Notes under the pieces: generated by a model | The model's database searches: none | Seen by the model: the letters and a program-made list of their open reading frames with translations, nothing else | What the model was told of the DNA's origin: nothing | Shown: positions 1 to 64,000 of the stretch, in pieces | How positions within the stretch are numbered: position 1 is the stretch's first letter | Layout of the letters: each line of letters begins with the position of its first letter | Made by a program: the position numbers and the translations under genes | From: Calothrix sp. NIES-4105 | GTDB taxonomy: Bacteria > Cyanobacteriota > Cyanobacteriia > Cyanobacteriales > Nostocaceae | Length of the DNA: 64,000 nucleotides | Direction: 5' to 3' | Assembly: GCF_002368415.1 (NCBI RefSeq) | Contig: NZ_AP018290.1 | Span: 1,925,470 to 1,989,469 of the forward strand

Positions 1-695
1 ACTTCGATTACGTTAATTTACATTGGTACTATATTAATCAAAACAATTGGCGTGCAATAGAAGCTGCTACACGTCATGATATGGGGGTGTTTATTATCAG
101 TCCATCTGACAAAGGTGGCAAGTTATACAGTCCCCCACCTAAATTAGAACAGCTTTGTGCGCCGTTAAGTCCGATGGTGTTTAACGACTTGTTTTGTTTG
201 AGTCACCCGCAAGTGCATACTCTTAGTTTAGGCGCCGCAAAACCAAGTGATTTTGATGAACATCTAAAGGTACTAGATTTAATTGAGCAAGCTTCAGAGA
301 TTTTACCGCCTATATTGGAAAGATTAGAGATTGAAGCTGTAAAAACTTTGGGTGAAGAATGGGCAAAAACTTGGCATGTGAATTTACCAAACTATGAACA
401 AACGCCCGGTCATATAAATATACCCGTAATTTTATGGCTACGAAACTTAGCTGTTGCCTATGATATGGTAGATTATGCCAAGATGCGGTATAACTTGCTT
501 GGTAATGGTGGTCATTGGTTTCCTGGCGCCAAAGCTGATCAAGTTGGAAAATTTGATCTTCGTGAGTGTCTGGTTAAAAGTCCTCATGCTGATGTAATTC
601 CTGATGTTCTAGCCCAAGCACATGATTTGTTGGGTGGGGAAACGGTAAAAAGATTGGGCAACGGTACCACTCCTGTAACGGATAGGTTACTTTAA
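1..695 (+). CDS. Aldo/keto reductase, 5'-truncated by window edge
   Basis: The reading frame is open from base 3, so the gene begins before the window; about 230 C-terminal residues are present. The sequence (NLHWYYINQ, then MGVFIISPSDKGGK, then SLGAAKPSDFDEHL) looks like the C-terminal half of the TIM-barrel NAD(P)H oxidoreductases found in cyanobacteria as aldo/keto reductase. The GAAKPSDFDEH stretch fits the cofactor-phosphate region late in the barrel. The catalytic Tyr/Lys region lies upstream of the window, so substrate cannot be judged. The last codons run into a palindromic repeat shared with the convergent gene on the right. Confidence 0.8.
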   Translation, partial: FDYVNLHWYYINQNNWRAIEAATRHDMGVFIISPSDKGGKLYSPPPKLEQLCAPLSPMVFNDLFCLSHPQVHTLSLGAAKPSDFDEHLKVLDLIEQASEILPPILERLEIEAVKTLGEEWAKTWHVNLPNYEQTPGHINIPVILWLRNLAVAYDMVDYAKMRYNLLGNGGHWFPGAKADQVGKFDLRECLVKSPHADVIPDVLAQAHDLLGGETVKRLGNGTTPVTDRLL

Positions 696-757
696 ATAAC
701 AAGATTTTGTTTGTAACCAACAACTCATCCGTTACATCCGTTGATCATCCGTTGCGA
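657..757. repeat. AACGGAT/ATCCGTT inverted repeat, copy 1
   Basis: Left arm GGCAACGG...TGTAACGGAT and right arm ATCCGTTACATCCG...ATCCGTTGC flank a T-rich core containing TTTGTTTGTAACCAA. Related copies lie at 14278-14461 and 31437-31538. This copy sits between two convergent genes and its arms encode the last residues of both, so it could act as a two-way terminator. Confidence 0.75.
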
Positions 758-1970
758 GTTCTAATAATTTTTGTCTAACGGTATTAAAAAAGTTTTCGTT
801 GGTTAATAGCTTATACAAGAAGGCTTGATGAAGGTAATTTTGTACTAAACTAAACCAGGCACCTGCTGGGATGTTTTCTATAAATAATGCTGCAACGTGC
901 GCGTTTGGTGCTTTGATTGGTTTGATGTACCATGCTTCTGTAAGAATACCTGCTAAACTTCCATTTTTGGCACCGAATGTGTCTAGTTCTTGTTGGTTAT
1001 TAGGAAATTCCATTGTCCATTCTAGGTATTGACGCATAATTTTGTCGGCAGATGGAGAAATTAGTAAGCCACGATATACTCTTTCCATGATTTGAGCATA
1101 GCCGTTGGCAGTACCTTTTCCGTTTAATGCTTGCGCCATTGCTTGCTGTTCTTTTGATGTTAACCACTGTTGGGATGTAATGTGCTTTATTTGTTTATTG
1201 CGAAATTCTTCTGAATGGTGCCATATTTCTGTCCAGCGGTAAACTTCTTCTATGTAAGTGCTGTGTGATGCTTGATACTTACTTAGTCTTTGAGTTGGAG
1301 TATCTGTAAATGTGTGATTACTCCAGGTTAATATTTGCCCAATTATAGGCGCCGGGACATCTTGATTTTTAAGGTTTAATCCTGAAACTAGATTTTCTAA
1401 ATTGTTGCGTCCTAAGCGTAAGATTAAGTAGTCGGTGGCAGCGTTATCACTATACCTAATCATTGCTCTAGGAATATGGCGCAATTCGACTTGATTGTTT
1501 GAATTTATATATTGCTTTTGCCTAAACTCGGTGATTGCACTTGGATGAGCATCTCCATCGGTACGTGGTAAGTAATATAAGTCAATTTCATCAAGATTGA
1601 TTAATTCATCTGGTGATAGTATTGCATTTTCTACCTGACGCGCGTATTCTGCTAGTACTAAAATCTTTATTGTTGATGCTAATGGTCTTTGAATGTCAGC
1701 ATTATAAAAAATTTCTTCTGAATCTCCAATATTGCGTGCAACAAGTGATACATCATTCGGATGAGTAATTATATATTCAAGCATATCTTCAGGCGTTTTA
1801 AGTTGTAATGCCCATTCTTTACCTTCAGATATGACGCTAAAGATATCAAATATACTAAGTATTGCTTGTTTTTGCCCAAAAATCACAATAGAAAGTAAGC
1901 TAATTATCAAAATTGTGCCAATTAACCAGTTTAGATTTTGAATAAAGTTTATATTTATCAAATAAATCAT
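732..1970 (-). CDS. Class A beta-lactamase-like serine hydrolase, membrane-anchored
   Basis: A 412-aa protein with an N-terminal hydrophobic segment (about residues 12-31, LNWLIGTILIISLLSIVIFG) that would anchor it in the membrane or act as an uncleaved signal. The three motifs of the serine beta-lactamase/PBP fold are visible: S-x-x-K as STIK, SDN as YSDNAATD, and KTG-like as KNGS near the C terminus. There is no clear Glu166-type omega loop, so it may be a peptidase or esterase rather than an antibiotic hydrolase. It is convergent with the aldo/keto reductase, sharing a repeat at their 3' ends. Confidence 0.8.
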   Translation of the reverse strand: MIYLININFIQNLNWLIGTILIISLLSIVIFGQKQAILSIFDIFSVISEGKEWALQLKTPEDMLEYIITHPNDVSLVARNIGDSEEIFYNADIQRPLASTIKILVLAEYARQVENAILSPDELINLDEIDLYYLPRTDGDAHPSAITEFRQKQYINSNNQVELRHIPRAMIRYSDNAATDYLILRLGRNNLENLVSGLNLKNQDVPAPIIGQILTWSNHTFTDTPTQRLSKYQASHSTYIEEVYRWTEIWHHSEEFRNKQIKHITSQQWLTSKEQQAMAQALNGKGTANGYAQIMERVYRGLLISPSADKIMRQYLEWTMEFPNNQQELDTFGAKNGSLAGILTEAWYIKPIKAPNAHVAALFIENIPAGAWFSLVQNYLHQAFLYKLLTNENFFNTVRQKLLELATDDQRM

Positions 1971-2121
1971 AATACTGTTCCAAGTACATGTAATTTATAA
2001 TACTTGAGATTTGGGTGTTAATTGTCAAGTTATATTTTTGACTAAAACTGATGATTTATTGCTCAAATCTCAGAAAATAAGGTAGAGAACCATATTTCAT
2101 TATTTATTGTCTTATCACTTT

Positions 2122-2889
2122 ATGATTCTAAATCGTCGTCATTTCTTATTTTTAGTCGGCGCCAGCGTTGGTTCGTTTGCCCTAGAGGGATGTACTTTAG
2201 CCCAAAATAATAAAACAGATACTCCAACTGCGACACCGGAAGCAACGCAAAAAAGTGAGGTGCCCAAAGGTACAATTGCTCTTCCACCATTACCATATAA
2301 GTATGATGCTTTGGAACCGCATATCGATGCAGAGACTATGCGCTTCCATCATGATAAGCATCATGCAACTTATGTAAATAATTTAAATGCAGCTCTAGAT
2401 AAACATCCACAGCTAAAAAGTAAAACTGTAGAGCAAATGCTACAAGACCTTAATAGTGTGCCAGAAGATATTCGTAATGTGGTGCGTAATAATGGTGGTG
2501 GTCACGTAAACCATAAGATGTTTTGGGAAATTATGAAGCCAAAGGGTGGTGGTGAACCGACGGGCGCCTTGGCTGCTGCTATTGCTGAAAATTTCGGCAG
2601 TTTTGCTGACTTTAAAAAGAAATTTAATGCTGAAGGTGGTAAGCGGTTTGGTAGCGGTTGGGTTTGGCTAGTTCGCAATAAAGATGGCAAGTTAGATGTT
2701 GTTAGTACGGCAAACCAAGATAGTCCCATTAGTGCAGGCAAATATCCTATTATGGGTAATGACGTATGGGAACATGCTTACTATCTTAGATACCAAAATA
2801 AACGCGCGGACTATTTAGAGGCTTGGTGGAATGTGGTTAACTGGGATGAAATAAGTAAACGCTTTGAACAAGCAAGTAAGTTTGCTTAA
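2122..2889 (+). CDS. sodA: Superoxide dismutase (Fe/Mn type), exported lipoprotein-like
   Basis: Disproportionates superoxide. The mature part carries the family landmarks: [16 protein letters not shown] at the start, metal ligands in [13 protein letters not shown] and HVNHKMFW, then the C-terminal [14 protein letters not shown] twin-arginine-like start (NRRHF), a hydrophobic stretch and a Cys in ALEGC suggest export with possible lipid anchoring. The linker to the enzyme is Thr/Pro rich. ATG at 2122 is preferred over the upstream TTG at 2107 because it places RR next to the hydrophobic core. Met rather than Fe usage is inferred from overall similarity to cyanobacterial MnSOD; the symbol is therefore tentative. 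Confidence 0.88.
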
Positions 2890-2898
2890 TAGGTAGGC

Positions 2899-2963
2899 AC
2901 GTAGTAGCACTTTAGCGCTCTTTGCACCTGAATATTTTGCGCGCTAAAGCGCTACTACATACG
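2899..2963. repeat. Inverted repeat downstream of the superoxide dismutase
   Basis: ACGTAGTAGCACTTTAGCGC pairs imperfectly with GCGCTAAAGCGCTACTACATACGT across a short AT-rich loop. It lies between convergent genes and could end transcription from both sides. Confidence 0.6.
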
Positions 2964-2970
2964 TATTACT

Positions 2971-3672
2971 TTATTGGTAAGACATTTGCCTGTCTGGCGC
3001 CAGTTCTCTTGCTTTTTCGATTGTGCTTAGGGTATTTAAAGATAAAAAACCAAAACCAACTTTTGAAGCAATATCAAGTAGCGTGTAACCCATTGCTTCT
3101 CCACCTTGGTTCAATATACTAAATCCTTCTGGACTTAATACCCATACTATAGGATATAGTGTCCACAATATTAAATGTACAGTTACTAACTTGCTAAATG
3201 CCGATTTTGACCGAGGGTGTTTGCTTGCTGCTTCTTCGCGGTAAGGTTTTAGTAATAGGTACATTATGGCAACATAAGCACCGCAACTGACCACATACCA
3301 AATATAGCTAATAGGTCTTGGTGATATTGTCGCGGCAAAACCTGTGATTATCATGTAAGCGTTGGCGCCTAACAGACTACTCGTTGTTAAAAGATTTGTT
3401 CTTCCTAAGAAAGTTAAGTCTAGTATTAATAATGGTGTTGAACAAAACCATGTAAAAAATCTTAACCAGTATGTCTGGCGCCCATTAATTATATTTACAC
3501 CTTGACCAAGTGCCATTCCTAAGTATAGTCCAGCAGCTATCAAGCAGATGAAAAAGTTTAGAGTATATAATATTTTCCACTGTTGGTTTTTGCCGTTATG
3601 GGCGCCGATGCCAAAGAAAATAGTACCTAGTGTCATACTGAAGACACCAATCCATAACCAAAGTTGAACCAT
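2971..3672 (-). CDS. Microbial rhodopsin, TSD-motif light-driven anion pump
   Basis: A 233-aa seven-helix protein. Helix C reads R71-F-F-T74-W75-F-C-S78-T79-P80 with D85, so the positions equal to bacteriorhodopsin D85/T89/D96 are T/S/D. Helix G contains D200 and the retinal Schiff-base lysine K204 in DIASKVGFGF. From established work, TSD is the motif of cyanobacterial inward chloride pumps such as the Mastigocladopsis repens and Synechocystis PCC 7509 proteins. N63, P118 and E182 are also present, positions I recall as conserved in that group. Loss of the proton acceptor at 74 argues against a proton pump. No retinal-synthesis gene is adjacent. Inward Cl- (possibly sulfate) transport is inferred. 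Confidence 0.9.
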   Translation of the reverse strand: MVQLWLWIGVFSMTLGTIFFGIGAHNGKNQQWKILYTLNFFICLIAAGLYLGMALGQGVNIINGRQTYWLRFFTWFCSTPLLILDLTFLGRTNLLTTSSLLGANAYMIITGFAATISPRPISYIWYVVSCGAYVAIMYLLLKPYREEAASKHPRSKSAFSKLVTVHLILWTLYPIVWVLSPEGFSILNQGGEAMGYTLLDIASKVGFGFLSLNTLSTIEKARELAPDRQMSYQ

Positions 3673-4361
3673 ACGTATTTTTAAGAGTGAAGGTTTATAA
3701 TTTCAATTAACATTTAGCTTTTTTTCGATATCTGTCTAATTTTTATGTGTAACATTACTTCTAATATTTTTACAGAGGCACTACTGAAACAAAATACTTC
3801 TAAATATAGATAATTAGTACTAGTTATATATTTGAATTGAAAATAAGCCTATCTAAAGATATAGGACTTACGTATTTGTCACATGTTAGCTGCACACGCT
3901 AATTATGTGTGGTCTAGTAAGTCTTAAGATAGATTTATTAGTCTATGTTAACAATTTGCGTCGAAATTATTATTTAATTGATTTTACAACTTGTAGGGGG
4001 GAGGCGATTAGTGACATTCACTCAAGATAGATTAAAAATTTCATCTAAGAATTTTAAGAAAATATAAAGATGATTGTCAAGAAAAATTCATTTATCAAAT
4101 TTCTATGACTTATATCAAGAGATTGTGACAGTAATAATTGTGAACACGATTAGCTGTTTGTGATAAAAATGAAATTATACTTTAGATAAAGTATATTCCT
4201 CAAGGTTAAGATTTGATTTAAGGTTTGAGCAGCTTGTCTGTTTATTTACAATTTATCTAAATATTTTTGTATTTTGTGTTTGTGTTTACTTAAATGACTA
4301 GTTGAATCAGTGTAATCTATAATACAAAGAACTTTGCACCCGAAGAGTCCGAGGAAAAATT
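3673..4361. other. 689-bp spacer without a gene
   Basis: AT-rich. No ORF, RNA gene or clear promoter could be supported. The only structure noted is an interrupted inverted repeat at about 3867-3923 (GACTTAC...CACAT.TTAGC / GCTAA.TTATGTG...GTAAGTC) that could fold as a hairpin about 55 nt long. Confidence 0.4.
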
Positions 4362-5033
4362 ATGAGTAATCAATTAGACAAACAAGAATCGTTACTAAGA
4401 AAAATTTTTAACCAAGTTACGGATAAATCAATTCAGCACAAGAATCTAAGTGGATGTGATTTGAGTGGTATTGATTTATCTGGAATTGATTTAAGTGGAT
4501 TTAATCTTGTTGGAGCAAATCTGAATAAGGCGAATTTAAGTGATTCAATTCTTACAGGTGCAAATTTGAGTGGTGCAAGTCTTGTTAAAGTTAAGTTAAG
4601 GCAAGCTTATTTACATGAAGCTTGTTTGTGCGAAGCTAATTTAATAGATGCTGATTTGTCGCGCGCTAATTTATGTGGTGCTTTTTTGTGGCGTGCGAAG
4701 CTCAAGCGGGCTAAATGTTGGGAAACTTCGCTATGTGGTGCCGATTTACGCAAGGCTGACTTTAGCGAAGCGTTATTAGTCGAAGCGTCTTTAATTGAAG
4801 CTAATCTAATTAAGACAAATTTTAGTAATGCTAAGTTGTCTGGCGCCAATTTTGTTGAGGCAAATCTAAATCAGGCTAATTTAACAGGCGCCGATTTAGC
4901 TTGGGCGAATTTGATTCAGGCAAATCTGTTTGAAGCAAACATTAGCGGCGCCAATTTTTATAATGCTAAGTTAACAGATACAATTATGCCTGATGGAACA
5001 ATTCACCAACCACATATATTGTTCTTTGATTAA
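4362..5033 (+). CDS. Pentapeptide-repeat protein
   Basis: A 223-aa protein, almost wholly A(D/N)LXX repeats from about residue 28 to 210 (LSGCDLSGIDLSG, GANLSGASL, EANLNQANLTGADL). Such repeats form a right-handed quadrilateral beta helix. A 27-residue charged N-terminal region precedes them and a short tail (MPDGTIH) closes the helix, as in many cyanobacterial members. No transmembrane segment or partner domain is visible. Function is unknown; cyanobacteria carry dozens of these. It is flanked by a long spacer and a hairpin and is probably transcribed alone. Confidence 0.85.
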   Translation: MSNQLDKQESLLRKIFNQVTDKSIQHKNLSGCDLSGIDLSGIDLSGFNLVGANLNKANLSDSILTGANLSGASLVKVKLRQAYLHEACLCEANLIDADLSRANLCGAFLWRAKLKRAKCWETSLCGADLRKADFSEALLVEASLIEANLIKTNFSNAKLSGANFVEANLNQANLTGADLAWANLIQANLFEANISGANFYNAKLTDTIMPDGTIHQPHILFFD

Positions 5034-5043
5034 ATATAAAGTT

Positions 5044-5113
5044 TGGAAACCGGGTTTCTTTGTCGATAACTTCTAGTCAGAACAATGATTTTGGGTAGAA
5101 ACCCGGTTTCTTA
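5044..5113. repeat. Inverted repeat AAACCGGGTTTCT / AGAAACCCGGTTT
   Basis: GGAAACCGGGTTTCT at the left pairs with AGAAACCCGGTTTCT at the right around a loop of about 40 nt. It sits between the convergent pentapeptide-repeat gene and fraE, suggesting a repeat-derived terminator. Confidence 0.65.
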
Positions 5114-5138
5114 GTCCGGGGCGCCATCAAGCCCCCTG

Positions 5139-5918
5139 TCAAAATTCCCGCTTTGAAATTAGGAGAATAGCTAAACTTAGTAGCATTACGCAATAAAATA
5201 TGCTATAACTAGCATTGGCAATTAGGGTAACAGAATTAGGTAGAGCTTGCAAGCCGTAAACTGCTTCATTTTTAAAATCTAACCGCGATAAATCAGGCAG
5301 TATTAAATATATAACTTGCGTTATCCGCTGTAGAGAAGGATTGCCGCTAATATTACTAAGTTTCAGAATGTCTTGGGTAATAGTACCCATCATGTATATA
5401 CCAAAAGTTAAAGCTGTAGCTAGTAGCGAACTGGTAAATACACCCAGCGTAATCGCAACAGCAGCAATTAAACAAAGTTGTAATAATAAAAATATTAATG
5501 CAATTGTTACAGCTTGTATCGAGTAAGAAACTTTGGCAATTTGTAAACAAACCAGCATTACAACAGTCATTGCCAGTAATAATACGGTTAAAACCGCCGA
5601 TAATCCAATAAATTTACCAATAATAAATTCACTACGGCTAATAGGTTTAGCTATCAGCATTAGAATTGTCCGCTTTTCGATTTCCTTATTTACTAAACCT
5701 GTGCCAATAAATATTGCCACTATTACACCTAACCCGCTCATGAAAGCTAAAGCAAAATCTGGAAGCATTTTGTCTTCAGTAGAAGCTGCAAATTCGGGCA
5801 GCAAGCGGACTGAAGCAACGACTATTAAGCCGTAAAAACCAATAATATAAAGTATACGGTCGCGCACTACTTCACGAAATACATTTTGAGATAGTACTAA
5901 TATTCTACCAAAGTTCAT
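5139..5918 (-). CDS. fraE: ABC-2 type permease FraE (filament integrity)
   Basis: A 259-aa membrane protein with about six hydrophobic segments. The cytoplasmic stretch NKEIEKRTILMLIAKPISR is typical of ABC-2 permeases (EKR...L..P..R). It is third in the order fraC-fraD-fraE, the arrangement known in Anabaena, where FraE is needed for filament integrity and heterocyst function. ATG at 5918 is preferred; the frame is open to an ATG at 5975, but those extra residues derive from a low-complexity CT-rich stretch. The identity relies on both the sequence class and the gene order. The ATPase partner is not in the window. Confidence 0.8.
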   Translation of the reverse strand: MNFGRILVLSQNVFREVVRDRILYIIGFYGLIVVASVRLLPEFAASTEDKMLPDFALAFMSGLGVIVAIFIGTGLVNKEIEKRTILMLIAKPISRSEFIIGKFIGLSAVLTVLLLAMTVVMLVCLQIAKVSYSIQAVTIALIFLLLQLCLIAAVAITLGVFTSSLLATALTFGIYMMGTITQDILKLSNISGNPSLQRITQVIYLILPDLSRLDFKNEAVYGLQALPNSVTLIANASYSIFYCVMLLSLAILLISKREF

Positions 5919-6060
5919 AAATAATTGAAGAATTGGGTAAGGGGAAGGGTAAGCAGATGGTGTAGAAACGCTCATTCCAAATTATTTATACCCGCTTAAT
6001 TGGCTATTTGCCTACTACTTCTTGCCAATTACCCTTTTTTCCTTTCCCCTTTTAAAATCA

Positions 6061-7152
6061 TTATTGCTGCTTTGGAGGAGTTCCTGCGAAGAATTGCGGT
6101 CTTTTTTCGCATTGAATTTCTGCAACAGTGATTTTTTCTCCTGGTGTCTTAATATTTACTGTTGAAGCATCTGCTGCTCTAGATATTGGCTCTATTTGGC
6201 AAGATTTGCGTAAAAAGTATCTTTTAGCACTGGAACTTGGACCATTCCATAAGGCTAATAAATTTAAACGGTAGACATTTTTGTTGTTGCCAACGTTGTC
6301 AACACTCGCGTCAACATTCCATAGGCGCCATTCTTCAACGCTGTCTACTTGACCTTCTCTAACTTTGCGTCCGCTTTGCCGACTCAAATCATTGATAACC
6401 TGTCTACCTATAGCGTTGACCGTACCGAAGTTCTCTTTGGTATTGGGTGCTTTTTTTAGCCAGCGTTCAACATCTGACCATTCTTTCGCATCTATTTGTT
6501 GTTGAACTACTGGCTGTATTCTATTTAAGATGATGGCGCCGTTTTCGGGTATTTTGTCGCTTGATCCGGTTCTAATCACAAAAGGGCTACGACTAAAATC
6601 GTCAGCTAATAAGCTTGGGTACTGGTTTGCCCATTTGTCCACAGTAAAGTAAAGTTGTATCCAAGCGCTTAATATCAAACAACTGCCAACTAGAACTATT
6701 ATTCTCTGGCGTACTTCAGCTTTGGGAATTTGACGCTTAGAATCAATACCGCTACCTTCAAAGAATTCTGGAATCGCTGTAATTATGGCTGCAATCGTAG
6801 GCCATAATACTATTGTTCTAGGTGTGATAACGTCTTCCTCTTGACCAAAAGCAAAAACACTAACCAAGAAACCTGTAATGACAGCACCTACTGGCATATT
6901 TGTACCAGGGATTAGTATAGGTTGGTCAGTTGTATACCATGATGTACCTGCGATTAAAAATGCCCAGCCAAAAAACGCAATCACGCTTTTGATAGGGGGT
7001 GCAGCTAGCGATGACATTATCCAAGAAAATAGACTTAGATAAATCAAAGTTTGCCAGGAATAAGCACGAGGTGGAATTAGGATTTTTTTAATTCGCTCGT
7101 AAATGCCTTCAAAAATATTGAATATGCCTAATAAGTCTTTAATTATTTCCAT
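6061..7152 (-). CDS. fraD: Filament integrity protein FraD (DUF5357 type)
   Basis: About 363 aa. Five or so hydrophobic segments lie in the N-terminal half (TLIYLSLFSWIMSSLAAPP, VIAFFGWAFLIAGTSWY, MPVGAVITGFLVSVFAFG, IIVLVGSCLILSAWIQL). A soluble C-terminal half follows, ending in ITVAEIQCEKRP. This matches FraD of Anabaena, a septum-located protein with a periplasmic C-terminal domain needed for septal junctions. It lies between fraC and fraE on the same strand. ATG at 7152 has GAGAAG upstream and is preferred over GTG at 7164. Assignment combines topology, size and gene order. Confidence 0.8.
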   Translation of the reverse strand: MEIIKDLLGIFNIFEGIYERIKKILIPPRAYSWQTLIYLSLFSWIMSSLAAPPIKSVIAFFGWAFLIAGTSWYTTDQPILIPGTNMPVGAVITGFLVSVFAFGQEEDVITPRTIVLWPTIAAIITAIPEFFEGSGIDSKRQIPKAEVRQRIIVLVGSCLILSAWIQLYFTVDKWANQYPSLLADDFSRSPFVIRTGSSDKIPENGAIILNRIQPVVQQQIDAKEWSDVERWLKKAPNTKENFGTVNAIGRQVINDLSRQSGRKVREGQVDSVEEWRLWNVDASVDNVGNNKNVYRLNLLALWNGPSSSAKRYFLRKSCQIEPISRAADASTVNIKTPGEKITVAEIQCEKRPQFFAGTPPKQQ

Positions 7153-7224
7153 ATTACTTCTCACTCTCTTGGTGAATAGCTAGTTGGGTATGAAATGACG
7201 GTGGTAAGTAAATTGTTAGAGTCA

Positions 7225-7788
7225 TTAGTTGCGATAGGTGGCAATCAAGATGACAATAGTTATCGCACTATAACTAAGTGAGTTTCCAATCAGTATAGTT
7301 GTTAGCAGGCTTGTATTTTGCAGTTTCATCCGACCCTGGCGCCGCGAAGTTTTACGACCGATAATTTGAGCTTCCGGTTTAATTTGTGCGGGATCGCGCA
7401 GTGACATTAATGCCATTTTTAGCAGGAAGAACTTGACTAAAAAGGTTGAGAAGAAAATAATGAAAGCAGTTATCATTAAAACGAACCAACTAGTATTATT
7501 AACTGGTTGATTAAAGAAAAAGTAGCTAACGATTTCTGATTTGATTTCAATTGGTAAAATTGGTTCAGCGACAAAAAATACAAACCAGCCAATGGCGCCG
7601 GAGAATAGATTGATAGCGATTGAGTAAAATATACTAGTACGCTTGTCAAACTTAAGTCTATTAGTTAGGACATATGCTTCAATCGGTATTGCGAGCGTAA
7701 AAAACAAAAAATTAAATAGAATTGCCCCCCACGGGAAAACTGGGGATATGTCAAAAACTGGAAGACCAAAACCTGAAAAATCTGGCAT
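7225..7788 (-). CDS. fraC: Filament integrity protein FraC
   Basis: A 187-aa protein with three to four membrane segments (PWGAILFNFLFFTLAIPIEA, IFYSIAINLFSGAIGWFVF, WFVLMITAFIIFFSTFLVK) and a positively charged loop (IIGRKTSRRQGRMK). Size, topology and position as first gene of a fraC-fraD-fraE set agree with Anabaena FraC, a septum protein needed to keep filaments and their molecular exchange intact. The neighbouring 262-bp spacer is shared with a divergent gene at 8051 and should hold both promoters. Confidence 0.83.
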   Translation of the reverse strand: MPDFSGFGLPVFDISPVFPWGAILFNFLFFTLAIPIEAYVLTNRLKFDKRTSIFYSIAINLFSGAIGWFVFFVAEPILPIEIKSEIVSYFFFNQPVNNTSWFVLMITAFIIFFSTFLVKFFLLKMALMSLRDPAQIKPEAQIIGRKTSRRQGRMKLQNTSLLTTILIGNSLSYSAITIVILIATYRN

Positions 7789-8050
7789 ATGCGTGTTAAC
7801 AGTAGTGTGATTTGAGAGTGCAGCTGCAATGCAAGATGTAGCTGTTGGGGGAAATTATCGCACTGTTCTTGACCTTTAGCACTGTTTGATACAGAACTTT
7901 CCATACGATTTAACCAAAGATAGTATAAGACACATAGTCCTGACTATTGGTATAAGTAATTCGGTTATTGACTGTAAACAAAAAATATTACCAGCTAGAA
8001 CGTGGAAACGCGCTAATATATAACACTGCGAAGTAATAACTCTGGGTAAG

Positions 8051-9187
8051 ATGACAAGGAACGGCATTGGTATTCGTACAGCAAATGTGCTTTCTCAAAG
8101 GGTAACAGGGCAAATTCACGTTTATGATGGTTTAGGAAAAGGAAAATCGCAAGCCGCTTTAGGTGTAGTTTTACGCTCAATCGGTTTAGGTATAAATACT
8201 CCTAATAATTACAATCGTGTTTTGCTGCTGCGGTTTCTCAAAGGTCCTGAACGCGACTACGATGAAGACGGCGCCATAGCAGCTTTGCAAACTGGTTTTC
8301 CGCATTTAATCGACCAAGTTCGTACTGGGAGAGCTGAGTTTTTTGGTTTAGAACAAATTACTAGTTTTGACAGACAAGAAGCAGCACGTGGTTGGGATGT
8401 TGCAAAAGGCGCCATTGCTTCTGGATTATATTCGGTTGTAGTACTGGACGAGATTAATCCGGTTCTTGATTTGGGTTTGCTTGATGTTGATGAAGTTGTT
8501 CGGGTTCTCAGATCAAAACCACACGACTTAGAAATAATTACCACGGGACGTGCGGCGCCGCAAAAGCTGCTAGATATATCTGATTTACATTCTGAGATGA
8601 AACCTCATCATCACGAATCAGCCATATTACAGGGGGTAAGTGGTATAGAAATATATACAGGAGCAGGCAAAGGTAAATCAACAAGTGCTTTAGGTAAAGC
8701 ATTACAAGCGATTGGTCGAGGTATAAATCACCCTGGTTCAACGCGCGTGTTAATAATGCAATGGCTCAAAGGGGGCAGCGGTTACACAGAAGACGCGGCA
8801 ATTGCAGCATTACAACAATCATATCCGGAAGTAGTAGACCATCAGCGTTGTGGACGCGACGCAATTGTATGGCGTAACTCACGGCAAGAGTTAGATTATG
8901 TGGAAGCTGAACGCGGTTGGGAAATTGCCAAAACGGCTATAGCTTCTGGGCTTTACAAAACCATCATTCTCGATGAATTAAACCCCACAGTCGATTTAGA
9001 ATTACTTCCAGTCGAGCCAATTGTCCAAACACTGCTTCGTAAACCGCGCGATACTGAAATTATTATTACAGGTCGCTGTCAAAACCAACCTGCTTATTTT
9101 GATTTAGCCACAGTACACTCAGAAGTATACTGCCACAAACACTACGCCAACCAAGGTGTAGAACTTAAGCGTGGAGTTGATTTTTAG
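8051..9187 (+). CDS. Tandem CobA/CobO-type P-loop protein (cobinamide adenosyltransferase family)
   Basis: 378 aa made of two similar halves. Each starts with a Walker A of the CobA/BtuR type: VYDGLGKGKSQAALG near residue 26 and YTGAGKGKSTSALG near residue 204. Each continues with a matching RGWDVAKGAIASGLYSVVVLDE or RGWEIAKTAIASGLYKTIILDE Walker B block and an EIITTGR or EIIITGR strand. CobA enzymes normally have one such domain and transfer adenosyl from ATP to Co(I) corrinoids as dimers. A fused pair would make a built-in pseudo-dimer. Both Walker A motifs are intact. Corrinoid adenosylation is inferred from family; no cobalamin gene is next to it. Confidence 0.8.
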   Translation: MTRNGIGIRTANVLSQRVTGQIHVYDGLGKGKSQAALGVVLRSIGLGINTPNNYNRVLLLRFLKGPERDYDEDGAIAALQTGFPHLIDQVRTGRAEFFGLEQITSFDRQEAARGWDVAKGAIASGLYSVVVLDEINPVLDLGLLDVDEVVRVLRSKPHDLEIITTGRAAPQKLLDISDLHSEMKPHHHESAILQGVSGIEIYTGAGKGKSTSALGKALQAIGRGINHPGSTRVLIMQWLKGGSGYTEDAAIAALQQSYPEVVDHQRCGRDAIVWRNSRQELDYVEAERGWEIAKTAIASGLYKTIILDELNPTVDLELLPVEPIVQTLLRKPRDTEIIITGRCQNQPAYFDLATVHSEVYCHKHYANQGVELKRGVDF

Positions 9188-9226
9188 ATTCACAACATTT
9201 TTGCTTCATCATTAATAACCAAACTT

Positions 9227-9331
9227 ATGAACGAAAGTACACTCGATTTAATTACTGGCGCAATAGCAATAACTATTTTTGTTGGTGGAATCCTGATGAT
9301 GTATACAACTATTTTCACAACCAAGAGATAA
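9227..9331 (+). CDS. 34-aa single-helix membrane peptide
   Basis: A short ORF from ATG, 39 bases after the CobA-like gene, ending in TAA. It encodes MNESTLDLI, one hydrophobic helix (GAIAITIFVGGILMMY) and a basic tail (TTKR). The build resembles the one-helix subunits of photosynthetic or NDH complexes, but it matches none that I can name (PetG, PetL, PetN, PsbI, PsaM were considered). It may be a real small gene or chance. Confidence 0.4.
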   Translation: MNESTLDLITGAIAITIFVGGILMMYTTIFTTKR

Positions 9332-9383
9332 TAACGTAGAAGCCGAGTTAATTCGGTTTCTACAATTTAAGATTAAATATTAG

Positions 9384-9680
9384 TTATACATCCCGATTTT
9401 CGAGACGGTCAAGAATACGACGGTTTTCGGTTTGTAGTCCGCGAACCTCTGATTGCATTTCCTGCATATCCGCGCGCATTTCTTGCATGTCAGCTCGAAT
9501 TGTTCTAATTTCGTTAGTCAGCACCATAAAATTTTCTTGGTGCTGATTAGCAATGTTGATGAGTGAGTTAACACTACTACGTAATTCGGCGTTAACAGCA
9601 ACTTGATTGTTCAGCGCTTGCACGACTTGCTCTAAAGTCGCTTCAATTCGGTCTAAACGGTCGGGTTGTGATTGACTCAT
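9384..9680 (-). CDS. Small coiled-coil protein
   Basis: A 98-aa hydrophilic protein, nearly all heptads (LDRIEATLEQVVQALNN, IRTIRADMQEMRADMQEM, VRGLQTENRRILDRLEN). The AGGAGGTG ribosome site directly before ATG is very strong. Such proteins are common and uncharacterised in filamentous cyanobacteria. It is divergent from an XRE-family regulator, with only 41 bp between the start codons, so their expression may be linked. Confidence 0.65.
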   Translation of the reverse strand: MSQSQPDRLDRIEATLEQVVQALNNQVAVNAELRSSVNSLINIANQHQENFMVLTNEIRTIRADMQEMRADMQEMQSEVRGLQTENRRILDRLENRDV

Positions 9681-9721
9681 TTTTCACCTCCTTTTTTATT
9701 GTGGCAGTTGTAGCGGTAAAT

Positions 9722-9940
9722 ATGAATCTTAAACAGCTAAGGGAAAGGCATAAGCTTAGAACGGTAGATGTTGCCAGCGTTGTGGGAGTTGGTGAGTCAA
9801 CTGTTCGCAACTGGGAAAAAGGCAGGACTATTCCTACTCTTAGTGTCTACCAAACGGAAAAACTTATAAGCTTGTACAAGTGCAGCTTTGAGGAGTTTAA
9901 AGTGGCTGTAGACGAGTCACAAAAGTTAGCGCTCGCGTAG
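9722..9940 (+). CDS. XRE-family helix-turn-helix regulator
   Basis: A 72-aa protein consisting of a Cro/CI-type HTH: MNLKQLRERHKLR, then VASVVGVGESTVRNWEKGR as the two recognition helices, then LISLYKCSFEEF. ATG at 9722 is chosen because the frame upstream of it encodes a hydrophobic run unrelated to the family. No dimerisation or ligand domain is present. It may regulate the divergent coiled-coil gene; that is inferred only from position. Confidence 0.8.
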   Translation: MNLKQLRERHKLRTVDVASVVGVGESTVRNWEKGRTIPTLSVYQTEKLISLYKCSFEEFKVAVDESQKLALA

Positions 9941-10035
9941 CAAAGCTTGCCAATACAAGGCATCTATATGCTGTCAGATGATTTGGCTTACCCAAAAAAT
10001 CAAAAAAGCCCTTGCAATAAACGCTTTTGATTATA

Positions 10036-10107
10036 AGCCGGCAGTAGGATTTGAACCAACGACCTTCCGATTACAAGTCGGATGCACTACCACTGTGCTA
10101 TGCCGGC
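10036..10107 (-). tRNA. tRNA-Thr(TGT)
   Basis: On the minus strand the molecule starts and ends with the acceptor arms GCCGGC/GCCGGC. It has the D-arm AGCACAGTGGTAGTGC, an anticodon stem-loop TCCGA-CTTGTAA-TCGGA with anticodon TGT, and a T-arm with GGTTCAAATCC. No CCA is encoded. Length is 72 nt. Confidence 0.95.
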
Positions 10108-10522
10108 GTGAGGTTTAACTTTTTTGCTTAACAGTCATTGATTATAGCATACACTATTTTTTTGTAAATAGTTTTTTTGAATAAATTTTTGTGATTATGG
10201 TTTAGGTTTGAGGACGGGCGGGACGGCCATTCCACAAGACTGCTTATTCCACAAGACTGCCTATTTTACAATATTGTAATTTCTCTGTCTGAGGAATGAT
10301 TTATAAATTTTTGCGAATGTGGTTTATCTGTAAAAGGGTCAATGTGTCTAGCAGTTAGATGCAACTGTTGACAGTTCGCCTTAATCTTGGTTAAACCAAA
10401 GAAATATATCCAAGTAATTGTTTGACTGGCTTGCTCCCGCCTTAAAAAAGTAGGACGGCGCCACTAAGTACATTATTGGGTATGAAAATGATTATAGTAC
10501 TATTTTTCTTGGCAGAGAAAGC
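10108..10522. other. Spacer between tRNA-Thr and argF with short repeats
   Basis: Two direct copies of ATTCCACAAGACTGC lie at about 10230-10260, close to a related string at 34740. TTACAATATTGTAA at 10266-10279 is a perfect 14-bp palindrome and could be an operator for argF, but I do not recognise it. Its core ACAATATTGT recurs before dndD at 23079. Confidence 0.45.
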
Positions 10523-11443
10523 ATGGCAGCGTTGATTGGAAGAGATTTATTAGGTTTGGGGGATTTGACGAGTGAGGAAGTTGAGTCTCTACTGAAATTG
10601 GCAACCCAGTTGAAATCAAAACAGGTCAAGTTACAGTGTAATAAGGTTTTGGGACTGTTATTTTCAAAAGCTTCGACTCGAACTAGGGTGAGTTTTACGG
10701 TGGCAATGTACCAGTTAGGTGGACAGGTGATCGATTTAAACCCTAATGTCACTCAAGTCGGTCGCGGGGAGCCAACACAGGATACTGCTAGAGTGTTGGA
10801 TAGATATTTGGATATTTTAGCAATCCGTACTTTTGCTCAACAAGAACTCGAAACTTTTGCGAATTACGCCAAAATTCCCGTTATCAACGCATTAACAGAT
10901 TCGGAACACCCTTGTCAAGTTTTAGCCGATTTAATGACAATACAAGAGTGTTTCGGCTGTTTTCATGGCTTAACCTTGACTTATGTCGGTGATGGTAATA
11001 ATGTGGCTAATTCTTTAATGCTTGGTTGCGCTTTGGTGGGAATGAATGTAAGAATTGCCACACCGTCTGGGTATGAACCAGATGCTCTTGTCGTAGAAAC
11101 TGCTCGCAAAATTGCCAATAATAAAACCGAAGTTATTTTGACTAATGACCCACTAGCTGGTGTTAAAGGAGTAAATGTACTTTACACGGATGTATGGGCA
11201 AGTATGGGACAAGAACAGGAAGCATCGGATAGACTACCAATTTTCCAACCTTACCAAATCAATGAGCAATTATTAAGCCTTGCTGATCCCAACGCTATCG
11301 TTCTACACTGTTTACCAGCACACCGTGATGAAGAAATAACTGATGCTGTGATGGAGGGTTCACAATCGCGAATTTGGGAACAGGCTGAAAATCGTATGCA
11401 CGCTCAGAAAGCTTTGCTCGCAAGTATTTTAGGGGCAGAATAA
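10523..11443 (+). CDS. argF: Ornithine carbamoyltransferase
   Basis: Makes citrulline from ornithine and carbamoyl phosphate in arginine synthesis. The 306-aa length is normal. Signature motifs are all present: carbamoyl phosphate loop SKASTRTR (residues 50-57), HPCQ (near 133), the domain-2 nucleotide-like DGNNVANSL, and HCLPAHRDEE near the C terminus with the ornithine-binding Cys. ATG with GAGAAAG upstream is a convincing start. It is not in an operon with other arg genes; lexA follows after about 340 bp. Confidence 0.96.
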   Translation: MAALIGRDLLGLGDLTSEEVESLLKLATQLKSKQVKLQCNKVLGLLFSKASTRTRVSFTVAMYQLGGQVIDLNPNVTQVGRGEPTQDTARVLDRYLDILAIRTFAQQELETFANYAKIPVINALTDSEHPCQVLADLMTIQECFGCFHGLTLTYVGDGNNVANSLMLGCALVGMNVRIATPSGYEPDALVVETARKIANNKTEVILTNDPLAGVKGVNVLYTDVWASMGQEQEASDRLPIFQPYQINEQLLSLADPNAIVLHCLPAHRDEEITDAVMEGSQSRIWEQAENRMHAQKALLASILGAE

Positions 11444-11730
11444 ATATAGTGGTTCTTGGATTAAATATTAGGGGCTTGAGGTAAACGACATGATAATGAA
11501 TCTTAAAATCTTGTCAAGTGTTTTTAAATGTCGGCACCAAAAACTTTAAAGTTCATGCTTACCAGGTTCAGGTTTACTAAATTTTTGTTACTTTAAGTTT
11601 TTTGAGCCAGAAAACGAGTATACTTACTGATTAATAGGATTTCTTTTCTCCCTACGTTTCATCATTCTTGTCACGAATATAAATTTTTTGATCAAATATT
11701 CAAAAAGTATGGTGTTTTTGTGTTTTTTGT

Positions 11731-11744
11731 AGTACTAATGTTCT
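11731..11744 (+). promoter_or_regulatory. LexA (SOS) box upstream of lexA
   Basis: AGTACTAATGTTCT matches every position of the published Anabaena-type SOS consensus RGTACNNNDGTWCB. It ends 39 bp before the lexA start codon, so LexA probably represses its own gene here. Confidence 0.8.
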
Positions 11745-11783
11745 AAGGGAGATTTGTATTTCACCTCCTTAAATCTAGGTTAT

Positions 11784-12392
11784 ATGGAACGATTAACGGA
11801 AGCGCAAAAAGAATTGTACGAATGGCTGACGGAATATATCCGTATACATCAGCATTCGCCCTCGATAAGACAAATGATGCAAGCGATGAATTTAAAATCG
11901 CCGGCGCCAATTCAAAGTCGTCTTGAGCATTTACGCACAAAGGGCTATATCGAATGGAATGAGGGTAAAGCCCGTACAATAAGGGTATTGCGTGCATCAA
12001 GACATGGCATCCCTGTTTTAGGAACAATTGCCGCAGGCGGTTTAATTGAGCCTTACAGCGATGCAGTAGAGCATGTAGACTTCATGAACTTGGCATTGCC
12101 GTTACAAACTTATGCGTTGCGCGTTACGGGTGACAGCATGATTGAGGATTTAATCGCTGATGGTGATTTAGTTTTCTTGCGTCCTGTGCTTGAGCCTGAC
12201 TATTTAAAGAATGGCACCATTGTCGCTGCGCGGGTTGAAGGTCATGGCACAACTTTGAAGCGGTTTTATCGGGATGGAGAGATGGTTACTCTACAACCCG
12301 CGAACCGTAAATACAACCCAATTGAAGTAAGTGCTTCAAACGTTCAAGTTCAAGGTTCACTTGTAGCTGTATGGCGTACTGAGGTTCAGTAA
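11784..12392 (+). CDS. lexA: LexA repressor
   Basis: 202 aa. An N-terminal winged HTH (LTEAQKELYEWLTEYI...SPSIRQMMQAMNLKSPAPIQSRL) precedes an S24-type self-cleavage domain. The cleavage dipeptide A84-G85 (TIAAGGL), catalytic Ser118 (GDSM) and Lys159 (TTLKRF) are all kept, so RecA-stimulated autocleavage should work, unlike some cyanobacterial LexA homologues that lack these residues. ATG at 11784 follows GAGATTTGTATTTCACCTCC and starts the conserved domain directly; the upstream extension to 11754 is not conserved. Autoregulation is supported by the SOS box at 11731. Confidence 0.95.
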   Translation: MERLTEAQKELYEWLTEYIRIHQHSPSIRQMMQAMNLKSPAPIQSRLEHLRTKGYIEWNEGKARTIRVLRASRHGIPVLGTIAAGGLIEPYSDAVEHVDFMNLALPLQTYALRVTGDSMIEDLIADGDLVFLRPVLEPDYLKNGTIVAARVEGHGTTLKRFYRDGEMVTLQPANRKYNPIEVSASNVQVQGSLVAVWRTEVQ

Positions 12393-12487
12393 TTTTATAG
12401 AATAAGGCGCCGACGCAACACTTGTACCTTTTTGACCAACGAAGGTGATGAATAATTCTGTGGAGATGTAGTGTCTTACGTCTCTGC

Positions 12488-12738
12488 AATTGATCCCCCC
12501 AACCCCCCCCTTAATAAAGCTGCTGTGTACACACAAGTCTTTCAAAGTTACTTTTCTTATCTTTCTTATCTTTCTTTGTGCCCTTTGTGTCTTTGTGGTT
12601 TATTTCTTTAAGGAACCACAAAGGCACAAAGGACACAAAGGGGGGAAAATAAGGTGATTATTAAAGATGTGTGTACACGGTAGCTTAATAAAGGGGGGCT
12701 TTAAGAAGAACCTCTTAGCAAGGGGGGTTGGGGGATCA
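12488..12738. repeat. Nested inverted repeat of about 250 bp (MITE-like)
   Basis: Outer arms TTGATCCCCCCAACCCCCCC / GGGGGGTTGGGGGATCA, middle arms TTAATAAAGCT..GTGTACACAC / GTGTGTACAC..AGCTTAATAAA, and inner arms CTTTGTGTCTTTGTGGTT / AACCACAAAG...CACAAAG nest around one centre near 12607. The whole spacer before the first Dnd gene can fold into one long imperfect hairpin. No ORF lies inside. Confidence 0.7.
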
Positions 12739-12765
12739 CAATCCAATATTAAATTTGAATAATAT

Positions 12766-14277
12766 ATGTATCTAACCAAAACCAGGGTAGAAAAAACATT
12801 TAACCACATTAATTTAGCTAATAGATTTCAACTTTCAACTCAAATATTATTTCGTTCTGTTAAGGAGTCATCTCATAATTACCAAGTTAAGCCATCACCT
12901 GGGCGCCCGTATACACCATCTTGGTTGGTATTACGTCCTTATCAAACTCAAGCCATTACCAACTGGTTTAAAAGTAATGGTCGCGGTACATTGAAAATGG
13001 CAACAGGTAGTGGTAAGACAATTACTGCATTATCAATCACCTGTGAACTCTACAAACAAATTAAACTTCAAGTATTACTTGTAGTATGCCCTTATTGTCA
13101 TTTGGTAACGCAGTGGGCGCGCGAGTGTGAGAAATTCAACTTACAGCCGATATTAGCTTTCGAGAGTGTTAATAATTGGCAAAATCAGCTTTCAACTCAG
13201 CTTTATAATATACATTCGGGTACGCAAGAATTTTTAACTATTATTACGACTAACTCGACTTTAACCACAGATAGTTTTCAATCGCAGCTTAGATATTTTC
13301 CTGAGCGTACTTTAATTATTGGCGATGAAGCGCATAATTTAGGCGCCTCGAAAGTTGAAGAAAGTCTACCTCGGCAAGTGGGATTACGGTTGGGACTTTC
13401 AGCAACACCCGAAAGATATTACGATGAAGAAGGGACTCAATCTTTACTTAGCTACTTTGGAGCAGTTGTTAAGCCGGAATTTACACTAAAAGATGCAATT
13501 GAGCAAGGGGCACTAGTCCACTATTTGTATTATCCAGTCCTTGTAGAGTTAACCGAGACAGAGAGTATTGCGTATTCTAAGATTACACAGAAAATTGGAC
13601 GCAAGCTTTTGTTTAAAGGTAAAGAGAGTGCGAATTTAGCTGATATTGAGAATAACGAAGATATTACAAATCTGTTAATGCAGCGTGCTAGGCTGGTTGG
13701 AGCAGCCGAAAATAAGCTGAACGCACTACGCGAACTTATGCAGCGGCGCCTTTCGACAACTCATACATTATTTTACTGTAGCGATGGCTATCCCGCAGCA
13801 GGGGCAAAGTCAGACTTAAGCCAACTTAAGGCAGTTACTCAAATATTAGGCGTTGAATTAAATTATCGTATTACCACATATACAGCACAAACACCCCTAT
13901 CTGAACGAGAAAAAATACGGCGCCAGTTTGAAAGCGGAGAATTACAGGGTTTAGTAGCAATAAAATGTTTAGATGAAGGCGTTGATATTCCTGCAATTCA
14001 AACAGCCGTAATACTTGCGAGTTCAAGTAATCCTCGTCAGTTTGTTCAGCGTCGAGGTCGAGTTTTACGTCCACACCCTGGAAAAGAAAGGGCGACTGTA
14101 TTCGATATGATTGTCCTACCACCAGATTTAGATAGAAACACTCTTGAAGTTGAACGTAACTTACTCAGGAAAGAATTAAAGCGGTTTATTGAATTTGCCG
14201 ACTTAGCCGATAATGCGGGAGAAGCAAGAATTAAATTACTCGAATTACAAAAACGCTACGGCTTACTCAGCATCTAG
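12766..14277 (+). CDS. DEAD/DEAH helicase, Dnd-system restriction type
   Basis: A 503-aa SF2 helicase. Motif I is MATGSGKTITALS (about residue 78), motif II GDEAHNLG (near 187), motif III LSATPER, and motif VI QFVQRRGRVLRP near 425. An ILASSSNPRQF block precedes motif VI. It resembles the cyanobacterial family that accompanies dnd genes and is catalogued as a DNA phosphorothioation system restriction enzyme. No separate nuclease domain can be seen, so cleavage would need a partner or a cryptic site. It is the first gene of the island and precedes the second SMC ATPase on the same strand. Restriction of unmodified DNA is inferred from the family name and location. Confidence 0.75.
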   Translation: MYLTKTRVEKTFNHINLANRFQLSTQILFRSVKESSHNYQVKPSPGRPYTPSWLVLRPYQTQAITNWFKSNGRGTLKMATGSGKTITALSITCELYKQIKLQVLLVVCPYCHLVTQWARECEKFNLQPILAFESVNNWQNQLSTQLYNIHSGTQEFLTIITTNSTLTTDSFQSQLRYFPERTLIIGDEAHNLGASKVEESLPRQVGLRLGLSATPERYYDEEGTQSLLSYFGAVVKPEFTLKDAIEQGALVHYLYYPVLVELTETESIAYSKITQKIGRKLLFKGKESANLADIENNEDITNLLMQRARLVGAAENKLNALRELMQRRLSTTHTLFYCSDGYPAAGAKSDLSQLKAVTQILGVELNYRITTYTAQTPLSEREKIRRQFESGELQGLVAIKCLDEGVDIPAIQTAVILASSSNPRQFVQRRGRVLRPHPGKERATVFDMIVLPPDLDRNTLEVERNLLRKELKRFIEFADLADNAGEARIKLLELQKRYGLLSI

Positions 14278-14461
14278 GCAACGGATACAACGGATGTAAC
14301 GGATGAATTGGTTACAAACAAAATCTAAGTATTTGTAATTTGTAAGGTGGGCACCGCCCACCAAGACCTCGATCTGGTTTAAGGCGCCTACCTTACATAG
14401 CATTCCAAAATAGTTGTCTAAAATAACTTATCCGTTACATCCGTTCATAATCCGTTGCCAA
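14278..14461. repeat. AACGGAT/ATCCGTT inverted repeat, copy 2
   Basis: GGCAACGGATACAACGGATG.AACGGAT at the left and ATCCGTTACATCCGTTCATAATCCGTTGCC at the right flank a core that includes a smaller hairpin (GGTGGGCACCGCCCACC). It begins directly after the helicase stop codon. Copies 1 and 3 lie at 657-757 and 31437-31538. Confidence 0.8.
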
Positions 14462-14631
14462 TATTTATTTACAAACAAAAAATGTATTTAATATTACATT
14501 AAATTTGTGTAAACCTATATATAGACAGGCTTTTGTTAAATCATCTTGCCAATTTAAACACAGTGAGTTCACGGATAGAAAAATTTGGTATGAGGAAGTA
14601 CGATAGTATCAAATGTATATAGAAAACACCT

Positions 14632-14847
14632 ATGAAAAGGCAAAGTAAGAAGGGTGCCGACTTAGAGAATACAGAAAATAACTTTGACGATATTGAGGAT
14701 GTGCAGGCGCCTATATACACTGCACCAGAAGAAGTGAGAAAAATTATCGAGATGGTGTGGCAGTTGGAGAAGAATCGACTTGATAGAAAAAGCTTTAGTC
14801 ATATAAGTGATGATATTTTAACTATTATTAAGAGTGTGGTTCAATGA
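14632..14847 (+). CDS. 71-aa Dnd-island small protein, coupled to SMC ATPase
   Basis: A small acidic protein (LENTENNFDDIEDVQAPIY) with a C-terminal amphipathic region (RKIIEMVWQLEKNRLD, ISDDILTIIKSVVQ). Its stop overlaps the next start in ATGA, so the two are translationally coupled and probably form a complex. Proteins of this size next to DndD-like ATPases have been labelled DNA modification system-associated small protein; I recall the label but cannot verify it. It has no visible relation to DndE. Confidence 0.6.
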   Translation: MKRQSKKGADLENTENNFDDIEDVQAPIYTAPEEVRKIIEMVWQLEKNRLDRKSFSHISDDILTIIKSVVQ

Positions 14848-16916
14848 AGCTCATATCAATAAGTCTTTGTAACTTTCGCTCGTTTTATGGTAGGACACCA
14901 GAAATTTTTCTCGCGGGTGACGAAGTAGAAAATACAACGGTAATTCATGGGAATAATGGTGTTGGGAAGACGAGTTTATTAAATGCGTTTACATGGGTGC
15001 TTTATGAGAAATTTAGCGCTGCGTTCGCGTCGGCAGAACAGTTGGTGAATAAACGCGCGGTTGCGGAAGCTTCTATTGGGCAAGCTGTGGAGTGTTATGT
15101 AGAAATTACCTGGGAACACGACAGTAAGCGTTACCGTGCGAAGCGTGAGTGTCGAGTGTATAGAACTGAGTCGGATGTGGAAGCAGGTAAGACTAATATG
15201 TATATGTTGGTGACGAGGGATGATGGACGGTGGTTTGTCCCTGACCAACTCCCAGAGGAGATTATTAATCAGATTTTGCCTTGTAGTTTGCACCAGTATT
15301 TCTTTTTTGACGGTGAACGGATAGAGAAGATTGTTCGCAATGACAAGAAAGCTGAAATTGCTGAAGCTACGAAAATGCTGTTGGGAGTGGAGGTAATTAA
15401 TCGTTCGATAAGGCATTTGGGAGAAGCAAAACGCGCGTTGGAAGCTGAACTACGCACCATAGGTGACTTAGAAATTAAGAAGTTGCTGAAGCAGCATAGT
15501 AATATTGAGTCTCAGATTGAGGCAATTAGTAAGCGCTCTTTTGAAATTCAGCAAGAGGTAGAATATCAAAATACATTTAAGCAGGAAGTTAGTGGTCGTT
15601 TACGTGAATTAAGTGCTGTTAAGGAGCTACAGGAAAGGCGCCAATATTTGGAGTCACAGAAAGACTCATTGCAGAAGCAGATAGTTAAAAGTAAAGATAG
15701 TATAAAACGATATATATCTAATCAAGGTTACAGTGTATTACTTTCAGAAATTAATATACAGTTCCGTAATATTATTGATAATTTACAAGAGTCTGGTGAC
15801 TTTAAGTCGGGGATATCGCGCGAATTTGTGATTAATTTACTTAACGGTAGTAAATGCATTTGCGGTAGCTATTTACACGAACATAGTCAAGCGCGTAAGC
15901 ATGTAGAAAATTGGTTAGAAAAAGCAGGTTCTTCCACAGTAGAGGAAACATCGATTCGGATGACCGCACAAGTTGATGAAATCGACAAGCAAGCGGTATC
16001 ATTTTGGCAAGAAGTAGATAAAGAGCAGGTAAGGATTAACGAGGCTAGGCAGACACTTAACCAAGTTGAAACAGAATTAGGAGAAATTAAGGAAAAACTG
16101 CGGAAAAACCCAAGCGAAGAAATTCGGGATATCGAACAGCGTATAGATGATATTGAAGCCAAAATTTCGGAGTTAATTTTTGAACAAGGTCGCAACCAGC
16201 AGCAAACCGAGACTTTAAATGCCGAATTAGATGATTTAAATAAACAAATTGCCAAGCAAAAGCTCAATGAAGAACGGCAACTACTCGTACAGCGTCGTAT
16301 TGGCGCCACTACTGATGCTATCGACAGGTTGAGTGAAGTTAAAACACGCCAAGAGAATCATTTTCGTTATTCGCTTGAAAAGCGGGTGCAAGAAATATTC
16401 AGTGCCATATCCCCGGCGCCATATACTCCGAAAATCAGCGACAAATATGAACTAACCCTAATGGAGAACACCCTTGGTGTAGAAATGCCCGTTGCTGCAT
16501 CAACAGGAGAAAATCAAATACTCAGCCTTTCCTTTATAAGTAGCATCATCGACAAAGTGCGCGAGTGGAGCGAAAAGAAGAAAATGTTAATGCTTCCCGA
16601 AAGCAGCACTTTTCCAATAGTCATGGACTCCCCATTTGGTAGCTTAGACGCAATATCACGGCGCCATATAGCAAAAATAGTTCCAGAAATGGCAAACCAA
16701 CTAGTAGTGCTAGTCACAAAAACCCAGTGGAGGGGAGAACTGCAAGAAGAAATAGCAAACCGCGTTGGTAAAGAATATGTTTTAACTTACCACTCCTCGA
16801 AACCTGACTGCGAACAAGATTATATAGAACTTAGAGGAGTTCGATATCCTTTAATTAGGCAAAGTCCCAACGAATTCGAGTATACCGAAATAGTAGAGGT
16901 TAATCACGATGGTTAA
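14844..16916 (+). CDS. Second DndD-like SMC/Rad50 ATPase with C-x-C hook
   Basis: 690 aa. Walker A GNNGVGKTS starts at residue 36, the DndD-like FFFDGERIEKI block lies near 153, long coiled coils follow, then C338-I-C340-G at the hinge. Past the second coiled coil come an ABC-signature-like STGENQILSLSF and Walker B PIVMDSPFGSLD near residue 595. The layout is that of DndD/Rad50-type ATPases, and the paired cysteines resemble a zinc hook. It differs from the 661-aa DndD at 23159, which has no such cysteines. Coupled to the 71-aa protein; its role could be in restriction (DNA scanning or loop handling) rather than modification. That is inference. Confidence 0.75.
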   Translation: MKLISISLCNFRSFYGRTPEIFLAGDEVENTTVIHGNNGVGKTSLLNAFTWVLYEKFSAAFASAEQLVNKRAVAEASIGQAVECYVEITWEHDSKRYRAKRECRVYRTESDVEAGKTNMYMLVTRDDGRWFVPDQLPEEIINQILPCSLHQYFFFDGERIEKIVRNDKKAEIAEATKMLLGVEVINRSIRHLGEAKRALEAELRTIGDLEIKKLLKQHSNIESQIEAISKRSFEIQQEVEYQNTFKQEVSGRLRELSAVKELQERRQYLESQKDSLQKQIVKSKDSIKRYISNQGYSVLLSEINIQFRNIIDNLQESGDFKSGISREFVINLLNGSKCICGSYLHEHSQARKHVENWLEKAGSSTVEETSIRMTAQVDEIDKQAVSFWQEVDKEQVRINEARQTLNQVETELGEIKEKLRKNPSEEIRDIEQRIDDIEAKISELIFEQGRNQQQTETLNAELDDLNKQIAKQKLNEERQLLVQRRIGATTDAIDRLSEVKTRQENHFRYSLEKRVQEIFSAISPAPYTPKISDKYELTLMENTLGVEMPVAASTGENQILSLSFISSIIDKVREWSEKKKMLMLPESSTFPIVMDSPFGSLDAISRRHIAKIVPEMANQLVVLVTKTQWRGELQEEIANRVGKEYVLTYHSSKPDCEQDYIELRGVRYPLIRQSPNEFEYTEIVEVNHDG

Positions 16917-17058
16917 TAAAACAATCAAGGGTATATCCCAATATTAAAATTGAATTAAATGTTTATTTTAACCCTTACCCTAAAGGGTAGGCTTTACGAG
17001 CAAAGCCCGCCTGCGCGGGCTAAGATGCAAAATTTAGAATTTACCATCTACCAAAATT

Positions 17059-17532
17059 ATGACAGAAACAGGAAAAATTAGAATAGCAAAAGACAAAGCC
17101 GAACTAGTGAGGTCTTTAACCGTCTCAGGTGGTAAAACAGGAGCATTTCAAACCTTTGCCGATGTCGTCGTATTTGCCGCTACACTAGGCGCCAAGCATA
17201 AAAAGCGCGTTCCACTAGAAGAAATATCTAAAAAAGAACCAGGACCAATACGTATAGAGCAATTCATATCAATGGGGTACGACGTAGTAATTAAATTACT
17301 AGCAATCGTTGAAACTCAAGACGTTAAAATACTATCACCAACCGAAGAAGAATTAGAAAAACAACGTCATCAAATATTTGAAGAATACGCCAATGGAGGG
17401 CTAGAAATAATTCAAAATGAAGTACGTGGAGCAGTAGACTATCTAGAACGAATCTTATTACTACTCAGCTACGAACGAACAAGCAAAGATAGAACAAACG
17501 AAGAATTTGATTTAAGTAGATTTTTATCTTAA
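17059..17532 (+). CDS. Dnd system-associated protein 4
   Basis: 157 aa. The start (RIAKDKAELVRSL, then GAFQTFADVVVFAATLGAKH) and the IEQFISMGYDVVIKLLAIVE block match the small family found beside cyanobacterial dnd genes and catalogued as dnd system-associated protein 4. No enzymatic motif is visible; it is mostly helical. It follows the second ATPase after about 140 bp on the same strand and probably works with it and the helicase. Function is unknown. Confidence 0.7.
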   Translation: MTETGKIRIAKDKAELVRSLTVSGGKTGAFQTFADVVVFAATLGAKHKKRVPLEEISKKEPGPIRIEQFISMGYDVVIKLLAIVETQDVKILSPTEEELEKQRHQIFEEYANGGLEIIQNEVRGAVDYLERILLLLSYERTSKDRTNEEFDLSRFLS

Positions 17533-17574
17533 ATAATATACAAAATTTCTAAACTATTCGTAAAATTCTATATT

Positions 17575-17602
17575 GTAGAGACGCGATATATCGCGTCTCT
17601 AC
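17575..17602. repeat. 28-bp perfect palindrome (GAGACGCGAT family)
   Basis: GTAGAGACGCGATA and its exact reverse complement meet without a loop. Related copies: 29842-29869, 32471-32497 and 49453-49481. Located in a spacer, possibly a terminator or repeat-derived hairpin. Confidence 0.8.
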
Positions 17603-17660
17603 ATTGATACATTGCCATGCCATCATATATTAAAATTAGTTTGGAACTGAGGCTATAAAG

Positions 17661-17996
17661 TTGATTTTAATTATTCGTGAGCGTGCAACCGAAGAGCAAC
17701 TGGAAGAAATGCTTCAAGTTTGGGGAGTAATTATTAAGATAGTTGTCGATATCGAGCGCGAGATACTAGCAGGTGGGAGTGGAAAACATTACGAGTGTGA
17801 ACAAGAACTGTTAAAAGACGGCTCTTTGCAACGTAATTTATGGGGTGCCGATTGGAATCCTTATACATACACAATTACTTTTGAATCATTAATTAATATC
17901 CGCCCTAGTCAAAATAATCGTACAATGATAGTACAGTCGCCAGAGTTAAGAGAACGAATTACGCAAATTACCACTCGATTACTAGGAGGATTATAA
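17661..17996 (+). CDS. DUF5674-type protein, copy 1
   Basis: A 111-aa protein with ILIIRERATEEQLEEML, VVDIEREILAGGSGKHYECE and ITFESLINIRPSQNNRT. It matches a family of unknown function that I recall as DUF5674. The start is TTG with TGAGGC upstream; the paralogue at 31912-32244 also starts with TTG. The stop overlaps the next gene in TAATG, so it is coupled to a 116-aa partner. The same two-gene order is found at the other end of the island. A toxin-antitoxin-like role is possible but unproven. Confidence 0.65.
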   Translation: MILIIRERATEEQLEEMLQVWGVIIKIVVDIEREILAGGSGKHYECEQELLKDGSLQRNLWGADWNPYTYTITFESLINIRPSQNNRTMIVQSPELRERITQITTRLLGGL

Positions 17997-18346
17997 TGCC
18001 TAACTGGAATCTTATTGAAGAAGGATTTTTGAAACTAACCCACCAAATGCAGCTTGGTGAGCTAGCATCATGCTTGGCACGTATTAAAGCATGGTCGCTA
18101 ACTGGTGTTCTAAACCGTGAAGTTGTTTCGATAATTCTCGATGAAGCTATATTATATACATCTTTATTAGAGCGAGAAAACCCAACTACTGAATTAGCTC
18201 AATTACAGCAATTACTACAAGATTGGCGGCACTCGTGGCTAACTATTTCTGTTTCAGATGCCGATATTTTAAATATTTCAGCAAAAAGTGCAGCCTGGAG
18301 TGATCGATTATTAGATATGTCTGGGTTACTACAACTTGTTAATTAA
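17996..18346 (+). CDS. DUF5674 partner protein, copy 1
   Basis: A 116-aa helical protein (MPNWNLIEEGFLKLTHQMQL, LASCLARIKAW, WSDRLLDMSGLLQLV) that I do not recognise. It begins within the stop codon of the DUF5674 gene. It resembles weakly the 129-aa partner at 31526-31915, mainly in the C-terminal W-S-x-R helix. The two genes look like a transferable module. No catalytic motif is seen. Confidence 0.55.
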   Translation: MPNWNLIEEGFLKLTHQMQLGELASCLARIKAWSLTGVLNREVVSIILDEAILYTSLLERENPTTELAQLQQLLQDWRHSWLTISVSDADILNISAKSAAWSDRLLDMSGLLQLVN

Positions 18347-18378
18347 TGTTTATAAATAAACTGATGGAGCAATAAATC

Positions 18379-18570
18379 ATGTGGAAAGACGAAATTTTAG
18401 AAGACATCCATAAAATTCGTGAAGAACACGCCAAGTCTTTTAACTATAATTTGGAGGCAATGTTTGCGGATTTGCAAAAAAGACAGTACGAAGATGGTAA
18501 GCAAGTTGTGAATTTATCACAAAAGCGACCTATTCGCAAATCACCACATCCAACTACTGAAAATCTATAG
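18379..18570 (+). CDS. 63-aa small protein, antitoxin-like
   Basis: Starts MWKDEILEDIHKIREEHA and continues with NYNLEAMFADLQKRQ, then a basic tail (SQKRPIRKSP). Proteins with this pattern are widespread in filamentous cyanobacteria next to toxin-like genes, and are often treated as antitoxins. GGAGCAATAA lies before the ATG. It may belong with the DUF5674 pair upstream. Function is unknown. Confidence 0.55.
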   Translation: MWKDEILEDIHKIREEHAKSFNYNLEAMFADLQKRQYEDGKQVVNLSQKRPIRKSPHPTTENL

Positions 18571-18639
18571 GTTAGGCGCCAATAAAAAGCGCTATAGCAA
18601 TGTAAAGTCTTTAATTCTACGTCAAAATTGAATTTTCGT

Positions 18640-19602
18640 ATGAAAGACACTTCTTACTATTCAAATATTTTTTCTAAGCTTAACGTAAGCAAAAGTAAAG
18701 AATTAGGAACTGCTAATCATAAACCAATACTAATATTAAGTCTTATTGATTTAATTACACAAGGAATAATTGCAAGGAATCAGATTCTGGTATCTGATCA
18801 ACTTGTTGATACTTTTAATAAATACTGGAATGTACTAGGCACAGAAACACGCAAAGGAGGCTTACATTATCCATTTTATCATTTGCGAAGCGAAGGTTTT
18901 TGGCATTTAATCTTTAAACCCGGTTATGAGGGATTACAAAATAAAACAGTAAAGAACTTAAGACCGAAAACAGTTAATCAATTAAAACTAGCAGTAGAAT
19001 ATGCTTATTTAGATGACGAATTGTTCAACTTACTACAAAATGAAGGGACAAGAAGAGAATTAGTTGAATCGTTGATTTCAGCATGGTTTTCTAATTATGC
19101 AAATGAGATTGAAGAAGTTATTACAATAAATCAGAAGTTTCAGGACTTATCACCAGAGTTAGATATTTCCGAAACAACAAATTACGATGCTCAATCGAAA
19201 GAAGCTTTAAAAACATCAATTATCAGAAATGCTTTTTTTAGAAAAGCCGTATTACATACTTATGAATACAAATGTGCTTTTTGTGGGTTAAAAGTTATGA
19301 AGTCAAGCAAATATCATATTGTAGATGGAGCGCATATCAAGCCCTTTGGAAAATTCCGTGATAGCAGAATCAAAAATGGTATATCGCTATGCAAAAATCA
19401 CCATTGGGCATTTGACAGAGGCTTATTTACTGTTGATGATAAATACAAAATTGTGATGAGTACAAAGTTTGAAGAGGAATCTCCAAATGCTCAACCCATG
19501 AAAAGCTTTCATGGCAAAAACTTATATTTGCCAAGTTTAGAAAAGTTTTATCCAGACTTAGAAGCTTTTGAGTGGCATCGCCAAAATAAGTTTGATAATT
19601 AG
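18640..19602 (+). CDS. SBD-HNH endonuclease, phosphorothioate-DNA-binding type
   Basis: 320 aa. The N-terminal half (KLNVSKSK, ANHKPILILSLIDLI, then HYPFYHLRSEGFWHL at 76-90) looks like the sulfur-binding domain of type IV enzymes such as ScoMcrA, in which a Tyr-Pro pair helps form the sulfur pocket; Y77-P78 could be that pair. The C-terminal half is an HNH nuclease: CAFCGLKV, DGAHIKPFG, NGISLCKNHHWAFDRG. It should therefore cut phosphorothioated DNA, which conflicts with the dnd modification genes beside it. It ends 12 bp before the convergent dndB stop. ATG at 18640 is chosen over TTG at 18628. Confidence 0.8.
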   Translation: MKDTSYYSNIFSKLNVSKSKELGTANHKPILILSLIDLITQGIIARNQILVSDQLVDTFNKYWNVLGTETRKGGLHYPFYHLRSEGFWHLIFKPGYEGLQNKTVKNLRPKTVNQLKLAVEYAYLDDELFNLLQNEGTRRELVESLISAWFSNYANEIEEVITINQKFQDLSPELDISETTNYDAQSKEALKTSIIRNAFFRKAVLHTYEYKCAFCGLKVMKSSKYHIVDGAHIKPFGKFRDSRIKNGISLCKNHHWAFDRGLFTVDDKYKIVMSTKFEEESPNAQPMKSFHGKNLYLPSLEKFYPDLEAFEWHRQNKFDN

Positions 19603-19614
19603 TTAAAAAATAAC

Positions 19615-21210
19615 TTATAACTTAGGTGGTAGCCCTAATTCTTGTGGGTCAACAAAATCACCCTCAAAATTCATCGTTTTATTTCCAAAAGTCCTAGTTT
19701 TAGCGAACTCTTTCCTTAATTCTGAAATTTCCATAGAATCTTTCATTCCACCTAAGATGTATACTAATAGCTTGGCTGCTAAGTCTTTTCCTGCTACTGT
19801 GATTCGCTTGCGGTTCGTATCATATAAAACTCCGTGCCAAAGTGAGTTAGTAAATTCCATGTTGCTGAACCCGCCTTTTTTATCAAATGTACGAAGCTTT
19901 TTGAAAATTTTCTCAAGCGATAACCCCTTTTTAAATACGAGAATGCCTAATGCTTGTACTAGAGCTACTTGACCTACAGGACGGAAAAGCATATTTCCCT
20001 CGCCGCCATTTTTTTCAAAACTAAATCTTCTTAAGGAAGGTGTATCTTCGTCTTCTAGTATCCTATAGCTAGGAAGACTGGCTAAGTAATCAAAAAGTGT
20101 ATTAAACTCTTTTATTCCTTCTTCGAGTTCTTCATCGTCAGGACGCATGGATATTAAACCCTTTTCTTTTTTCCAATGTAGATATTTTTGTCCCAAGTAC
20201 CGCTCTGACATTTCTTTTAGTGCTTGCAGCGTTGTTAAAACGGTTGACTTCGGCGCCACTGTTGCACTATTCCAATTTATGCGGGCTTGTCTATCTTCAC
20301 GTTGTTCAAGTAGTGGATGAGTAACAGCTATTTTTCTTGCAACAATAGAAAAACCATCATCTTCGTCTAACTGGGTTAGTTGACCTTTAGTTAAAGGAAC
20401 AGCCATCAGGTTTACATGAACAAAAATTGAACGTACTCGTCTTGTTGCTTGCTGCCTCGTCTCTCCTGCTGTAACCGCTGAAATAAACTCAATACCAATT
20501 TTTTCTTGTGGCAGCTTCTCCAAATAATCTGAGGATAAATCAAATTGTTCAATTAAATCATTAAGTTTTATCGATGTTTCGTATGGAGTTTTATCTTTCT
20601 TGTAACGCTGAAGTTGGCGCCTATTAAGCAACTCTATCAAACCTTGGACTCCCATTAACCGATGCTGTCCATCAAGTGCGTATATTGTTACGTTTTCTGT
20701 ATTTACATTAAGTAAACCAAATCTACCTTCTTCATCAAGTGAAGTAAATTCAGCAGCAGACCTTAATGCTCTTCCTTCGCTATCCCATTCTGGCGCCTGC
20801 GGAGTATCTACCCAAGGTTGGTTTAGCACAACCAAAACTGGAGGAAACTTATGATGCTTACGTGACGCTAAGTACTGAACCAAAGCAGCTTGACGCGACC
20901 AGTCTAAAGGACGTTGGTTAATTTCATCAATACTATCGGCATCAATTTCAATATTGCCACTATGAGGATTATACTTATGGCTCAGTAGAGGCAAATGTGA
21001 AGCAAAGTTAACTCGACTTGCGAACCATTCCAACGTAACAGAGCTTACATATGCCTCCGTACCACCCATTTGAGTTTTTTGTGCGGGTATTAAATTTCCA
21101 CTGTCTAAATAATTTTCTAGGAGCAACGAAAGTATTTTTTGATTCCTCTGTTCAGGTTCGTTATACTGATGGAGAATGTCGGAGATTAAGTCTGATTCGC
21201 TTGAAATCAT
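19615..21210 (-). CDS. dndB: DndB, DGQHR-domain protein of the Dnd system
   Basis: 531 aa from ATG at 21210 (MISSESDLIS); the frame stays open to 21510 but that part overlaps dndC and is not family-like. The hallmark DGQHRLMGVQGL lies near residue 220, with FVHVNLMAVPLTKGQ and EDGFSIVARK following. From work in Streptomyces and Salmonella, DndB represses the dnd operon and tunes modification. Here it is divergent from dndC with a 221-bp shared promoter region that holds an inverted repeat, which fits a regulator. It is convergent with the SBD-HNH gene. Confidence 0.85.
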   Translation of the reverse strand: MISSESDLISDILHQYNEPEQRNQKILSLLLENYLDSGNLIPAQKTQMGGTEAYVSSVTLEWFASRVNFASHLPLLSHKYNPHSGNIEIDADSIDEINQRPLDWSRQAALVQYLASRKHHKFPPVLVVLNQPWVDTPQAPEWDSEGRALRSAAEFTSLDEEGRFGLLNVNTENVTIYALDGQHRLMGVQGLIELLNRRQLQRYKKDKTPYETSIKLNDLIEQFDLSSDYLEKLPQEKIGIEFISAVTAGETRQQATRRVRSIFVHVNLMAVPLTKGQLTQLDEDDGFSIVARKIAVTHPLLEQREDRQARINWNSATVAPKSTVLTTLQALKEMSERYLGQKYLHWKKEKGLISMRPDDEELEEGIKEFNTLFDYLASLPSYRILEDEDTPSLRRFSFEKNGGEGNMLFRPVGQVALVQALGILVFKKGLSLEKIFKKLRTFDKKGGFSNMEFTNSLWHGVLYDTNRKRITVAGKDLAAKLLVYILGGMKDSMEISELRKEFAKTRTFGNKTMNFEGDFVDPQELGLPPKL

Positions 21211-21285
21211 AAATAATGTGTCAAAAGTGTTAATTTGGACAAGATTCACTATATACAAAGTAGAGAAATAATAAAAATAGTTTTT

Positions 21286-21354
21286 AAAAACCTTAATTTT
21301 ATGTGATACTGAAATTTGCTCTTGTGCAACGAAGCTGTCATATATAAGGTTTTT
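21286..21354. promoter_or_regulatory. Inverted repeat in the dndB-dndC divergent promoter region
   Basis: AAAAACCTTA (21286-21295) and TAAGGTTTTT (21345-21354) are exact 10-bp inverted copies 49 bp apart. GTTTTTAAAAAC just left is a further perfect palindrome. They are candidate operators for DndB. The TACG-N10-CGTA site I recall for Salmonella is not seen. Confidence 0.4.
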
Positions 21355-21431
21355 ACGGCTAAACCCATAAAGTTGAGTCCGTTGAAAATCAGGCATTAAG
21401 TTTAAGCAAGGCAATTGAATAGGTAGAGAAA

Positions 21432-23051
21432 ATGACTGCAACACAACAGCCAGAAAATAAAAATCAAGGTCAGCGGACTGTTGCTGAGTTTGTCGAAGTT
21501 GTAGAGGCACTAACTCAGGAAATACAGGAACTATACTGCCTAGATGCCATTCCTTGGGTTATTGGTTATTCTGGCGGAAAAGATTCTACCGCGACTTTGC
21601 AGCTTATATGGAATGCAATAGCAAAGCTTCCTATTACCAAGCGAAAAAAAGTAATACACGTTATTACAACCGATACATTAGTTGAAAACCCTATTGTTGC
21701 TGCTTGGGTGCGTAGCTCACTCATCCAAATGAAAAAAGCCGCGACTGAGCAACAAATGCCTTTCGAGCCTCATTTATTAACTCCTGAGATTGCACAAACA
21801 TATTGGGTTGGTTTAATTGGCAAAGGATATCCGGCGCCGAGGCATAAATTTCGCTGGTGTACTGGCAGGTTAAAGATTGACCCGTCGAACCACTTTATTC
21901 GCGATGTTGTTAGAGCTAGTGGTGAGGCAATAGTCGTTTTGGGTACTCGCAAAACAGAAAGTATGAATCGTGCTTTAATTATGGCAAAACGTGAAGCACG
22001 ACGAGTACGTGAACGTGTTAGTCCTCATCCGAGTTTAATAAATTCTCAACTTTACACTCCAATTGAAGATTGGCGAACAGATGAAGTTTGGCTTTATTTA
22101 ATGCAGTGGCAGAATCCTTGGGGTTATAGTAATAAAGACCTATTTGCTATGTACCGAGGAGCAACGGCAGACAATGAATGTCCTTTAGTTGTCGATACAT
22201 CTACCCCTAGCTGCGGTAGTTCCCGTTTTGGGTGTTGGGTATGTACACTGGTTGATAGTGATAAATCATTGACAGCAATGATTCAAAATGACGAAGAAAA
22301 AGAGTGGTTACAGCCATTAGTCGATTTTCGTCTGGAACTGGATATAGAAAACGACCGTCATAAACGAGATTTTCGTCGCATTTGGGGCGAAGTTCAACTT
22401 TTTGAGCGTAACGTCAATGGAGAAACATCTGTTGAACCAATACCGGGTCCATATACAAAATATTGGCGTGAGTATTGGTTAAGGCGCCTACTTGAAGCGC
22501 AAACAGAAATTCGTCGTACTGCGCCAGCAGAAATGCGTGATATTTATCTAATTACCCCAGAGGAGTTAAGTGAAATTCGCCGTATCTGGTTGCAAGAAAA
22601 ACATGAATTTGATGACAGTGTACCTCGTATATATAAAGAAGTGACTGGAGAAGATTTTAAAGATGTCCGCCCAGGCGCCGGCTACAGTCTGCTTGGTAGT
22701 GATGAGTGGGAAGTTCTCGAAGAACTTTGTGGCTCGGATGCTATGCATTTAGAGTTAATGGCGAAGCTATTAGATACTGAGTATCAATATCGAAAACGTG
22801 GGCGCCGTGTAGGAATATATGACGCATTAGAAAAATGTTTTGATACTAGCTCGCGCTCGCAGGAAGACGCAATAAAAAATGCTCACTTGAAGCGTGACTT
22901 AAGAGAAGCCGTTAGCGAAGGTAATGTAGCTAAGGTTAAGCAGCTAACTTTAGGCGATGCACTAGCAGAAGCTAATCAAGAAGAATCTACAAATGATTCT
23001 ACTGGCAATAATAAAAATTGGAAAAACATTAAATTTAAAAATAAGGAATAA
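21432..23051 (+). CDS. dndC: DndC, DNA sulfur-transfer PP-loop ATPase
   Basis: 539 aa. The PP-loop SGGKDST is at residues 47-53. Five cysteines match the DndC pattern: C143 in RWCTGRL, and C250, C261, C268 and C271 around CPLVV..SCGSSRFGCWVC, the last four being likely 4Fe-4S ligands. DndC activates and transfers sulfur to the DNA backbone with DndD and DndE, using sulfur from a cysteine desulfurase. No dndA is present, so a housekeeping IscS-type enzyme must supply it. AGGTAGAG precedes the ATG. The C-terminal tail is Asn/Lys rich. Confidence 0.93.
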   Translation: MTATQQPENKNQGQRTVAEFVEVVEALTQEIQELYCLDAIPWVIGYSGGKDSTATLQLIWNAIAKLPITKRKKVIHVITTDTLVENPIVAAWVRSSLIQMKKAATEQQMPFEPHLLTPEIAQTYWVGLIGKGYPAPRHKFRWCTGRLKIDPSNHFIRDVVRASGEAIVVLGTRKTESMNRALIMAKREARRVRERVSPHPSLINSQLYTPIEDWRTDEVWLYLMQWQNPWGYSNKDLFAMYRGATADNECPLVVDTSTPSCGSSRFGCWVCTLVDSDKSLTAMIQNDEEKEWLQPLVDFRLELDIENDRHKRDFRRIWGEVQLFERNVNGETSVEPIPGPYTKYWREYWLRRLLEAQTEIRRTAPAEMRDIYLITPEELSEIRRIWLQEKHEFDDSVPRIYKEVTGEDFKDVRPGAGYSLLGSDEWEVLEELCGSDAMHLELMAKLLDTEYQYRKRGRRVGIYDALEKCFDTSSRSQEDAIKNAHLKRDLREAVSEGNVAKVKQLTLGDALAEANQEESTNDSTGNNKNWKNIKFKNKE

Positions 23052-23158
23052 ATTTTTTGCACAAGACGTAAAAAATAGACAATATTGTAATACTATTATC
23101 TTGATGATATTAGATAGTATATATGTTTTGACGCTTCCAAGTCAGACAAAAAATCATT

Positions 23159-25144
23159 ATGAAATTTATTGAGCTAGTTTTACAAAATTTTGGACCTTAT
23201 GCGGGTAAGCAAGTTATTAACCTTGATACTCAAGTTGATGAACACTCGCGTCCTATCCTGCTAGTAGGAGGGATGAATGGAGGTGGTAAAACGACTTTTA
23301 TGGATGCTCTTCGTCTAGCATTATATGGTCATCGTGCGTATTGTTCTACTCGTGGCAATTTAAATTACAGTGACTTTTTACTTCAATGTATTAATAACAA
23401 TACAAAAGCAGATGATACACGAGTAGAGCTAGTCTTTGAAAATATTGAAAACGATAAACCAATCAGGTATCGTGTAGTTCGTACTTGGAACAGAAGTTTA
23501 AAAGATGGAAAAGATTCTTTGGGAGTATTTAACACCAAAGATGATACTTGGAGGTTAGAGGAGCTAATTAATACTTGGGATGATTACATAGAAAATCTAT
23601 TACCTCTGGGTATTTCTAACTTATTTTTATTTGATGGCGAACAAGTAAAAGAGTTGGCTGAACAAGAAACACCTCCTCCTGCTGTTGCAGATGCTATTCG
23701 TGCCTTATTAGGATTAGAATTAGCAGAAAAATTAGCAATTGATATAGAAATATTAGTTAATCGTAAGCGCAAAGAAATAGCTGATACCAAAGAATTAGCA
23801 AATTTAGAGGATATAGAAGAAAAAATACTTTTATTACAAGAAGATTATAATCAAAATAAAAATTTAGAAAATTCTTTTTTAACATCTTTAGAGAAAGCAG
23901 AGAAAGATGTAAAAGACGCATTAGATAAATTCGTCTCAGAGGGAGGAAAAATTGCAGCGGAACGTAGTCAATTAGAAAAACTTCGTAACCAAAAAATAGC
24001 AGAAGTAGAAGATGCGCGTAAAGGTATGTGCGATATGGCTGATACTGCTTTACCACTAGCCTTAGTAGAAAACTTACTTAGTACAGCGCAACTGCAAGGG
24101 CAAAAAGAATTTAGTATTGAGCAAGCACAAATTGCCAGCAATATTCTAGTAGAGCGTGATAAAAGGTTATTAGATTTAATTTCTAATTTAGATATATCAA
24201 AAAAAGAATCTCAAAAAATAAAAGCATTTTTAGATGAGGATATTTCTACTTTAAATGCCAACTTAATTCAACCTGAAGAGTCTTGGTTATTAGCTGACGC
24301 AGAAAGTTTAAGCAAGTTAAGTAATATTCTTTACTACTTACAAAACTCAAAAAACCTTGCTAAACAACAATTAAAGATACTTCAAGTTAAAGAAGATGAA
24401 ATCGTAACTTTAGAGCGTCAAGTACAAACAGCAGCCTCGCCAGAAGAGTATAATAAATTGCAAGATGCACTAAAAACAGCACAAGCTAAAGCAGCACAAA
24501 TCAAGAATAAATACGAAGAAGTGAAACGTCGTGTAACAGAATTAGAAGAAGAAATTGATATAGCAAAAAAAGAGTTAAAAGAATTTACAACTCAAACAAT
24601 TGACCGAAAAAACGTTGAGCATATAATAACTGCATCTTCCAGAGTTCAAGAAACTCTCAAGCAATTTCGCGAAAAACTAACCCGTAAAAAGCTGAATAAA
24701 CTAGAACTTGAGGTAACAGATTGTTTTCGTTATCTTTTACATAAATCTGATTTAGTACATCGTATCGCTATTGAAACCGTAAGCTTTAGCCTTTCATTAT
24801 ATGACTCACAAGGCAAATCTGTTCCCAAACATCGTTTATCAGCAGGGGAAAAGCAGCTTTTAGCCATTGCTTTCTTATGGGGACTTGCGCGCGTTTCTGG
24901 GCGCCGCTTACCAGTTGCCATTGACACACCATTAGGGCGCCTTGACTCATCGCACCGAGGCAACTTGGTAGAAAAATACTTCCCAGCAGCAAGTCACCAG
25001 GTAATATTACTCTCTACTGATACAGAAATAGGTAAAGCCGAAGTTGAAAAACTCCGAGAAAACGAAGCTATCGCGCGCGAGTATCTACTTAAATATGACT
25101 CCGCAAAACGCCAGACATCGGTAGTTGATGGATATTTTTGGTAA
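23159..25144 (+). CDS. dndD: DndD, SMC-like ATPase
   Basis: 661 aa. Walker A is GGMNGGGKTTF (37-47), followed by the family block LFLFDGEQVKELAEQE near 158. Long coiled coils span about 190-510. The ABC signature LSAGEKQLLAIAF and Walker B LPVAIDTPLGRLD come late. No cysteine hook separates the coiled coils. DndD is the ATPase of the DndCDE modification complex and has been linked to DNA opening or nicking. It follows dndC after 107 bp, in which ACAATATTGT (23079-23088) is a palindrome also found before argF. The tail ends in TSVVDGYFW. Confidence 0.93.
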   Translation: MKFIELVLQNFGPYAGKQVINLDTQVDEHSRPILLVGGMNGGGKTTFMDALRLALYGHRAYCSTRGNLNYSDFLLQCINNNTKADDTRVELVFENIENDKPIRYRVVRTWNRSLKDGKDSLGVFNTKDDTWRLEELINTWDDYIENLLPLGISNLFLFDGEQVKELAEQETPPPAVADAIRALLGLELAEKLAIDIEILVNRKRKEIADTKELANLEDIEEKILLLQEDYNQNKNLENSFLTSLEKAEKDVKDALDKFVSEGGKIAAERSQLEKLRNQKIAEVEDARKGMCDMADTALPLALVENLLSTAQLQGQKEFSIEQAQIASNILVERDKRLLDLISNLDISKKESQKIKAFLDEDISTLNANLIQPEESWLLADAESLSKLSNILYYLQNSKNLAKQQLKILQVKEDEIVTLERQVQTAASPEEYNKLQDALKTAQAKAAQIKNKYEEVKRRVTELEEEIDIAKKELKEFTTQTIDRKNVEHIITASSRVQETLKQFREKLTRKKLNKLELEVTDCFRYLLHKSDLVHRIAIETVSFSLSLYDSQGKSVPKHRLSAGEKQLLAIAFLWGLARVSGRRLPVAIDTPLGRLDSSHRGNLVEKYFPAASHQVILLSTDTEIGKAEVEKLRENEAIAREYLLKYDSAKRQTSVVDGYFW

Positions 25145-25219
25145 CAAGTAAGTCGGCGCCAAATCGTAGATGCCCAAATTTAGCGTTAGGATGATATCAA
25201 CGAGAGAGGTTTTGTTGTT

Positions 25220-25530
25220 ATGAGTAAGAGGACTCAACTGCTCGAAGCAATTGCAGCCCTGCCGGAAGAGCTAGTTGATCAGGCGTTGAGCTATGTGCAT
25301 ATGTTGCTTTCATCCGATTCAAATTACACCGGGAGTTTGCGGGGGGCAGGCACGAATTCGCTTGGACGCGGATTCCAGTATGGACTTTGGTGGCATATCA
25401 CCAACAGGGCGCCTCGGACGAGGAATTAATGGCAAACTATCCTGGGTTGACTGCAACTGATCTGAGTGCGGCTTGGGATTATTACAAGCAAAATAGTGAA
25501 CAGGTAGAGCGAGAGATCGGTTACACCTAG
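25220..25530 (+). pseudogene. DUF433 antitoxin-like gene, frameshifted
   Basis: The first frame gives MSKRTQLLEAIAALPEELVD and a helix. The homology then moves to a second frame at VCGGQARIR (from 25335) and to a third at WTRIPVWTLVAYHQQGASDE (from about 25360), ending GYT at 25530. Together these rebuild a DUF433-type protein, so the gene carries two frameshifts, one beside a run of six G. It lies between dndD and dndE. Sequencing error is the alternative. Confidence 0.75.
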
Positions 25531-25613
25531 TTTTGTTGTGCAGGAGTATGTCAGAGGTTAACTGTAATTTATAGCTTCACAGTTTCTGTTGAGTTTTGAG
25601 ACTTAATTAAGCA

Positions 25614-26063
25614 ATGTTAAATTGTTTTGATGTGGCTAAATATCTCCTGGCTCAAGCTTCTGAGGATGCTGGAGACTTAATTTCAAACCTGATGTTACAG
25701 AAATTGGTCTATTATGCTCAGGGGTTTTATTTGGCACTCTATGATACGCCGCTTTTTCCCGAACCAATAGAAGCTTGGATAAATGGTCCGGTTGTTCCTA
25801 TGTTGTTTGAATATTACAAAAAGTTTGGAGCAGGTGCCATTGATTACCCAAATGATGTAGATTTTTCTATATATGACGATGAAACAATGAGTTTTTTAGA
25901 TGAGGTTTATTCAGAATTTGGACAGTTCTCTGCTTGGAAGTTACGTAATATGACGCAGGAAGAATACCCTTGGAAACTAGCGGCTCAAACTCATACTGAA
26001 ATTTCTCATAAATCAATGAAGGAATATTTTAAAACTCAGTTAGCAAGTGAGGATGTATCGTGA
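25614..26063 (+). CDS. Panacea (DUF4065/SocA-like) antitoxin-domain protein
   Basis: 149 aa. FDVAKYLLAQA, SNLMLQKLVYYAQGFYLALY, EPIEAWINGPVVPMLFEYYK and LRNMTQEEYPWKLA are the standard blocks of the DUF4065/Panacea family, including GPVVP. Members act as antitoxins or adaptor-like neutralisers for varied toxins. No toxin partner is next to it: a broken DUF433 gene lies upstream and a repeat plus dndE downstream. It may be an orphan or may neutralise a Dnd effector; both are inference. Confidence 0.85.
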   Translation: MLNCFDVAKYLLAQASEDAGDLISNLMLQKLVYYAQGFYLALYDTPLFPEPIEAWINGPVVPMLFEYYKKFGAGAIDYPNDVDFSIYDDETMSFLDEVYSEFGQFSAWKLRNMTQEEYPWKLAAQTHTEISHKSMKEYFKTQLASEDVS

Positions 26064-26132
26064 TGTATACTCAGTAATCAAACTACTAGCTTCGTTTGAA
26101 ATCGTTACGCATACTACCTTCTAACTCGCGTT

Positions 26133-26195
26133 GGTGCGTGACGCCACTAAATCACTAGCTTCGTTTGAAATTGTTAATAGCGTCACGCACCCTAC
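26133..26195. repeat. GGTGCGTGACGC / GCGTCACGCACC palindromic repeat
   Basis: A 63-bp element with 12-bp arms, inserted with its right arm 2 bp before the dndE start codon. A degenerate second copy precedes it (26083-26118, CTAGCTTCGTTTGAAAT...). Other copies: 41105-41168, 41411-41476, 44373-44436; a decayed one at 29064-29130. Confidence 0.8.
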
Positions 26196-26196
26196 T

Positions 26197-26580
26197 ATGG
26201 AACCACCACTTGAACGTATTAAAATATCGCAAACGGCAAAAGAGCAATTAATTAAGCTCAAGCGCATTACGAAAATAGACCAATGGAATATATTATGCCG
26301 TTGGGCATTATGCCGTTCGCTAGCAGAACCAACTCCTCCCTCCCCAGTACCTATAAAATTAGATAGTAATGTTGAAATGAATTGGCGCGTATTTGGAGGC
26401 GAGATTTCCGATATGCTGTTAATCGCCCTTAAACAGCGCTGTTATAACGATGGTTTTGGTACAACAAAAGAAGTTTTAGCAGAACAGCTAACATTACACC
26501 TACACCGTGGCATTGGTTATTTGGCTGGCGACCAAAAAATTAAGAAAATTGAAGATTTAATTGAATTAACAGTAAATTAG
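26197..26580 (+). CDS. dndE: DndE, DNA sulfur modification protein
   Basis: 127 aa from ATG at 26197 (MEPPLERIKIS). The blocks QWNILCRWALCRSLAEPTPP, MNWRVFGGE and LHLHRGIGYLAG are those of DndE. DndE is a small basic protein that forms tetramers, binds DNA and is needed with DndC and DndD for phosphorothioation. An open frame extends 22 codons upstream, but it lies wholly inside a palindromic repeat, so the later ATG is chosen. Unlike the usual dndCDE order, about 1 kb of foreign genes and repeats separates it from dndD, and no good ribosome site is visible because the repeat abuts the start. Confidence 0.92.
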   Translation: MEPPLERIKISQTAKEQLIKLKRITKIDQWNILCRWALCRSLAEPTPPSPVPIKLDSNVEMNWRVFGGEISDMLLIALKQRCYNDGFGTTKEVLAEQLTLHLHRGIGYLAGDQKIKKIEDLIELTVN

Positions 26581-26582
26581 TT

Positions 26583-26792
26583 ATGTTAGAAGACCCAGAA
26601 AAATCAGGGGAACTTTGGAGTGATTATGTGTGGGCTGATACAGAGTCAGAAGCCATGCGAAAGTGTGAAATTAAAGCGGAGCAAGCTACTATAGAAGGTA
26701 AAACACTTGTAAGGTTGATTGGTCAACCCAAGAGAGTAGGTAAAGGGAAACGCTACGAATGTATTTTTGAAAGTGAGGTTTATGATGCTTGA
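26583..26792 (+). CDS. 69-aa protein downstream of dndE
   Basis: Begins 2 bp after the dndE stop. It contains GELWSDYVWADTESEAMRKC and KTLVRLIGQPKRVGKGKRYEC, rich in charged residues. I do not recognise it; no catalytic motif is seen. It overlaps the next gene by about 11 bp, so the three form a tight translational unit. Confidence 0.6.
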   Translation: MLEDPEKSGELWSDYVWADTESEAMRKCEIKAEQATIEGKTLVRLIGQPKRVGKGKRYECIFESEVYDA

Positions 26793-27114
26793 ACTTCCAG
26801 TTATCCCCAAAGTTGGCGAGGTTTTCTTAGCGGTCGAATTAAGTGCTATAGAAAACATGACTGTGGCTGAAACTCTAAACTTGTTAGAGAATATGGGTTA
26901 CAACCCAACCCTACGTTATCGGCAATCGAAAGATGGAAGTATTTCCGTTTATGCTTTACTCAAGCACGAGCATGTAAACCCTGATATATTACAATCAGAT
27001 TACCTTGGGGAAGAACTTGATGCATTAGCAGAAGTAATTCAACCACCAGATGCGATTGTCTCACCTCGCGGAATTAGTAGCGTTAAAGTACCAACATTGA
27101 TGATAAGTGTTTAA
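26782..27114 (+). CDS. 110-aa protein, third gene of the dndE unit
   Basis: Starts at ATG-ATG inside the 3' end of the previous gene (MMLELPVIPKVGEVFLAVEL). The middle part (TVAETLNLLENMGYNPTLRY, GSISVYALLKHEHV) is mixed alpha/beta. Not recognised. The overlap with its neighbour suggests co-expression with dndE, so a Dnd-related role is possible. Confidence 0.55.
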   Translation: MMLELPVIPKVGEVFLAVELSAIENMTVAETLNLLENMGYNPTLRYRQSKDGSISVYALLKHEHVNPDILQSDYLGEELDALAEVIQPPDAIVSPRGISSVKVPTLMISV

Positions 27115-27131
27115 TTTTTCACAAAATTAAC

Positions 27132-27206
27132 ATGAACTGTGGACTGTATGAAATTTTGGATAAAATTAAAGCACAACCAGGAATGTATCTAGGGAAAGGG
27201 TTGTAG
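27132..27206 (+). pseudogene. Truncated 5' end of a small cyanobacterial gene
   Basis: ATG followed by 24 residues (MNCGLYEILDKIKAQPGMYL) and a stop that falls in a palindromic repeat. The motif KIKxxPGMYLG is the usual start of a longer cyanobacterial family of unknown function, so the rest has been lost to the repeat. Confidence 0.5.
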
Positions 27207-27271
27207 GTTGCGTTGAGGTATAGGGAGTATTTATGTTGGGTTCCTTTAGCCTCCACCCAACCTACTATAAG
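27204..27271. repeat. GTAGGTTG / CAACCTAC inverted repeat
   Basis: GTAGGTTGCGTTGAGG pairs with CCTCCACCCAACCTAC around a short core. It ends just before the convergent DGQHR gene. Related pieces occur at 56644-56676 and 59238-59272. Confidence 0.7.
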
Positions 27272-27274
27272 GTG

Positions 27275-28618
27275 TTAGAGTTCAGGAGTTTCTTCTTCCT
27301 CACTTTCTACATTTTCAGGAATGGGTCTACCTGACCAATCTATTGGTTCGAGTAAATTTGCTCTAAAATCCTCAATGGTATCACGATACTTCTGCTTCAA
27401 ATCTCTAATTCTGGTATCAATCCTTAGTCCCAAAGCGTGACTTATCATATCGGCAATTAATTTTCTTGACTCCTTACCAGCATCCGCGCGTTGTTTAATC
27501 GGGTTCCAGATCACATTTACCCAAGGCGCCTGATCTATATCCACGGGTATATGAGTCATAATAGCATCAATTGCATCTTCCATAGATTTACCTTGAACTC
27601 CTACTAATCTCAACACATCAGCTAGAATGTACTGACCAATAGGACGAGCAAAAACATTTCCTCCAGAAATTGATTTACCATTATTATCAAAAACAACTGC
27701 ACCATTAGCATCCGCGCGCTTACGTATATCTCCAGCTTTTTTCCAACCCCTAAGAACATCATCAAAACCTGGACATTTATGCAACCAATACATCCAAATA
27801 TTTTCTAGATACTTATAAAAATCATCTAAATCTTCATCAGATGGTCGAAACTGTTTAAATCTGGCATTAATCTCTAACCCACCATTATAAGCTCTAAGCA
27901 ATACTTCATTAGTATCATAAAATGTTGTTAAAGTCGCTATATAAGGCTCATGTTTTTTAGTTGGGGATATTTGTTTAGAACCTAAGTTACCCAAAACTAA
28001 TATTTTTAATGTGTCATTCTCTTTGATTAAACGACGGGAAACAATTGCCACTGCATCATCTTCATCAATGGCAATATTCATTCCTGAGCTAGTAGGTTTA
28101 GCTCGACGGTTTAGAGTCGAAAATAACCTTCGAGTTCTCTCAAGACCTTCTTTTGTATTCTCATGCTTTAAAATAATAACAGTAATTTCTTCTTTTCCTA
28201 GCTCAGGATTTTGTCTTAATGCTTCTTGAATTGACTTTAATCGGTGTTGACCATCCAAAGCATAATATATTTGGCTACCATCAAATCGCAATAAACCAAA
28301 TCCATAACTAGAACGGTTTGCCTTATCATCTATTAAATGATGCTCATCAACTTTTACGTGTGAAAACTCCGGTTCTCCCCCATATACTGCTACTACCAAG
28401 GCACCGTAAAATCTTTGTGGTGCATTTAAAAGGTAAGGAACCATTTCCTTTTGCACACGGTCTTGAATTTCTCTTTGAATTAATTCATCTAAATGTTGAT
28501 TCGCGTGAATTTCTTCTGCTAATCTACATTCACGTGAAACTTTACCCAACTTCATAACGGTGACATAGTAATCCCAGTCACCCATTTTTGCTTTTAATGC
28601 TGGTACATAATCTGCCAT
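27275..28618 (-). CDS. Second DGQHR-domain (DndB-like) protein
   Basis: 447 aa. The hallmark YALDGQHRLKSIQEAL is near residue 120. Other family blocks are RRLFSTLNRRAKPTSSGMNIAIDEDDAVAIVSRRL and GNVFARPIGQYILADVLRL. It differs clearly from the 531-aa DndB at 19615. Both have the Pro-Thr block after DGQHR that distinguishes Dnd-type proteins from unrelated DGQHR proteins. Two paralogues in one island suggest separate regulators or one effector. The long C-terminal region (IDTRIRDLKQKYRDTIEDFR) is helical. No neighbour reads into it; the start follows a 561-bp spacer. Confidence 0.8.
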   Translation of the reverse strand: MADYVPALKAKMGDWDYYVTVMKLGKVSRECRLAEEIHANQHLDELIQREIQDRVQKEMVPYLLNAPQRFYGALVVAVYGGEPEFSHVKVDEHHLIDDKANRSSYGFGLLRFDGSQIYYALDGQHRLKSIQEALRQNPELGKEEITVIILKHENTKEGLERTRRLFSTLNRRAKPTSSGMNIAIDEDDAVAIVSRRLIKENDTLKILVLGNLGSKQISPTKKHEPYIATLTTFYDTNEVLLRAYNGGLEINARFKQFRPSDEDLDDFYKYLENIWMYWLHKCPGFDDVLRGWKKAGDIRKRADANGAVVFDNNGKSISGGNVFARPIGQYILADVLRLVGVQGKSMEDAIDAIMTHIPVDIDQAPWVNVIWNPIKQRADAGKESRKLIADMISHALGLRIDTRIRDLKQKYRDTIEDFRANLLEPIDWSGRPIPENVESEEEETPEL

Positions 28619-29179
28619 GATAGTGCTTCCCTAATGAAATGATTTATCAAATTATTTATAAACTGTTTAGATTTCCAAGTTTTGGCGCCATTGCCAAACT
28701 GAGCGAGGTTATCATTTTCATGAAAACTCGCTATTTATTCTTCAACGCAACAACAACTTAATGTAATCACGGTTGAATTACTCCCTTCACACTCAAAGAA
28801 TACCGAGATGAACGAACCGCTGCATGACGCAAAGTACGCAAAGTAAGAATAATTTATAGGTAATCTTCTACCAGGAAGGGAGTAACTTATTTAAGTGGAT
28901 GGAAAATCTGGGCTATATTATTGAAAAAAATCTCAACTTTAACTTTTATAACAAACCCCAGAATAAATTGTCTGTAAATTTGCATTGCTTTACAGTAATT
29001 TTACATATTATGGTGCTTTTATGTGTTTTGTGAAGAGAGATGTATCTAAATATAATTACCTCGTCGCTGCGTGGCGCTACAAGTCTTATCGTTACGTCCA
29101 AATTCTTTCAAGGCGCCACACACCCTATGCTTTTTATTTGCCGTTTGCGTAAATCCTAATACTAAATTATTACTATAAT
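28619..29179. other. 561-bp spacer in the Dnd island
   Basis: No gene was found. It contains an inverted repeat TTACTCCCTTC / GAAGGGAGTAA (about 28778 and 28875) and a decayed copy of the GTGCGTGACGC element (29064-29130). The promoter of the 447-aa DGQHR gene should lie near its left end. Confidence 0.45.
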
Positions 29180-29755
29180 CTACTCAAATCTAACTCTGTT
29201 ATAAATGTCAGCAAGCGTTATTTGAAAAGGTATCGATTTTAGAGATAAAGTTTCATTTAAATCATCATATTCTGTAAACATCCAGCTTTTGCCGTCAGTT
29301 TTATGATATTGCTCAACATGTATAGTATATTGGTTTATTAAAATATATTCTTTAAAACTAGGGATGGTACGATAAGCAACAAACTTTTCGTCTTTATCAT
29401 AGCTTCTTGTAGATTCTGATAATACCTCAGCAATCATTAAAGGATTAGTTATTGTATCCCGGCGCCCTTCTAGTAATTGAAGCTCACCTTCTACTACCAT
29501 TACATCAGGATAAGTATTAATGCGTTTTTTGGGAATCCACAGTTTTTGGTCTGCAACAAAAGTTTCATATGGCTGTTTTAATGCTGAATTCAATGCACCG
29601 CTAAAGTTTAAAGCTATTCTATTGTGATTTGGCGTGCCACCTGTCATAAGAAGAATTTCACCATCAATGTACTCATGACGGTCTTGAGAATTAACTTCTA
29701 ATTCTAAATATTCGTCAAGAGTATAATATTCTTTTTTATCAGCTTGTGCAATCAT
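29180..29755 (-). CDS. Uma2-family putative endonuclease (DUF820)
   Basis: 191 aa from ATG at 29755 (MIAQADKKEYYTLDEYLEL). The PD-(D/E)xK-like core of the family is visible: HEYIDGEILLM, NTYPDVMVVEGEL, MIAEVLSEST. The family is hugely expanded in cyanobacteria and its substrate is unknown. A GTG at 29803 would extend it by 16 residues. It is divergent from the methyltransferase-like gene and may be a bystander in the island. Confidence 0.85.
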   Translation of the reverse strand: MIAQADKKEYYTLDEYLELEVNSQDRHEYIDGEILLMTGGTPNHNRIALNFSGALNSALKQPYETFVADQKLWIPKKRINTYPDVMVVEGELQLLEGRRDTITNPLMIAEVLSESTRSYDKDEKFVAYRTIPSFKEYILINQYTIHVEQYHKTDGKSWMFTEYDDLNETLSLKSIPFQITLADIYNRVRFE

Positions 29756-29841
29756 GTGGTTATTGTATTTAGTATTTGTAGTAGTAGGTGCGGCAAAAGC
29801 CACCTTACGTTTATTATAATTTTTTGTAATAATCGTGCGTG

Positions 29842-29869
29842 TAGAGACGCGATTTATCGCGTCTCTACA
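29842..29869. repeat. GAGACGCGAT palindrome, copy 2
   Basis: GTAGAGACGCGATT pairs with ATCGCGTCTCTAC almost without a loop; nearly identical to 17575-17602. Confidence 0.8.
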
Positions 29870-29990
29870 TTGTCAAATATAATACCAGAATCACGTTCAT
29901 GCGTCTTAATTATCAAGAAAGTTGAAGTTTTGCTCGAAATGACTGCAAAAAATATATATAGATAGTAGTCACCCCTTTACGCTTCTTCCT

Positions 29991-31448
29991 ATGACTGGGA
30001 GCTATATTGAAATTGAACGTCACCGTGCTGCGATACAGCGTGTTGATATATCACGTCCTGTGAAACTTGCCCTTGAGTGGAATATTCTTACTCCCAGCAA
30101 CAGTTTTTTTGACTACGGTTGTGGTCACGGTGGTGATGTTCAACGCACTACTAAGTTAGGGTATCAAAGTACTGGTTGGGATCCTTATTACTTCCCTAAT
30201 GAAACAATTGTTGCTGCGGATGTTGTCAATATTGGTTATGTTTTAAATGTTATTGAAGATACTACTGAACGCGCGGAAGCTCTTTCTAAAGCTTGGAGTC
30301 TTACGCAGAAAGTACTCGTTGTATCAGCACAAGTATTAGTTAATGCTCCAAGTCATCATCAAATATCTTACGGGGATGGTATAGTTACCCGTTTAAATAC
30401 GTTTCAGAAGTATTACGAGCAAGAAGAACTTAAAAAATATATAGATGATACATTAAATGTTGATGCTGTTCCCGTGGCATTAGGTGTTTATTTTGTCTTT
30501 CGCTCAGAAGAAGAAAAACAACATTTTAAAGCTATTAGATTCTTCTCACGTACTTCTACACCGCGCGTTCGCATTCCTACTAAGCGCTTTGAAGATTACC
30601 AAGAAATACTGCAACCGCTGATGGAGTTTTATACTCAACGTGGTAGATTACCTGTAAAAGGAGAATTAACAAATCAAGAACAGTTATTAATCGAGTTTAG
30701 TAACTTTAAGCGCGCGTTTGCCGTCATCCTCCAAGCAACTGATGAGGCTGAATGGGATGCTATCGCTTATCGTCGTTCGCTCGATATTCAAGTATACCTG
30801 GCATTAATGCAACTCGAAGGTAATCGTTCCCTTTACAAGCTACCACTAGAAATGCGCCAAGATATTAAAGCCTTTTTTGGTGACTACGAAGATGCTTGTG
30901 ATGTCGCTGACCGAAAATTATTTAGCTTGGGACAACCAGGAGTTGTGAAAACTGCGTGTGATAAAAGTAAAGTTGGTAAACGTACCCGCAGCGCGCTTTA
31001 TGTTCACGCTTCCGCACTCCAAGAACTCGACCCTTTATTACGAATATACGAAGGATGTGCAACCCGCTTTATTGGGCGTGTCGATGATGCCACTTTAATA
31101 AAGTTTTACATCGATGAACCGCGAATATCCTACCTATACTATCCAGATTTCGACACAGACCCACATCCAGCTTTAAAAGCAAGTATTAATATTGACCTAA
31201 AAACACTTAGAGTTACTCACTACGATTATTCAGATAGAGCAAACCCACCTGTTCTACACCGTAAAGAAACATTTGTTGTATCTACTTATCCTGATTATGA
31301 TAAATTCGCCAAGCTAACTCAGCAAGAAGTAGAGTTTGGGTTGCTCAAAAATAAAAACGAAATTGGCACGCGCGATGGTTGGTTAAACTGCCTAGCTGAA
31401 CATAATGTGGAAATTAAAGAGCATCAAGTATTACCTGGCAACGGATAG
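29991..31448 (+). CDS. Dnd-associated putative methyltransferase
   Basis: 485 aa. The N-terminal third has a SAM-binding-like FFDYGCGHGGDVQRTTKLGY and GWDPYYFPN, as in the family catalogued as DNA phosphorothioation-associated putative methyltransferase. The remaining two thirds are specific: QEILQPLMEFYTQRGRLP, ALYVHASALQELDPLLRIYE. An NPPY-type target motif of DNA adenine methylases is not seen, so the substrate is open. Its last codons lie in repeat copy 3. It is probably transcribed alone from the spacer shared with the Uma2 gene. Confidence 0.8.
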   Translation: MTGSYIEIERHRAAIQRVDISRPVKLALEWNILTPSNSFFDYGCGHGGDVQRTTKLGYQSTGWDPYYFPNETIVAADVVNIGYVLNVIEDTTERAEALSKAWSLTQKVLVVSAQVLVNAPSHHQISYGDGIVTRLNTFQKYYEQEELKKYIDDTLNVDAVPVALGVYFVFRSEEEKQHFKAIRFFSRTSTPRVRIPTKRFEDYQEILQPLMEFYTQRGRLPVKGELTNQEQLLIEFSNFKRAFAVILQATDEAEWDAIAYRRSLDIQVYLALMQLEGNRSLYKLPLEMRQDIKAFFGDYEDACDVADRKLFSLGQPGVVKTACDKSKVGKRTRSALYVHASALQELDPLLRIYEGCATRFIGRVDDATLIKFYIDEPRISYLYYPDFDTDPHPALKASINIDLKTLRVTHYDYSDRANPPVLHRKETFVVSTYPDYDKFAKLTQQEVEFGLLKNKNEIGTRDGWLNCLAEHNVEIKEHQVLPGNG

Positions 31449-31538
31449 AGCGGATGTAACGGATAAGCTATTTGTTATAAACAAAAACTTGTTATCTAAA
31501 ATCAACTATCCGTTACATCCTAGAGTCATCCGTTGCTA
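31437..31538. repeat. AACGGAT/ATCCGTT inverted repeat, copy 3
   Basis: GGCAACGGATAGAGCGGATG.AACGGAT faces ATCCGTTACATCC...CATCCGTTGC, with TTTGTTATAAACAAA between. It overlaps the 3' ends of two convergent genes, as copy 1 does. Confidence 0.8.
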
Positions 31539-31915
31539 ACTGACCGTTCGTATGTTTGTGAAATTTCTGATACTCTTTGTGACCATTGTTGCGCTTGGGA
31601 AGACGCCTGGGTTCGCGTCTCTAAATTGTCTGTTGAATCAGACCAAATTTTTTCCTTATCAAACAGCCAACATGTTAGAACACGTCCTAAATCAACTAGT
31701 TCTGCTGCTTGGTCAATATCATCCTTTTTGACCATATCTGGTACAGTCCACTCGATAAAATACCTGCTTTCTTTAGCAAGATTTAATATTGCTTGTTGTT
31801 GCGATGCGTCAGTAAACAAGGTTTGGATGGAAGCTAAGTTGGCGCCTAACTGTTGCAAGCGGGTAGATATATCATTACTTGTAAAGTTTTGTTGCTGTAA
31901 AGTGAAGTTCGTCAT
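31526..31915 (-). CDS. DUF5674 partner protein, copy 2
   Basis: 129 aa, helical (TRLQQLGANLASIQTLF, AAELVDLGRVLTCWLFDKEK, SSQAQQWSQRVSEISQTYE). It is the second gene of the pair and starts in an ATGA overlap with the DUF5674 gene. It resembles the 116-aa protein at 17996 only weakly, mostly in the C-terminal helix. Not recognised otherwise. Confidence 0.55.
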   Translation of the reverse strand: MTNFTLQQQNFTSNDISTRLQQLGANLASIQTLFTDASQQQAILNLAKESRYFIEWTVPDMVKKDDIDQAAELVDLGRVLTCWLFDKEKIWSDSTDNLETRTQASSQAQQWSQRVSEISQTYERSVSNG

Positions 31916-32244
31916 ACGCCACCTAAAAATTCTATAATAATCTGGCTAATTCTTTCTCTTATTCTAGGGTCAAGTACTTCCATTGAGCGATTTTGGCGAG
32001 GACGAAGGTTAACCATTGACTCGTAGCTAATTTTTTTGTCTATAATGCCAAAGCTGGCGCCCCAGATATTTTCTTGCTTGCTACCATCTTTTAACAATAC
32101 TTGTTCACAATCATAATGCATATCTCCCCCCCCAGCTAATACTCGCCGTTCAATATCAACTGCTGTTTTAATATAAAATCTATGCTCTTCAAGCATTTGC
32201 TCGATTTGTTCAGTGGTGGCAGAATTACGTAGCAACAGAATCAA
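31912..32244 (-). CDS. DUF5674-type protein, copy 2
   Basis: 110 aa. MILLLRNSATTEQIEQML, VDIERRVLAGGGDMHYDCE and SYESMVNLRPRQNRSMEV align along their full length with the protein at 17661. Both use a TTG start and both overlap a helical partner gene. The two pairs point in opposite directions, one inside and one at the right end of the island. Function unknown. Confidence 0.65.
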   Translation of the reverse strand: MILLLRNSATTEQIEQMLEEHRFYIKTAVDIERRVLAGGGDMHYDCEQVLLKDGSKQENIWGASFGIIDKKISYESMVNLRPRQNRSMEVLDPRIRERISQIIIEFLGGV

Positions 32245-32711
32245 TTGACTTCCCCTGTTTTAGTCGAAAATTATATGCAATATACACGTTGTTTGTTGTG
32301 TTACGGCACTATCAAATTATCTGGTAAGGTCATCAATTAGAAAAGATGTTTGGTAATACGTGATACCTATTTAATATAAAAAATTTTTACATTAGACCTG
32401 CACAGGCGCCTGCTTATAAGCTATTTTACAAAATGTTAATAGGTTGCCAACTGAACGTTCATACTTTTGTCGAGACGCGATTTAATCGCATCTCTACTGA
32501 GATATGTGTGTAAAACGAAAGGTCTTAACCTGGAACAATATTTTTGTATTATCCATTATTGCTTTACATTGTGTATGGTGTTTGCGTGAAATTACTTAAT
32601 ATGTATGGCAATATATTGTGGATTCTTTATAAATAACCGGGTACGGCGCCTATAGGTATGAAATAAGTTGGTTATCTAATAAAACTATTCTCGATAAAGG
32701 ATGTTGAAGTA
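32245..32711. other. 467-bp spacer at the right end of the Dnd island
   Basis: No gene found. It holds a variant of the GAGACGCGAT palindrome (32471-32497) and two GGCGCC sites. AAAGGATG before 32712 may serve as ribosome site for the transporter. Confidence 0.45.
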
Positions 32712-34235
32712 GTGAATGATATAAAAGCATTAACAAAAGTTTTTGGCAGTCGCAAGATGACTTCGCTGCTAATTCTCGGTTTCGCGTCGGGGTTGCCGTT
32801 ATTTTTAACAAGTCGTACTCTGCAGTTTTGGATGCAAGACGCGAAAATTGATATTGGGGTAATTACACTATTTGGCTTGGTGAGTTTGCCCTATTCATTA
32901 AAATTCTTATGGTCGCCTTTACTAGATAGATTTAATCTCCCATTTCTAGACGCGCGACGTGGATGGCTGTTGATAACTCAGGTTGGGTTAGTTTTGGCAA
33001 TTGTGGCGTTAGCATTCCAGCAACCTGCCCAAAATATCCAAGTTTTACAGTTTTTGGGAATAAATTGCTTAATTATCGCTTTTTTGAGCGCTACACAGGA
33101 TATTGCTGGTGATAGCTACCGTACAGATGTTTTAAACAAACTCGAATTAGAAGCTGGAGCATCGCTCTGGGTTTTAGGATATCGTTTGGCATTGTTTATC
33201 ACACTTTCCCTCGCACCAGTACTTGCCGATTTTATTCCTTGGAATGCAGTGTATCTTTTGATAGCGGCAATTATGGGTGTGGGGATAATAGCAACGTTAA
33301 TTGCTCCACCGATACGACGACGTGAGCAGCAAAATCATTCTTCGCTATCAATTAAAGATTTAGCTATCGTCGTTGTGATTATTGGTTTAATCGTCGGATT
33401 ATTATCTTGGGTGATGGGCGACCCTTGTTTGGATGCAGCGAAAAAATGTACGCCTTTTGAAGCACGTTTATTTCAGTTTTATTGGATACTAGCAGGTTTG
33501 TTAATTGGCTGGATTGCCTTGGCGGTTTTTTCACCTAAACCTCCAGTATCTCAACATGCAGAAGAAAAGGCGCCGCAATCTCTCCAAGATGCCCTAGTTT
33601 TACCGTTCCAAGAATTTTTTCACCGTTATGGATTAACTCAAGCGAGTTTAATATTAATATTTATTTTGTTATATAAGCTGGGTGACTCTCTAGTGGGAAT
33701 TACGGGTAACTTATTTTTACGCGAAATTAATTTTACTAAAGCTGAACTTGGCGCCATTCAAGGGGGAATGGGATTCATTGCTACCACTGTTGGTGTTCTT
33801 GTTGGTGGTGTTATCCTTTCAAAAATTGGTATCAATAGAGCGCTGTGGATATTTGGAATACTGCAATTACTTAGTAACCTTGGCTATTATGCTTTATCAC
33901 TTGTTGGCAGAAAGGACTTTACGCTTTTAATATTGGCGATTAACATTGAAAATTTCTGTGCTGGACTCGTTACTGTGGTGACTGTGGCGTATCTGATGAG
34001 CCTGTGTAATCACAACTTTACAACTACACAGTTCGCCTTGTTCTCTAGCTTGATGGCAATTAGCCGCGATATTCTCTCCGCACCTGCAGGACAATTAGCT
34101 AAGGCAACAGGTTGGTCTACATTTTTTCTGCTTACACTAGTTGCAGCATTGCCAGGATTGCTTCTACTACCTGTTATTGCCCCTTGGGAACACAAGCCAG
34201 TTTCAACAATGCCCAGACCCGGACTAGATGAATAA
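32712..34235 (+). CDS. AmpG-like MFS transporter
   Basis: 507 aa with about 12 or more membrane segments. The start SRKMTSLLILGFASGLPLFL, then LVSLPYSLKFLWSPLLDR and FLSATQDIAGDSYRTDVL, are typical of the AmpG muropeptide/solute transporter family. It would import anhydromuropeptides for wall recycling, but the substrate is not proven in cyanobacteria. The start is GTG. A two-helix protein follows after 19 bp and is probably co-transcribed. Confidence 0.83.
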   Translation: MNDIKALTKVFGSRKMTSLLILGFASGLPLFLTSRTLQFWMQDAKIDIGVITLFGLVSLPYSLKFLWSPLLDRFNLPFLDARRGWLLITQVGLVLAIVALAFQQPAQNIQVLQFLGINCLIIAFLSATQDIAGDSYRTDVLNKLELEAGASLWVLGYRLALFITLSLAPVLADFIPWNAVYLLIAAIMGVGIIATLIAPPIRRREQQNHSSLSIKDLAIVVVIIGLIVGLLSWVMGDPCLDAAKKCTPFEARLFQFYWILAGLLIGWIALAVFSPKPPVSQHAEEKAPQSLQDALVLPFQEFFHRYGLTQASLILIFILLYKLGDSLVGITGNLFLREINFTKAELGAIQGGMGFIATTVGVLVGGVILSKIGINRALWIFGILQLLSNLGYYALSLVGRKDFTLLILAINIENFCAGLVTVVTVAYLMSLCNHNFTTTQFALFSSLMAISRDILSAPAGQLAKATGWSTFFLLTLVAALPGLLLLPVIAPWEHKPVSTMPRPGLDE

Positions 34236-34254
34236 ATATAAGGAAATTTAATCT

Positions 34255-34671
34255 ATGGGGCAAAGAGTTATCGTTGTTATCTCCACAACCATCCTTTTTT
34301 TAACAGGTCTTTTACTTGGTTACGTCCTTTCGCAACTTGTTCTCGGACGTTTGGCACTTAACCTTGTTACTTTCCTAGGAACATTTAGCCTGATTGTGAT
34401 ATTTGCTACGCTCTACTACGTGCTATTTTGGGAGTTTCGCAGGCAGCAAACAGCACAACCAGCTATTAGCCGACCATTAAATCGCGAGTATAGCGCTGAT
34501 GAATTTGCACCCCCCATTGCTCAACTCAGAAACCAACTTGTTAATTTATTAGGAGGAGACAGCGAAGGCGCCGAGCGTCTTGTTGCTCAAGCACGTAAAA
34601 CTTATCCTAAGATGCCCGAACATTGGTATTGGGAAAGAGTTATTGCTGATGTGGAACGGGATAGACGGTAA
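34255..34671 (+). CDS. Two-helix membrane protein of unknown function
   Basis: 138 aa. Two N-terminal membrane segments (VIVVISTTILFLTGLLLGYV and LVTFLGTFSLIVIFATLYYV) are followed by a soluble tail with EGAERLVAQARKTYPKMPEHWYWE, a stretch often seen in cyanobacterial conserved proteins. It follows the AmpG-like gene closely. I cannot assign a function. Confidence 0.7.
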   Translation: MGQRVIVVISTTILFLTGLLLGYVLSQLVLGRLALNLVTFLGTFSLIVIFATLYYVLFWEFRRQQTAQPAISRPLNREYSADEFAPPIAQLRNQLVNLLGGDSEGAERLVAQARKTYPKMPEHWYWERVIADVERDRR

Positions 34672-34837
34672 AGTTTTTCTTGTAGGATAGGCATCTTGCT
34701 TGTCCTTGGTTCTGTCAATTGGACGGCTGGGGACAGCCGTTCCACAAGATGGGCTGTATTAGCGCTAAAATATATCAAGCACTGTTAATAATTCTTTAAC
34801 CTTTGCTTTCAGTAGATTAGTTTTTATAAATTGAATT

Positions 34838-35047
34838 ATGAGCATTATTCGTCAATACATCGCCCCTCTAATTGCCATTATCATTTTCTTCATTGCTTTG
34901 GCAGCTACCAGCGCACGTATCTTTTTACCATCTGATATGTTGGCGCCTGCTCCTGTTGATGGTGTGGGATTTAATACTGATAAGCTAGATGCTCAAAACG
35001 GTACGTTAGTTTCGATAAAGGCGCCCTTATTAATCGGTTCTAAATAG
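34838..35047 (+). CDS. 69-aa single-helix exported or membrane protein
   Basis: One hydrophobic segment (YIAPLIAIIIFFIALAATSA) is followed by about 40 polar residues (PAPVDGVGFNTDKLDAQNG). It could be anchored to the membrane with its tail outside. Not recognised. ATG is convincing; it stands alone between spacers. Confidence 0.55.
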   Translation: MSIIRQYIAPLIAIIIFFIALAATSARIFLPSDMLAPAPVDGVGFNTDKLDAQNGTLVSIKAPLLIGSK

Positions 35048-35166
35048 ATATATATCTAAGTAAATCCCGTAAAAGTTGGTATACATGAAGGAAACTTTAC
35101 CAAAGGTTATTTTTTTTCAGTGAAATTTTGTGTCAAATTGTACTTGGTGAGTTCCCGTAAACAACT

Positions 35167-35655
35167 TTGAATTCTTTTTTGATTCCATCGTATAAAATTC
35201 GTCGAGGCTCAACTCAAGATAGAGCATTACTGGTAAAGTTCATGCAAAGGACTTATCAAGATATTTTTCCAAGCCAAGATTTTTCGCATTTGTCAAGGAC
35301 TGTTGAGCAATATCTATCTAGTGATACACCTTTGTGGTGGGTAGATTTTACAGAAACTGAAACTTCTAGACAAGAGAATTCTCCTGTAGCTTGTCTTTGG
35401 ATGGGAAACGCTATCGACCAAATTACAGGTCAGCGTCATGCTAACTTATTTTTACTATATGTCGCCCCTGAACATCGGAAGAGAGGTGTAGGCAGGGCAT
35501 TAATGGAATATGCACAAACATGGGCAAGAGCGCGCGGAGACAAGCAAATTGGTTTACAAGTTTTTGCTTCAAACGTACCTGCCCTTAACTTATATAACCA
35601 ACTTGGTTTTCAAACACAATCTTTGTGGATGATAAAACCATTAAACGGAGAGTAG
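35167..35655 (+). CDS. GNAT-family N-acetyltransferase
   Basis: 162 aa. IRRGSTQDRALLVKFM opens the fold. The acetyl-CoA loop is in LYVAPEHRKRGVGRALMEYA, followed by GLQVFASNVPALNLYNQLGFQ, the standard C-terminal half. Substrate is unknown. No ATG is available near the start; TTG at 35167 is used, so the exact N terminus is uncertain. Confidence 0.88.
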   Translation: MNSFLIPSYKIRRGSTQDRALLVKFMQRTYQDIFPSQDFSHLSRTVEQYLSSDTPLWWVDFTETETSRQENSPVACLWMGNAIDQITGQRHANLFLLYVAPEHRKRGVGRALMEYAQTWARARGDKQIGLQVFASNVPALNLYNQLGFQTQSLWMIKPLNGE

Positions 35656-35713
35656 GGGCGGGTTTAGCTATATCCTGGTAAATAATCGGAAATTGAGGTG
35701 AACTCGCCCCTAC
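35652..35713. repeat. GTAGGGGCGGG / CGCCCCTAC inverted repeat, copy 1
   Basis: Arms GTAGGGGCG and CGCCCCTAC enclose TATATCCTGGTAAATAATCGG. A close copy with the same TGGTAAATAATCGGAAAT core is at 50586-50645. Confidence 0.8.
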
Positions 35714-35771
35714 TCCAAATTAAAATCAGAAGGGTGTGGAAGATGACCATTGGTAATGGTACTTTTTATTT

Positions 35772-36530
35772 ATGTATGATGAAGATGACCTCAGCCTACT
35801 TGACCCTGAAACCGAGCTAGAAAGTCCTCTCGACAGTATTGAACCGCTGACTGACGAATCAGAGGTGCCATTACCTGACCCGGATGAGATGCTCGCGCTT
35901 CTTGATAGTCCTGTGCCACAGCAAAGAATGCTAGCGGCACGTGCTTTTAGTGACATAGAAGATGCACGCGCGACTTCTCCGTTGATTCGTTTACTAACAG
36001 ATACTTGTCCCTTGGTAAGGGTAAGTGCAGCTTATGGAATTGGACGTAACCCCAGTTCAGAAGCAGTAGAACCACTGATATATCAGTTAACTCGTGACTG
36101 GAACGGCTACGTGCGTAAAGGCGTAGTTTGGGCGTTGGGAAACTGTCGCGACCGTAGAAGTTTGGCCCCCTTAGCTAATGCCCTTAAAACAGATATTTCG
36201 GCTGTACGACTGTGGGCAGCTAGCGCACTCGCCCAAATGGCAAGTGTTGGTTACGACGCTGTTGTTGGCGCCATGCCTCCGTTAGTTGCGGCTTTAGTTC
36301 AAGACCCTGTTGGAGCAGTTCGCAGTAATTGTGCTTGGTCTATTGGACAATTATGTCGTGAACTACCTTCTAATGTAGTTTACGCCACCGCTATTGATGC
36401 CTTAATCCAAACCTTTGCCGAAGACACCGACTTAGGAGTGCGCGAAGACGCAAAAGCCGCTATTTTAGGCGTTGGAGACACGCGCGGGCTTCAAATGATT
36501 GAAACGTTGGAACAAGAAGGATGGTTTTAA
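35772..36530 (+). CDS. HEAT-repeat protein (PBS-lyase-like)
   Basis: 252 aa. An acidic N terminus (YDEDDLSLLDPETELE) precedes four to five HEAT repeats (QRMLAARAFSDIEDARATSP, PLVRVSAAYGIGRNPS, GYVRKGVVWALGNCRDRRSL, AVRLWAASALAQMA, AVRSNCAWSIGQL). Such repeats occur in bilin lyases of the CpcE type and in many adaptor proteins. A lyase partner is not adjacent, so a scaffold role is as likely. Confidence 0.82.
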   Translation: MYDEDDLSLLDPETELESPLDSIEPLTDESEVPLPDPDEMLALLDSPVPQQRMLAARAFSDIEDARATSPLIRLLTDTCPLVRVSAAYGIGRNPSSEAVEPLIYQLTRDWNGYVRKGVVWALGNCRDRRSLAPLANALKTDISAVRLWAASALAQMASVGYDAVVGAMPPLVAALVQDPVGAVRSNCAWSIGQLCRELPSNVVYATAIDALIQTFAEDTDLGVREDAKAAILGVGDTRGLQMIETLEQEGWF

Positions 36531-36532
36531 TT

Positions 36533-36645
36533 TAGTGCTGAGTGGAAAGTGCTGAGTGCTGAGTAGAGTTAGGAGTTAGGAGGCGCGGAGTTAGGAGGCG
36601 CGGAGTTATAAATAAAAACTTAGCACTCAGCACTCGGCACTAATT
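36533..36645. repeat. AGTGCTGAGT / ACTCAGCACT repeat with GGAGGCGCGGAGTTA tandem
   Basis: TTAGTGCTGAGTGG..AGTGCTGAGT at the left pairs with ACTTAGCACTCAGCACT at the right. TTAGGAGGCGCGGAG occurs twice in tandem between them. Similar elements are at 42491-42570, 44249-44370 and 50655-50712. Confidence 0.75.
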
Positions 36646-36854
36646 TTGTTTTTTTGTTGCTTTTTATGAATGAGGGTTTTGGTTTTGAGCTTAATAAAAA
36701 TGCTAGTCAATAATTATGTTAACTCAACTCCAACGTGAGTATGAAATTTGGATTCCTCTCTTCTCTGTGCCCTAGAAGTCTCTGTGGTAAATAAAATTAT
36801 ATTGTCACTGCACATCTGAGACAGATGTGCTACATCCTAAAGGGGGGATATAAT

Positions 36855-39626
36855 TTACTTTAAACTTGTGCGTTCACCATAACGTAACAACTTTTCAATT
36901 GCTCCTAAACGATTTTCCCAGACGCGAACTTGGTAGAAATTTTCTGCTGACTGCTGACGCATCCACCCTTTAAATTGTGACTGGAAACGCGCGAGTGATG
37001 ATTTTGCTGTTGTTAAGCGTGAGGCACTTGGTGTTTCTGCAAGCTGGTTTAAGGCTGTTTCTAACACGTTTGCTTGTTCTTTGAAAGCTGATAGTCCTGT
37101 TGGTGTTAATTTTAATTGATTGTTTTGCTCAGTCCATTTCCACTCTGCTTTTAGTGCGGTATAACGTGCTGCTGCTGTTTTAAATGGTTGACGATGGGGT
37201 ATTGGTTCTCTATTAGCGCCGTTTGAATTACCTTGAGTATTATTAAATACTTGCTGCAAGTCACCTGTTAAGTTTTCCGCTGCAAATAATGCATAACCAA
37301 CTGCAGGTAAATCTCTAATTGCTTGGATCTGATCGAATGCTCCAGGTGTTGGCAAGTTGAGCAAGCGTATACCTGGTACTAATAATGCGGCGCCAAGTTG
37401 TCCAAATTGTGTTGAAGTTATCCACGGTTGTGCTAGTCGCTCGAAGCGTGTTGTGTCAAGCGCGTAAGTCATTGGCACTATTAAATCTATATCTCCTCGT
37501 CTTGCCCAAACTTCCCAGTTCTGCTGAATTTTTTGAATTCGTTCTTGTTCTGGTAAGGGAAACACGGCTACTGATATAGTTAAACCAGATTTCTTTTGCC
37601 GCAGTCTTTGCGACACTTGGGCTACAAAACTATTTACTTGTTCGGTGCGGAATGCTGTCCATTTCTGCCATAAATCTGTTTGACTTGGTGAAATTGTCGC
37701 CGGGTCTACACCGTACATTTTGCTAAATTGAAGACGCGCGGCTGCTCCATAGCCATATAGTCTTCCGGCGCTGGGGTCTTGGAATGGGTAGCGAATATAA
37801 TCTAGCTGTAAGCCGTCTACGTCATAATTTGTAACTATTTCTTCGTATAATCTAAGTAAATATTCCCGCACTTGGGGATTTGCTGGGTCGAAAAATGGTT
37901 TACCTTGACCTATAGGAACCATTTGACCTCTATGGTCGTATCCTGCCCACGAAGGATTTGCTGCTAGTACTGGGCCAGGATAGTTTTTATCTATACCTAG
38001 CAATTCATTATGTCGCTGATTTCCAGCCGCAAATACCCATACCCAAGCGTGTAATTCCATACCGCGCGCTTTTGCAAGTTTCACGGCAGATGCAAGAGGA
38101 TCCCAACCGCGAATTAATGGGTTTTGCTGCGGCGCCACTTTACTGGGATAAATTGGATAGCTGGCGTTGAGTGTTTCAAAAAATACTGTATTTATTCCTG
38201 CTTGCGCGAGCCGATCAAAAATAACTGCAAGTCCTGCCTCACTTCCGGCTCGAACGATTGTACCTCGGTCGAGCCACATTGCCCGAATTTCTGGTTGCGC
38301 CATCCGTTGATCAACAGGAAACTGTTTCCACAACGAACCGCGCGTTGCTAACCAGGCAGAACGTGCTTGAGCGTATTGTTTCCTGGCAACAAGTTGAGGT
38401 ATGCTGTCTGCGACTTGACGTGCTTGATAAGTACTGAAGGTTGGCGCCCCTGGTCGAACTGATGCAAATTGCGCTTGAGTGGCTTTAACTGCTTGTGGTC
38501 TACCAGAAACTGTAGATGCTGATAGTTGAGAGCTTTCAACTCGTCCAATGAGATTTTGCAATTCTTGGCGAAGCGCTGCTGCTTCAGAGGCACTAATTGG
38601 CTGACTCGAATTTGGCACAACATCTAAGCGCACCCTTTGTTCAAGTTGGTCAATTGCTTCGTCGCTTCTAGGTATATTTCTAGGAAACCCATTAGATGAG
38701 TTTGTAGCTGTTGTCGTTCTTGGTGAGTTAAATATCGATGGGTCAACTTTTATTGCTCCAAATTGCTGCGTATTTGAAGTTGGAGGATTTGAAATTGGGG
38801 GATTTATTGATATAGAGGGAGATTTAGGAAGCGCTGCTATTGATGTCGTACAATTTTTGGCACCACCTGAAACAGTTCTTGCGGCGCCAGGTGGTAACTG
38901 CATGTGACGGTTGATAGCAGCACGTAACCATCCAGAATCTAATTCACTAGCAGCTACCGTATCAACACCCCATCGCCAACCAAAAAAGGTTGAACGGTCG
39001 GTTGCTAAAACTGCCGTCGAGTTGTCTTTTGTATCCCATATCGCTGCTGGTTGTGCAATAGATTCATCGGAAACAACAACTCCCCCACGCGCTTGTCCAA
39101 AAACTCCAGCTTTTGCCCAATCTTGGGTAACTTTGACTTTTGATGGCTGAATTTTTTGAACTCCGTTAAGACTAAACCCCCAGTAACCACCTAGTAAAGC
39201 ACGCATTAACTGCCGTACTCCTGGTGCTGATGTAGTTGCTACAGGTCCACTGGCAATTAGGCGCCCGCCTTTACTCATCCACTCTTCTAAAGCAATAGCT
39301 TGCCCAGGACTTAATGTTTCAACGTTGGGTAAAAATAAAACTCTACGTTCTCCCCAGTCAGCAGCAGTTCTAATTGAGCTTAGAGAAACAACACAATAAT
39401 TAACTCCTGCTGCTTGTAAACGGCTAGTTATACCCGACCACTGGTTCGCGTTCTCTTGACTATAAATAATAGTTAAATTTGTATCTGAGGCTGCTGTTGC
39501 CGGAATACTCAATAAATTAAAAATAATAAATTGTAAATTAAAGAAAAATAAGCCAAATTTTGTGAGATTGCTTACTTTAGTTGACTTAATTATTTGTCCC
39601 TTAACTTGTTTAGCCTGTTCTATCAC
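36855..39626 (-). CDS. GH10-like (GHL10) glycosylhydrolase, exported
   Basis: 923 aa with an N-terminal hydrophobic signal segment (FGLFFFNLQFIIFNLLSIPA). The first 250 residues form an unassigned domain (LTIIYSQENANQWSG, VLFLPNVETLSPGQAIALEE). A linker rich in Ser/Pro/Asn follows. The TIM-barrel GHL10 domain spans about 445-760: IRAMWLDRGTIVRAG, VFFETLNASYPIYPS, LHAWVWVFAAGNQRHN, GLQLDYIRYPFQDPS. C-terminal helices follow. The enzyme probably cleaves a surface polysaccharide or wall glycan; the substrate is unknown. It is common in cyanobacteria as a family 10 glycosylhydrolase. Confidence 0.85.
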   Translation of the reverse strand: MIEQAKQVKGQIIKSTKVSNLTKFGLFFFNLQFIIFNLLSIPATAASDTNLTIIYSQENANQWSGITSRLQAAGVNYCVVSLSSIRTAADWGERRVLFLPNVETLSPGQAIALEEWMSKGGRLIASGPVATTSAPGVRQLMRALLGGYWGFSLNGVQKIQPSKVKVTQDWAKAGVFGQARGGVVVSDESIAQPAAIWDTKDNSTAVLATDRSTFFGWRWGVDTVAASELDSGWLRAAINRHMQLPPGAARTVSGGAKNCTTSIAALPKSPSISINPPISNPPTSNTQQFGAIKVDPSIFNSPRTTTATNSSNGFPRNIPRSDEAIDQLEQRVRLDVVPNSSQPISASEAAALRQELQNLIGRVESSQLSASTVSGRPQAVKATQAQFASVRPGAPTFSTYQARQVADSIPQLVARKQYAQARSAWLATRGSLWKQFPVDQRMAQPEIRAMWLDRGTIVRAGSEAGLAVIFDRLAQAGINTVFFETLNASYPIYPSKVAPQQNPLIRGWDPLASAVKLAKARGMELHAWVWVFAAGNQRHNELLGIDKNYPGPVLAANPSWAGYDHRGQMVPIGQGKPFFDPANPQVREYLLRLYEEIVTNYDVDGLQLDYIRYPFQDPSAGRLYGYGAAARLQFSKMYGVDPATISPSQTDLWQKWTAFRTEQVNSFVAQVSQRLRQKKSGLTISVAVFPLPEQERIQKIQQNWEVWARRGDIDLIVPMTYALDTTRFERLAQPWITSTQFGQLGAALLVPGIRLLNLPTPGAFDQIQAIRDLPAVGYALFAAENLTGDLQQVFNNTQGNSNGANREPIPHRQPFKTAAARYTALKAEWKWTEQNNQLKLTPTGLSAFKEQANVLETALNQLAETPSASRLTTAKSSLARFQSQFKGWMRQQSAENFYQVRVWENRLGAIEKLLRYGERTSLK

Positions 39627-39764
39627 GCCCTAATCCTCGGTTGATTCTTTATGATTAAAATAGCCGCTTGCCATTAAATTATTAAATTGGCAGGCGGCAA
39701 AAATTTGGCTACTCATAAGATGAGAGCAGACGCTAATAATTAAAGGTAGCTTATCACTAATATC

Positions 39765-41087
39765 CTAATTAATACAGGTGCTTATTAACTCATTCACCCC
39801 AGTTACCGGAAAAATTTTGGTATTGAGTTTATGAGCAACTTCCTCGACGCTGATATCGTCCAAGAATACTAATTCACCATGTTTAAGCATGACGCTTGGT
39901 AATAAAATTCCATCCCCCAAATCTATACATTGTAGTTTAGATAACAAATCGTAACCAGTTAGTAATCCAGTCACGCTTATATTTTGTCCCCAGTATTGAC
40001 TTGACAAAGCTTGCATATTCACCTGCAAACCGTCTACCGAATTCAACTGCTGTAAAATCGGTTGAAATGCTTTTTCTACCGCATTGCCCACAACCCAAGT
40101 AAATTTCCTTGGTTTGACTTTTGCTGGCAATAATTTTTTAGCAGTGGTTGCAAATTCTTTTAAAAATAAACGAATTGAACCAACACCGTTATCAATTTGG
40201 GGATAATCTTCGTACTCAACTTCACATGGTAACTCCTCACCAGCAATTAAGAACCATTCATCAGCTAACCAAACAACGGTAGAACCCAACTTTTCGCGAA
40301 ACTCCTTTTGGAGACTTTTAACTTGTGAAATCACCTCACTAGCTTTTTCGGGTGTAACTGGTATAAGCTCGTCTACAGTCGGACGAAATCGTGTTAATCC
40401 TACAGGTACCACCGCTATCGATGCTACCGCAGGCACATCACTTGTATAAAATGACGCTAAATCACGAATTGTTTGTTCCAAATGCTTGCCATCATTTATA
40501 CCAGGACATACAACTACTTGGGCGTGAATTTGTAGGCGCCGTTCTTGGAACCACTTAATTTGGTCTAATATTTCACCAGCGCGCGGGTTTTTGAGAAGTT
40601 TGATTCTAACATCTGGTTCCGTCGCGTGTACGGATACGAATAAAGGCGAAAGTCGCATTGCTTCGATGCGCTGCCATTCGCGAGCAGTTAAGTTGGTCAG
40701 GGTTAAGTACGAACCATAAAGAAAGCTAAGACGGTAATCATCGTCTTTGTAATATAAAGACTGACGCTTACCTGGTGGTTGCTGGTCGATAAAACAAAAC
40801 GGGCATTTGTTATTGCACTGAATGAGATTATCGAATAGTGCGCTTTCAAACTCTAACCCTAAATCTTCGTCGTAATCTTTCTCAATCTCAAACGAGTGAG
40901 TTTTACCATTGGCATCTAATACTTCTAGTTCGAGTATCTCATCAGCACACAAAAATCTGTAATCAATCAAATCGCGCGGAGGAGTACCATTAATGCTGAC
41001 AATTGCGTCTCCTGCTTCAAAGCCAATTTCAGCAGCTATCGAATCGGATAATACTTTTGTTATACGAGCAGGTTTAATAGCGGACAT
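39765..41087 (-). CDS. PDZ/DUF512 putative FeS oxidoreductase (cyanobacterial)
   Basis: 440 aa from ATG at 41087 (MSAIKPARITKVLSDS). A PDZ-like N terminus (IGFEAGDAIVSINGTPPRD) is followed by a radical-SAM-like cysteine cluster (CNNKCPFCFIDQ near 103) and the DUF512 part (PVGLTRFRP, WLADEWFLIAGEELP). The family is catalogued as a putative FeS-containing cyanobacterial-specific oxidoreductase; its reaction is unknown. Extending the frame to 41129 would run into a palindromic repeat, so the later ATG is chosen. Confidence 0.85.
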   Translation of the reverse strand: MSAIKPARITKVLSDSIAAEIGFEAGDAIVSINGTPPRDLIDYRFLCADEILELEVLDANGKTHSFEIEKDYDEDLGLEFESALFDNLIQCNNKCPFCFIDQQPPGKRQSLYYKDDDYRLSFLYGSYLTLTNLTAREWQRIEAMRLSPLFVSVHATEPDVRIKLLKNPRAGEILDQIKWFQERRLQIHAQVVVCPGINDGKHLEQTIRDLASFYTSDVPAVASIAVVPVGLTRFRPTVDELIPVTPEKASEVISQVKSLQKEFREKLGSTVVWLADEWFLIAGEELPCEVEYEDYPQIDNGVGSIRLFLKEFATTAKKLLPAKVKPRKFTWVVGNAVEKAFQPILQQLNSVDGLQVNMQALSSQYWGQNISVTGLLTGYDLLSKLQCIDLGDGILLPSVMLKHGELVFLDDISVEEVAHKLNTKIFPVTGVNELISTCIN

Positions 41088-41104
41088 AGATAATAAGTTA
41101 GGAG

Positions 41105-41168
41105 GTAGGGTGCGTGACGCTACCAACAATTCTTGAACTAAGCAAGTGATCTGGTAGCGTCACGCACC
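41105..41168. repeat. GTGCGTGACGC palindromic repeat, copy 2
   Basis: GTAGGGTGCGTGACGCTACC pairs with GGTAGCGTCACGCACC. A half-copy lies at 41270-41281 and a further full copy at 41411-41476. Confidence 0.8.
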
Positions 41169-41170
41169 AA

Positions 41171-41407
41171 TACGAGGAGCTTATAATACTCCTACCATAT
41201 TAAAAATCATATCTGGTTGCTGACGATGCAACACAGGGAAAACCGAAACTCTTAACTTTTAATCCGCAAGGTGCGTGACACCTAAATATTCTTAAATGCT
41301 TTTGTAGCAATGGTGCCTAAAATAGCTGCACCAAAGGCAAGACGATACCAAACGAACACCCAGTACGAGGAGCTTATAATACTCCTACCATATTAAAAAT
41401 CATATCT
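41171..41407. repeat. 44-bp direct repeats around a uppP-like fragment
   Basis: TACGAGGAGCTTATAATACT and the following 24 bases (ending AAAATCATATCT) occur at 41171-41214 and again at 41364-41407, 193 bp apart. The unit between them includes a copy of the uppP 3' end, suggesting a duplication through recombination between repeats. Confidence 0.75.
41292..41362 (-). pseudogene. uppP 3'-end fragment (duplicated)
   Basis: About 70 bp matching the C-terminal codons of the intact uppP at 41499-41570 with several differences; on the minus strand it encodes VFVWYRLAFGAAILG. It is cut off on both sides by repeats and has no start. Confidence 0.8.
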
Positions 41408-41410
41408 AGT

Positions 41411-41476
41411 AAGGTGCGTGACGCCATTAGATCACTAGATCACGTTTAAGAATTGTTGATAGCGTCACGCACCCTA
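41411..41476. repeat. GTGCGTGACGC palindromic repeat, copy 3
   Basis: GGTGCGTGACGCCATTAGAT...GATAGCGTCACGCACCCTAC. It lies directly after the uppP stop codon and is the likely end of that transcript. Confidence 0.8.
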
Positions 41477-41486
41477 CTCCTAACTT

Positions 41487-42416
41487 TTATTCCAAAGCTT
41501 TAAATGCTCCTGTAGCTATGGCGCCTAAAATAGCTGCACCGAAAGCGAGACGATACCAAACGAACACCCAATTGCTGTTGCGCTGTAAAAACTTGAGCAG
41601 CCAAGCAATCGATAAATAAGAGAAGATGAAAGTCGAGATAATACCTACAATCATCGGTAGAATCATGTTTGATACGGTAAGAACGTCTTTAGTTTGAACT
41701 AATGTAGCTATAGCAAGAGTCGGAAATCCTAGTAAAAATGAGAATCTAGCAGCAGTCTGACGTTCCAAACCTAAAAACAAAGCAGTTGTTAGCGTTGAAC
41801 CTGAACGGGAAGCTCCGGGCAATAAGGCTATCATCTGCCCTAAACCAACGAGAATTCCATCTTTGACTTCTAATTCTTCAAACCCACGCTTACGCGAACC
41901 TATTTTCTCCGCTAACCCTAACAGCGTTGCCATGATTATTGACATGCAAGCAATCATTAGTGGACTTTCTAATTCAACTTTTAATATTTTCAGCATTAAC
42001 CCACCTAAAAGCGCAGGCGCCGTACCAATTACAATTCCTATAAATATTTTCCATTCCTCACGCTGCCAGTCTTTACGTCTAAATGCAGCCCAGGCACCTT
42101 CCAAAATACTAGTAATATCTTTATAAAAATACCAGCCTACTGCAAAAACGCTGCCAAGTTGAATTCCATCAATTGCAGCTTTACTCCATGTAGCCTTCCA
42201 TCCTAGGACATCTCGAAAGATTATTAAGTGTGCTGTACTGCTGATGGGCAAGAACTCTGTGATACCTTGCACTATACCCAGCACTATACCTTGTATTACC
42301 TCCCAAATTAAATTGGACTCACCAGCAGCAGCATTACCTGCCTGCATCAAGTGTGTAAACGCAGGCAAATAATTTACACCTGCTACAAACATTGTTCCCA
42401 TTAACCAGACTCCCAA
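41487..42416 (-). CDS. uppP: Undecaprenyl-diphosphatase UppP (BacA)
   Basis: 309 aa, about eight membrane segments. The two active-site regions are clear: GIVQGITEFLPISSTAHLI near residue 53 and LLPGASRSGSTLTTALFLG near 197. It recycles undecaprenyl pyrophosphate to the monophosphate carrier for peptidoglycan and surface glycans. An extra N-terminal segment (GVWLMGTMFVAGVNYLPAF) looks like a signal or extra helix. The start ATG at 42416 gives the usual length for cyanobacteria. A broken copy of its 3' end lies next to it. Confidence 0.93.
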   Translation of the reverse strand: MGVWLMGTMFVAGVNYLPAFTHLMQAGNAAAGESNLIWEVIQGIVLGIVQGITEFLPISSTAHLIIFRDVLGWKATWSKAAIDGIQLGSVFAVGWYFYKDITSILEGAWAAFRRKDWQREEWKIFIGIVIGTAPALLGGLMLKILKVELESPLMIACMSIIMATLLGLAEKIGSRKRGFEELEVKDGILVGLGQMIALLPGASRSGSTLTTALFLGLERQTAARFSFLLGFPTLAIATLVQTKDVLTVSNMILPMIVGIISTFIFSYLSIAWLLKFLQRNSNWVFVWYRLAFGAAILGAIATGAFKALE

Positions 42417-42490
42417 AGTGGCTGCGTAACTTTACCGAATTATCCAACTTTACGTTATCAGCGTCAGCGCTTCCGGGCGACATTTATTTA

Positions 42491-42570
42491 AGTGGAAAGT
42501 GCTGAGTGAGTCGTGCTGAGTAAGCAATATTGTATTTTACTCAGCACGACTCACTCTTTACTCAGCACTG
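42491..42570. repeat. AGTGCTGAGT inverted repeat, copy 2
   Basis: AGTGCTGAGTGAGTCGTGCT pairs with AGCACGACTCACTC and ACTCAGCACT around TAAGCAATATTGTATTTTAC. Confidence 0.75.
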
Positions 42571-42669
42571 ATTAAAGGTATAATGTAATTTAAATGCCCT
42601 AGGGGGGGATTTATTGTTATGGTATTTTAAATAAGATAAAGTTAAGTAACAAATATTAAAATTCTAATT

Positions 42670-43515
42670 TTGGTTAATACAGCCTTGGTTAATACACTTT
42701 TACCTGCGCACGCAGCTTCTACCCAATCACTAGATACACTAGATATACAAGAGCAACCTAGAGTAGCAGCTACTCAGACCGCACTTCTAGATTTAAAGAA
42801 TGATTTCACGAATGTAACAGCTTTTGAAAATGCGAAAAATAAGCAGCTTTATACAGCTTTGCCGCCTGTATCGTTAGTGCCTCCTGTTTCGCTTCTCATT
42901 TTTGGAGCAGCTGTGTTTTTGGTGTCGGTTCCAGTATTTATTGAGGCGCCGTTGGTCAGAGCTTTACCTTGGCTCAGTTTGGGGTTAACAGGGTTTTGGA
43001 TGTGGCTAAGTTTTAGCTTGATGTCCCATCACAAGACTTATATATGGGGTGATTTACTATATGGTTTTAGCTGGAGTTGGTTAGCTGGCTCGATATACTG
43101 GGGCTGGTTACGATGGGAACCAGTATGGCATTTACCTGTAGAAGCAATTGGATTACCTTTTGCGATATGGTGCTTAAGACGTAATTGGGGAAAAGTTGGT
43201 AACTGGTTTTATTTAGGTTCACTTTTTGGTACTGTTGTCACTGATATTTATTTTTATTTAACAAACTTAATACCTTATTGGCGCCAAATTATGCATGTGG
43301 AGCCAGAAGCAGTACCGGGGATTTTACAGGCAGCACTAGTTCAGGTGCAAACACCAATTGGACAACTGTGGGCAGTAATTCTTGGAGTCGTATTGTTAAC
43401 AGTAGGGCTTTTACCGTTGGCAAAACAGCAAAACCATTGGTCTGCTTTCTCTGGTGCAGTGTTGAGTACTATTTTGGTTGATATGTTGTTCTTAGCTGCT
43501 GCCATTTTTGCTTAA
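42670..43515 (+). CDS. DUF3120 membrane protein
   Basis: 281 aa with about six hydrophobic segments (VSLLIFGAAVFLVSVPVFIE, WLSLGLTGFWMWLSFSLM, LLYGFSWSWLAGSIYWGWLR, AVILGVVLLTVGLLPLA). The tryptophan-rich block WGWLRWEPVWHLPVEAIGLP identifies a cyanobacteria-specific family of unknown function. No ATG is available; the first of two TTG codons in a duplicated GGTTAATAC stretch is assumed, so the N terminus is uncertain. psbU follows after 293 bp. Confidence 0.82.
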   Translation: MVNTALVNTLLPAHAASTQSLDTLDIQEQPRVAATQTALLDLKNDFTNVTAFENAKNKQLYTALPPVSLVPPVSLLIFGAAVFLVSVPVFIEAPLVRALPWLSLGLTGFWMWLSFSLMSHHKTYIWGDLLYGFSWSWLAGSIYWGWLRWEPVWHLPVEAIGLPFAIWCLRRNWGKVGNWFYLGSLFGTVVTDIYFYLTNLIPYWRQIMHVEPEAVPGILQAALVQVQTPIGQLWAVILGVVLLTVGLLPLAKQQNHWSAFSGAVLSTILVDMLFLAAAIFA

Positions 43516-43808
43516 ACATTGCTTAAACAAATTGTGTAGATTTGTATCGAGGCTGAGTGTAAAAATTTGCGCTAGATTAACCTTTTTCGTTCACTTTTTG
43601 CAAAAATTTAACCAAACCTATAAAGCATCAGAGTTTTGAGTGTTAATACGCTGTATATTAGTTTCTGATAACTGCTGTGTTGGTTTATGAGTTGTCTGTA
43701 GTCTTTAGTAATGATTCAGTTGTAATTGTTCATGACTAAGTTTGAACTATTGACTATTGACTTCTTGAAACAATAATTTTTGTTCGATGAAGAAAGGTGG
43801 AAAGTATC

Positions 43809-44249
43809 GTGAAACGATTCGCGCGTATATTATCAGTATTTAGCTTGTTAGTAGCTACTTTAGGATGGTTGGGAACTACTCAACCTGCTCAAGCTAGTGG
43901 ATTGAATGGTTTTGGTTTTCGGTCGGTTCCCGTATTCGCAGCAGAAACTAGCGAAGCGTACCGTAACCGTGCAGATGACAGACTGGCAGAAGTTTACGGT
44001 AAAAAAATAGATTTAAATAATACCAACATTGCTTCTTTCCAGCGCTTCCCAGGACTTTACCCAACGCTTGCAAGTAAAATCGTTCAAAACGCTCCATACA
44101 GAGACGTTCAAGACGTTTTGCAATTGAAAGGACTAAGCGAGCGCCAAAAGCAAATTCTGAAAGCTAACCTCGACAACTTTGTTGTCAATGACGTTGAATC
44201 TGTATTTACCGAAGGTGACGACCGTTACAACAACGGTATTTATAGATAA
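43809..44249 (+). CDS. psbU: PsbU, extrinsic 12-kDa protein of photosystem II
   Basis: 146 aa from GTG at 43809 with GAAAGGTGG upstream. An N-terminal signal ([20 protein letters not shown]) ends near QPAQASG, so the protein enters the thylakoid lumen. The mature part has the PsbU helix-hairpin-helix block [20 protein letters not shown] and [15 protein letters not shown]. PsbU stabilises the oxygen-evolving centre with PsbO and PsbV. A frame extension to GTG at 43797 would include the ribosome site and is rejected. Confidence 0.95.
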
Positions 44250-44370
44250 AGAGTTAGGAGGCGCGGAGTTAGGAGGCGCGGAGTTAAAAGTTATGAATTA
44301 TTAACTCTTAACTTCTAACTCCTACTAACTCCTGACTCTTAGTTTCTTACTCCTAACTCCGTGCCTCGCG
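44249..44370. repeat. GGAGGCGCGGAGTTA tandem and GAGTTAGGAG inverted repeat
   Basis: GAGTTAGGAGGCGCG occurs twice in tandem; TAACTCCTAACTCC-type strings follow in reverse. The same tandem is at 36565-36608. Confidence 0.7.
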
Positions 44371-44372
44371 CC

Positions 44373-44436
44373 TGTGCGTGACGCTACTAGATAATTAGCT
44401 TCGTTGTAAGATTTTTATAGCGTCACGCACCCTACC
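44373..44436. repeat. GTGCGTGACGC palindromic repeat, copy 4
   Basis: TGTGCGTGACGCTACTAG...TATAGCGTCACGCACCCTAC, located 35 bp before nadB. Confidence 0.8.
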
Positions 44437-44470
44437 TCCGTGCCTCCTAACTTTTATTTATTTTTGTCAA

Positions 44471-46129
44471 TTGAACGCTGTTAATAATGAATTCGATGTT
44501 TTAGTAGTAGGCGCCGGTGCGGCTGGACTCTATACTGCACTGTGTTTGCCTTCATATAAGCGAGTTGGCTTAATTACTAAAGAAACTATTTCATTGTCTG
44601 CAAGTGATTGGGCACAAGGTGGTATAGCTGCAGCTGTTTCGCCCTCGGATTCGCCGCAATTACATGTTGAAGATACTTTAAAGGCAGGTGCAGGATTATG
44701 TGACTTAGCCGCTGTTGAGTTTCTTGCTTCTAACGCTTCAGTTTGTATTCAGTCACTTGTAGATTTGGGTGTTGCTTTTGACCGTCATGGAGATAATTTA
44801 GCATTAACGTTGGAAGCTGCTCATTCTAGACACCGTGTTCTTCATGCTGCTGATACGACAGGACGCGAAGTTACGACGACGTTAGCGAATCAAGTTCTCA
44901 AACGCCCTAATATTCAAGTTATTCAGCAAGCGTTGGCATTAGGTTTATGGATTGAACCTGAAACGGGTTGCTGTATTGGCATTAGTTTATTTCACAATAA
45001 TCAGATTACTTGGGTACGTGCTGCCGCTGTTGTGCTGGCAACGGGAGGTGGGGGTCAGGTATTCGCCCAAACAACTAACCCAGCGGTAAGCACTGGTGAT
45101 GGTGTTGCTATTGCTTTCCGGGCTGGCGCCGTTTTACGTGATTTAGAATTTGTACAGTTTCATCCAACTGCTTTAACCAAAGCTGGTGCAGACCGTTTTT
45201 TGATTAGCGAAGCCGTTCGAGGTGAAGGCGCCCATTTGATAGATGATCAAAAACGACGGTTTGCTTTTGATTATCATGAAGCTGGTGAACTGGCGCCGCG
45301 CGATATAGTTAGTCGAGCAATTTATAGCCACTTACAAAAAACAGCTTCTGACCCATCGACGGCGAATGTCTGGTTAGATATGCGCCCAATTGGACGAGAA
45401 ACAATCCTTCATCGCTTTCCCAATATTATTAAAGTTTGTCAGTGCTGGGGAGTAGATGTGTTTACAGAACCAATCCCTGTTGCTCCTGCTGCACATTACT
45501 GGATGGGTGGTATTGTTAGTGATTTAACTAATAGCACTAATATTAAAGGTTTATATGCTGTTGGAGAAACTGCTAGTACAGGCGTTCATGGAGCAAACCG
45601 TTTGGCGAGCAACTCACTGCTCGAATGCATTGTGTTCGGTGCCCAAATGGCGAATATTAAATTAGAAAAAGTTAAGACATATGAGGTTCAACCAAAAGCT
45701 GTACCTTTTACGTTAAATGCAGTGCAATTAGAGTCAACTCAAATTTATCTTAATGACTTACGTGAAAATATTCCGCGTTTAATGTGGCAAAGTGCTGGAA
45801 TATGTCGGGAACAACATCGTTTGGAAGGCGCCATTGCAACAGTGGAAACATGGCAGCATGATTTTAACAGCTTGGCTCTAAGTCAATTTTTAATTGCTCT
45901 GCGTCCAACTGAATCTGTATTTGATATATCTAATGTTGAAAAGCTTTTACGACTTTGGGCTGAAACTCGCAATTTACTTGATGTTGCTTATTTAATTCTT
46001 AAAAGCGCAGCTTTTAGGACTGAGAGCAGAGGCGGACATTACCGTACAGACTTTCCGTCGCAAAATACTGACTGGCAAGTACATACGCTTGTGCAAAATC
46101 AAAATTGGTATAAAAGTAATAAATTATAA
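44471..46129 (+). CDS. nadB: L-aspartate oxidase
   Basis: 552 aa. First step of NAD synthesis: aspartate to iminoaspartate. FAD-binding VVGAGAAGLYTAL is at the N terminus, followed by LSASDWAQGGIAAAV, LEAAHSRHRVLHAADTTGRE, the fumarate-reductase-like EFVQFHPTAL, and the FAD-contacting GVHGANRLASNSLLE. The C-terminal helical domain is complete. The start is a TTG; there is no in-frame ATG before the FAD motif. A palindromic repeat sits just upstream. Confidence 0.93.
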   Translation: MNAVNNEFDVLVVGAGAAGLYTALCLPSYKRVGLITKETISLSASDWAQGGIAAAVSPSDSPQLHVEDTLKAGAGLCDLAAVEFLASNASVCIQSLVDLGVAFDRHGDNLALTLEAAHSRHRVLHAADTTGREVTTTLANQVLKRPNIQVIQQALALGLWIEPETGCCIGISLFHNNQITWVRAAAVVLATGGGGQVFAQTTNPAVSTGDGVAIAFRAGAVLRDLEFVQFHPTALTKAGADRFLISEAVRGEGAHLIDDQKRRFAFDYHEAGELAPRDIVSRAIYSHLQKTASDPSTANVWLDMRPIGRETILHRFPNIIKVCQCWGVDVFTEPIPVAPAAHYWMGGIVSDLTNSTNIKGLYAVGETASTGVHGANRLASNSLLECIVFGAQMANIKLEKVKTYEVQPKAVPFTLNAVQLESTQIYLNDLRENIPRLMWQSAGICREQHRLEGAIATVETWQHDFNSLALSQFLIALRPTESVFDISNVEKLLRLWAETRNLLDVAYLILKSAAFRTESRGGHYRTDFPSQNTDWQVHTLVQNQNWYKSNKL

Positions 46130-46146
46130 TTAATAAGCAAAAATGC

Positions 46147-46365
46147 TTATCTTGTTCCACTAGCGTGTTCGCTATCTGGTCCACCGTAATTAGGTGGTTC
46201 ATATTCGCTATTAGAATCTTGAGCGACCTGCGCTTTGCTCGGTGACACATCTATAATGACAACAGGTTGATTCAGTTTTGCTGCTGCATCGGCAATTTTG
46301 GGAACTAGTAGATGGGCGCCAACAAAGAATAATATTGCACTTGCTAATTTTAAACTGTTTATCAT
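46147..46365 (-). CDS. 72-aa secreted-type small protein
   Basis: An N-terminal signal-like segment (SLKLASAILFFVGAHLLVP) is followed by a short polar tail that ends in PPNYGGPDSEHASGTR. Tails of the kind Gly-x-Pro-Asp-...-Gly-Thr-Arg are seen in many small exported cyanobacterial proteins. Function is unknown. It is convergent with nadB, 17 bp apart. Confidence 0.65.
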   Translation of the reverse strand: MINSLKLASAILFFVGAHLLVPKIADAAAKLNQPVVIIDVSPSKAQVAQDSNSEYEPPNYGGPDSEHASGTR

Positions 46366-46951
46366 GGCTTCGGTATTATTTGCTTGTATGCTTAATCAGT
46401 ACTTTTGCTTAAGTGTTTTTACGTAAAAAAATCTCTGAAAAGTGAAAAGTTTATTAACTTTCGACAAGCATTAAACAAAGATTGAACTTTTGTATTACGC
46501 AGTTAGTATCAAGGCAATTACTAAGTAGTAATCAGCTATAACTATCTGGGAAGGAAATCCTTAAGTAATAGTTAAGTGATACTACTGCAATGCCCGCCTT
46601 TACATCACCCCTAAGAGCGATATACTTTTCTAAGAAATAACAGTCGTTTGTTTAAAACCTGTCAATATTCACATTATCTTAAGATACCTAAGTATAAATA
46701 CCGTGTATGCCGGATAACAATTTATGAAAAATTACCGTATCAGAAGCGGTTTTGAGTAAATTAGCAACTATGGCAACAGTGATAATAACGAATTTTTAGG
46801 CAAAATAGCTCTAAATTTGTCAATTATTGGATTTACTTATGTTTACTATCATTCCAATACAATAGTATTAATACGAGCAATAATTATAACTATAGTATTA
46901 ATACTAAAGTCGTAATTTGTGGGTGGTCAAAGGAGAGGCGAAACATATATC
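46366..46951. other. 586-bp spacer without a gene
   Basis: AT-rich. TAGTATTAATAC occurs twice near 46865-46905. No ORF, RNA or promoter could be supported. Confidence 0.4.
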
Positions 46952-49153
46952 TTATGAGAACTCATAACGATTTTTGCCCATGTGTTTGGCGCGATACATA
47001 GCGGCATCAGCTTGGTTAATTAAAGTTTTAGAGTCATGACTATTAAGTGGATAAATGCTAATCCCGATGCTGGCAGATACTTTTGCGACTTTGCCATCTA
47101 AAAGAATTGGTTCGGTGATTGTTAATAGTATTTTTTCGGCAACTTTGGCGGCGACAACTTCATTGGGTATCGCGCGTAGGATAACGGTAAATTCATCGCC
47201 ACCCAGTCGTGCGACAGTATCGCTTCCACGCAGGCAATTATTGAGTCTGCTAGCAACAGTAATTAATAAACGGTCGCCCATTTCATGACCCAAAGTATCG
47301 TTGACTTTTTTAAAGCCGTCTAAGTCTATGAATAATAGCCCAATCATTAAGCTATTGTTTTTAGCCCAATAAAGTGATTCTTCGAGTTGTTCGGTAAATA
47401 GTTTGCGATTTGGTAATCCTGTAAGAGGGTCGTGGGATGCTAAGTACTGTAGGCGATCTTGTTTTGTTTTTAATTCGTGATTAGAGCGATACAACTCAGA
47501 GAAGGAGCGTTTGAGGTCTTCCTCAATCAGTTTACGTTTGGTAATATCACGAATTACTCCTACTAAATAACAGTTACCTGCAGCGTCTTTATGAAGTGAG
47601 CGTTTTGTTGCAATTGAGTAGGTGTTACCGTTCCTGTCAGTAAATTCTTCCTCGGTTTCACACGGTTGTTGAGTTTTAAAAACTAAATCGTCACTGCTGC
47701 GAAATAGGTTCGCTTGAGACTTAGGAAAGTAGTCATAATCACTTTTCTCTAGTAATATTTCTTTTGGGTAACCAAGAAATTCGCAATAAGCTTCATTTAG
47801 AACAATCCACTGATGTTTATTATTTTTTACAAAAACTGGGTCAGGAATTGTGTTGATGATTTGGTCTAAAAACTCTTTAGAGCGTTTTAACTCTTCTTGG
47901 ACATAGGTGATTTGGCAAGTAACTACAAACACTGAACTCCACAAGCTAACTAATCCTGGTACAAGTGGTATCCACCAACCATCAATAAAAATTAAAAATG
48001 CACTGCCAGTTAGTACACAACAAGAAAGTAAAATTACTAAAAAGCTTGTTGTAGTAGAGTTAATTCGGTATCTCGTAACTACACCTAAATATGTACATAC
48101 GAAAATCCAGAAAAATTCAACTAAGTCTGGCCATACTTTAATTAACGGTCTTGAGTACAAGGCAGCAGAAATCAGTTCGCTAATAAAGTAAGCTTGCAAT
48201 TCAACTCCAGTTATTGTTTTAGCTTTGCTGGTAAGTTGATTAGAATATGGTATCTGAACATAATCTTGTAAAGAAGGTGCAGTGGAACCGATTAAGATAA
48301 TACGGTCTTTAATCAATTTTTCTGGAACTTGATTTTTGAGAAGGTCGCTTAATGAAACTTTGGGGAAACCCCAATTATCATATTCACAACCTTTACAACT
48401 CGGTTTTGGGAAATTAGATATAATTTGATAGCCTCTGTTATCAGCTCCTATATACGAACCATCATTTTGTAAAAAGCGACGAAAGACTGCGTGTCCTAAC
48501 TGCAAATATTTTGAATTGGTTTGTGCTGCTTTTGGTTTAATATTTTCTGCTTTTAAATACTGAAGAGCAATTTTAAGTGCAAAACTTTCGTGTTTTTTAT
48601 TATATGTGTGCCAGTACAGCAAGCTTCGCCGTACTTTTGCATCACCATCAAGCAATATATTGTTAAAACCGACTTGCTTTGGATTTAAATTTATTGGTGG
48701 CAATACACGGTTATCCTGCTTTAGCGATAATTTTTCAATACCTACCAAGTTGGGTGTATTTTGATAAGCTGCTGCTAACTGCTCGTAACCAGGATTAACT
48801 TTAAAATCTCGATAAATATCTAAGCCAATTGCACGAGGTTTATATTTATTCAATTTCGTCAATGCACGTGCAATTTCACCATCTGGTATAGGCCAAGTTC
48901 CAATGTTCCTTAGTGATATTTCGTCAACAGCAACAATTGTGATAGGTTGAGAATATGTCTCAATTGGACGTAACTGGAAGAACACGTCTAACGCGCTCCA
49001 TTCAAAAAGCTGAAAAAATCCCAGCGCGCGTAAAACGATAATGGAGCTTGCAACTCCAAATGACACAAACAACTCTCTTTGGTTTAAAAGAGATTCTTTA
49101 TGTTTAGACCGAAATATCTGGAGAAACTTATACCCCTGCTTACTCATTCCCAT
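46952..49153 (-). CDS. CHASE2-PAS-GGDEF diguanylate cyclase
   Basis: 733 aa. An N-terminal membrane segment (SIIVLRALGFFQLFEWSALD) leads to a periplasmic CHASE2 sensor (about 60-320: ITIVAVDEISLRNIGTWPIP, IILIGSTAPSLQD). Three membrane helices follow (VEFFWIFVCTYLGVV, FLVILLSCCVLTGSAFLIF, LVPGLVSLWSSVFVVTC). Then comes a PAS domain (IINTIPDPVFVKNNKHQWIV, GVIRDITKRK) and a GGDEF domain with intact ARLGGDEFTVIL. The RGSD motif five residues upstream is a product-inhibition I-site. It should make c-di-GMP in response to an external signal. No GGCGCC occurs in this 2.2-kb gene. Confidence 0.93.
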   Translation of the reverse strand: MGMSKQGYKFLQIFRSKHKESLLNQRELFVSFGVASSIIVLRALGFFQLFEWSALDVFFQLRPIETYSQPITIVAVDEISLRNIGTWPIPDGEIARALTKLNKYKPRAIGLDIYRDFKVNPGYEQLAAAYQNTPNLVGIEKLSLKQDNRVLPPINLNPKQVGFNNILLDGDAKVRRSLLYWHTYNKKHESFALKIALQYLKAENIKPKAAQTNSKYLQLGHAVFRRFLQNDGSYIGADNRGYQIISNFPKPSCKGCEYDNWGFPKVSLSDLLKNQVPEKLIKDRIILIGSTAPSLQDYVQIPYSNQLTSKAKTITGVELQAYFISELISAALYSRPLIKVWPDLVEFFWIFVCTYLGVVTRYRINSTTTSFLVILLSCCVLTGSAFLIFIDGWWIPLVPGLVSLWSSVFVVTCQITYVQEELKRSKEFLDQIINTIPDPVFVKNNKHQWIVLNEAYCEFLGYPKEILLEKSDYDYFPKSQANLFRSSDDLVFKTQQPCETEEEFTDRNGNTYSIATKRSLHKDAAGNCYLVGVIRDITKRKLIEEDLKRSFSELYRSNHELKTKQDRLQYLASHDPLTGLPNRKLFTEQLEESLYWAKNNSLMIGLLFIDLDGFKKVNDTLGHEMGDRLLITVASRLNNCLRGSDTVARLGGDEFTVILRAIPNEVVAAKVAEKILLTITEPILLDGKVAKVSASIGISIYPLNSHDSKTLINQADAAMYRAKHMGKNRYEFS

Positions 49154-49516
49154 ATCCGAGTCGAGTTCTAAATAAAAGCCGTGAACGCAATATCATAAGA
49201 GCGCTCAAGATATAGTTATCAAAATACAGTCATTACTATAACCATTACTTAGGTGTATTTCTATTTCTAACGGTTTGTCAAGCATGATTATGTTTAAATG
49301 TAACTATTTGTGATAAAACCAAATCGCAACTATGAGATTAACCCACTTAGATACTGTAAAAAAATTAACTAGATTACAAAAAGTTATTATTTTTTATTTA
49401 TCTTTATATTTATTTACAAAAATTTACAAATAAAAAATCCTCACCAATTATTGTATAGACGCAATTTGAGCGCGTCTCTACAATAATTGACGAAGGAATC
49501 GCTGTATGTAAAGTAA
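49154..49516. other. 363-bp spacer with a GAGACGCGAT-type palindrome
   Basis: CAATTATTGTATAGACGC pairs with GCGTCTCTACAATAATTG (49444-49490), a larger relative of the 17575 palindrome. It is downstream of the VKOR gene and could end its transcript. Nothing else was seen. Confidence 0.6.
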
Positions 49517-50557
49517 TTATCTAAAGAATTTGAAATTACGTGGGCCTGTGTAACCAGATGCCTTAGCAAGTTGGTCTAAATTTTGGACTCCACTATAACT
49601 CTTGCCGTTGATAATCCAAGTAGGAAATCCTTTAACGCCAGCAGCTTGACAATCTTGCGGTTTACCAACAGGACTTTCTGGCGCGCATTCAGTCTTAACA
49701 TTATTTTCAGTAATTACTGTGTAAGCTTCTTTACCAAAAAGTAACTTTTGTTCGTGACAGTGGGGACACCAGAAAGCAACATATTCCTTGGCGCCAACAG
49801 ATGCCAAATGCTTTGCTAACTGTATTTCAGCATCGCCAGAGGTAGTAGTTATTTCCCAACCTGATTTTGGATCAGGCTCACCTGCTTTGCGCGCGTCGAA
49901 GAAAATTTGTCCAGCACCACTTGCAGTTTGTACGACTGTTACACCATTACGATTTGGATTACTTGCGTCACCAGGGCTATTAGAACTTGCGATCTGGTTA
50001 TTAATGGGAGCATAAACAGCAAGAGTTCCGATCAGCGTCACCATGCCAACAATAACTGCTGTAAAAAGGATTTGACCGATGTCTTCCCACGAACGACCAA
50101 TAATAGTCAATACTAATATACTAAGTGAAAATAATGCACTCGCAATACAGTAATAACAAACAGCTTTGATTTGGAATGCGAGCAGGTACATTAAGTAACC
50201 GCTAAACACGGTCATAGCAATGCTGCCAGCTAATAGTAACAGCCAGGTTAGGCTTTCAAGTTTTTTGCGTTGCTCTTTATTATTCTCTGGCTTAATTGCT
50301 AGTGGCGCCAATGCCAATCCAGTCATGCTGGCATAAGCCAAAAACCCAAAGATAGCTAGTGGCACACCTAAGACTGTTGCCCAAGGGCTAGAGAGAACAC
50401 TATCACAACCAGCAGTTTTATTTACGCAGGCAACGGCGCCTCCGCTTAACTTAATAAAGCTAAGATAGCCAGTGTTCAAAGCACCAAGTCCAGCTATCGC
50501 AGCAATAATTAAGCGCGAAGTGCGATGAATCCAAGGGATAGAACGACGGCGACTCAT
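49517..50557 (-). CDS. VKOR-thioredoxin fusion (disulfide bond formation)
   Basis: 346 aa. The N-terminal four-helix VKOR domain has AGCDSVLSSPWATVLGVPLA with the conserved Cys and Ser, and the active CYYC (KAVCYYCIASALFSLS). After a linker (about 190-225) comes a thioredoxin-like domain with CPHC (FWCPHCHEQKL) and KGFPTWIINGKSY. Such fusions make disulfides in the lumen or periplasm using quinone; in cyanobacteria they are linked to photosystem assembly. The start ATG follows a basic N terminus (MSRRRSIPWIHRTSR). Confidence 0.94.
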   Translation of the reverse strand: MSRRRSIPWIHRTSRLIIAAIAGLGALNTGYLSFIKLSGGAVACVNKTAGCDSVLSSPWATVLGVPLAIFGFLAYASMTGLALAPLAIKPENNKEQRKKLESLTWLLLLAGSIAMTVFSGYLMYLLAFQIKAVCYYCIASALFSLSILVLTIIGRSWEDIGQILFTAVIVGMVTLIGTLAVYAPINNQIASSNSPGDASNPNRNGVTVVQTASGAGQIFFDARKAGEPDPKSGWEITTTSGDAEIQLAKHLASVGAKEYVAFWCPHCHEQKLLFGKEAYTVITENNVKTECAPESPVGKPQDCQAAGVKGFPTWIINGKSYSGVQNLDQLAKASGYTGPRNFKFFR

Positions 50558-50585
50558 AATTTTTTGATCAAGGGGTTAGGTTAGG

Positions 50586-50645
50586 AGGAGCGGGTTTACC
50601 TATACTTTGGTAAATAATCGGAAATTTAGGTCAACCCGCCTGTAC
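50586..50645. repeat. GGAGCGGGTTT / AACCCGCCTGTAC inverted repeat, copy 2
   Basis: Same core TGGTAAATAATCGGAAATTT as the element at 35652-35713, with diverged arms. It is followed by an ACTCAGCACT cluster at 50655-50712. Confidence 0.75.
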
Positions 50646-50654
50646 AGGAGTTAG

Positions 50655-50712
50655 GAGTTATGAATATTACTCAGCACTCAGCCCTCAGCACTCAGCACTC
50701 AGCACTCAGCAC
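50655..50712. repeat. Tandem ACTCAGCACTC cluster
   Basis: The unit CAGCACT(C) occurs about five times in a row (ACTCAGCACTCAGCACTC), between btpA and the VKOR gene. Confidence 0.7.
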
Positions 50713-50726
50713 TCCTAACCCCTATT

Positions 50727-51599
50727 TTAGGAATGCAATTTTATCGAAGGCGTAGATTTCTTGTCGCCTTTAGAATTATTACTAGTATTGCGAGTAGAAT
50801 TACGGCTCATCCGGGCTGCTTCGACAAATGTAGCAACGCGGTTGGGATCGATAGTTTGCTCAATCCGCCCTTGACGCTTGAGCGAACTTGATACAATTAC
50901 ACCGTCCGCAGCTTGCATTAGTGTCGCTATATTATCTACGCTAGCACCACTACCAATAAAAACAGGTGTATCATTGGCGGCAGCGGATGCCAGTTCTAAA
51001 TCTTCTAAATTGGGTGGGCTACCTGTCGCCCAGCCAGATAAAATTACAGCATCAGCTAAACCACGTTCAATTGTATCTTTTACAGCAACAGTTAAATTAG
51101 GAGAACTTAACGGACGCGCGTGTTTGACAAGCACGTCAGCAAGAATTTTGACATCGCTGCCTAACTCGCGTCGATAACGCAATAATTGATGTGCTTCTCC
51201 TTCTATTAACCCTTGGTCAGTTGCCATTACTCCTGTTAAAACATTGACGCGGATAAATTGTGCATGAACACAGCTGGCTATTGCCATAGCACTTTTGGCA
51301 TCATTCCGCAATACATTCAACCCGATTGGTTGGGTAACTAAATTTTGAATTCGCTGCACTGCTACCGTTATAGCACTGACTACTGCCGGGTCAACCTGGT
51401 TTTTGGTAAATGGCGCATCGAAAAAATTTTCGACTATAATACCATCAACTCCCCCACTTGCGAGAGCAGCGGCTTCTCTTTCGGCACGGTCAATTACTGC
51501 TTTCAAGCTTCCCCCCCAACGTGGAGAGGTCGGCAGCGGCAAAAGGTGAACCACGCCAATAATAGGTGTCTGGGTTTTAAATAACTGATATAAGTCCAC
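50727..51599 (-). CDS. btpA: BtpA, photosystem I biogenesis protein
   Basis: 290 aa, TIM-barrel of the BtpA/SgcQ family: PIIGVVHLLPLPTSPRWGG at the start, GVDGIIVENFFDAPF, LPIGLNVLRNDAKSA-like QPIGLNVLRNDAKSAMA, and ADAVILSGWATGSPP. In Synechocystis BtpA is a thylakoid-associated protein that stabilises PSI reaction-centre proteins. The C-terminal tail (SRNSTRNTSNNSKGDKK) is low complexity. The start ATG is clear. Confidence 0.93.
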   Translation of the reverse strand: MDLYQLFKTQTPIIGVVHLLPLPTSPRWGGSLKAVIDRAEREAAALASGGVDGIIVENFFDAPFTKNQVDPAVVSAITVAVQRIQNLVTQPIGLNVLRNDAKSAMAIASCVHAQFIRVNVLTGVMATDQGLIEGEAHQLLRYRRELGSDVKILADVLVKHARPLSSPNLTVAVKDTIERGLADAVILSGWATGSPPNLEDLELASAAANDTPVFIGSGASVDNIATLMQAADGVIVSSSLKRQGRIEQTIDPNRVATFVEAARMSRNSTRNTSNNSKGDKKSTPSIKLHS

Positions 51600-52412
51600 T
51601 CTTCAATTAAACCGCGTCGCGGAGTCTAAGATTCTTTGTCACAGCCTTTATATTCAAAAACAAGCGATACTACTAAAGGGAAAGGGTTTCCCTTTGCCAT
51701 TACAAAACTTTACGTGTAATATTATTACTATATTTTCTCAGATTCATGTTATAAGGTTCGGTTTTCTGCCTCCTCCTTAAGGAATAATTTGACGTGAAAC
51801 ATTTCATAAGATATGTTAAGATAAAAGTGGCTACAAGAGGAGACTGCCACTCATCAAATGCACTCCGACTAGTACTATATGGTAAAGTCTACACAATCGG
51901 TACACTTTCCTGTAGAATGGCGACGTGATGAATAAAGTGAGGTGACAAGCAGCCCACAGCTTAAATAGCTTTTTATGGAAGCAGTAAGCTAACACCGCCG
52001 CATGGCAGCATCAATTGCGCGCTTGCGATACGACAACCGTGGTTGCGACTTCTTTTGGATACGCCACAGATTGGTAATAAAGGACTTAAGTGCGTATAAC
52101 TAGACTTAAGTGCGTATACCTAATCATCCAGAGGGCAAACTTCTTTACGGGTGAATTCACAACGCGCGCTAATTACTACAGTAATGTACAATACTAACAG
52201 TTAAAAATCTTGTAGAATTGTTGCATAGTGTTAAATTTACCCAAAAAATAAATTCTGTTTTTTCTCTGGACACTTCTGACAGCACTATAAGCAAGCATGT
52301 CCTGACTCTCCCAAATGTAGAATCAGATTCATCATACCGTGAGAGTAAAATACTGCTTGACTGTTTGATAATTAACAAACACGACAAAACCTGAAAATGT
52401 TATTATTAAAAT
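51600..52412. other. 813-bp spacer, possible structured RNA
   Basis: No ORF supported. Several short exact inverted repeats follow each other: AGTGGC/GCCACT (about 51827-51852), AGACT/AGTCT, TCTACA/TGTAGA (about 51888-51916) and AGCTTA/TAAGCT (about 51959-51991). Two copies of ACTTAAGTGCGTATA occur near 52085-52120. It was compared with tmRNA, RNase P RNA, SRP RNA and the B12 riboswitch without a convincing match. Could be an ncRNA or a decayed mobile element. Confidence 0.4.
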
Positions 52413-53747
52413 ATGGGTGAAAAGCCAACGATTGCCATTTCTCATCTAGGCTGCGAGAAAAATAGAATAGACACTGAGCATATGCTAGGGCTGCTTGTAG
52501 AAGCAGGTTACGGTGTAGATAGTAACGAAGAATTAGCAGATTACGTTATTGTTAATACATGTAGTTTTATTGAAGCGGCGCGCGCTGAATCGGTTCGAAC
52601 TCTAGTCGAACTAGCAGAAGCGAACAAGAAAATCGTCATCACCGGCTGTATGGCGCAGCATTTCCAAGAGCAATTATTGGAAGAACTGCCCGAAGCGGTT
52701 GCAGTAGTTGGAACGGGCGATTATCACAAAATCGTAGATGTAATTGAGCGCGCATCAAGTGGCGAGCGAGTTAAAGAAGTTAGTGTAGAGCCAACTTATA
52801 TAGCGGATGAGTTGACACCACGATACCGAACAACAACAGAAGGTGTAGCCTATCTGCGGGTTGCTGAGGGATGCGATTATAGGTGTGCATTTTGTATAAT
52901 TCCCCATCTAAGAGGAAACCAACGTTCACGTACTATAGAATCGATTGTTGCTGAAGCCAAGCAGTTGGCATCTGAAGGAGTGCGAGAAATTATTTTAATT
53001 TCTCAAATTACAACTAACTACGGGATGGATATATATGGCAAACCGAAGTTAGCTGAATTATTGCGCGCGTTAGGTAAAGTTGATGTACCGTGGATTCGGA
53101 TGCATTATGCATATCCGACGGGATTAACACCTGATGTAATAGCGGCAATTCAAGAAACGCCAAATGTTTTGCCTTATTTAGATCTGCCTTTACAGCACTC
53201 ACACCCTGATGTTCTGCGCGCAATGAATCGTCCTTGGCAGGGGCGAGTAAATGATGCGATAATATCGCGCATAAAAGAAGCATTGCCGTCTTCAGTGCTA
53301 CGGACAACGTTTATTGTTGGATTTCCAGGAGAAACAGAGGCGCATTTTGAGCATTTGTTGCAATTTGTTCAGCGTCATGAATTTGACCATGTTGGGGTAT
53401 TTACATTTTCAGCGGAGGATGGTACATCAGCACAAAATTTACCTTTACAGGTACCTCAAGAAATAATGGATGCAAGACGAGATGCTTTAATGGCACTCCA
53501 GCAACCGATTTCTCAGAAGAAAAATCAACAGCAAGTTAATCAAGTTGTTGATGTCCTGATCGAACAGGAAAATCCTGAATCTGGCGAATTAATCGGTCGA
53601 AGTTCTCGTTTCGCTCCAGAAGTCGATGGGCTTGTATATGTAAGTGGACAAGCTCAGTTAGGAAGCATCGTGCCAGTAAAAATTTTGAGCGCGGATGCAT
53701 ATGACCTTCATGGTCAAGTCGTTAAACAGCTCGTTGTTAGCACTTAA
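52413..53747 (+). CDS. rimO: Ribosomal protein S12 methylthiotransferase
   Basis: 444 aa. The N-terminal UPF0004 domain has [18 protein letters not shown] and ITGCMAQ. The radical SAM domain has [20 protein letters not shown] near 150, and a TRAM domain closes the protein ([20 protein letters not shown]). The GCEKN form separates RimO from MiaB. It uses two 4Fe-4S clusters to methylthiolate Asp of S12. ATG start; a DEAD-box gene follows after 112 bp. Confidence 0.96.
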
Positions 53748-53859
53748 GTACTAATAACTAGTCATGGCTAGTAGATGATTTTATGATTACAACAATTACC
53801 CATTTTCTATTAGCCATTTATTATTACCCATTACCAAATAGGAAGTTTTAGGAGAATTA

Positions 53860-55428
53860 ATGAATCCTTCTTTTCAAGAATTAGGTCTGTCAGAAGAACG
53901 TGTACAACAATTAGAAACACTTGGTTTCACAGAACCTACAAATATTCAGGCACAAGCGATTCCGCATTTGCTTTCTGGACGTGACGTTGTTGGTCAATCG
54001 CAAACAGGTACTGGTAAGACAGCTGCATTTTCTTTACCAATATTAGAGAGATTAGATGTTAACCATCGTGCCGTACAAGCTTTAGTTTTGGCGCCGACTC
54101 GTGAGTTAGCGATTCAAGTTCACGATGCAGTTTCGACTTTTATTGGTAATACCGGACTGCGTGTAGCTGCTATTTATGGTGGTCAGTCGATTGAACGTCA
54201 AATTATGCAGTTGCGACGTGGTGTTCATATTGTTGTTGGGACACCTGGACGAGTGATCGACTTGTTAGAGCGTGGTTGCCTCAAGCTTGATTATGTTCGC
54301 TGGTTTGTATTAGATGAAGCTGATGAAATGTTAAGCATGGGCTTTATCGATGATGTTGAAAAAATTCTCTCGCAAGCTCCTAACGAACGTCAAACGGCAT
54401 TATTCTCAGCGACAATGCCCCCTTCGATTCGCCAGCTTGTTAACAATTTTTTGAATGACCCTGTTACTGTTACAGTACAGCAACCAAAAGCGGCGCCGAA
54501 CAAAATCAATCAAGTTGCGTATGTAGTACCTCGCAACTGGAGCAAAGCGAAAGCATTGCAGCCTATTTTGGAAATGGAAGACCCAGAGTCAGCGTTGATT
54601 TTTGTACGTACTCGTCGTACTGCTGCTGAACTTACTAACCAACTTCAATCTGCAGGCCATAGTGTTGATGAGTACCACGGTGACTTATCGCAACAAGCCA
54701 GAGAACGTTTACTAGGAAGATTCCGTAATCGTCAAGTACGCTGGGTAGTAGCAACTGACATTGCAGCACGCGGTCTTGATGTTGACCAGTTATCGCACGT
54801 AATTAACTTTGACTTACCCGATAGCGTAGAAACTTATGTACACCGAATTGGTCGTACAGGTCGTGCGGGTAAAGAAGGTACTGCGATTACATTAGTACAA
54901 CCATTTGAGCGTCGCAAGCAGCAGTTATTTGAGCGGCACGTTCGTCAAGCTTGGCAAGTACTCCCAATTCCAACACGCGCGCAAATTGAAGCACGCCATA
55001 TTCAAAAGTTACAGGAACAAGTGCGCGAAGCACTAACTGGCGAAAGATTGGCTTCCTTCTTACCAATTGTCCGCGAGTTGAGCGAAGAGTATGATGCTCA
55101 CGCAATAGCAGCAGCAGCATTACAATTAGCTTACGACCAAACCCGTCCAGCTTGGTTACAAACCGAAGTTGACATGCCTGAAGAAGAAATGTTATCTTCA
55201 GCACCCAAGCCAAAACTTCGTTCCGGTGGTGGTTCATCCCGTCGTGAATATTCGGGTGAACGTCGCGGTGGTCGTTCGTGGGACAATGGCGAAGGTGGAC
55301 GTGAAGGTGGACGTGGGGGTTCCGTAAAACCCAAACTTAAAGGTGGTTCTTCCCCTCGTCGCGAGTCATCTACAACAGGCGCCAAGAAACTTGGTTCTGT
55401 AGGCACTGCTCAAGAATCAGCAACATAG
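53860..55428 (+). CDS. DEAD-box RNA helicase
   Basis: 522 aa. Q motif (FQELGLSEERVQQLETLGFT), motif I QTGTGKTAAFS, Ib TPGR, motif II VLDEADEMLSMGF, motif III FSATMPP, motif V ATDIAARGLDVDQL, motif VI HRIGRTGRAG are all complete. The C-terminal region is rich in Arg/Gly (RREYSGERRGGRSW, GREGGRGGSV). This is the DeaD/CrhR-like class, which in cyanobacteria helps RNA unwinding under cold or redox stress. AGGAGAATT before ATG is a good ribosome site. Confidence 0.96.
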   Translation: MNPSFQELGLSEERVQQLETLGFTEPTNIQAQAIPHLLSGRDVVGQSQTGTGKTAAFSLPILERLDVNHRAVQALVLAPTRELAIQVHDAVSTFIGNTGLRVAAIYGGQSIERQIMQLRRGVHIVVGTPGRVIDLLERGCLKLDYVRWFVLDEADEMLSMGFIDDVEKILSQAPNERQTALFSATMPPSIRQLVNNFLNDPVTVTVQQPKAAPNKINQVAYVVPRNWSKAKALQPILEMEDPESALIFVRTRRTAAELTNQLQSAGHSVDEYHGDLSQQARERLLGRFRNRQVRWVVATDIAARGLDVDQLSHVINFDLPDSVETYVHRIGRTGRAGKEGTAITLVQPFERRKQQLFERHVRQAWQVLPIPTRAQIEARHIQKLQEQVREALTGERLASFLPIVRELSEEYDAHAIAAAALQLAYDQTRPAWLQTEVDMPEEEMLSSAPKPKLRSGGGSSRREYSGERRGGRSWDNGEGGREGGRGGSVKPKLKGGSSPRRESSTTGAKKLGSVGTAQESAT

Positions 55429-55578
55429 CTGTAAAATAAAGGCGCCCGTTACCCGTGGGTATTTTCAAAGCGGGGCAGCAAGTAAAAGCCATTTGAAATT
55501 TCGCACCCCGCAATATCACTTGCTACCACGTTTTTACACCCGCGCTTAAGAAGTGGCGCCTCTTAAATCAATAAAATT

Positions 55579-55613
55579 AAATTCCCGACGTGTAGAAGTT
55601 GCCGGGAATTTTG
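55579..55613 (+). terminator. Hairpin terminator after the DEAD-box gene
   Basis: AAATTCCCG and CGGGAATTTT form a stem with a loop of about 14 nt and a short T run. A second interleaved repeat (GCGGGGCAGCAAGT / CACCCCGCAATATCACTTGCT) lies just before it at 55470-55535. Confidence 0.65.
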
Positions 55614-55712
55614 GCATGTTTGTAGCATAGGTGTCTTGCCTGTGCAGTAATATTGTTTTATTTACCACAGAGACACAGAGAGCGCAGAGGGAAGAGGAAG
55701 AAAGATTTGAGA

Positions 55713-56177
55713 TCAAAATTTAATATTTATCCAAAGTTGAGATTCAGCAAAGCGACCTAAATATTCAACATTGTTGGTAGCTATCACTATATAACGGCCG
55801 CGAGATTCTTCTCTTAACATTTGCCAATAGTCACAAATAATCATATCATCAAGGCTTTTATTATCACCAGTAGGCGTACCTTGACTGCGCGCGGATGCCC
55901 AAAGTTCAGCAGCTTGTATCAGTACTTCTGAAGTTACAGGTAAAAAATTAATCATGTCTTGCAATTCATCTGAACTGCTAATATTATCCGAATGAGGATT
56001 TTTGCGGGCTTCTAAAACCATGCTTCTTCTTACTTCATAATCGCATAGCTGAGAAGAGCAAACGTCAACCCCCTTAGCTAATAAACCGTAAACCCACTGT
56101 TCACAAATACTGGCTTCATCAGATTTAATAGGGGTTGCGAGTACTCCTAGCACACCTGAGTCTATAAAAACAATCAT
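55713..56177 (-). CDS. PIN-domain toxin-like ribonuclease
   Basis: 154 aa. The acidic residues of the PIN active site can be placed: IVFIDSGVLGVL, CDYEVRRSM, KSLDDMIICDY, then IATNNVEYL. It starts in an ATGA overlap with the upstream gene, as toxin genes often do. It should cut RNA when free. The substrate is unknown. Confidence 0.8.
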   Translation of the reverse strand: MIVFIDSGVLGVLATPIKSDEASICEQWVYGLLAKGVDVCSSQLCDYEVRRSMVLEARKNPHSDNISSSDELQDMINFLPVTSEVLIQAAELWASARSQGTPTGDNKSLDDMIICDYWQMLREESRGRYIVIATNNVEYLGRFAESQLWINIKF

Positions 56178-56566
56178 GATTCTGAGTATAATTTTTGTCC
56201 GGCAGGGCGTTCAGCATCTACTGTTTGCTTGAAGCTTTCAAAAAATTCTTGTCTTTGCTGCGCTTCTTCGTCAGACATATTTTTATTACGTTCCATGTAT
56301 TTTTCCAATGCTACCATTCTAGGCACGTTTCGTCTTAGCTGTTCCTCCATGCTCCAAGCTGGTTTCTCGTTCGGGTAGGATGTATTACCTAAATTTAAAA
56401 ATTTTCTGATAATGTCAGCGTCTTCGTGATTTACACGAATAGGGGTGGGGTATCCTTCTAAAATTAAGTCGGAACTGTCGTCTTTTGTGTTTTCCGCTGG
56501 AATGAGAGCAATAAAGCGCGCGAGATTTAAGATTTTGCCACTAGGTAGTTCTACTGTTGTATTCAT
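56174..56566 (-). CDS. Putative antitoxin partner of the PIN protein
   Basis: 130 aa from ATG at 56566 (MNTTVELPSGKILNLARFI). The protein continues with YPTPIRVNHEDADIIRKFLN and an acidic helical tail (MSDEEAQQRQEFFESFKQ). No HTH or ribbon-helix is visible, so the antitoxin call rests on gene order and the 4-bp overlap alone. Confidence 0.55.
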   Translation of the reverse strand: MNTTVELPSGKILNLARFIALIPAENTKDDSSDLILEGYPTPIRVNHEDADIIRKFLNLGNTSYPNEKPAWSMEEQLRRNVPRMVALEKYMERNKNMSDEEAQQRQEFFESFKQTVDAERPAGQKLYSES

Positions 56567-56632
56567 ACACAAATTTTTAAAATTCGATGTAAACGTAAGT
56601 TTATACATTGTAACGTGCGATAAGCAGCACAT

Positions 56633-57304
56633 TAGATGATATTGGTGTTGGGTTCCACAAAGCCTCCACTCAACCTACATATATAATTTCGGCAATTTTG
56701 AAAGAGTCAAAAGTTTTATATATGTTTGTAGCAATACATTTTTAGTTTTATTTGTTTTTGTAGGTATACTTAAAAGCATTTTTTTATAGAAAAATCACTA
56801 TAATTAAGCATTAGAAAGGGTTAATTAATAAGCTAAAAAATCAAATTAATTTTATTTAATAGTAGCCTTCTTTGTGTATCTACCTATATTTTAATGCAAA
56901 AGTACTACTAAAACTCATTAATGCAAGTAGTGTCAATAATCAATACTGAGATTATAAGCAAATTTTGTTACAATCCTGAAAACGATTTCACACGCTGAAG
57001 ATATATTCTATAAGCGTAAACAATTGAGCTAATTAAGTATTATTACTAATCTCATTGTAAAAAAATACCTATTATACTGAAAAAAAATCATTAACGCGCG
57101 CCCTTTGTCTGGGTTCATCTAACTTTCATCGCATTACTACTAAGTTTAATTCACGTTCGGTGCAAAAAAATATTGTACTGAGCGAGCGTGAAGCGAATCC
57201 TCTTGTCTTTCTCAAAGATAGCAATTTTTGGGAATGGCTAAGAAGTTTTGCTAAATTTCTGCTGCTTTATAAATCAAAAACTAAGTAAATTATATCAATA
57301 AAAA
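56633..57304. other. 672-bp spacer without a gene
   Basis: AT-rich. It holds a partial GGTTCCACAAAGCCTCCACT repeat (56644-56676) related to 27204-27271. Nothing else recognisable was seen; the promoter of the FG-GAP/GH99-like gene should lie at its right end. Confidence 0.4.
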
Positions 57305-59230
57305 ATGCAGGATATAGCACTTTCTCAACAATCTTCTGGACAGTTAACAACTGAAATTCAAGGTACGACTGGAATTTGGTATAGCACTTGGTACGCTAAC
57401 GAAGGAAACTACAATTGGCTTTCTGGTTCTAGTATCGGTTCTAGCTCACAAATGCTTGCTGATGTAAACGGTGATGGATTAGACGATGCAATTGCATATT
57501 CTAAAGAGAGAGGTGAATGGAATGTTGCTTTGTCCAATGGCAAAACATTTAATCCTTACACTAAATGGATAACAGGTCATGGTATTGGTTCCAGTTCACA
57601 GATGATTGCCGATGTGAATGGTGATGGTAAGGCTGATGCGATTGTCTATTTTGGACAAACAGGTCAATGGTATGCTGCTTTGTCTAACGGTAATGGATTC
57701 AATGGTTACAACATGTGGAGAGACGGTCACGGTATTGGCTCTAATTCACAGATGGCTACTGATGTGAATGGTGATGGTAAAGCTGATGCGATTGTCTACT
57801 TTGGACAAACAGGTCAATGGTATGCTGCTTTGTCTAACGGTAATGGATTTAATGGTTACAACATGTGGAGAGATGGTCATGGTATTGGCTCTGATTCACA
57901 GATTGTTGCTGATGTAAATGGTGATGGTAAAGCTGACGCAGTTGTCTACTTTGGAAAAACAGGTGACTGGTATACGGCTTTGTCTAACGGTAATGGATTC
58001 GATGGTTACAACCAATGGGTGGCAGGTTACGGTGTTAACTCCACTCGTCAGATGATTGGCGATGTGAATGGAGACGGTAAAGCTGATGCAGTCGCTTATT
58101 ACGGTCAGCAAGGTAAAGGTGAATGGTATGTCGCTCAATCTAGTGGGGATAGGTTTACCAACTCATATCTATGGAAGACGGAACATGGACAACCCTCTAA
58201 ATTCAACAACAATATAGGTTCTAGCTGGCAAGGTTTAGGAAGAATTTATAGTAATAAATCTAGTTTTGCTCCTGTAGTTTACTTTTCTGATGGGGAAGAG
58301 TGGAAAGCACTACCAGCAGATAAATATAGTAAGCCTAATATTTTAAATACATGGGAAGCATGGAATATTAAATATCGTCCTTTAACTTTAGGTTCATACA
58401 GAGCATATGATAGCAACGAAACTGCAGTAATTGACGAACATTTAGACCTGATCTCAAAAGCTAAAATTGATTTTATATTATTTGATTTGACTAATAATAT
58501 AGACGTTGATGAGGAATATATTAAACAACGTGCGAAATCAGTAGTTGAAAGAATTTCAGTTTGGAATTCTAACCCAAACAATCGCAAAATTAAGTATGCT
58601 GTTGCGGTTGGCGGTATGCAATTTAACAATGACCCGAATACTTTGGAGCAAGAAGCAAATACGATTTGGAGTCAATTTGTATCTAATAGCGACCCAAATA
58701 ATTATTTTAATTTGAATGGAAAACCTTTACTAGTTAGTTATTCAAGTAGTTTCCAAAAAAGTAATTGGCAGAATGCTAATATTAATAAATCAGCTACTAA
58801 TCTTTTCAATCTTGAATGGGCACAAGGGAGGGTTACAGATACAGGAGATAATAGCCAAATTACTCCCCAGAGCGCTAATACTTCCCAGACTAGTAGCAAC
58901 TCATATTTTGGTTGGGGATATCCTCAAGGCTCATTAACAAGTAAAGATGTTATGGTTGTAATGCCTGGTTGGAACAATCTTTTAGGGGAATATGTTTCTC
59001 GAACTTATAACGGTCAAGAAGGAGATTTTTATGAATCTAAAGGATGGGCACGAGTTTTAGAGGCAAAACCCAACATTACTGTTATTAACTCTTTTAACGA
59101 ATATTTGGAAGGCACTGCTGTGGCGCCAGCAGACACAAGCTTATTACCAGCTAGTGAACAATGGAGTTCTTCAAATTTATATTGGGATATGACTAAATCA
59201 TACAATAGTAAATATAAAGCTAGCACTTAA
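57305..59230 (+). CDS. FG-GAP/VCBS-repeat protein with GH99-like catalytic domain
   Basis: 641 aa. Residues about 40-280 are five tandem repeats of 50 aa, each with a calcium-loop DVNGDGKADA and W-Y-A-A-L-S-N-G strand; copies 2-4 are nearly identical in DNA (period 150 bp). The C-terminal part (about 350-640) has GSYRAYDSNETAVIDEHLDL, KIDFILFDLTNNIDVDEEY, GKPLLVSYSS and INSFNEYLEGTAVAPAD, like GH71/GH99-type hydrolases that act on surface glycans. No signal peptide is visible at the start, unusual for such a protein. It sits beside a glycosyltransferase cluster. Confidence 0.75.
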   Translation: MQDIALSQQSSGQLTTEIQGTTGIWYSTWYANEGNYNWLSGSSIGSSSQMLADVNGDGLDDAIAYSKERGEWNVALSNGKTFNPYTKWITGHGIGSSSQMIADVNGDGKADAIVYFGQTGQWYAALSNGNGFNGYNMWRDGHGIGSNSQMATDVNGDGKADAIVYFGQTGQWYAALSNGNGFNGYNMWRDGHGIGSDSQIVADVNGDGKADAVVYFGKTGDWYTALSNGNGFDGYNQWVAGYGVNSTRQMIGDVNGDGKADAVAYYGQQGKGEWYVAQSSGDRFTNSYLWKTEHGQPSKFNNNIGSSWQGLGRIYSNKSSFAPVVYFSDGEEWKALPADKYSKPNILNTWEAWNIKYRPLTLGSYRAYDSNETAVIDEHLDLISKAKIDFILFDLTNNIDVDEEYIKQRAKSVVERISVWNSNPNNRKIKYAVAVGGMQFNNDPNTLEQEANTIWSQFVSNSDPNNYFNLNGKPLLVSYSSSFQKSNWQNANINKSATNLFNLEWAQGRVTDTGDNSQITPQSANTSQTSSNSYFGWGYPQGSLTSKDVMVVMPGWNNLLGEYVSRTYNGQEGDFYESKGWARVLEAKPNITVINSFNEYLEGTAVAPADTSLLPASEQWSSSNLYWDMTKSYNSKYKAST

Positions 59231-59237
59231 TAACTAC

Positions 59238-59272
59238 GTAGGTTGGGTTGCGCTGCGCGGAATCTAACCTAC
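59238..59272. repeat. GTAGGTTGGGTT / AATCTAACCTAC inverted repeat
   Basis: GTAGGTT and AACCTAC arms with a GCGCTGCGCGG loop, between convergent genes; a likely two-way terminator. Related to 27204-27271. Confidence 0.65.
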
Positions 59273-60199
59273 TGTTTTCCCTAGCTTCCCAATTAAACCG
59301 TGGTAAGTGCCTAATAAACAAGCCCAAACTTTAATGAGTTTTTCATCGGCATCAAATAAAATAATTTTTGCAATGGTATATAATAAATATTTAATGCGAT
59401 ATCCTACGCTCACTAAACGATAAAACCCTTGAGCATATCGAGTTTCTATATAAGTGTGATTACGGCAAATATAATAATGCCGAAGCGAAGAGTATATATA
59501 TATAATTTTTTTGTTTTTTAAAAAAGTTACTTCTTGTGGGTGCCCAAAGTTGTGATACATTATAGCTTTCAAAACAATTAAATTATGAAATCCATGTTGT
59601 TTCAACCTCCATCCGTAGTCAATATCAATACCATCAATAAATAAATCACTACGAGGTAAATCTATCTGCTTTGCTACAGTTAAGTTGATTAATGAACCAG
59701 ATGTAATAGGAGCATCACATTCATAATTTGATTGATTATTTAATTCATATTTTAAAATCTCAGGTTTGCAAGAACTAAAATAACTGCCGTTAAAAATTAC
59801 ACCTTCAGCAATACAGTTTGTTCTTGTATCAACTACAGTTGGTGCAATAATTCCAATTTGATAATTATCTGTAATCAAATCGAAGTAAGTATCTAACAAT
59901 ATTTCTAAACAATTCACACTAGGTACACTATCTTGGTCAAAGACCCAGATAAAATCATAATTCCAATCTAATGCTTTTATAATTGCCCAGGATAATCCAT
60001 AACCAATACCAAGATTTTCTGGGCAATGCAATATCAAAACGTCAGGATGTTGGTGTTCTATTACTCGTTCAGAGGAATTATCTAAGATTAAAATTTTGTC
60101 AACTGGAAATGATTGAGATTTTATTGCTTGAATACATTGAGTTGCAGATACAGCATCTTCATAAACGGTTATGTAAGCTGCTACTTTCTTTTTCTTCAC
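59264..60199 (-). CDS. GT2 glycosyltransferase (rhamnosyltransferase-like)
   Basis: 311 aa. KVAAYITVYEDAVSATQCI, then KILILDNSS, DFIWVFDQDSVP (the DxD-type site), and DLFIDGIDIDYGWRLKQHG are the usual blocks of the rhamnosyl/galactofuranosyl GT2 group. It adds a sugar to a polymer at the membrane. Its start overlaps the 3' end of the next upstream gene by 41 bp, so the two are co-transcribed. Confidence 0.88.
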   Translation of the reverse strand: MKKKKVAAYITVYEDAVSATQCIQAIKSQSFPVDKILILDNSSERVIEHQHPDVLILHCPENLGIGYGLSWAIIKALDWNYDFIWVFDQDSVPSVNCLEILLDTYFDLITDNYQIGIIAPTVVDTRTNCIAEGVIFNGSYFSSCKPEILKYELNNQSNYECDAPITSGSLINLTVAKQIDLPRSDLFIDGIDIDYGWRLKQHGFHNLIVLKAIMYHNFGHPQEVTFLKNKKIIYIYSSLRHYYICRNHTYIETRYAQGFYRLVSVGYRIKYLLYTIAKIILFDADEKLIKVWACLLGTYHGLIGKLGKTVG

Positions 60200-61544
60200 G
60201 ACTTGCTTGTAAACTATTATTAAGTTTGTTCATGATTAAATTATGAAAACGCTTTCCTTGAACACTCCAATCAGATAGTTGTGCGATATGTTGTAGCGAC
60301 TTTCGTTTTAGTAACTTTACTAAATCACGGTTATGATATAAATCTAACAAGCCATCACACATAGACTTGGGGTCTGGTTTAACAAGGTAGCTATTTTCTA
60401 AATGAATCAAATCGTATGCAGTGTTTTCTACTTCTAAATCCATTAAAACACTACCGCAAGCCATAACTTCACGCGCGACCAAGGATAAATTTGTTGAGGA
60501 AGGAGCTATACATACGTCACAAACAGAATATAATTCAGCTAAATCTTCGACTGATAGCATCCCAGCATTATAAGATTTGAATGGCAATGGGGGTATGTCA
60601 TTCCATCCATAACATATCAAAACAATATTTTCTGCTTGCTCGGCGAATAGATATAGTGCCATCACAACTAATTCAAAGCATCTACGTGGAGTTACATTTC
60701 GACCATAAAAAGCAACTTTAAAAGCGTTTTCGTTTTCAGAAACCAAACTACGTACTAATTTGCTTTTAATTTTAGTTCTTGGATAATAAATATTTTTATC
60801 GACTACTATGTCATAATAATCGGTATTAACTTCATAATTTGTACGTAAAAAGTAAGATAGCCATTTTCCAAGCGTTATATGATAATAACCAAATTTGTAA
60901 GTGTTTTGAGCTAGAAAAGAATAACTACCTGATGAGTAAAACAGTGGTTCATAATCTTGGACAAAATACACTTTTAAATCTGCTGGCATCGTTAACCCTG
61001 CATAAGCAGTTATCCATGATGTACAAACTACAATGTTTGTTTTTGGATAGGTTATGTTTGGACTGTATATTTTAACTTCAGCTTTAATAGTCGCAAAATA
61101 CTCACGTATTTGTTGACGTATTTGCTCTGGAGTTAGTAATTTCTCATAATCTCCTACAATATAAACAGTACATTTACAATTAACTGATTCAAGAAATTTG
61201 ACAAAGCGGAATAAATTTTGGTGTCCTCCAGAACCTCTTGAGAAGAATGGTACTAACCAAGCAAATTCTAATACCTTTGGAATTGATGAAATCTTACTGG
61301 CGCCAGCATTATATTTATTTATATCGTTGGTATATTTTATACTTCCAAGGATGATTTCATCAAATTCTGAAACTTTACCATATATAGCTTCTTCAACCTG
61401 AACTTTTACATCTTTTTCTTTTGTCACCAAAAACAAAGCTATTTTATAGAATATTTTTGAGATTGTTGCTCTTAATCCCACTTCCTTAACTTTAGTCGAA
61501 ACCCTGGTTATTATTTTTGTAATCATGGTATTGGTGGATGCCAT
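60159..61544 (-). CDS. GT4-like glycosyltransferase (WsaF-type)
   Basis: 461 aa. An N-terminal block (LEFAWLVPFFSRGSGGHQNL) and YFVQDYEPLFYSSGSYSFLA match WsaF-like rhamnosyltransferases. The C-terminal half has KVAFYGRNVTPRRCFELV and LAELYSVCDVCIAPSSTNLS, the GT-B donor-binding part with an E-x7-E-like region (VAREVMACGSVLMDLEVEN). It sits in a four-gene minus-strand cluster and overlaps the GT2 gene downstream. Confidence 0.83.
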   Translation of the reverse strand: MASTNTMITKIITRVSTKVKEVGLRATISKIFYKIALFLVTKEKDVKVQVEEAIYGKVSEFDEIILGSIKYTNDINKYNAGASKISSIPKVLEFAWLVPFFSRGSGGHQNLFRFVKFLESVNCKCTVYIVGDYEKLLTPEQIRQQIREYFATIKAEVKIYSPNITYPKTNIVVCTSWITAYAGLTMPADLKVYFVQDYEPLFYSSGSYSFLAQNTYKFGYYHITLGKWLSYFLRTNYEVNTDYYDIVVDKNIYYPRTKIKSKLVRSLVSENENAFKVAFYGRNVTPRRCFELVVMALYLFAEQAENIVLICYGWNDIPPLPFKSYNAGMLSVEDLAELYSVCDVCIAPSSTNLSLVAREVMACGSVLMDLEVENTAYDLIHLENSYLVKPDPKSMCDGLLDLYHNRDLVKLLKRKSLQHIAQLSDWSVQGKRFHNLIMNKLNNSLQASREEKESSSLHNRL

Positions 61545-61548
61545 TAAT

Positions 61549-62502
61549 TTAAACTTCTTGCTTACGTGCTTGCTCAGATAAAAACTTACGACTTACATAT
61601 GAAGGAATGTTATTATAGTTTGCTCCATAATATTGACCTACGACTATACCTAAATTGTTGAGTGTTCGCTGTAAAATCCAATATGCTCTTGACCAGTAAG
61701 AAAGCTCCTTCATTTGGAGTAGTTGTCGAGCATCACCATAAGACAAACCTGCAAAAATTTTCATATAGCTACGTATTGAAAGTTTTTCAACAACGCCTAT
61801 CTTCTTGTAAGCTTTATATTCATCAAACTGCCTTTTCATCCATTGTAAAGGTGTGTAAGTATGAGAATGATACACTAATGCATCAGGTTCATAACATTTG
61901 ACATAACCATTTTCAATAATGTCTTTAGCCCACCATTGGTCTTCAGACATTTCAACACGCTGAAACGGTATTTTCTCCCAGACGCTTCTCCTAATACAAG
62001 AGTTATTATTAGAAAAGAATATATATACACCCTGCTTTTCTTGATAACCTTCATCTTTTTGCCAACATGTACGATGCAGTGAAAAAGAATCAAAATGTCG
62101 TTTTAGATTAAGCGCTACAATAGGGTCACAATCTTTTCTTGGTAAGTGTTGACCAAATACACCTGCAATTTCTTCTCGCTCACGCATAGGCGCCACAATA
62201 TTTTGAAGCCATTGATTATTTGCTGGTGTTGCATCTTGAGTTAGAAAAGCAATGAAATCTCCTTGCGAGTTTGCAATACCAAAATTTCGAGTGGCGCCGT
62301 GATTAAATTCTGAGGGGTGAATTTCTATTAATTTTACATCATATTTCTTGATAATTTCTAATGAATTATCTTTTGAACCAGAATCTATCACAATCACTTC
62401 ATAATCAAAGTCTGTCTGCTGCGATAAAGTTGCTTGAAGAACTTCATCTAGAAACTCTTCCCCATTTTTAGTTGGAATTATAACTGAAACTAGTATAGAC
62501 AT
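61549..62502 (-). CDS. GT2 glycosyltransferase
   Basis: 317 aa. VSVIIPTKNGEEFLDEVL, YEVIVIDSGSKDNSLEIIKK, HGATRNFGIANSQGDFIAFL, TQDATPAN and VEMSEDQWWAKDIIENG are the core GT-A motifs, with the second-metal-site-like ED. It resembles rhamnosyltransferases of surface-polysaccharide clusters. It begins 20 bp downstream of the 443-aa transferase and ends 5 bp before the GT4 gene, so it is part of one operon. Confidence 0.92.
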   Translation of the reverse strand: MSILVSVIIPTKNGEEFLDEVLQATLSQQTDFDYEVIVIDSGSKDNSLEIIKKYDVKLIEIHPSEFNHGATRNFGIANSQGDFIAFLTQDATPANNQWLQNIVAPMREREEIAGVFGQHLPRKDCDPIVALNLKRHFDSFSLHRTCWQKDEGYQEKQGVYIFFSNNNSCIRRSVWEKIPFQRVEMSEDQWWAKDIIENGYVKCYEPDALVYHSHTYTPLQWMKRQFDEYKAYKKIGVVEKLSIRSYMKIFAGLSYGDARQLLQMKELSYWSRAYWILQRTLNNLGIVVGQYYGANYNNIPSYVSRKFLSEQARKQEV

Positions 62503-62521
62503 AATTTAATATAATTTTAAT

Positions 62522-63853
62522 TTATTTCAATAGTAATGATTTCAAATTTCGCCAAGCTTTTTGAAGCTTCCAGAATTTACTATTCTCCATTTCAACAATT
62601 TTTTCTTTTACTTGCTGTAATTGCAACTGCTGATGCTGACACTCAGATTGCAATTTATCTAGTTGCATTTGAGTCTGCTGTAACTGCAAACTAGTTTTTT
62701 CTTGTTCTGCTTGGGTGTGCTGTAACTGCAAACTAGTTTTCTCTAGTTCTACTTGGGTGTGCTGTAACTGCAAACTAGTTTTCTCTAGTTCTGCTTGGCT
62801 TTGCTGTAAATGTAAACTGTTTTTTTCTAGTTCTGCTTGGTTTTGCTGTAACTGCAAACTGTTTTTTTCTAATTCTGCTTGGTTTTGCTGTAACTGATAT
62901 TTAGTATCCTGCAATTCCTTTTCAACAGATGTACGTCCGTTTACTGGCGCCAACAACTCATTACGTGGAAAACCAAAAACTCGTTCTAACTCAGGATACT
63001 GTTGAATCAAGCCAACAAATTTTTTTGAAAAATGCTTGGCAAGAGGCAATATATATTCAACAGTAATATTTACCATTGATTCAGGATGAACTCTATAAGC
63101 GCTTAAAGTCTCTTGAACAAACTTACATAAATATCCACCCTGTGCAAGTTTTAGCCAGAGGTCATAGTCTTCCCAACCGCACCATCCTACTGCCATCAGT
63201 TCGGTAGAGTAGCCACCTAATGACGTAACTATATCTTTTTTGAACATAGCCATAGCATCTATGTATGGGCCCTGAATTAGTTCGCGCACATCCCATTCTT
63301 GCCCGGAGATGACTCCAAGACTTTGTTTGGTTTGATTGTCGAATTTATTAATCATACCGTAAACAGATGCATAATTAGATGAATTTATTTGCTCAAATAA
63401 AACAGATAAGCAATTTGGGTATATCCAATTGTCTGCGTCCAATATAAATATGTAAGGAGAACGCGCGATGTGTAAGCCAACATTACGAGCATCTGCTAAA
63501 CCAGTGTTATAAAGTTTCTTAACTAAACAGATCGGATAATTATTTTTTTTTGTATATTCAAATACTACGTGTACTGAATTATCTGTAGAGCAATCATCTA
63601 CAACTATAATTTCAAATCCTCCTGGTATATTATCAGTTTTAGAAGCGCATATACTTTCTAAGCATTCGTGTATATATTGTGCGTAATTATACAAGCTAAT
63701 AATTATTGAAATATCGCTATTCAAACAAGACTCATAAGCAGGATTTGTTAGAGTAGTCCACGGGTCTTTACCCAAGTGACCACACATTTTTGCAATTTCT
63801 AATCTTGTCAGCTTTAAGTTTTTATTGTTACTAAATTCTAAATCCGTACTCAT
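62522..63853 (-). CDS. GT2 glycosyltransferase with C-terminal coiled coil
   Basis: 443 aa. The GT-A domain is at about 45-290: ISIIISLYNYAQYIHECLES, EIIVVDDCSTDNSVHVVFEY, ADARNVGLHIARSPYIFILD with DAD, and GWEDYDLWLKLAQGG. The C-terminal 110 residues are six tandem copies of a 14-residue unit of the LQQNQAELEKNSLQ kind, a coiled coil, then the tail ENSKFWKLQKAWRNLK. The tail recurs in the truncated gene at the window edge. The coiled coil may hold a multi-enzyme complex. Confidence 0.9.
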   Translation of the reverse strand: MSTDLEFSNNKNLKLTRLEIAKMCGHLGKDPWTTLTNPAYESCLNSDISIIISLYNYAQYIHECLESICASKTDNIPGGFEIIVVDDCSTDNSVHVVFEYTKKNNYPICLVKKLYNTGLADARNVGLHIARSPYIFILDADNWIYPNCLSVLFEQINSSNYASVYGMINKFDNQTKQSLGVISGQEWDVRELIQGPYIDAMAMFKKDIVTSLGGYSTELMAVGWCGWEDYDLWLKLAQGGYLCKFVQETLSAYRVHPESMVNITVEYILPLAKHFSKKFVGLIQQYPELERVFGFPRNELLAPVNGRTSVEKELQDTKYQLQQNQAELEKNSLQLQQNQAELEKNSLHLQQSQAELEKTSLQLQHTQVELEKTSLQLQHTQAEQEKTSLQLQQTQMQLDKLQSECQHQQLQLQQVKEKIVEMENSKFWKLQKAWRNLKSLLLK

Positions 63854-63914
63854 AAAATATATTGAGTTTAACTAAACATGTTATAATCATGCGAATATTC
63901 AGTATAAAATGTAT

Positions 63915-64000
63915 TTAGTCGATTTTTCCCGTAAATATTTTTTTTACTTTCATCCATTGAGTTCGTAACTTCCAAAATTTACTTGACTCCATTGCTGCAA
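63915..64000 (-). CDS. 3' end of an upstream gene with SKFWKL tail (partial)
   Basis: On the minus strand the frame gives AAMESSKFWKLRTQWMKVKK and ends in KIFTGKID before a stop at 63915. It matches the tail ENSKFWKLQKAWRNLK of the next gene, so the cut-off gene is probably another glycosyltransferase or a related coiled-coil protein. Confidence 0.6.
   Translation of the reverse strand, partial: AAMESSKFWKLRTQWMKVKKIFTGKID

What the first reader, a model, noticed from the sequence alone, without database searches (positions are those of the whole stretch)
18640..19602. Phosphorothioate-sensing SBD-HNH endonuclease inside a phosphorothioation locus
The N-terminal domain looks like the sulfur-binding domain of type IV enzymes, and the C-terminal part is an intact HNH nuclease. 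Known SBD-HNH enzymes cut phosphorothioated DNA and are incompatible with dnd genes in the same cell. Finding one 12 bp from dndB, with all motifs intact, is paradoxical. Options: it recognises a different sequence context, is inhibited by a neighbour (for example the Panacea protein or a DGQHR protein), or uses the modification as an activating signal as SspE does.
Basis: partly seen in the sequence, partly recalled or inferred. Interest (0 to 1): 0.78.

Follow-up and report, generated by a model that had tools for sequence, protein, structure and literature searches.

The report
Sulfur-mark-reading nuclease within its writer operon
A DNA-cutting enzyme built to recognise sulfur-tagged DNA sits, with its key residues conserved, among the genes that put the tag on; in cyanobacteria this is a recurrent arrangement and not a one-off, so the enzyme is more likely a working part of the tagging defence system than an enemy of it.

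Summary
ORF 18640-19602 (320 aa) is a sulfur-binding domain (8h0l, TM 0.86) plus an HNH nuclease, pocket and active-site residues present, inside an intact dnd locus of a Calothrix-like genome. The gene 12 bp away is a convergent DGQHR protein, not canonical dndB. The 'paradox' is recurrent in cyanobacteria: 39 of 386 genomes carry the protein; in 34 it lies on dndC's strand, 93-3503 bp upstream. In a named-genome scan 74 of 80 loci have dndC or dndD within 10 kb. Loci without it often hold a canonical dndB there (both: 0 of 33; dndB without SBD-HNH: 24 of 60; but 4 of 80 named loci have both). Best reading: an SBD-HNH recruited as a restriction effector that reads the host's own phosphorothioates, as DndI or SspE do. 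Against it: two SBD allele classes swap on near-identical dnd backbones, most tested relatives cut PT-DNA, and self-protection is untested. That SBD-type HNH nucleases may be Dnd restriction components was published in 2024; the SRA-less cyanobacterial form, its fixed place and its avoidance of dndB are what this adds. Panacea is not a general inhibitor.

The parts
18640..19602 (+). SBD-HNH nuclease, 320 aa (alternative TTG start 18628); SBD about aa 1-150, helical linker about aa 151-191, HNH part about aa 193-320
18718..18723 (+). codons of H27-K28 (sulfur-pocket pair equivalent to ScoMcrA H116-R117)
18868..18873 (+). codons of Y77-P78 (sulfur-pocket pair equivalent to ScoMcrA Y164-P165)
19273..19416 (+). 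HNH / zinc-site core, C212 to D259
   Evidence: C212, C215, N246, C251, H254, H255, D259 in 94 of 94 deduplicated homologues, D229 and H232 in 93 of 94
12766..14277 (+). DEAD/DEAH helicase, TIGR04095 dnd_restrict_1, PbeA-like
   Evidence: TIGR04095 667 bits, cut-off 600; PADLOC PbeA 553 bits
14844..16916 (+). PbeC-like ABC-type ATPase
   Evidence: PADLOC PbeC 1100 bits
17059..17532 (+). DNA phosphorothioation-associated protein 4
   Evidence: TIGR04062 196 bits
19615..21210 (-). DGQHR-domain protein (DndB superfamily, not canonical DndB), convergent, 12 bp between the two stop codons; the longest ORF starts at GTG 21510 inside dndC, the ATG at 21210 is likelier
   Evidence: TIGR03187 186 bits
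21432..23051 (+). dndC, sulfurtransferase
   Evidence: TIGR03183 698 bits; SGGKDS PP-loop
23159..25144 (+). dndD
   Evidence: TIGR03185 669 bits
25614..26063 (+). SocA/Panacea-domain protein (rare in related loci)
   Evidence: PF13274; 0 of 93 and 1 of 80 loci
26131..26580 (+). dndE
   Evidence: TIGR03184 129 bits, PF08870 151 bits
27275..28618 (-). second DGQHR / DndB-family protein
   Evidence: PF14072 103 bits, TIGR03187 101 bits, TIGR03233 77 bits (cut-off 328); shares little beyond the DGQHR motif with canonical DndB of L076
29991..31448 (+). DNA phosphorothioation-associated putative methyltransferase
   Evidence: TIGR04096 683 bits

Best explanation
It is an SBD-HNH nuclease that has become a fixed but optional effector cassette of the cyanobacterial Dnd module. 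Inferred mechanism: DndCDE writes phosphorothioates (PT) on the host chromosome; the SBD reads them; PT binding holds, licenses or redirects the HNH nuclease so that host DNA survives and incoming DNA without the right mark is nicked or cut, as DndI and SspE do with an unrelated sensor domain. Shown here: domain identity, intact pocket and active-site residues, conserved linkage and direction upstream of dndC, purifying selection, rarity in genomes without dndC. Inferred, not shown: that the SBD binds PT, that it binds the mark made by its own DndCDE, and that PT gates the HNH domain.
For: Linkage: 39 of 386 cyanobacterial genomes carry it above 150 bits, 36 of them have dndC (94 of 386 overall; p 1e-21 without regard to kinship) and 34 have it on the same strand, upstream, 93-3503 bp from dndC, a few broken copies included. 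Outside the window's own family 15 of 18 SBD-HNH genomes have dndC against 37 of 325 others, p 4e-11. Named scan: 74 of 80 loci with dndC or dndD in view, 79 of 80 with at least one dnd-associated gene; 15 of the 80 repeat a survey locus. NF045808 in the same 386 genomes adds only matches that begin at profile position 127 or later, i.e. the HNH side; five of those genomes lack dndC, and their N-terminal parts were not examined. A classical anti-PT enzyme should be common in genomes without PT; for this clade the opposite is seen. 29 linked cyanobacterial copies form one clade, support 100/99. Of 94 deduplicated homologues P78 is kept in 92 and the zinc/HNH set in 93 or 94; K28 is K in 80, Q in 14. 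dN/dS 0.16-0.20 to two Calothrix copies. SBD-HNH distances correlate with those of DndC, DndD and DndE at 0.78-0.83, within the range that DndC shows with the other genes of the locus (0.43-0.90). Broken SBD-HNH beside intact dndC: 8 of 118 loci, the two sets overlapping, so the nuclease can be lost without the writer. Precedent: DndI is reported as a PT-sensing nickase that spares PT self-DNA (PMC11662687, abstract and passages).
Against: Two SBD allele classes (lid Y77 with a loop like GLQPKT; lid L77 with a loop like GGRPQT) do not follow the writer: 5 changes on the DndD tree against 4.6 for shuffled labels, likewise DndE; L036 and L048 have DndE rows identical in the compared columns but different classes. 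If the loop sets sequence context, reader and writer are not tightly matched. Most tested relatives act on PT-DNA, the opposite sign: SprMcrA and five of seven further homologues (PMC7461809, passages), others in PMC6224610. Copies intact by my length test without dndC in view: L072 (G011, matched only from residue 34), L185, L208, L213, and three cut by a contig end (L154, L168, L176). L052 keeps a 3'-shortened copy beside a damaged dndC. The cassette evolves about twice as fast as its neighbours, which fits an arms race as well. The Fisher tests ignore kinship.
Confidence: 0.5

Rival explanations
1. Context mismatch: it is a classical PT-dependent type IV enzyme that cuts PT-DNA in a sequence context other than the one its own DndCDE makes, so it attacks phages, plasmids or rival dnd elements carrying foreign PT; it travels with the dnd locus as an exclusion weapon.
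For: Most characterised SBD-HNH enzymes act on PT-DNA and sequence context matters (PMC7470945 passages; PMC7461809 sections 24 and 27, which name this option). SBD allele classes swap independently of DndD and DndE. Faster evolution than the neighbours. The window protein has the HK/YP pocket of active enzymes.
Against: Does not explain why the protein is nearly confined to dndC-bearing genomes and to one place in the locus. Would need every dnd backbone to avoid both SBD allele classes.
Confidence: 0.28
2. Regulator or governor: the protein stands in for canonical DndB in the slot upstream of dndC and limits PT load, for example by cutting or nicking over-modified DNA or by binding PT in the dnd promoter region.
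For: Slot sharing with canonical DndB: 0 of 33 SBD-positive loci have it, 24 of 60 SBD-negative do, p 3.7e-6. On the DndC tree SBD-HNH changes state 14 times, at least 10 on well-supported branches, and in 10 independent contrasts DndB goes the other way in about 5 and never the same way, median p 0.06. DndB is reported as a repressor of dndCDE (PMC4507180, abstract and passages).
Against: Four of 80 named loci have both (L166, L172, L183, L205); the contrast test does not reach 0.05 in the median; the HNH active site is invariant or nearly so, which a pure regulator would not need.
Confidence: 0.12
3. Passenger in a defence island: the linkage is only the usual clustering of defence genes and the enzyme has no functional tie to Dnd.
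For: In six plasmid records (Tolypothrix, Chondrocystis, Hymenobacter, Variovorax, Azospirillum, E. coli) the stretches read hold a homologue and no match to the window's dnd proteins. A second copy in the window's genome, on contig C3, has no such match within the 20 kb read.
Against: Same strand, same side and within 3.5 kb of dndC in 34 of 39 genomes, in two gene orders; one clade.
Confidence: 0.07
4. Inert or decaying gene, or a protein kept silent by a neighbour.
For: 8 of 118 loci have a broken copy beside an intact dndC.
Against: 96 of 118 loci have both intact; dN/dS 0.16-0.20; active site conserved; Panacea nearly absent elsewhere, DGQHR1 not always present.
Confidence: 0.03

Closest known systems
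SBD-HNH and SBD-SRA-HNH PT-dependent type IV enzymes (ScoMcrA, SprMcrA, EcoWI-type; NCBIfam NF045808)
   Same: SBD fold, HK/YP-type sulfur pocket, HNH domain; no SRA, as in SprMcrA
   Different: embedded in a dnd locus; under the NF045808 cut-off (125 of 180 bits); most of those tested act on PT-DNA, and under 3.6% of predicted ones were near dnd (PMC7461809 section 24)
SBDHga1 (PDB 8h0l; Hahella origin is from recall)
   Same: closest solved SBD, 34% identity, TM 0.86
   Different: solved as an isolated domain; no paper on it was listed by my searches, so its sequence preference is not cited here
wHTH(SBD)+SAD(SRA)+HNH nucleases of Dnd loci (Rakesh, Aravind and Krishnan 2024, PMC10853773)
   Same: PT-reading N-terminus plus HNH in a Dnd locus, proposed as a restriction component (698 taxa)
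   Different: here no SRA domain, and upstream of dndC instead of downstream of the modification genes; the word cyanobacteria does not occur in that main text; its supplementary data were not seen
DndI and SspE (DUF262 + DUF1524 HNH)
   Same: HNH nuclease tied to a PT writer, PT sensed by a hydrophobic site (PMC11662687 passages)
   Different: unrelated sensor domain with a DGQQR NTPase motif; neither Pfam domain is found here
PbeABCD
   Same: PbeA- and PbeC-like genes lie upstream in the same locus
   Different: P0001 matches no Pbe model in PADLOC at E 0.01; 11 of 33 SBD-positive loci show no PbeC match in the stretch held, some cut by contig ends
Bsp48385I
   Same: an SBD-HNH next to dndA-E and dndFGH (PMC7461809 section 27)
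   Different: a single case with low activity regardless of PT, thought to lie on a mobile element

Membership tests
PT-dependent type IV SBD-HNH endonuclease (ScoMcrA/SprMcrA type) | N-terminal SBD fold | tested here: met
   8h0l E 4e-22 by sequence, TM 0.86 by fold
PT-dependent type IV SBD-HNH endonuclease (ScoMcrA/SprMcrA type) | sulfur-pocket residues (HR/HK and YP) | tested here: met
   H27 K28, Y77 P78
PT-dependent type IV SBD-HNH endonuclease (ScoMcrA/SprMcrA type) | intact HNH active site | tested here: met
PT-dependent type IV SBD-HNH endonuclease (ScoMcrA/SprMcrA type) | binds and cleaves PT-DNA | not testable with these tools
   needs purified protein and PT-DNA
PT-dependent type IV SBD-HNH endonuclease (ScoMcrA/SprMcrA type) | not found with a dnd cluster of the same specificity | tested here: inconclusive
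   strongly linked to dnd; both specificities unknown
NCBIfam NF045808 PT-DNA_restrict | score over the curated cut-off of 180 bits | tested here: not met
   125 bits; 0 of 386 cyanobacterial genomes over the cut-off
wHTH/SBD+SAD+HNH nuclease of Dnd loci (PMC10853773) | encoded in a Dnd modification locus | tested here: met
wHTH/SBD+SAD+HNH nuclease of Dnd loci (PMC10853773) | middle SAD(SRA) domain | tested here: not met
   Pfam finds HNH_2 only at E 0.01; residues between SBD and HNH are helices in the model
wHTH/SBD+SAD+HNH nuclease of Dnd loci (PMC10853773) | immediately downstream of the modification genes | tested here: not met
   upstream of dndC in 34 of 34 linked genomes
DndI / SspE | DUF262 domain with DGQQR-type motif and DUF1524 | tested here: not met
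   Pfam finds neither at E 0.01
DndI / SspE (works like) | PT on host DNA protects from, or licenses, the nuclease | not testable with these tools
   inference from linkage only

The most novel reading that the evidence does not exclude
A type IV, modification-dependent nuclease whose sign has been reversed by capture into its writer's operon: the same SBD pocket that normally triggers cleavage of PT-DNA now marks self, giving a compact restriction-modification system (DndCDE plus one 320-residue SBD-HNH) that takes the DndB slot again and again across cyanobacteria.
Probability: 0.3. Interest if true: 0.75.

Novelty: new variant of a known kind. Interest (0 to 1): 0.55.

Why it matters
SBD-HNH enzymes are usually presented as enemies of PT-bearing DNA. 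A clade that lives inside PT-writing loci with its pocket and active site intact makes a direct experiment possible: how can a PT-reading nuclease and a PT writer share a cell. It also offers a candidate restriction component for cyanobacterial Dnd loci (whether these genomes have DndFGH was not settled here) and a set of natural allele swaps on near-identical dnd backbones with which SBD sequence preference can be tested.

Tried and rejected
Canonical DndB as the 12-bp neighbour: rejected, it is a DGQHR protein. Panacea as general inhibitor: rejected, nearly absent elsewhere. DGQHR1 as obligatory partner: rejected, 25 of 33 against 39 of 60. SBD-HNH as a substitute for Pbe: not supported, PbeA and PbeC are commoner in SBD-positive loci (15 of 33 against 8 of 60; 22 of 33 against 23 of 60; kinship and contig ends not corrected). 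Strict exclusion of DndB: rejected, 4 of 80 named loci have both. Tight reader-writer matching: not found. One clade of all dnd-linked copies, Chlorohelix included: not in the best tree, not rejected either (p-AU 0.11).

DndFGH: the family dnd_assoc_3 (TIGR03238) gave no match in 386 genomes, but no control genome rang either, so this says nothing about absence. DndF and DndG were not searched.

Rows dropped: three HNH-only genomes (G113, G229, G091) from the 42; L070, whose DndC match is a divergent PAPS-reductase-like protein, from the 33/60 counts, though it is still; the window itself is not in the 33/60 counts. Fourteen survey pieces (broken, cut, SBD-only or short) were left out of alignment A1, five of 80 named copies out of the 94-row count. 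The tree used 36 rows that I chose from the 94, plus 8 plasmid rows. The DGQHR1 query of my searches began at 21252, which is no start codon (ATG is at 21210).

A search for PT motifs in Nostoc-type cyanobacteria listed only PMC8569181, of which I saw abstract, outline and a term search, so the host PT context is unknown to me. No paper on the Hahella SBD was listed.

Full report
What is there. The frame 18640-19602 (+) is a 320-residue protein. Residues 7-147 match the solved sulfur-binding domain SBDHga1 (8h0l, E 4e-22), and residues 180-277 match the HNH part of TagI (6ghs, E 1e-6). A profile of 34 homologues places H27-K28 on ScoMcrA H116-R117 and Y77-P78 on Y164-P165, residues reported to hold the sulfur (PMC6224610 and PMC7470945, passages). 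The AlphaFold2 model (mean pLDDT 81) finds 8h0l first, TM 0.86 on the target, with ScoMcrA and SprMcrA SBD chains further down. Pfam finds no SRA domain.

Surroundings. Upstream lie a PbeA-like helicase (TIGR04095), a PbeC-like ATPase and TIGR04062; downstream a convergent DGQHR protein, then dndC, dndD, a Panacea protein, dndE, a second DGQHR protein and TIGR04096. DndC, DndD and DndE pass their curated cut-offs; the PP-loop and the Walker A motif are in place.

Survey. In 386 cyanobacterial genomes of at least 90% completeness, 42 (26 of 140 genera) match P0001 at E 1e-15; 39 exceed 150 bits, the other three being HNH-only. The DndC family rings in 94 of 386. Thirty-six of the 39 have dndC, and in 34 the gene is on the same strand upstream of dndC, 93-3503 bp away. 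Of the three without a DndC match, G164 has a dnd-like locus with a divergent PAPS-reductase-type protein beside DndD, DndE, PbeC and PbeA matches, G011 has only an assoc4 match nearby, and G127 lies on a 12-kb contig with a broken copy. The window's family is nearly all dnd-positive (42 of 43), so kinship inflates the overall test; outside it the association is 15 of 18 against 37 of 325. In a scan of named genomes the best 80 loci (of 248 confirmed) are 79 records with cyanobacterial titles and one Binatia record; 74 of 80 have dndC or dndD in view. Three of the other six are cut by a contig end.

The slot. Gene maps show two main orders: assoc4 - slot - DGQHR1(-) - dndC, and DGQHR1(-) - DGQHR(+) - slot - dndC. 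The slot holds SBD-HNH or, often, a canonical DndB of about 395 residues on the other strand (PF14072, 315 bits for L076). No SBD-positive survey locus has that DndB (0 of 33), 24 of 60 SBD-negative do (p 3.7e-6). On the DndC tree SBD-HNH needs 14 changes, at least 10 on starred branches; in 10 independent contrasts DndB goes the other way in about 5 and never the same way, median p 0.06. Four of 80 named loci carry both, so this is avoidance, not exclusion. Other proteins seen in or beside the slot: an AIPR protein (L049; L047 has one of the same cluster), a GmrSD_N protein of 797 residues (L075), a further DGQHR-type protein (L105), and in L110 a MauG-like protein.

Constraint. Among 94 deduplicated homologues the zinc and HNH residues are invariant or miss once; P78 is P in 92, K28 is K in 80 and Q in 14, Y77 is Y in 60, L in 22, Q in 8, I in 3. 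Against two Calothrix copies dN/dS is 0.20 and 0.16, while seven neighbours lie at 0.05-0.11. Of 118 loci (survey and named sets, overlapping), 96 have SBD-HNH and dndC both intact and 8 a broken SBD-HNH with intact dndC; three have an SBD-HNH intact by length with a short or divergent dndC (L052, L070, L138), and seven have none in view.

Reader and writer. SBD-HNH distances correlate with those of DndC, DndD and DndE at 0.78-0.83, on different subsets per gene. But the two allele classes of lid and base-contact loop do not follow DndD or DndE (5 changes, shuffled mean 4.5-4.6), and DndC only weakly (5 against 7.1; 22-24 of 500 shuffles as low). Two loci with DndE identical in the compared columns carry different classes. 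This is the strongest result against a tightly matched cognate reader.

Elsewhere. A Chloroflexota plasmid (Chlorohelix) has the homologue beside annotated dndB, dndE, dndD and dndC genes. A Picosynechococcus plasmid has it near TIGR04096, dndD and dndE, with only part of a dndC found by tblastn. Stretches from Tolypothrix, Chondrocystis, Hymenobacter, Variovorax, Azospirillum and E. coli plasmid records hold no match to the window's dnd proteins. The tree of 44 chosen rows puts 29 linked cyanobacterial copies in one clade (100/99) and the plasmid-type cyanobacterial orphans, the window genome's second copy among them, in another (99/98); rows outside cyanobacteria have long branches and unsure places.

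Literature. Lutz 2020 (PMC7461809, sections 24 and 27 read) found under 3.6% of predicted PT-dependent enzymes near dnd and named mutation, inactivity or different context as explanations. Rakesh 2024 (PMC10853773, section 17 read, other passages by term search) reports wHTH(SBD)+SAD+HNH nucleases in Dnd loci of 698 taxa and proposes them as restriction components. Tang 2024 (PMC11662687, abstract and passages) reports DndI as a PT-sensing nickase. So the principle is in print. The searches listed no paper that I recognised as describing the SRA-less cyanobacterial clade, its fixed place or its avoidance of DndB; they cover an open library only, I opened few of the papers listed, and no supplements.

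Judgement. The reading that fits most is recruitment of an SBD-HNH into the Dnd module as a PT-sensing effector (0.5). Context mismatch is the serious rival (0.28), favoured by the allele swapping and by most of the known biochemistry. One binding assay and one PT map would decide between them.

Noticed in passing
G000 contig C3 109493-110392 (L005:9430-10401): The same genome has a second full-length SBD-HNH (47% identical) on a 366-kb contig, of a clade found on Nostoc- and Tolypothrix-type plasmids, with no match to the window's dnd proteins within the 20 kb read.
   Followed up: partly
window 17661-18346 (+) and 31526-32244 (-): A DUF5674 protein (found by Pfam at 17661; look-alike by eye at 31912) with a small partner ORF occurs on both sides of the dnd locus in opposite directions, like a duplicated gene pair.
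   Followed up: no
L070:8988-10541 and L072:8566-11412: An ORF matching only the SBD part (181-190 aa) stands near an SBD-HNH gene in two cyanobacteria outside the window's order.
   Followed up: no
L049:9334-10542 (AIPR), L075:12498-14891 (GmrSD_N), L105:5056-7041 (DGQHR): Other proteins, some of defence type, lie in or beside the same slot between TIGR04062 and the DGQHR gene; the slot may be an exchange site for effectors.
   Followed up: partly
L046:9701-10675: A LAGLIDADG endonuclease gene lies directly upstream of dndC; ORFs of the same cluster stand there in L069 and L093.
   Followed up: no
L217 (Chlorohelix plasmid) 9980-17107: An SBD-HNH (34% identical) lies at the end of a cluster with two genes annotated dndB and dndC, dndD, dndE on a Chloroflexota plasmid.
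   Followed up: partly
L215 (Chondrocystis plasmid) 8001-8969 and 16218-16952: Two SBD-HNH matches stand on the same plasmid stretch, without matches to the window's dnd proteins.
   Followed up: no
dndC matches 42 of 43 genomes of the window's family, so Dnd is close to universal there, against 52 of 343 other cyanobacterial genomes searched.
   Followed up: no
P0001 residues 99-106: The window protein has an insertion in the base-contacting loop of the SBD that most of the 34 aligned homologues lack.
   Followed up: no
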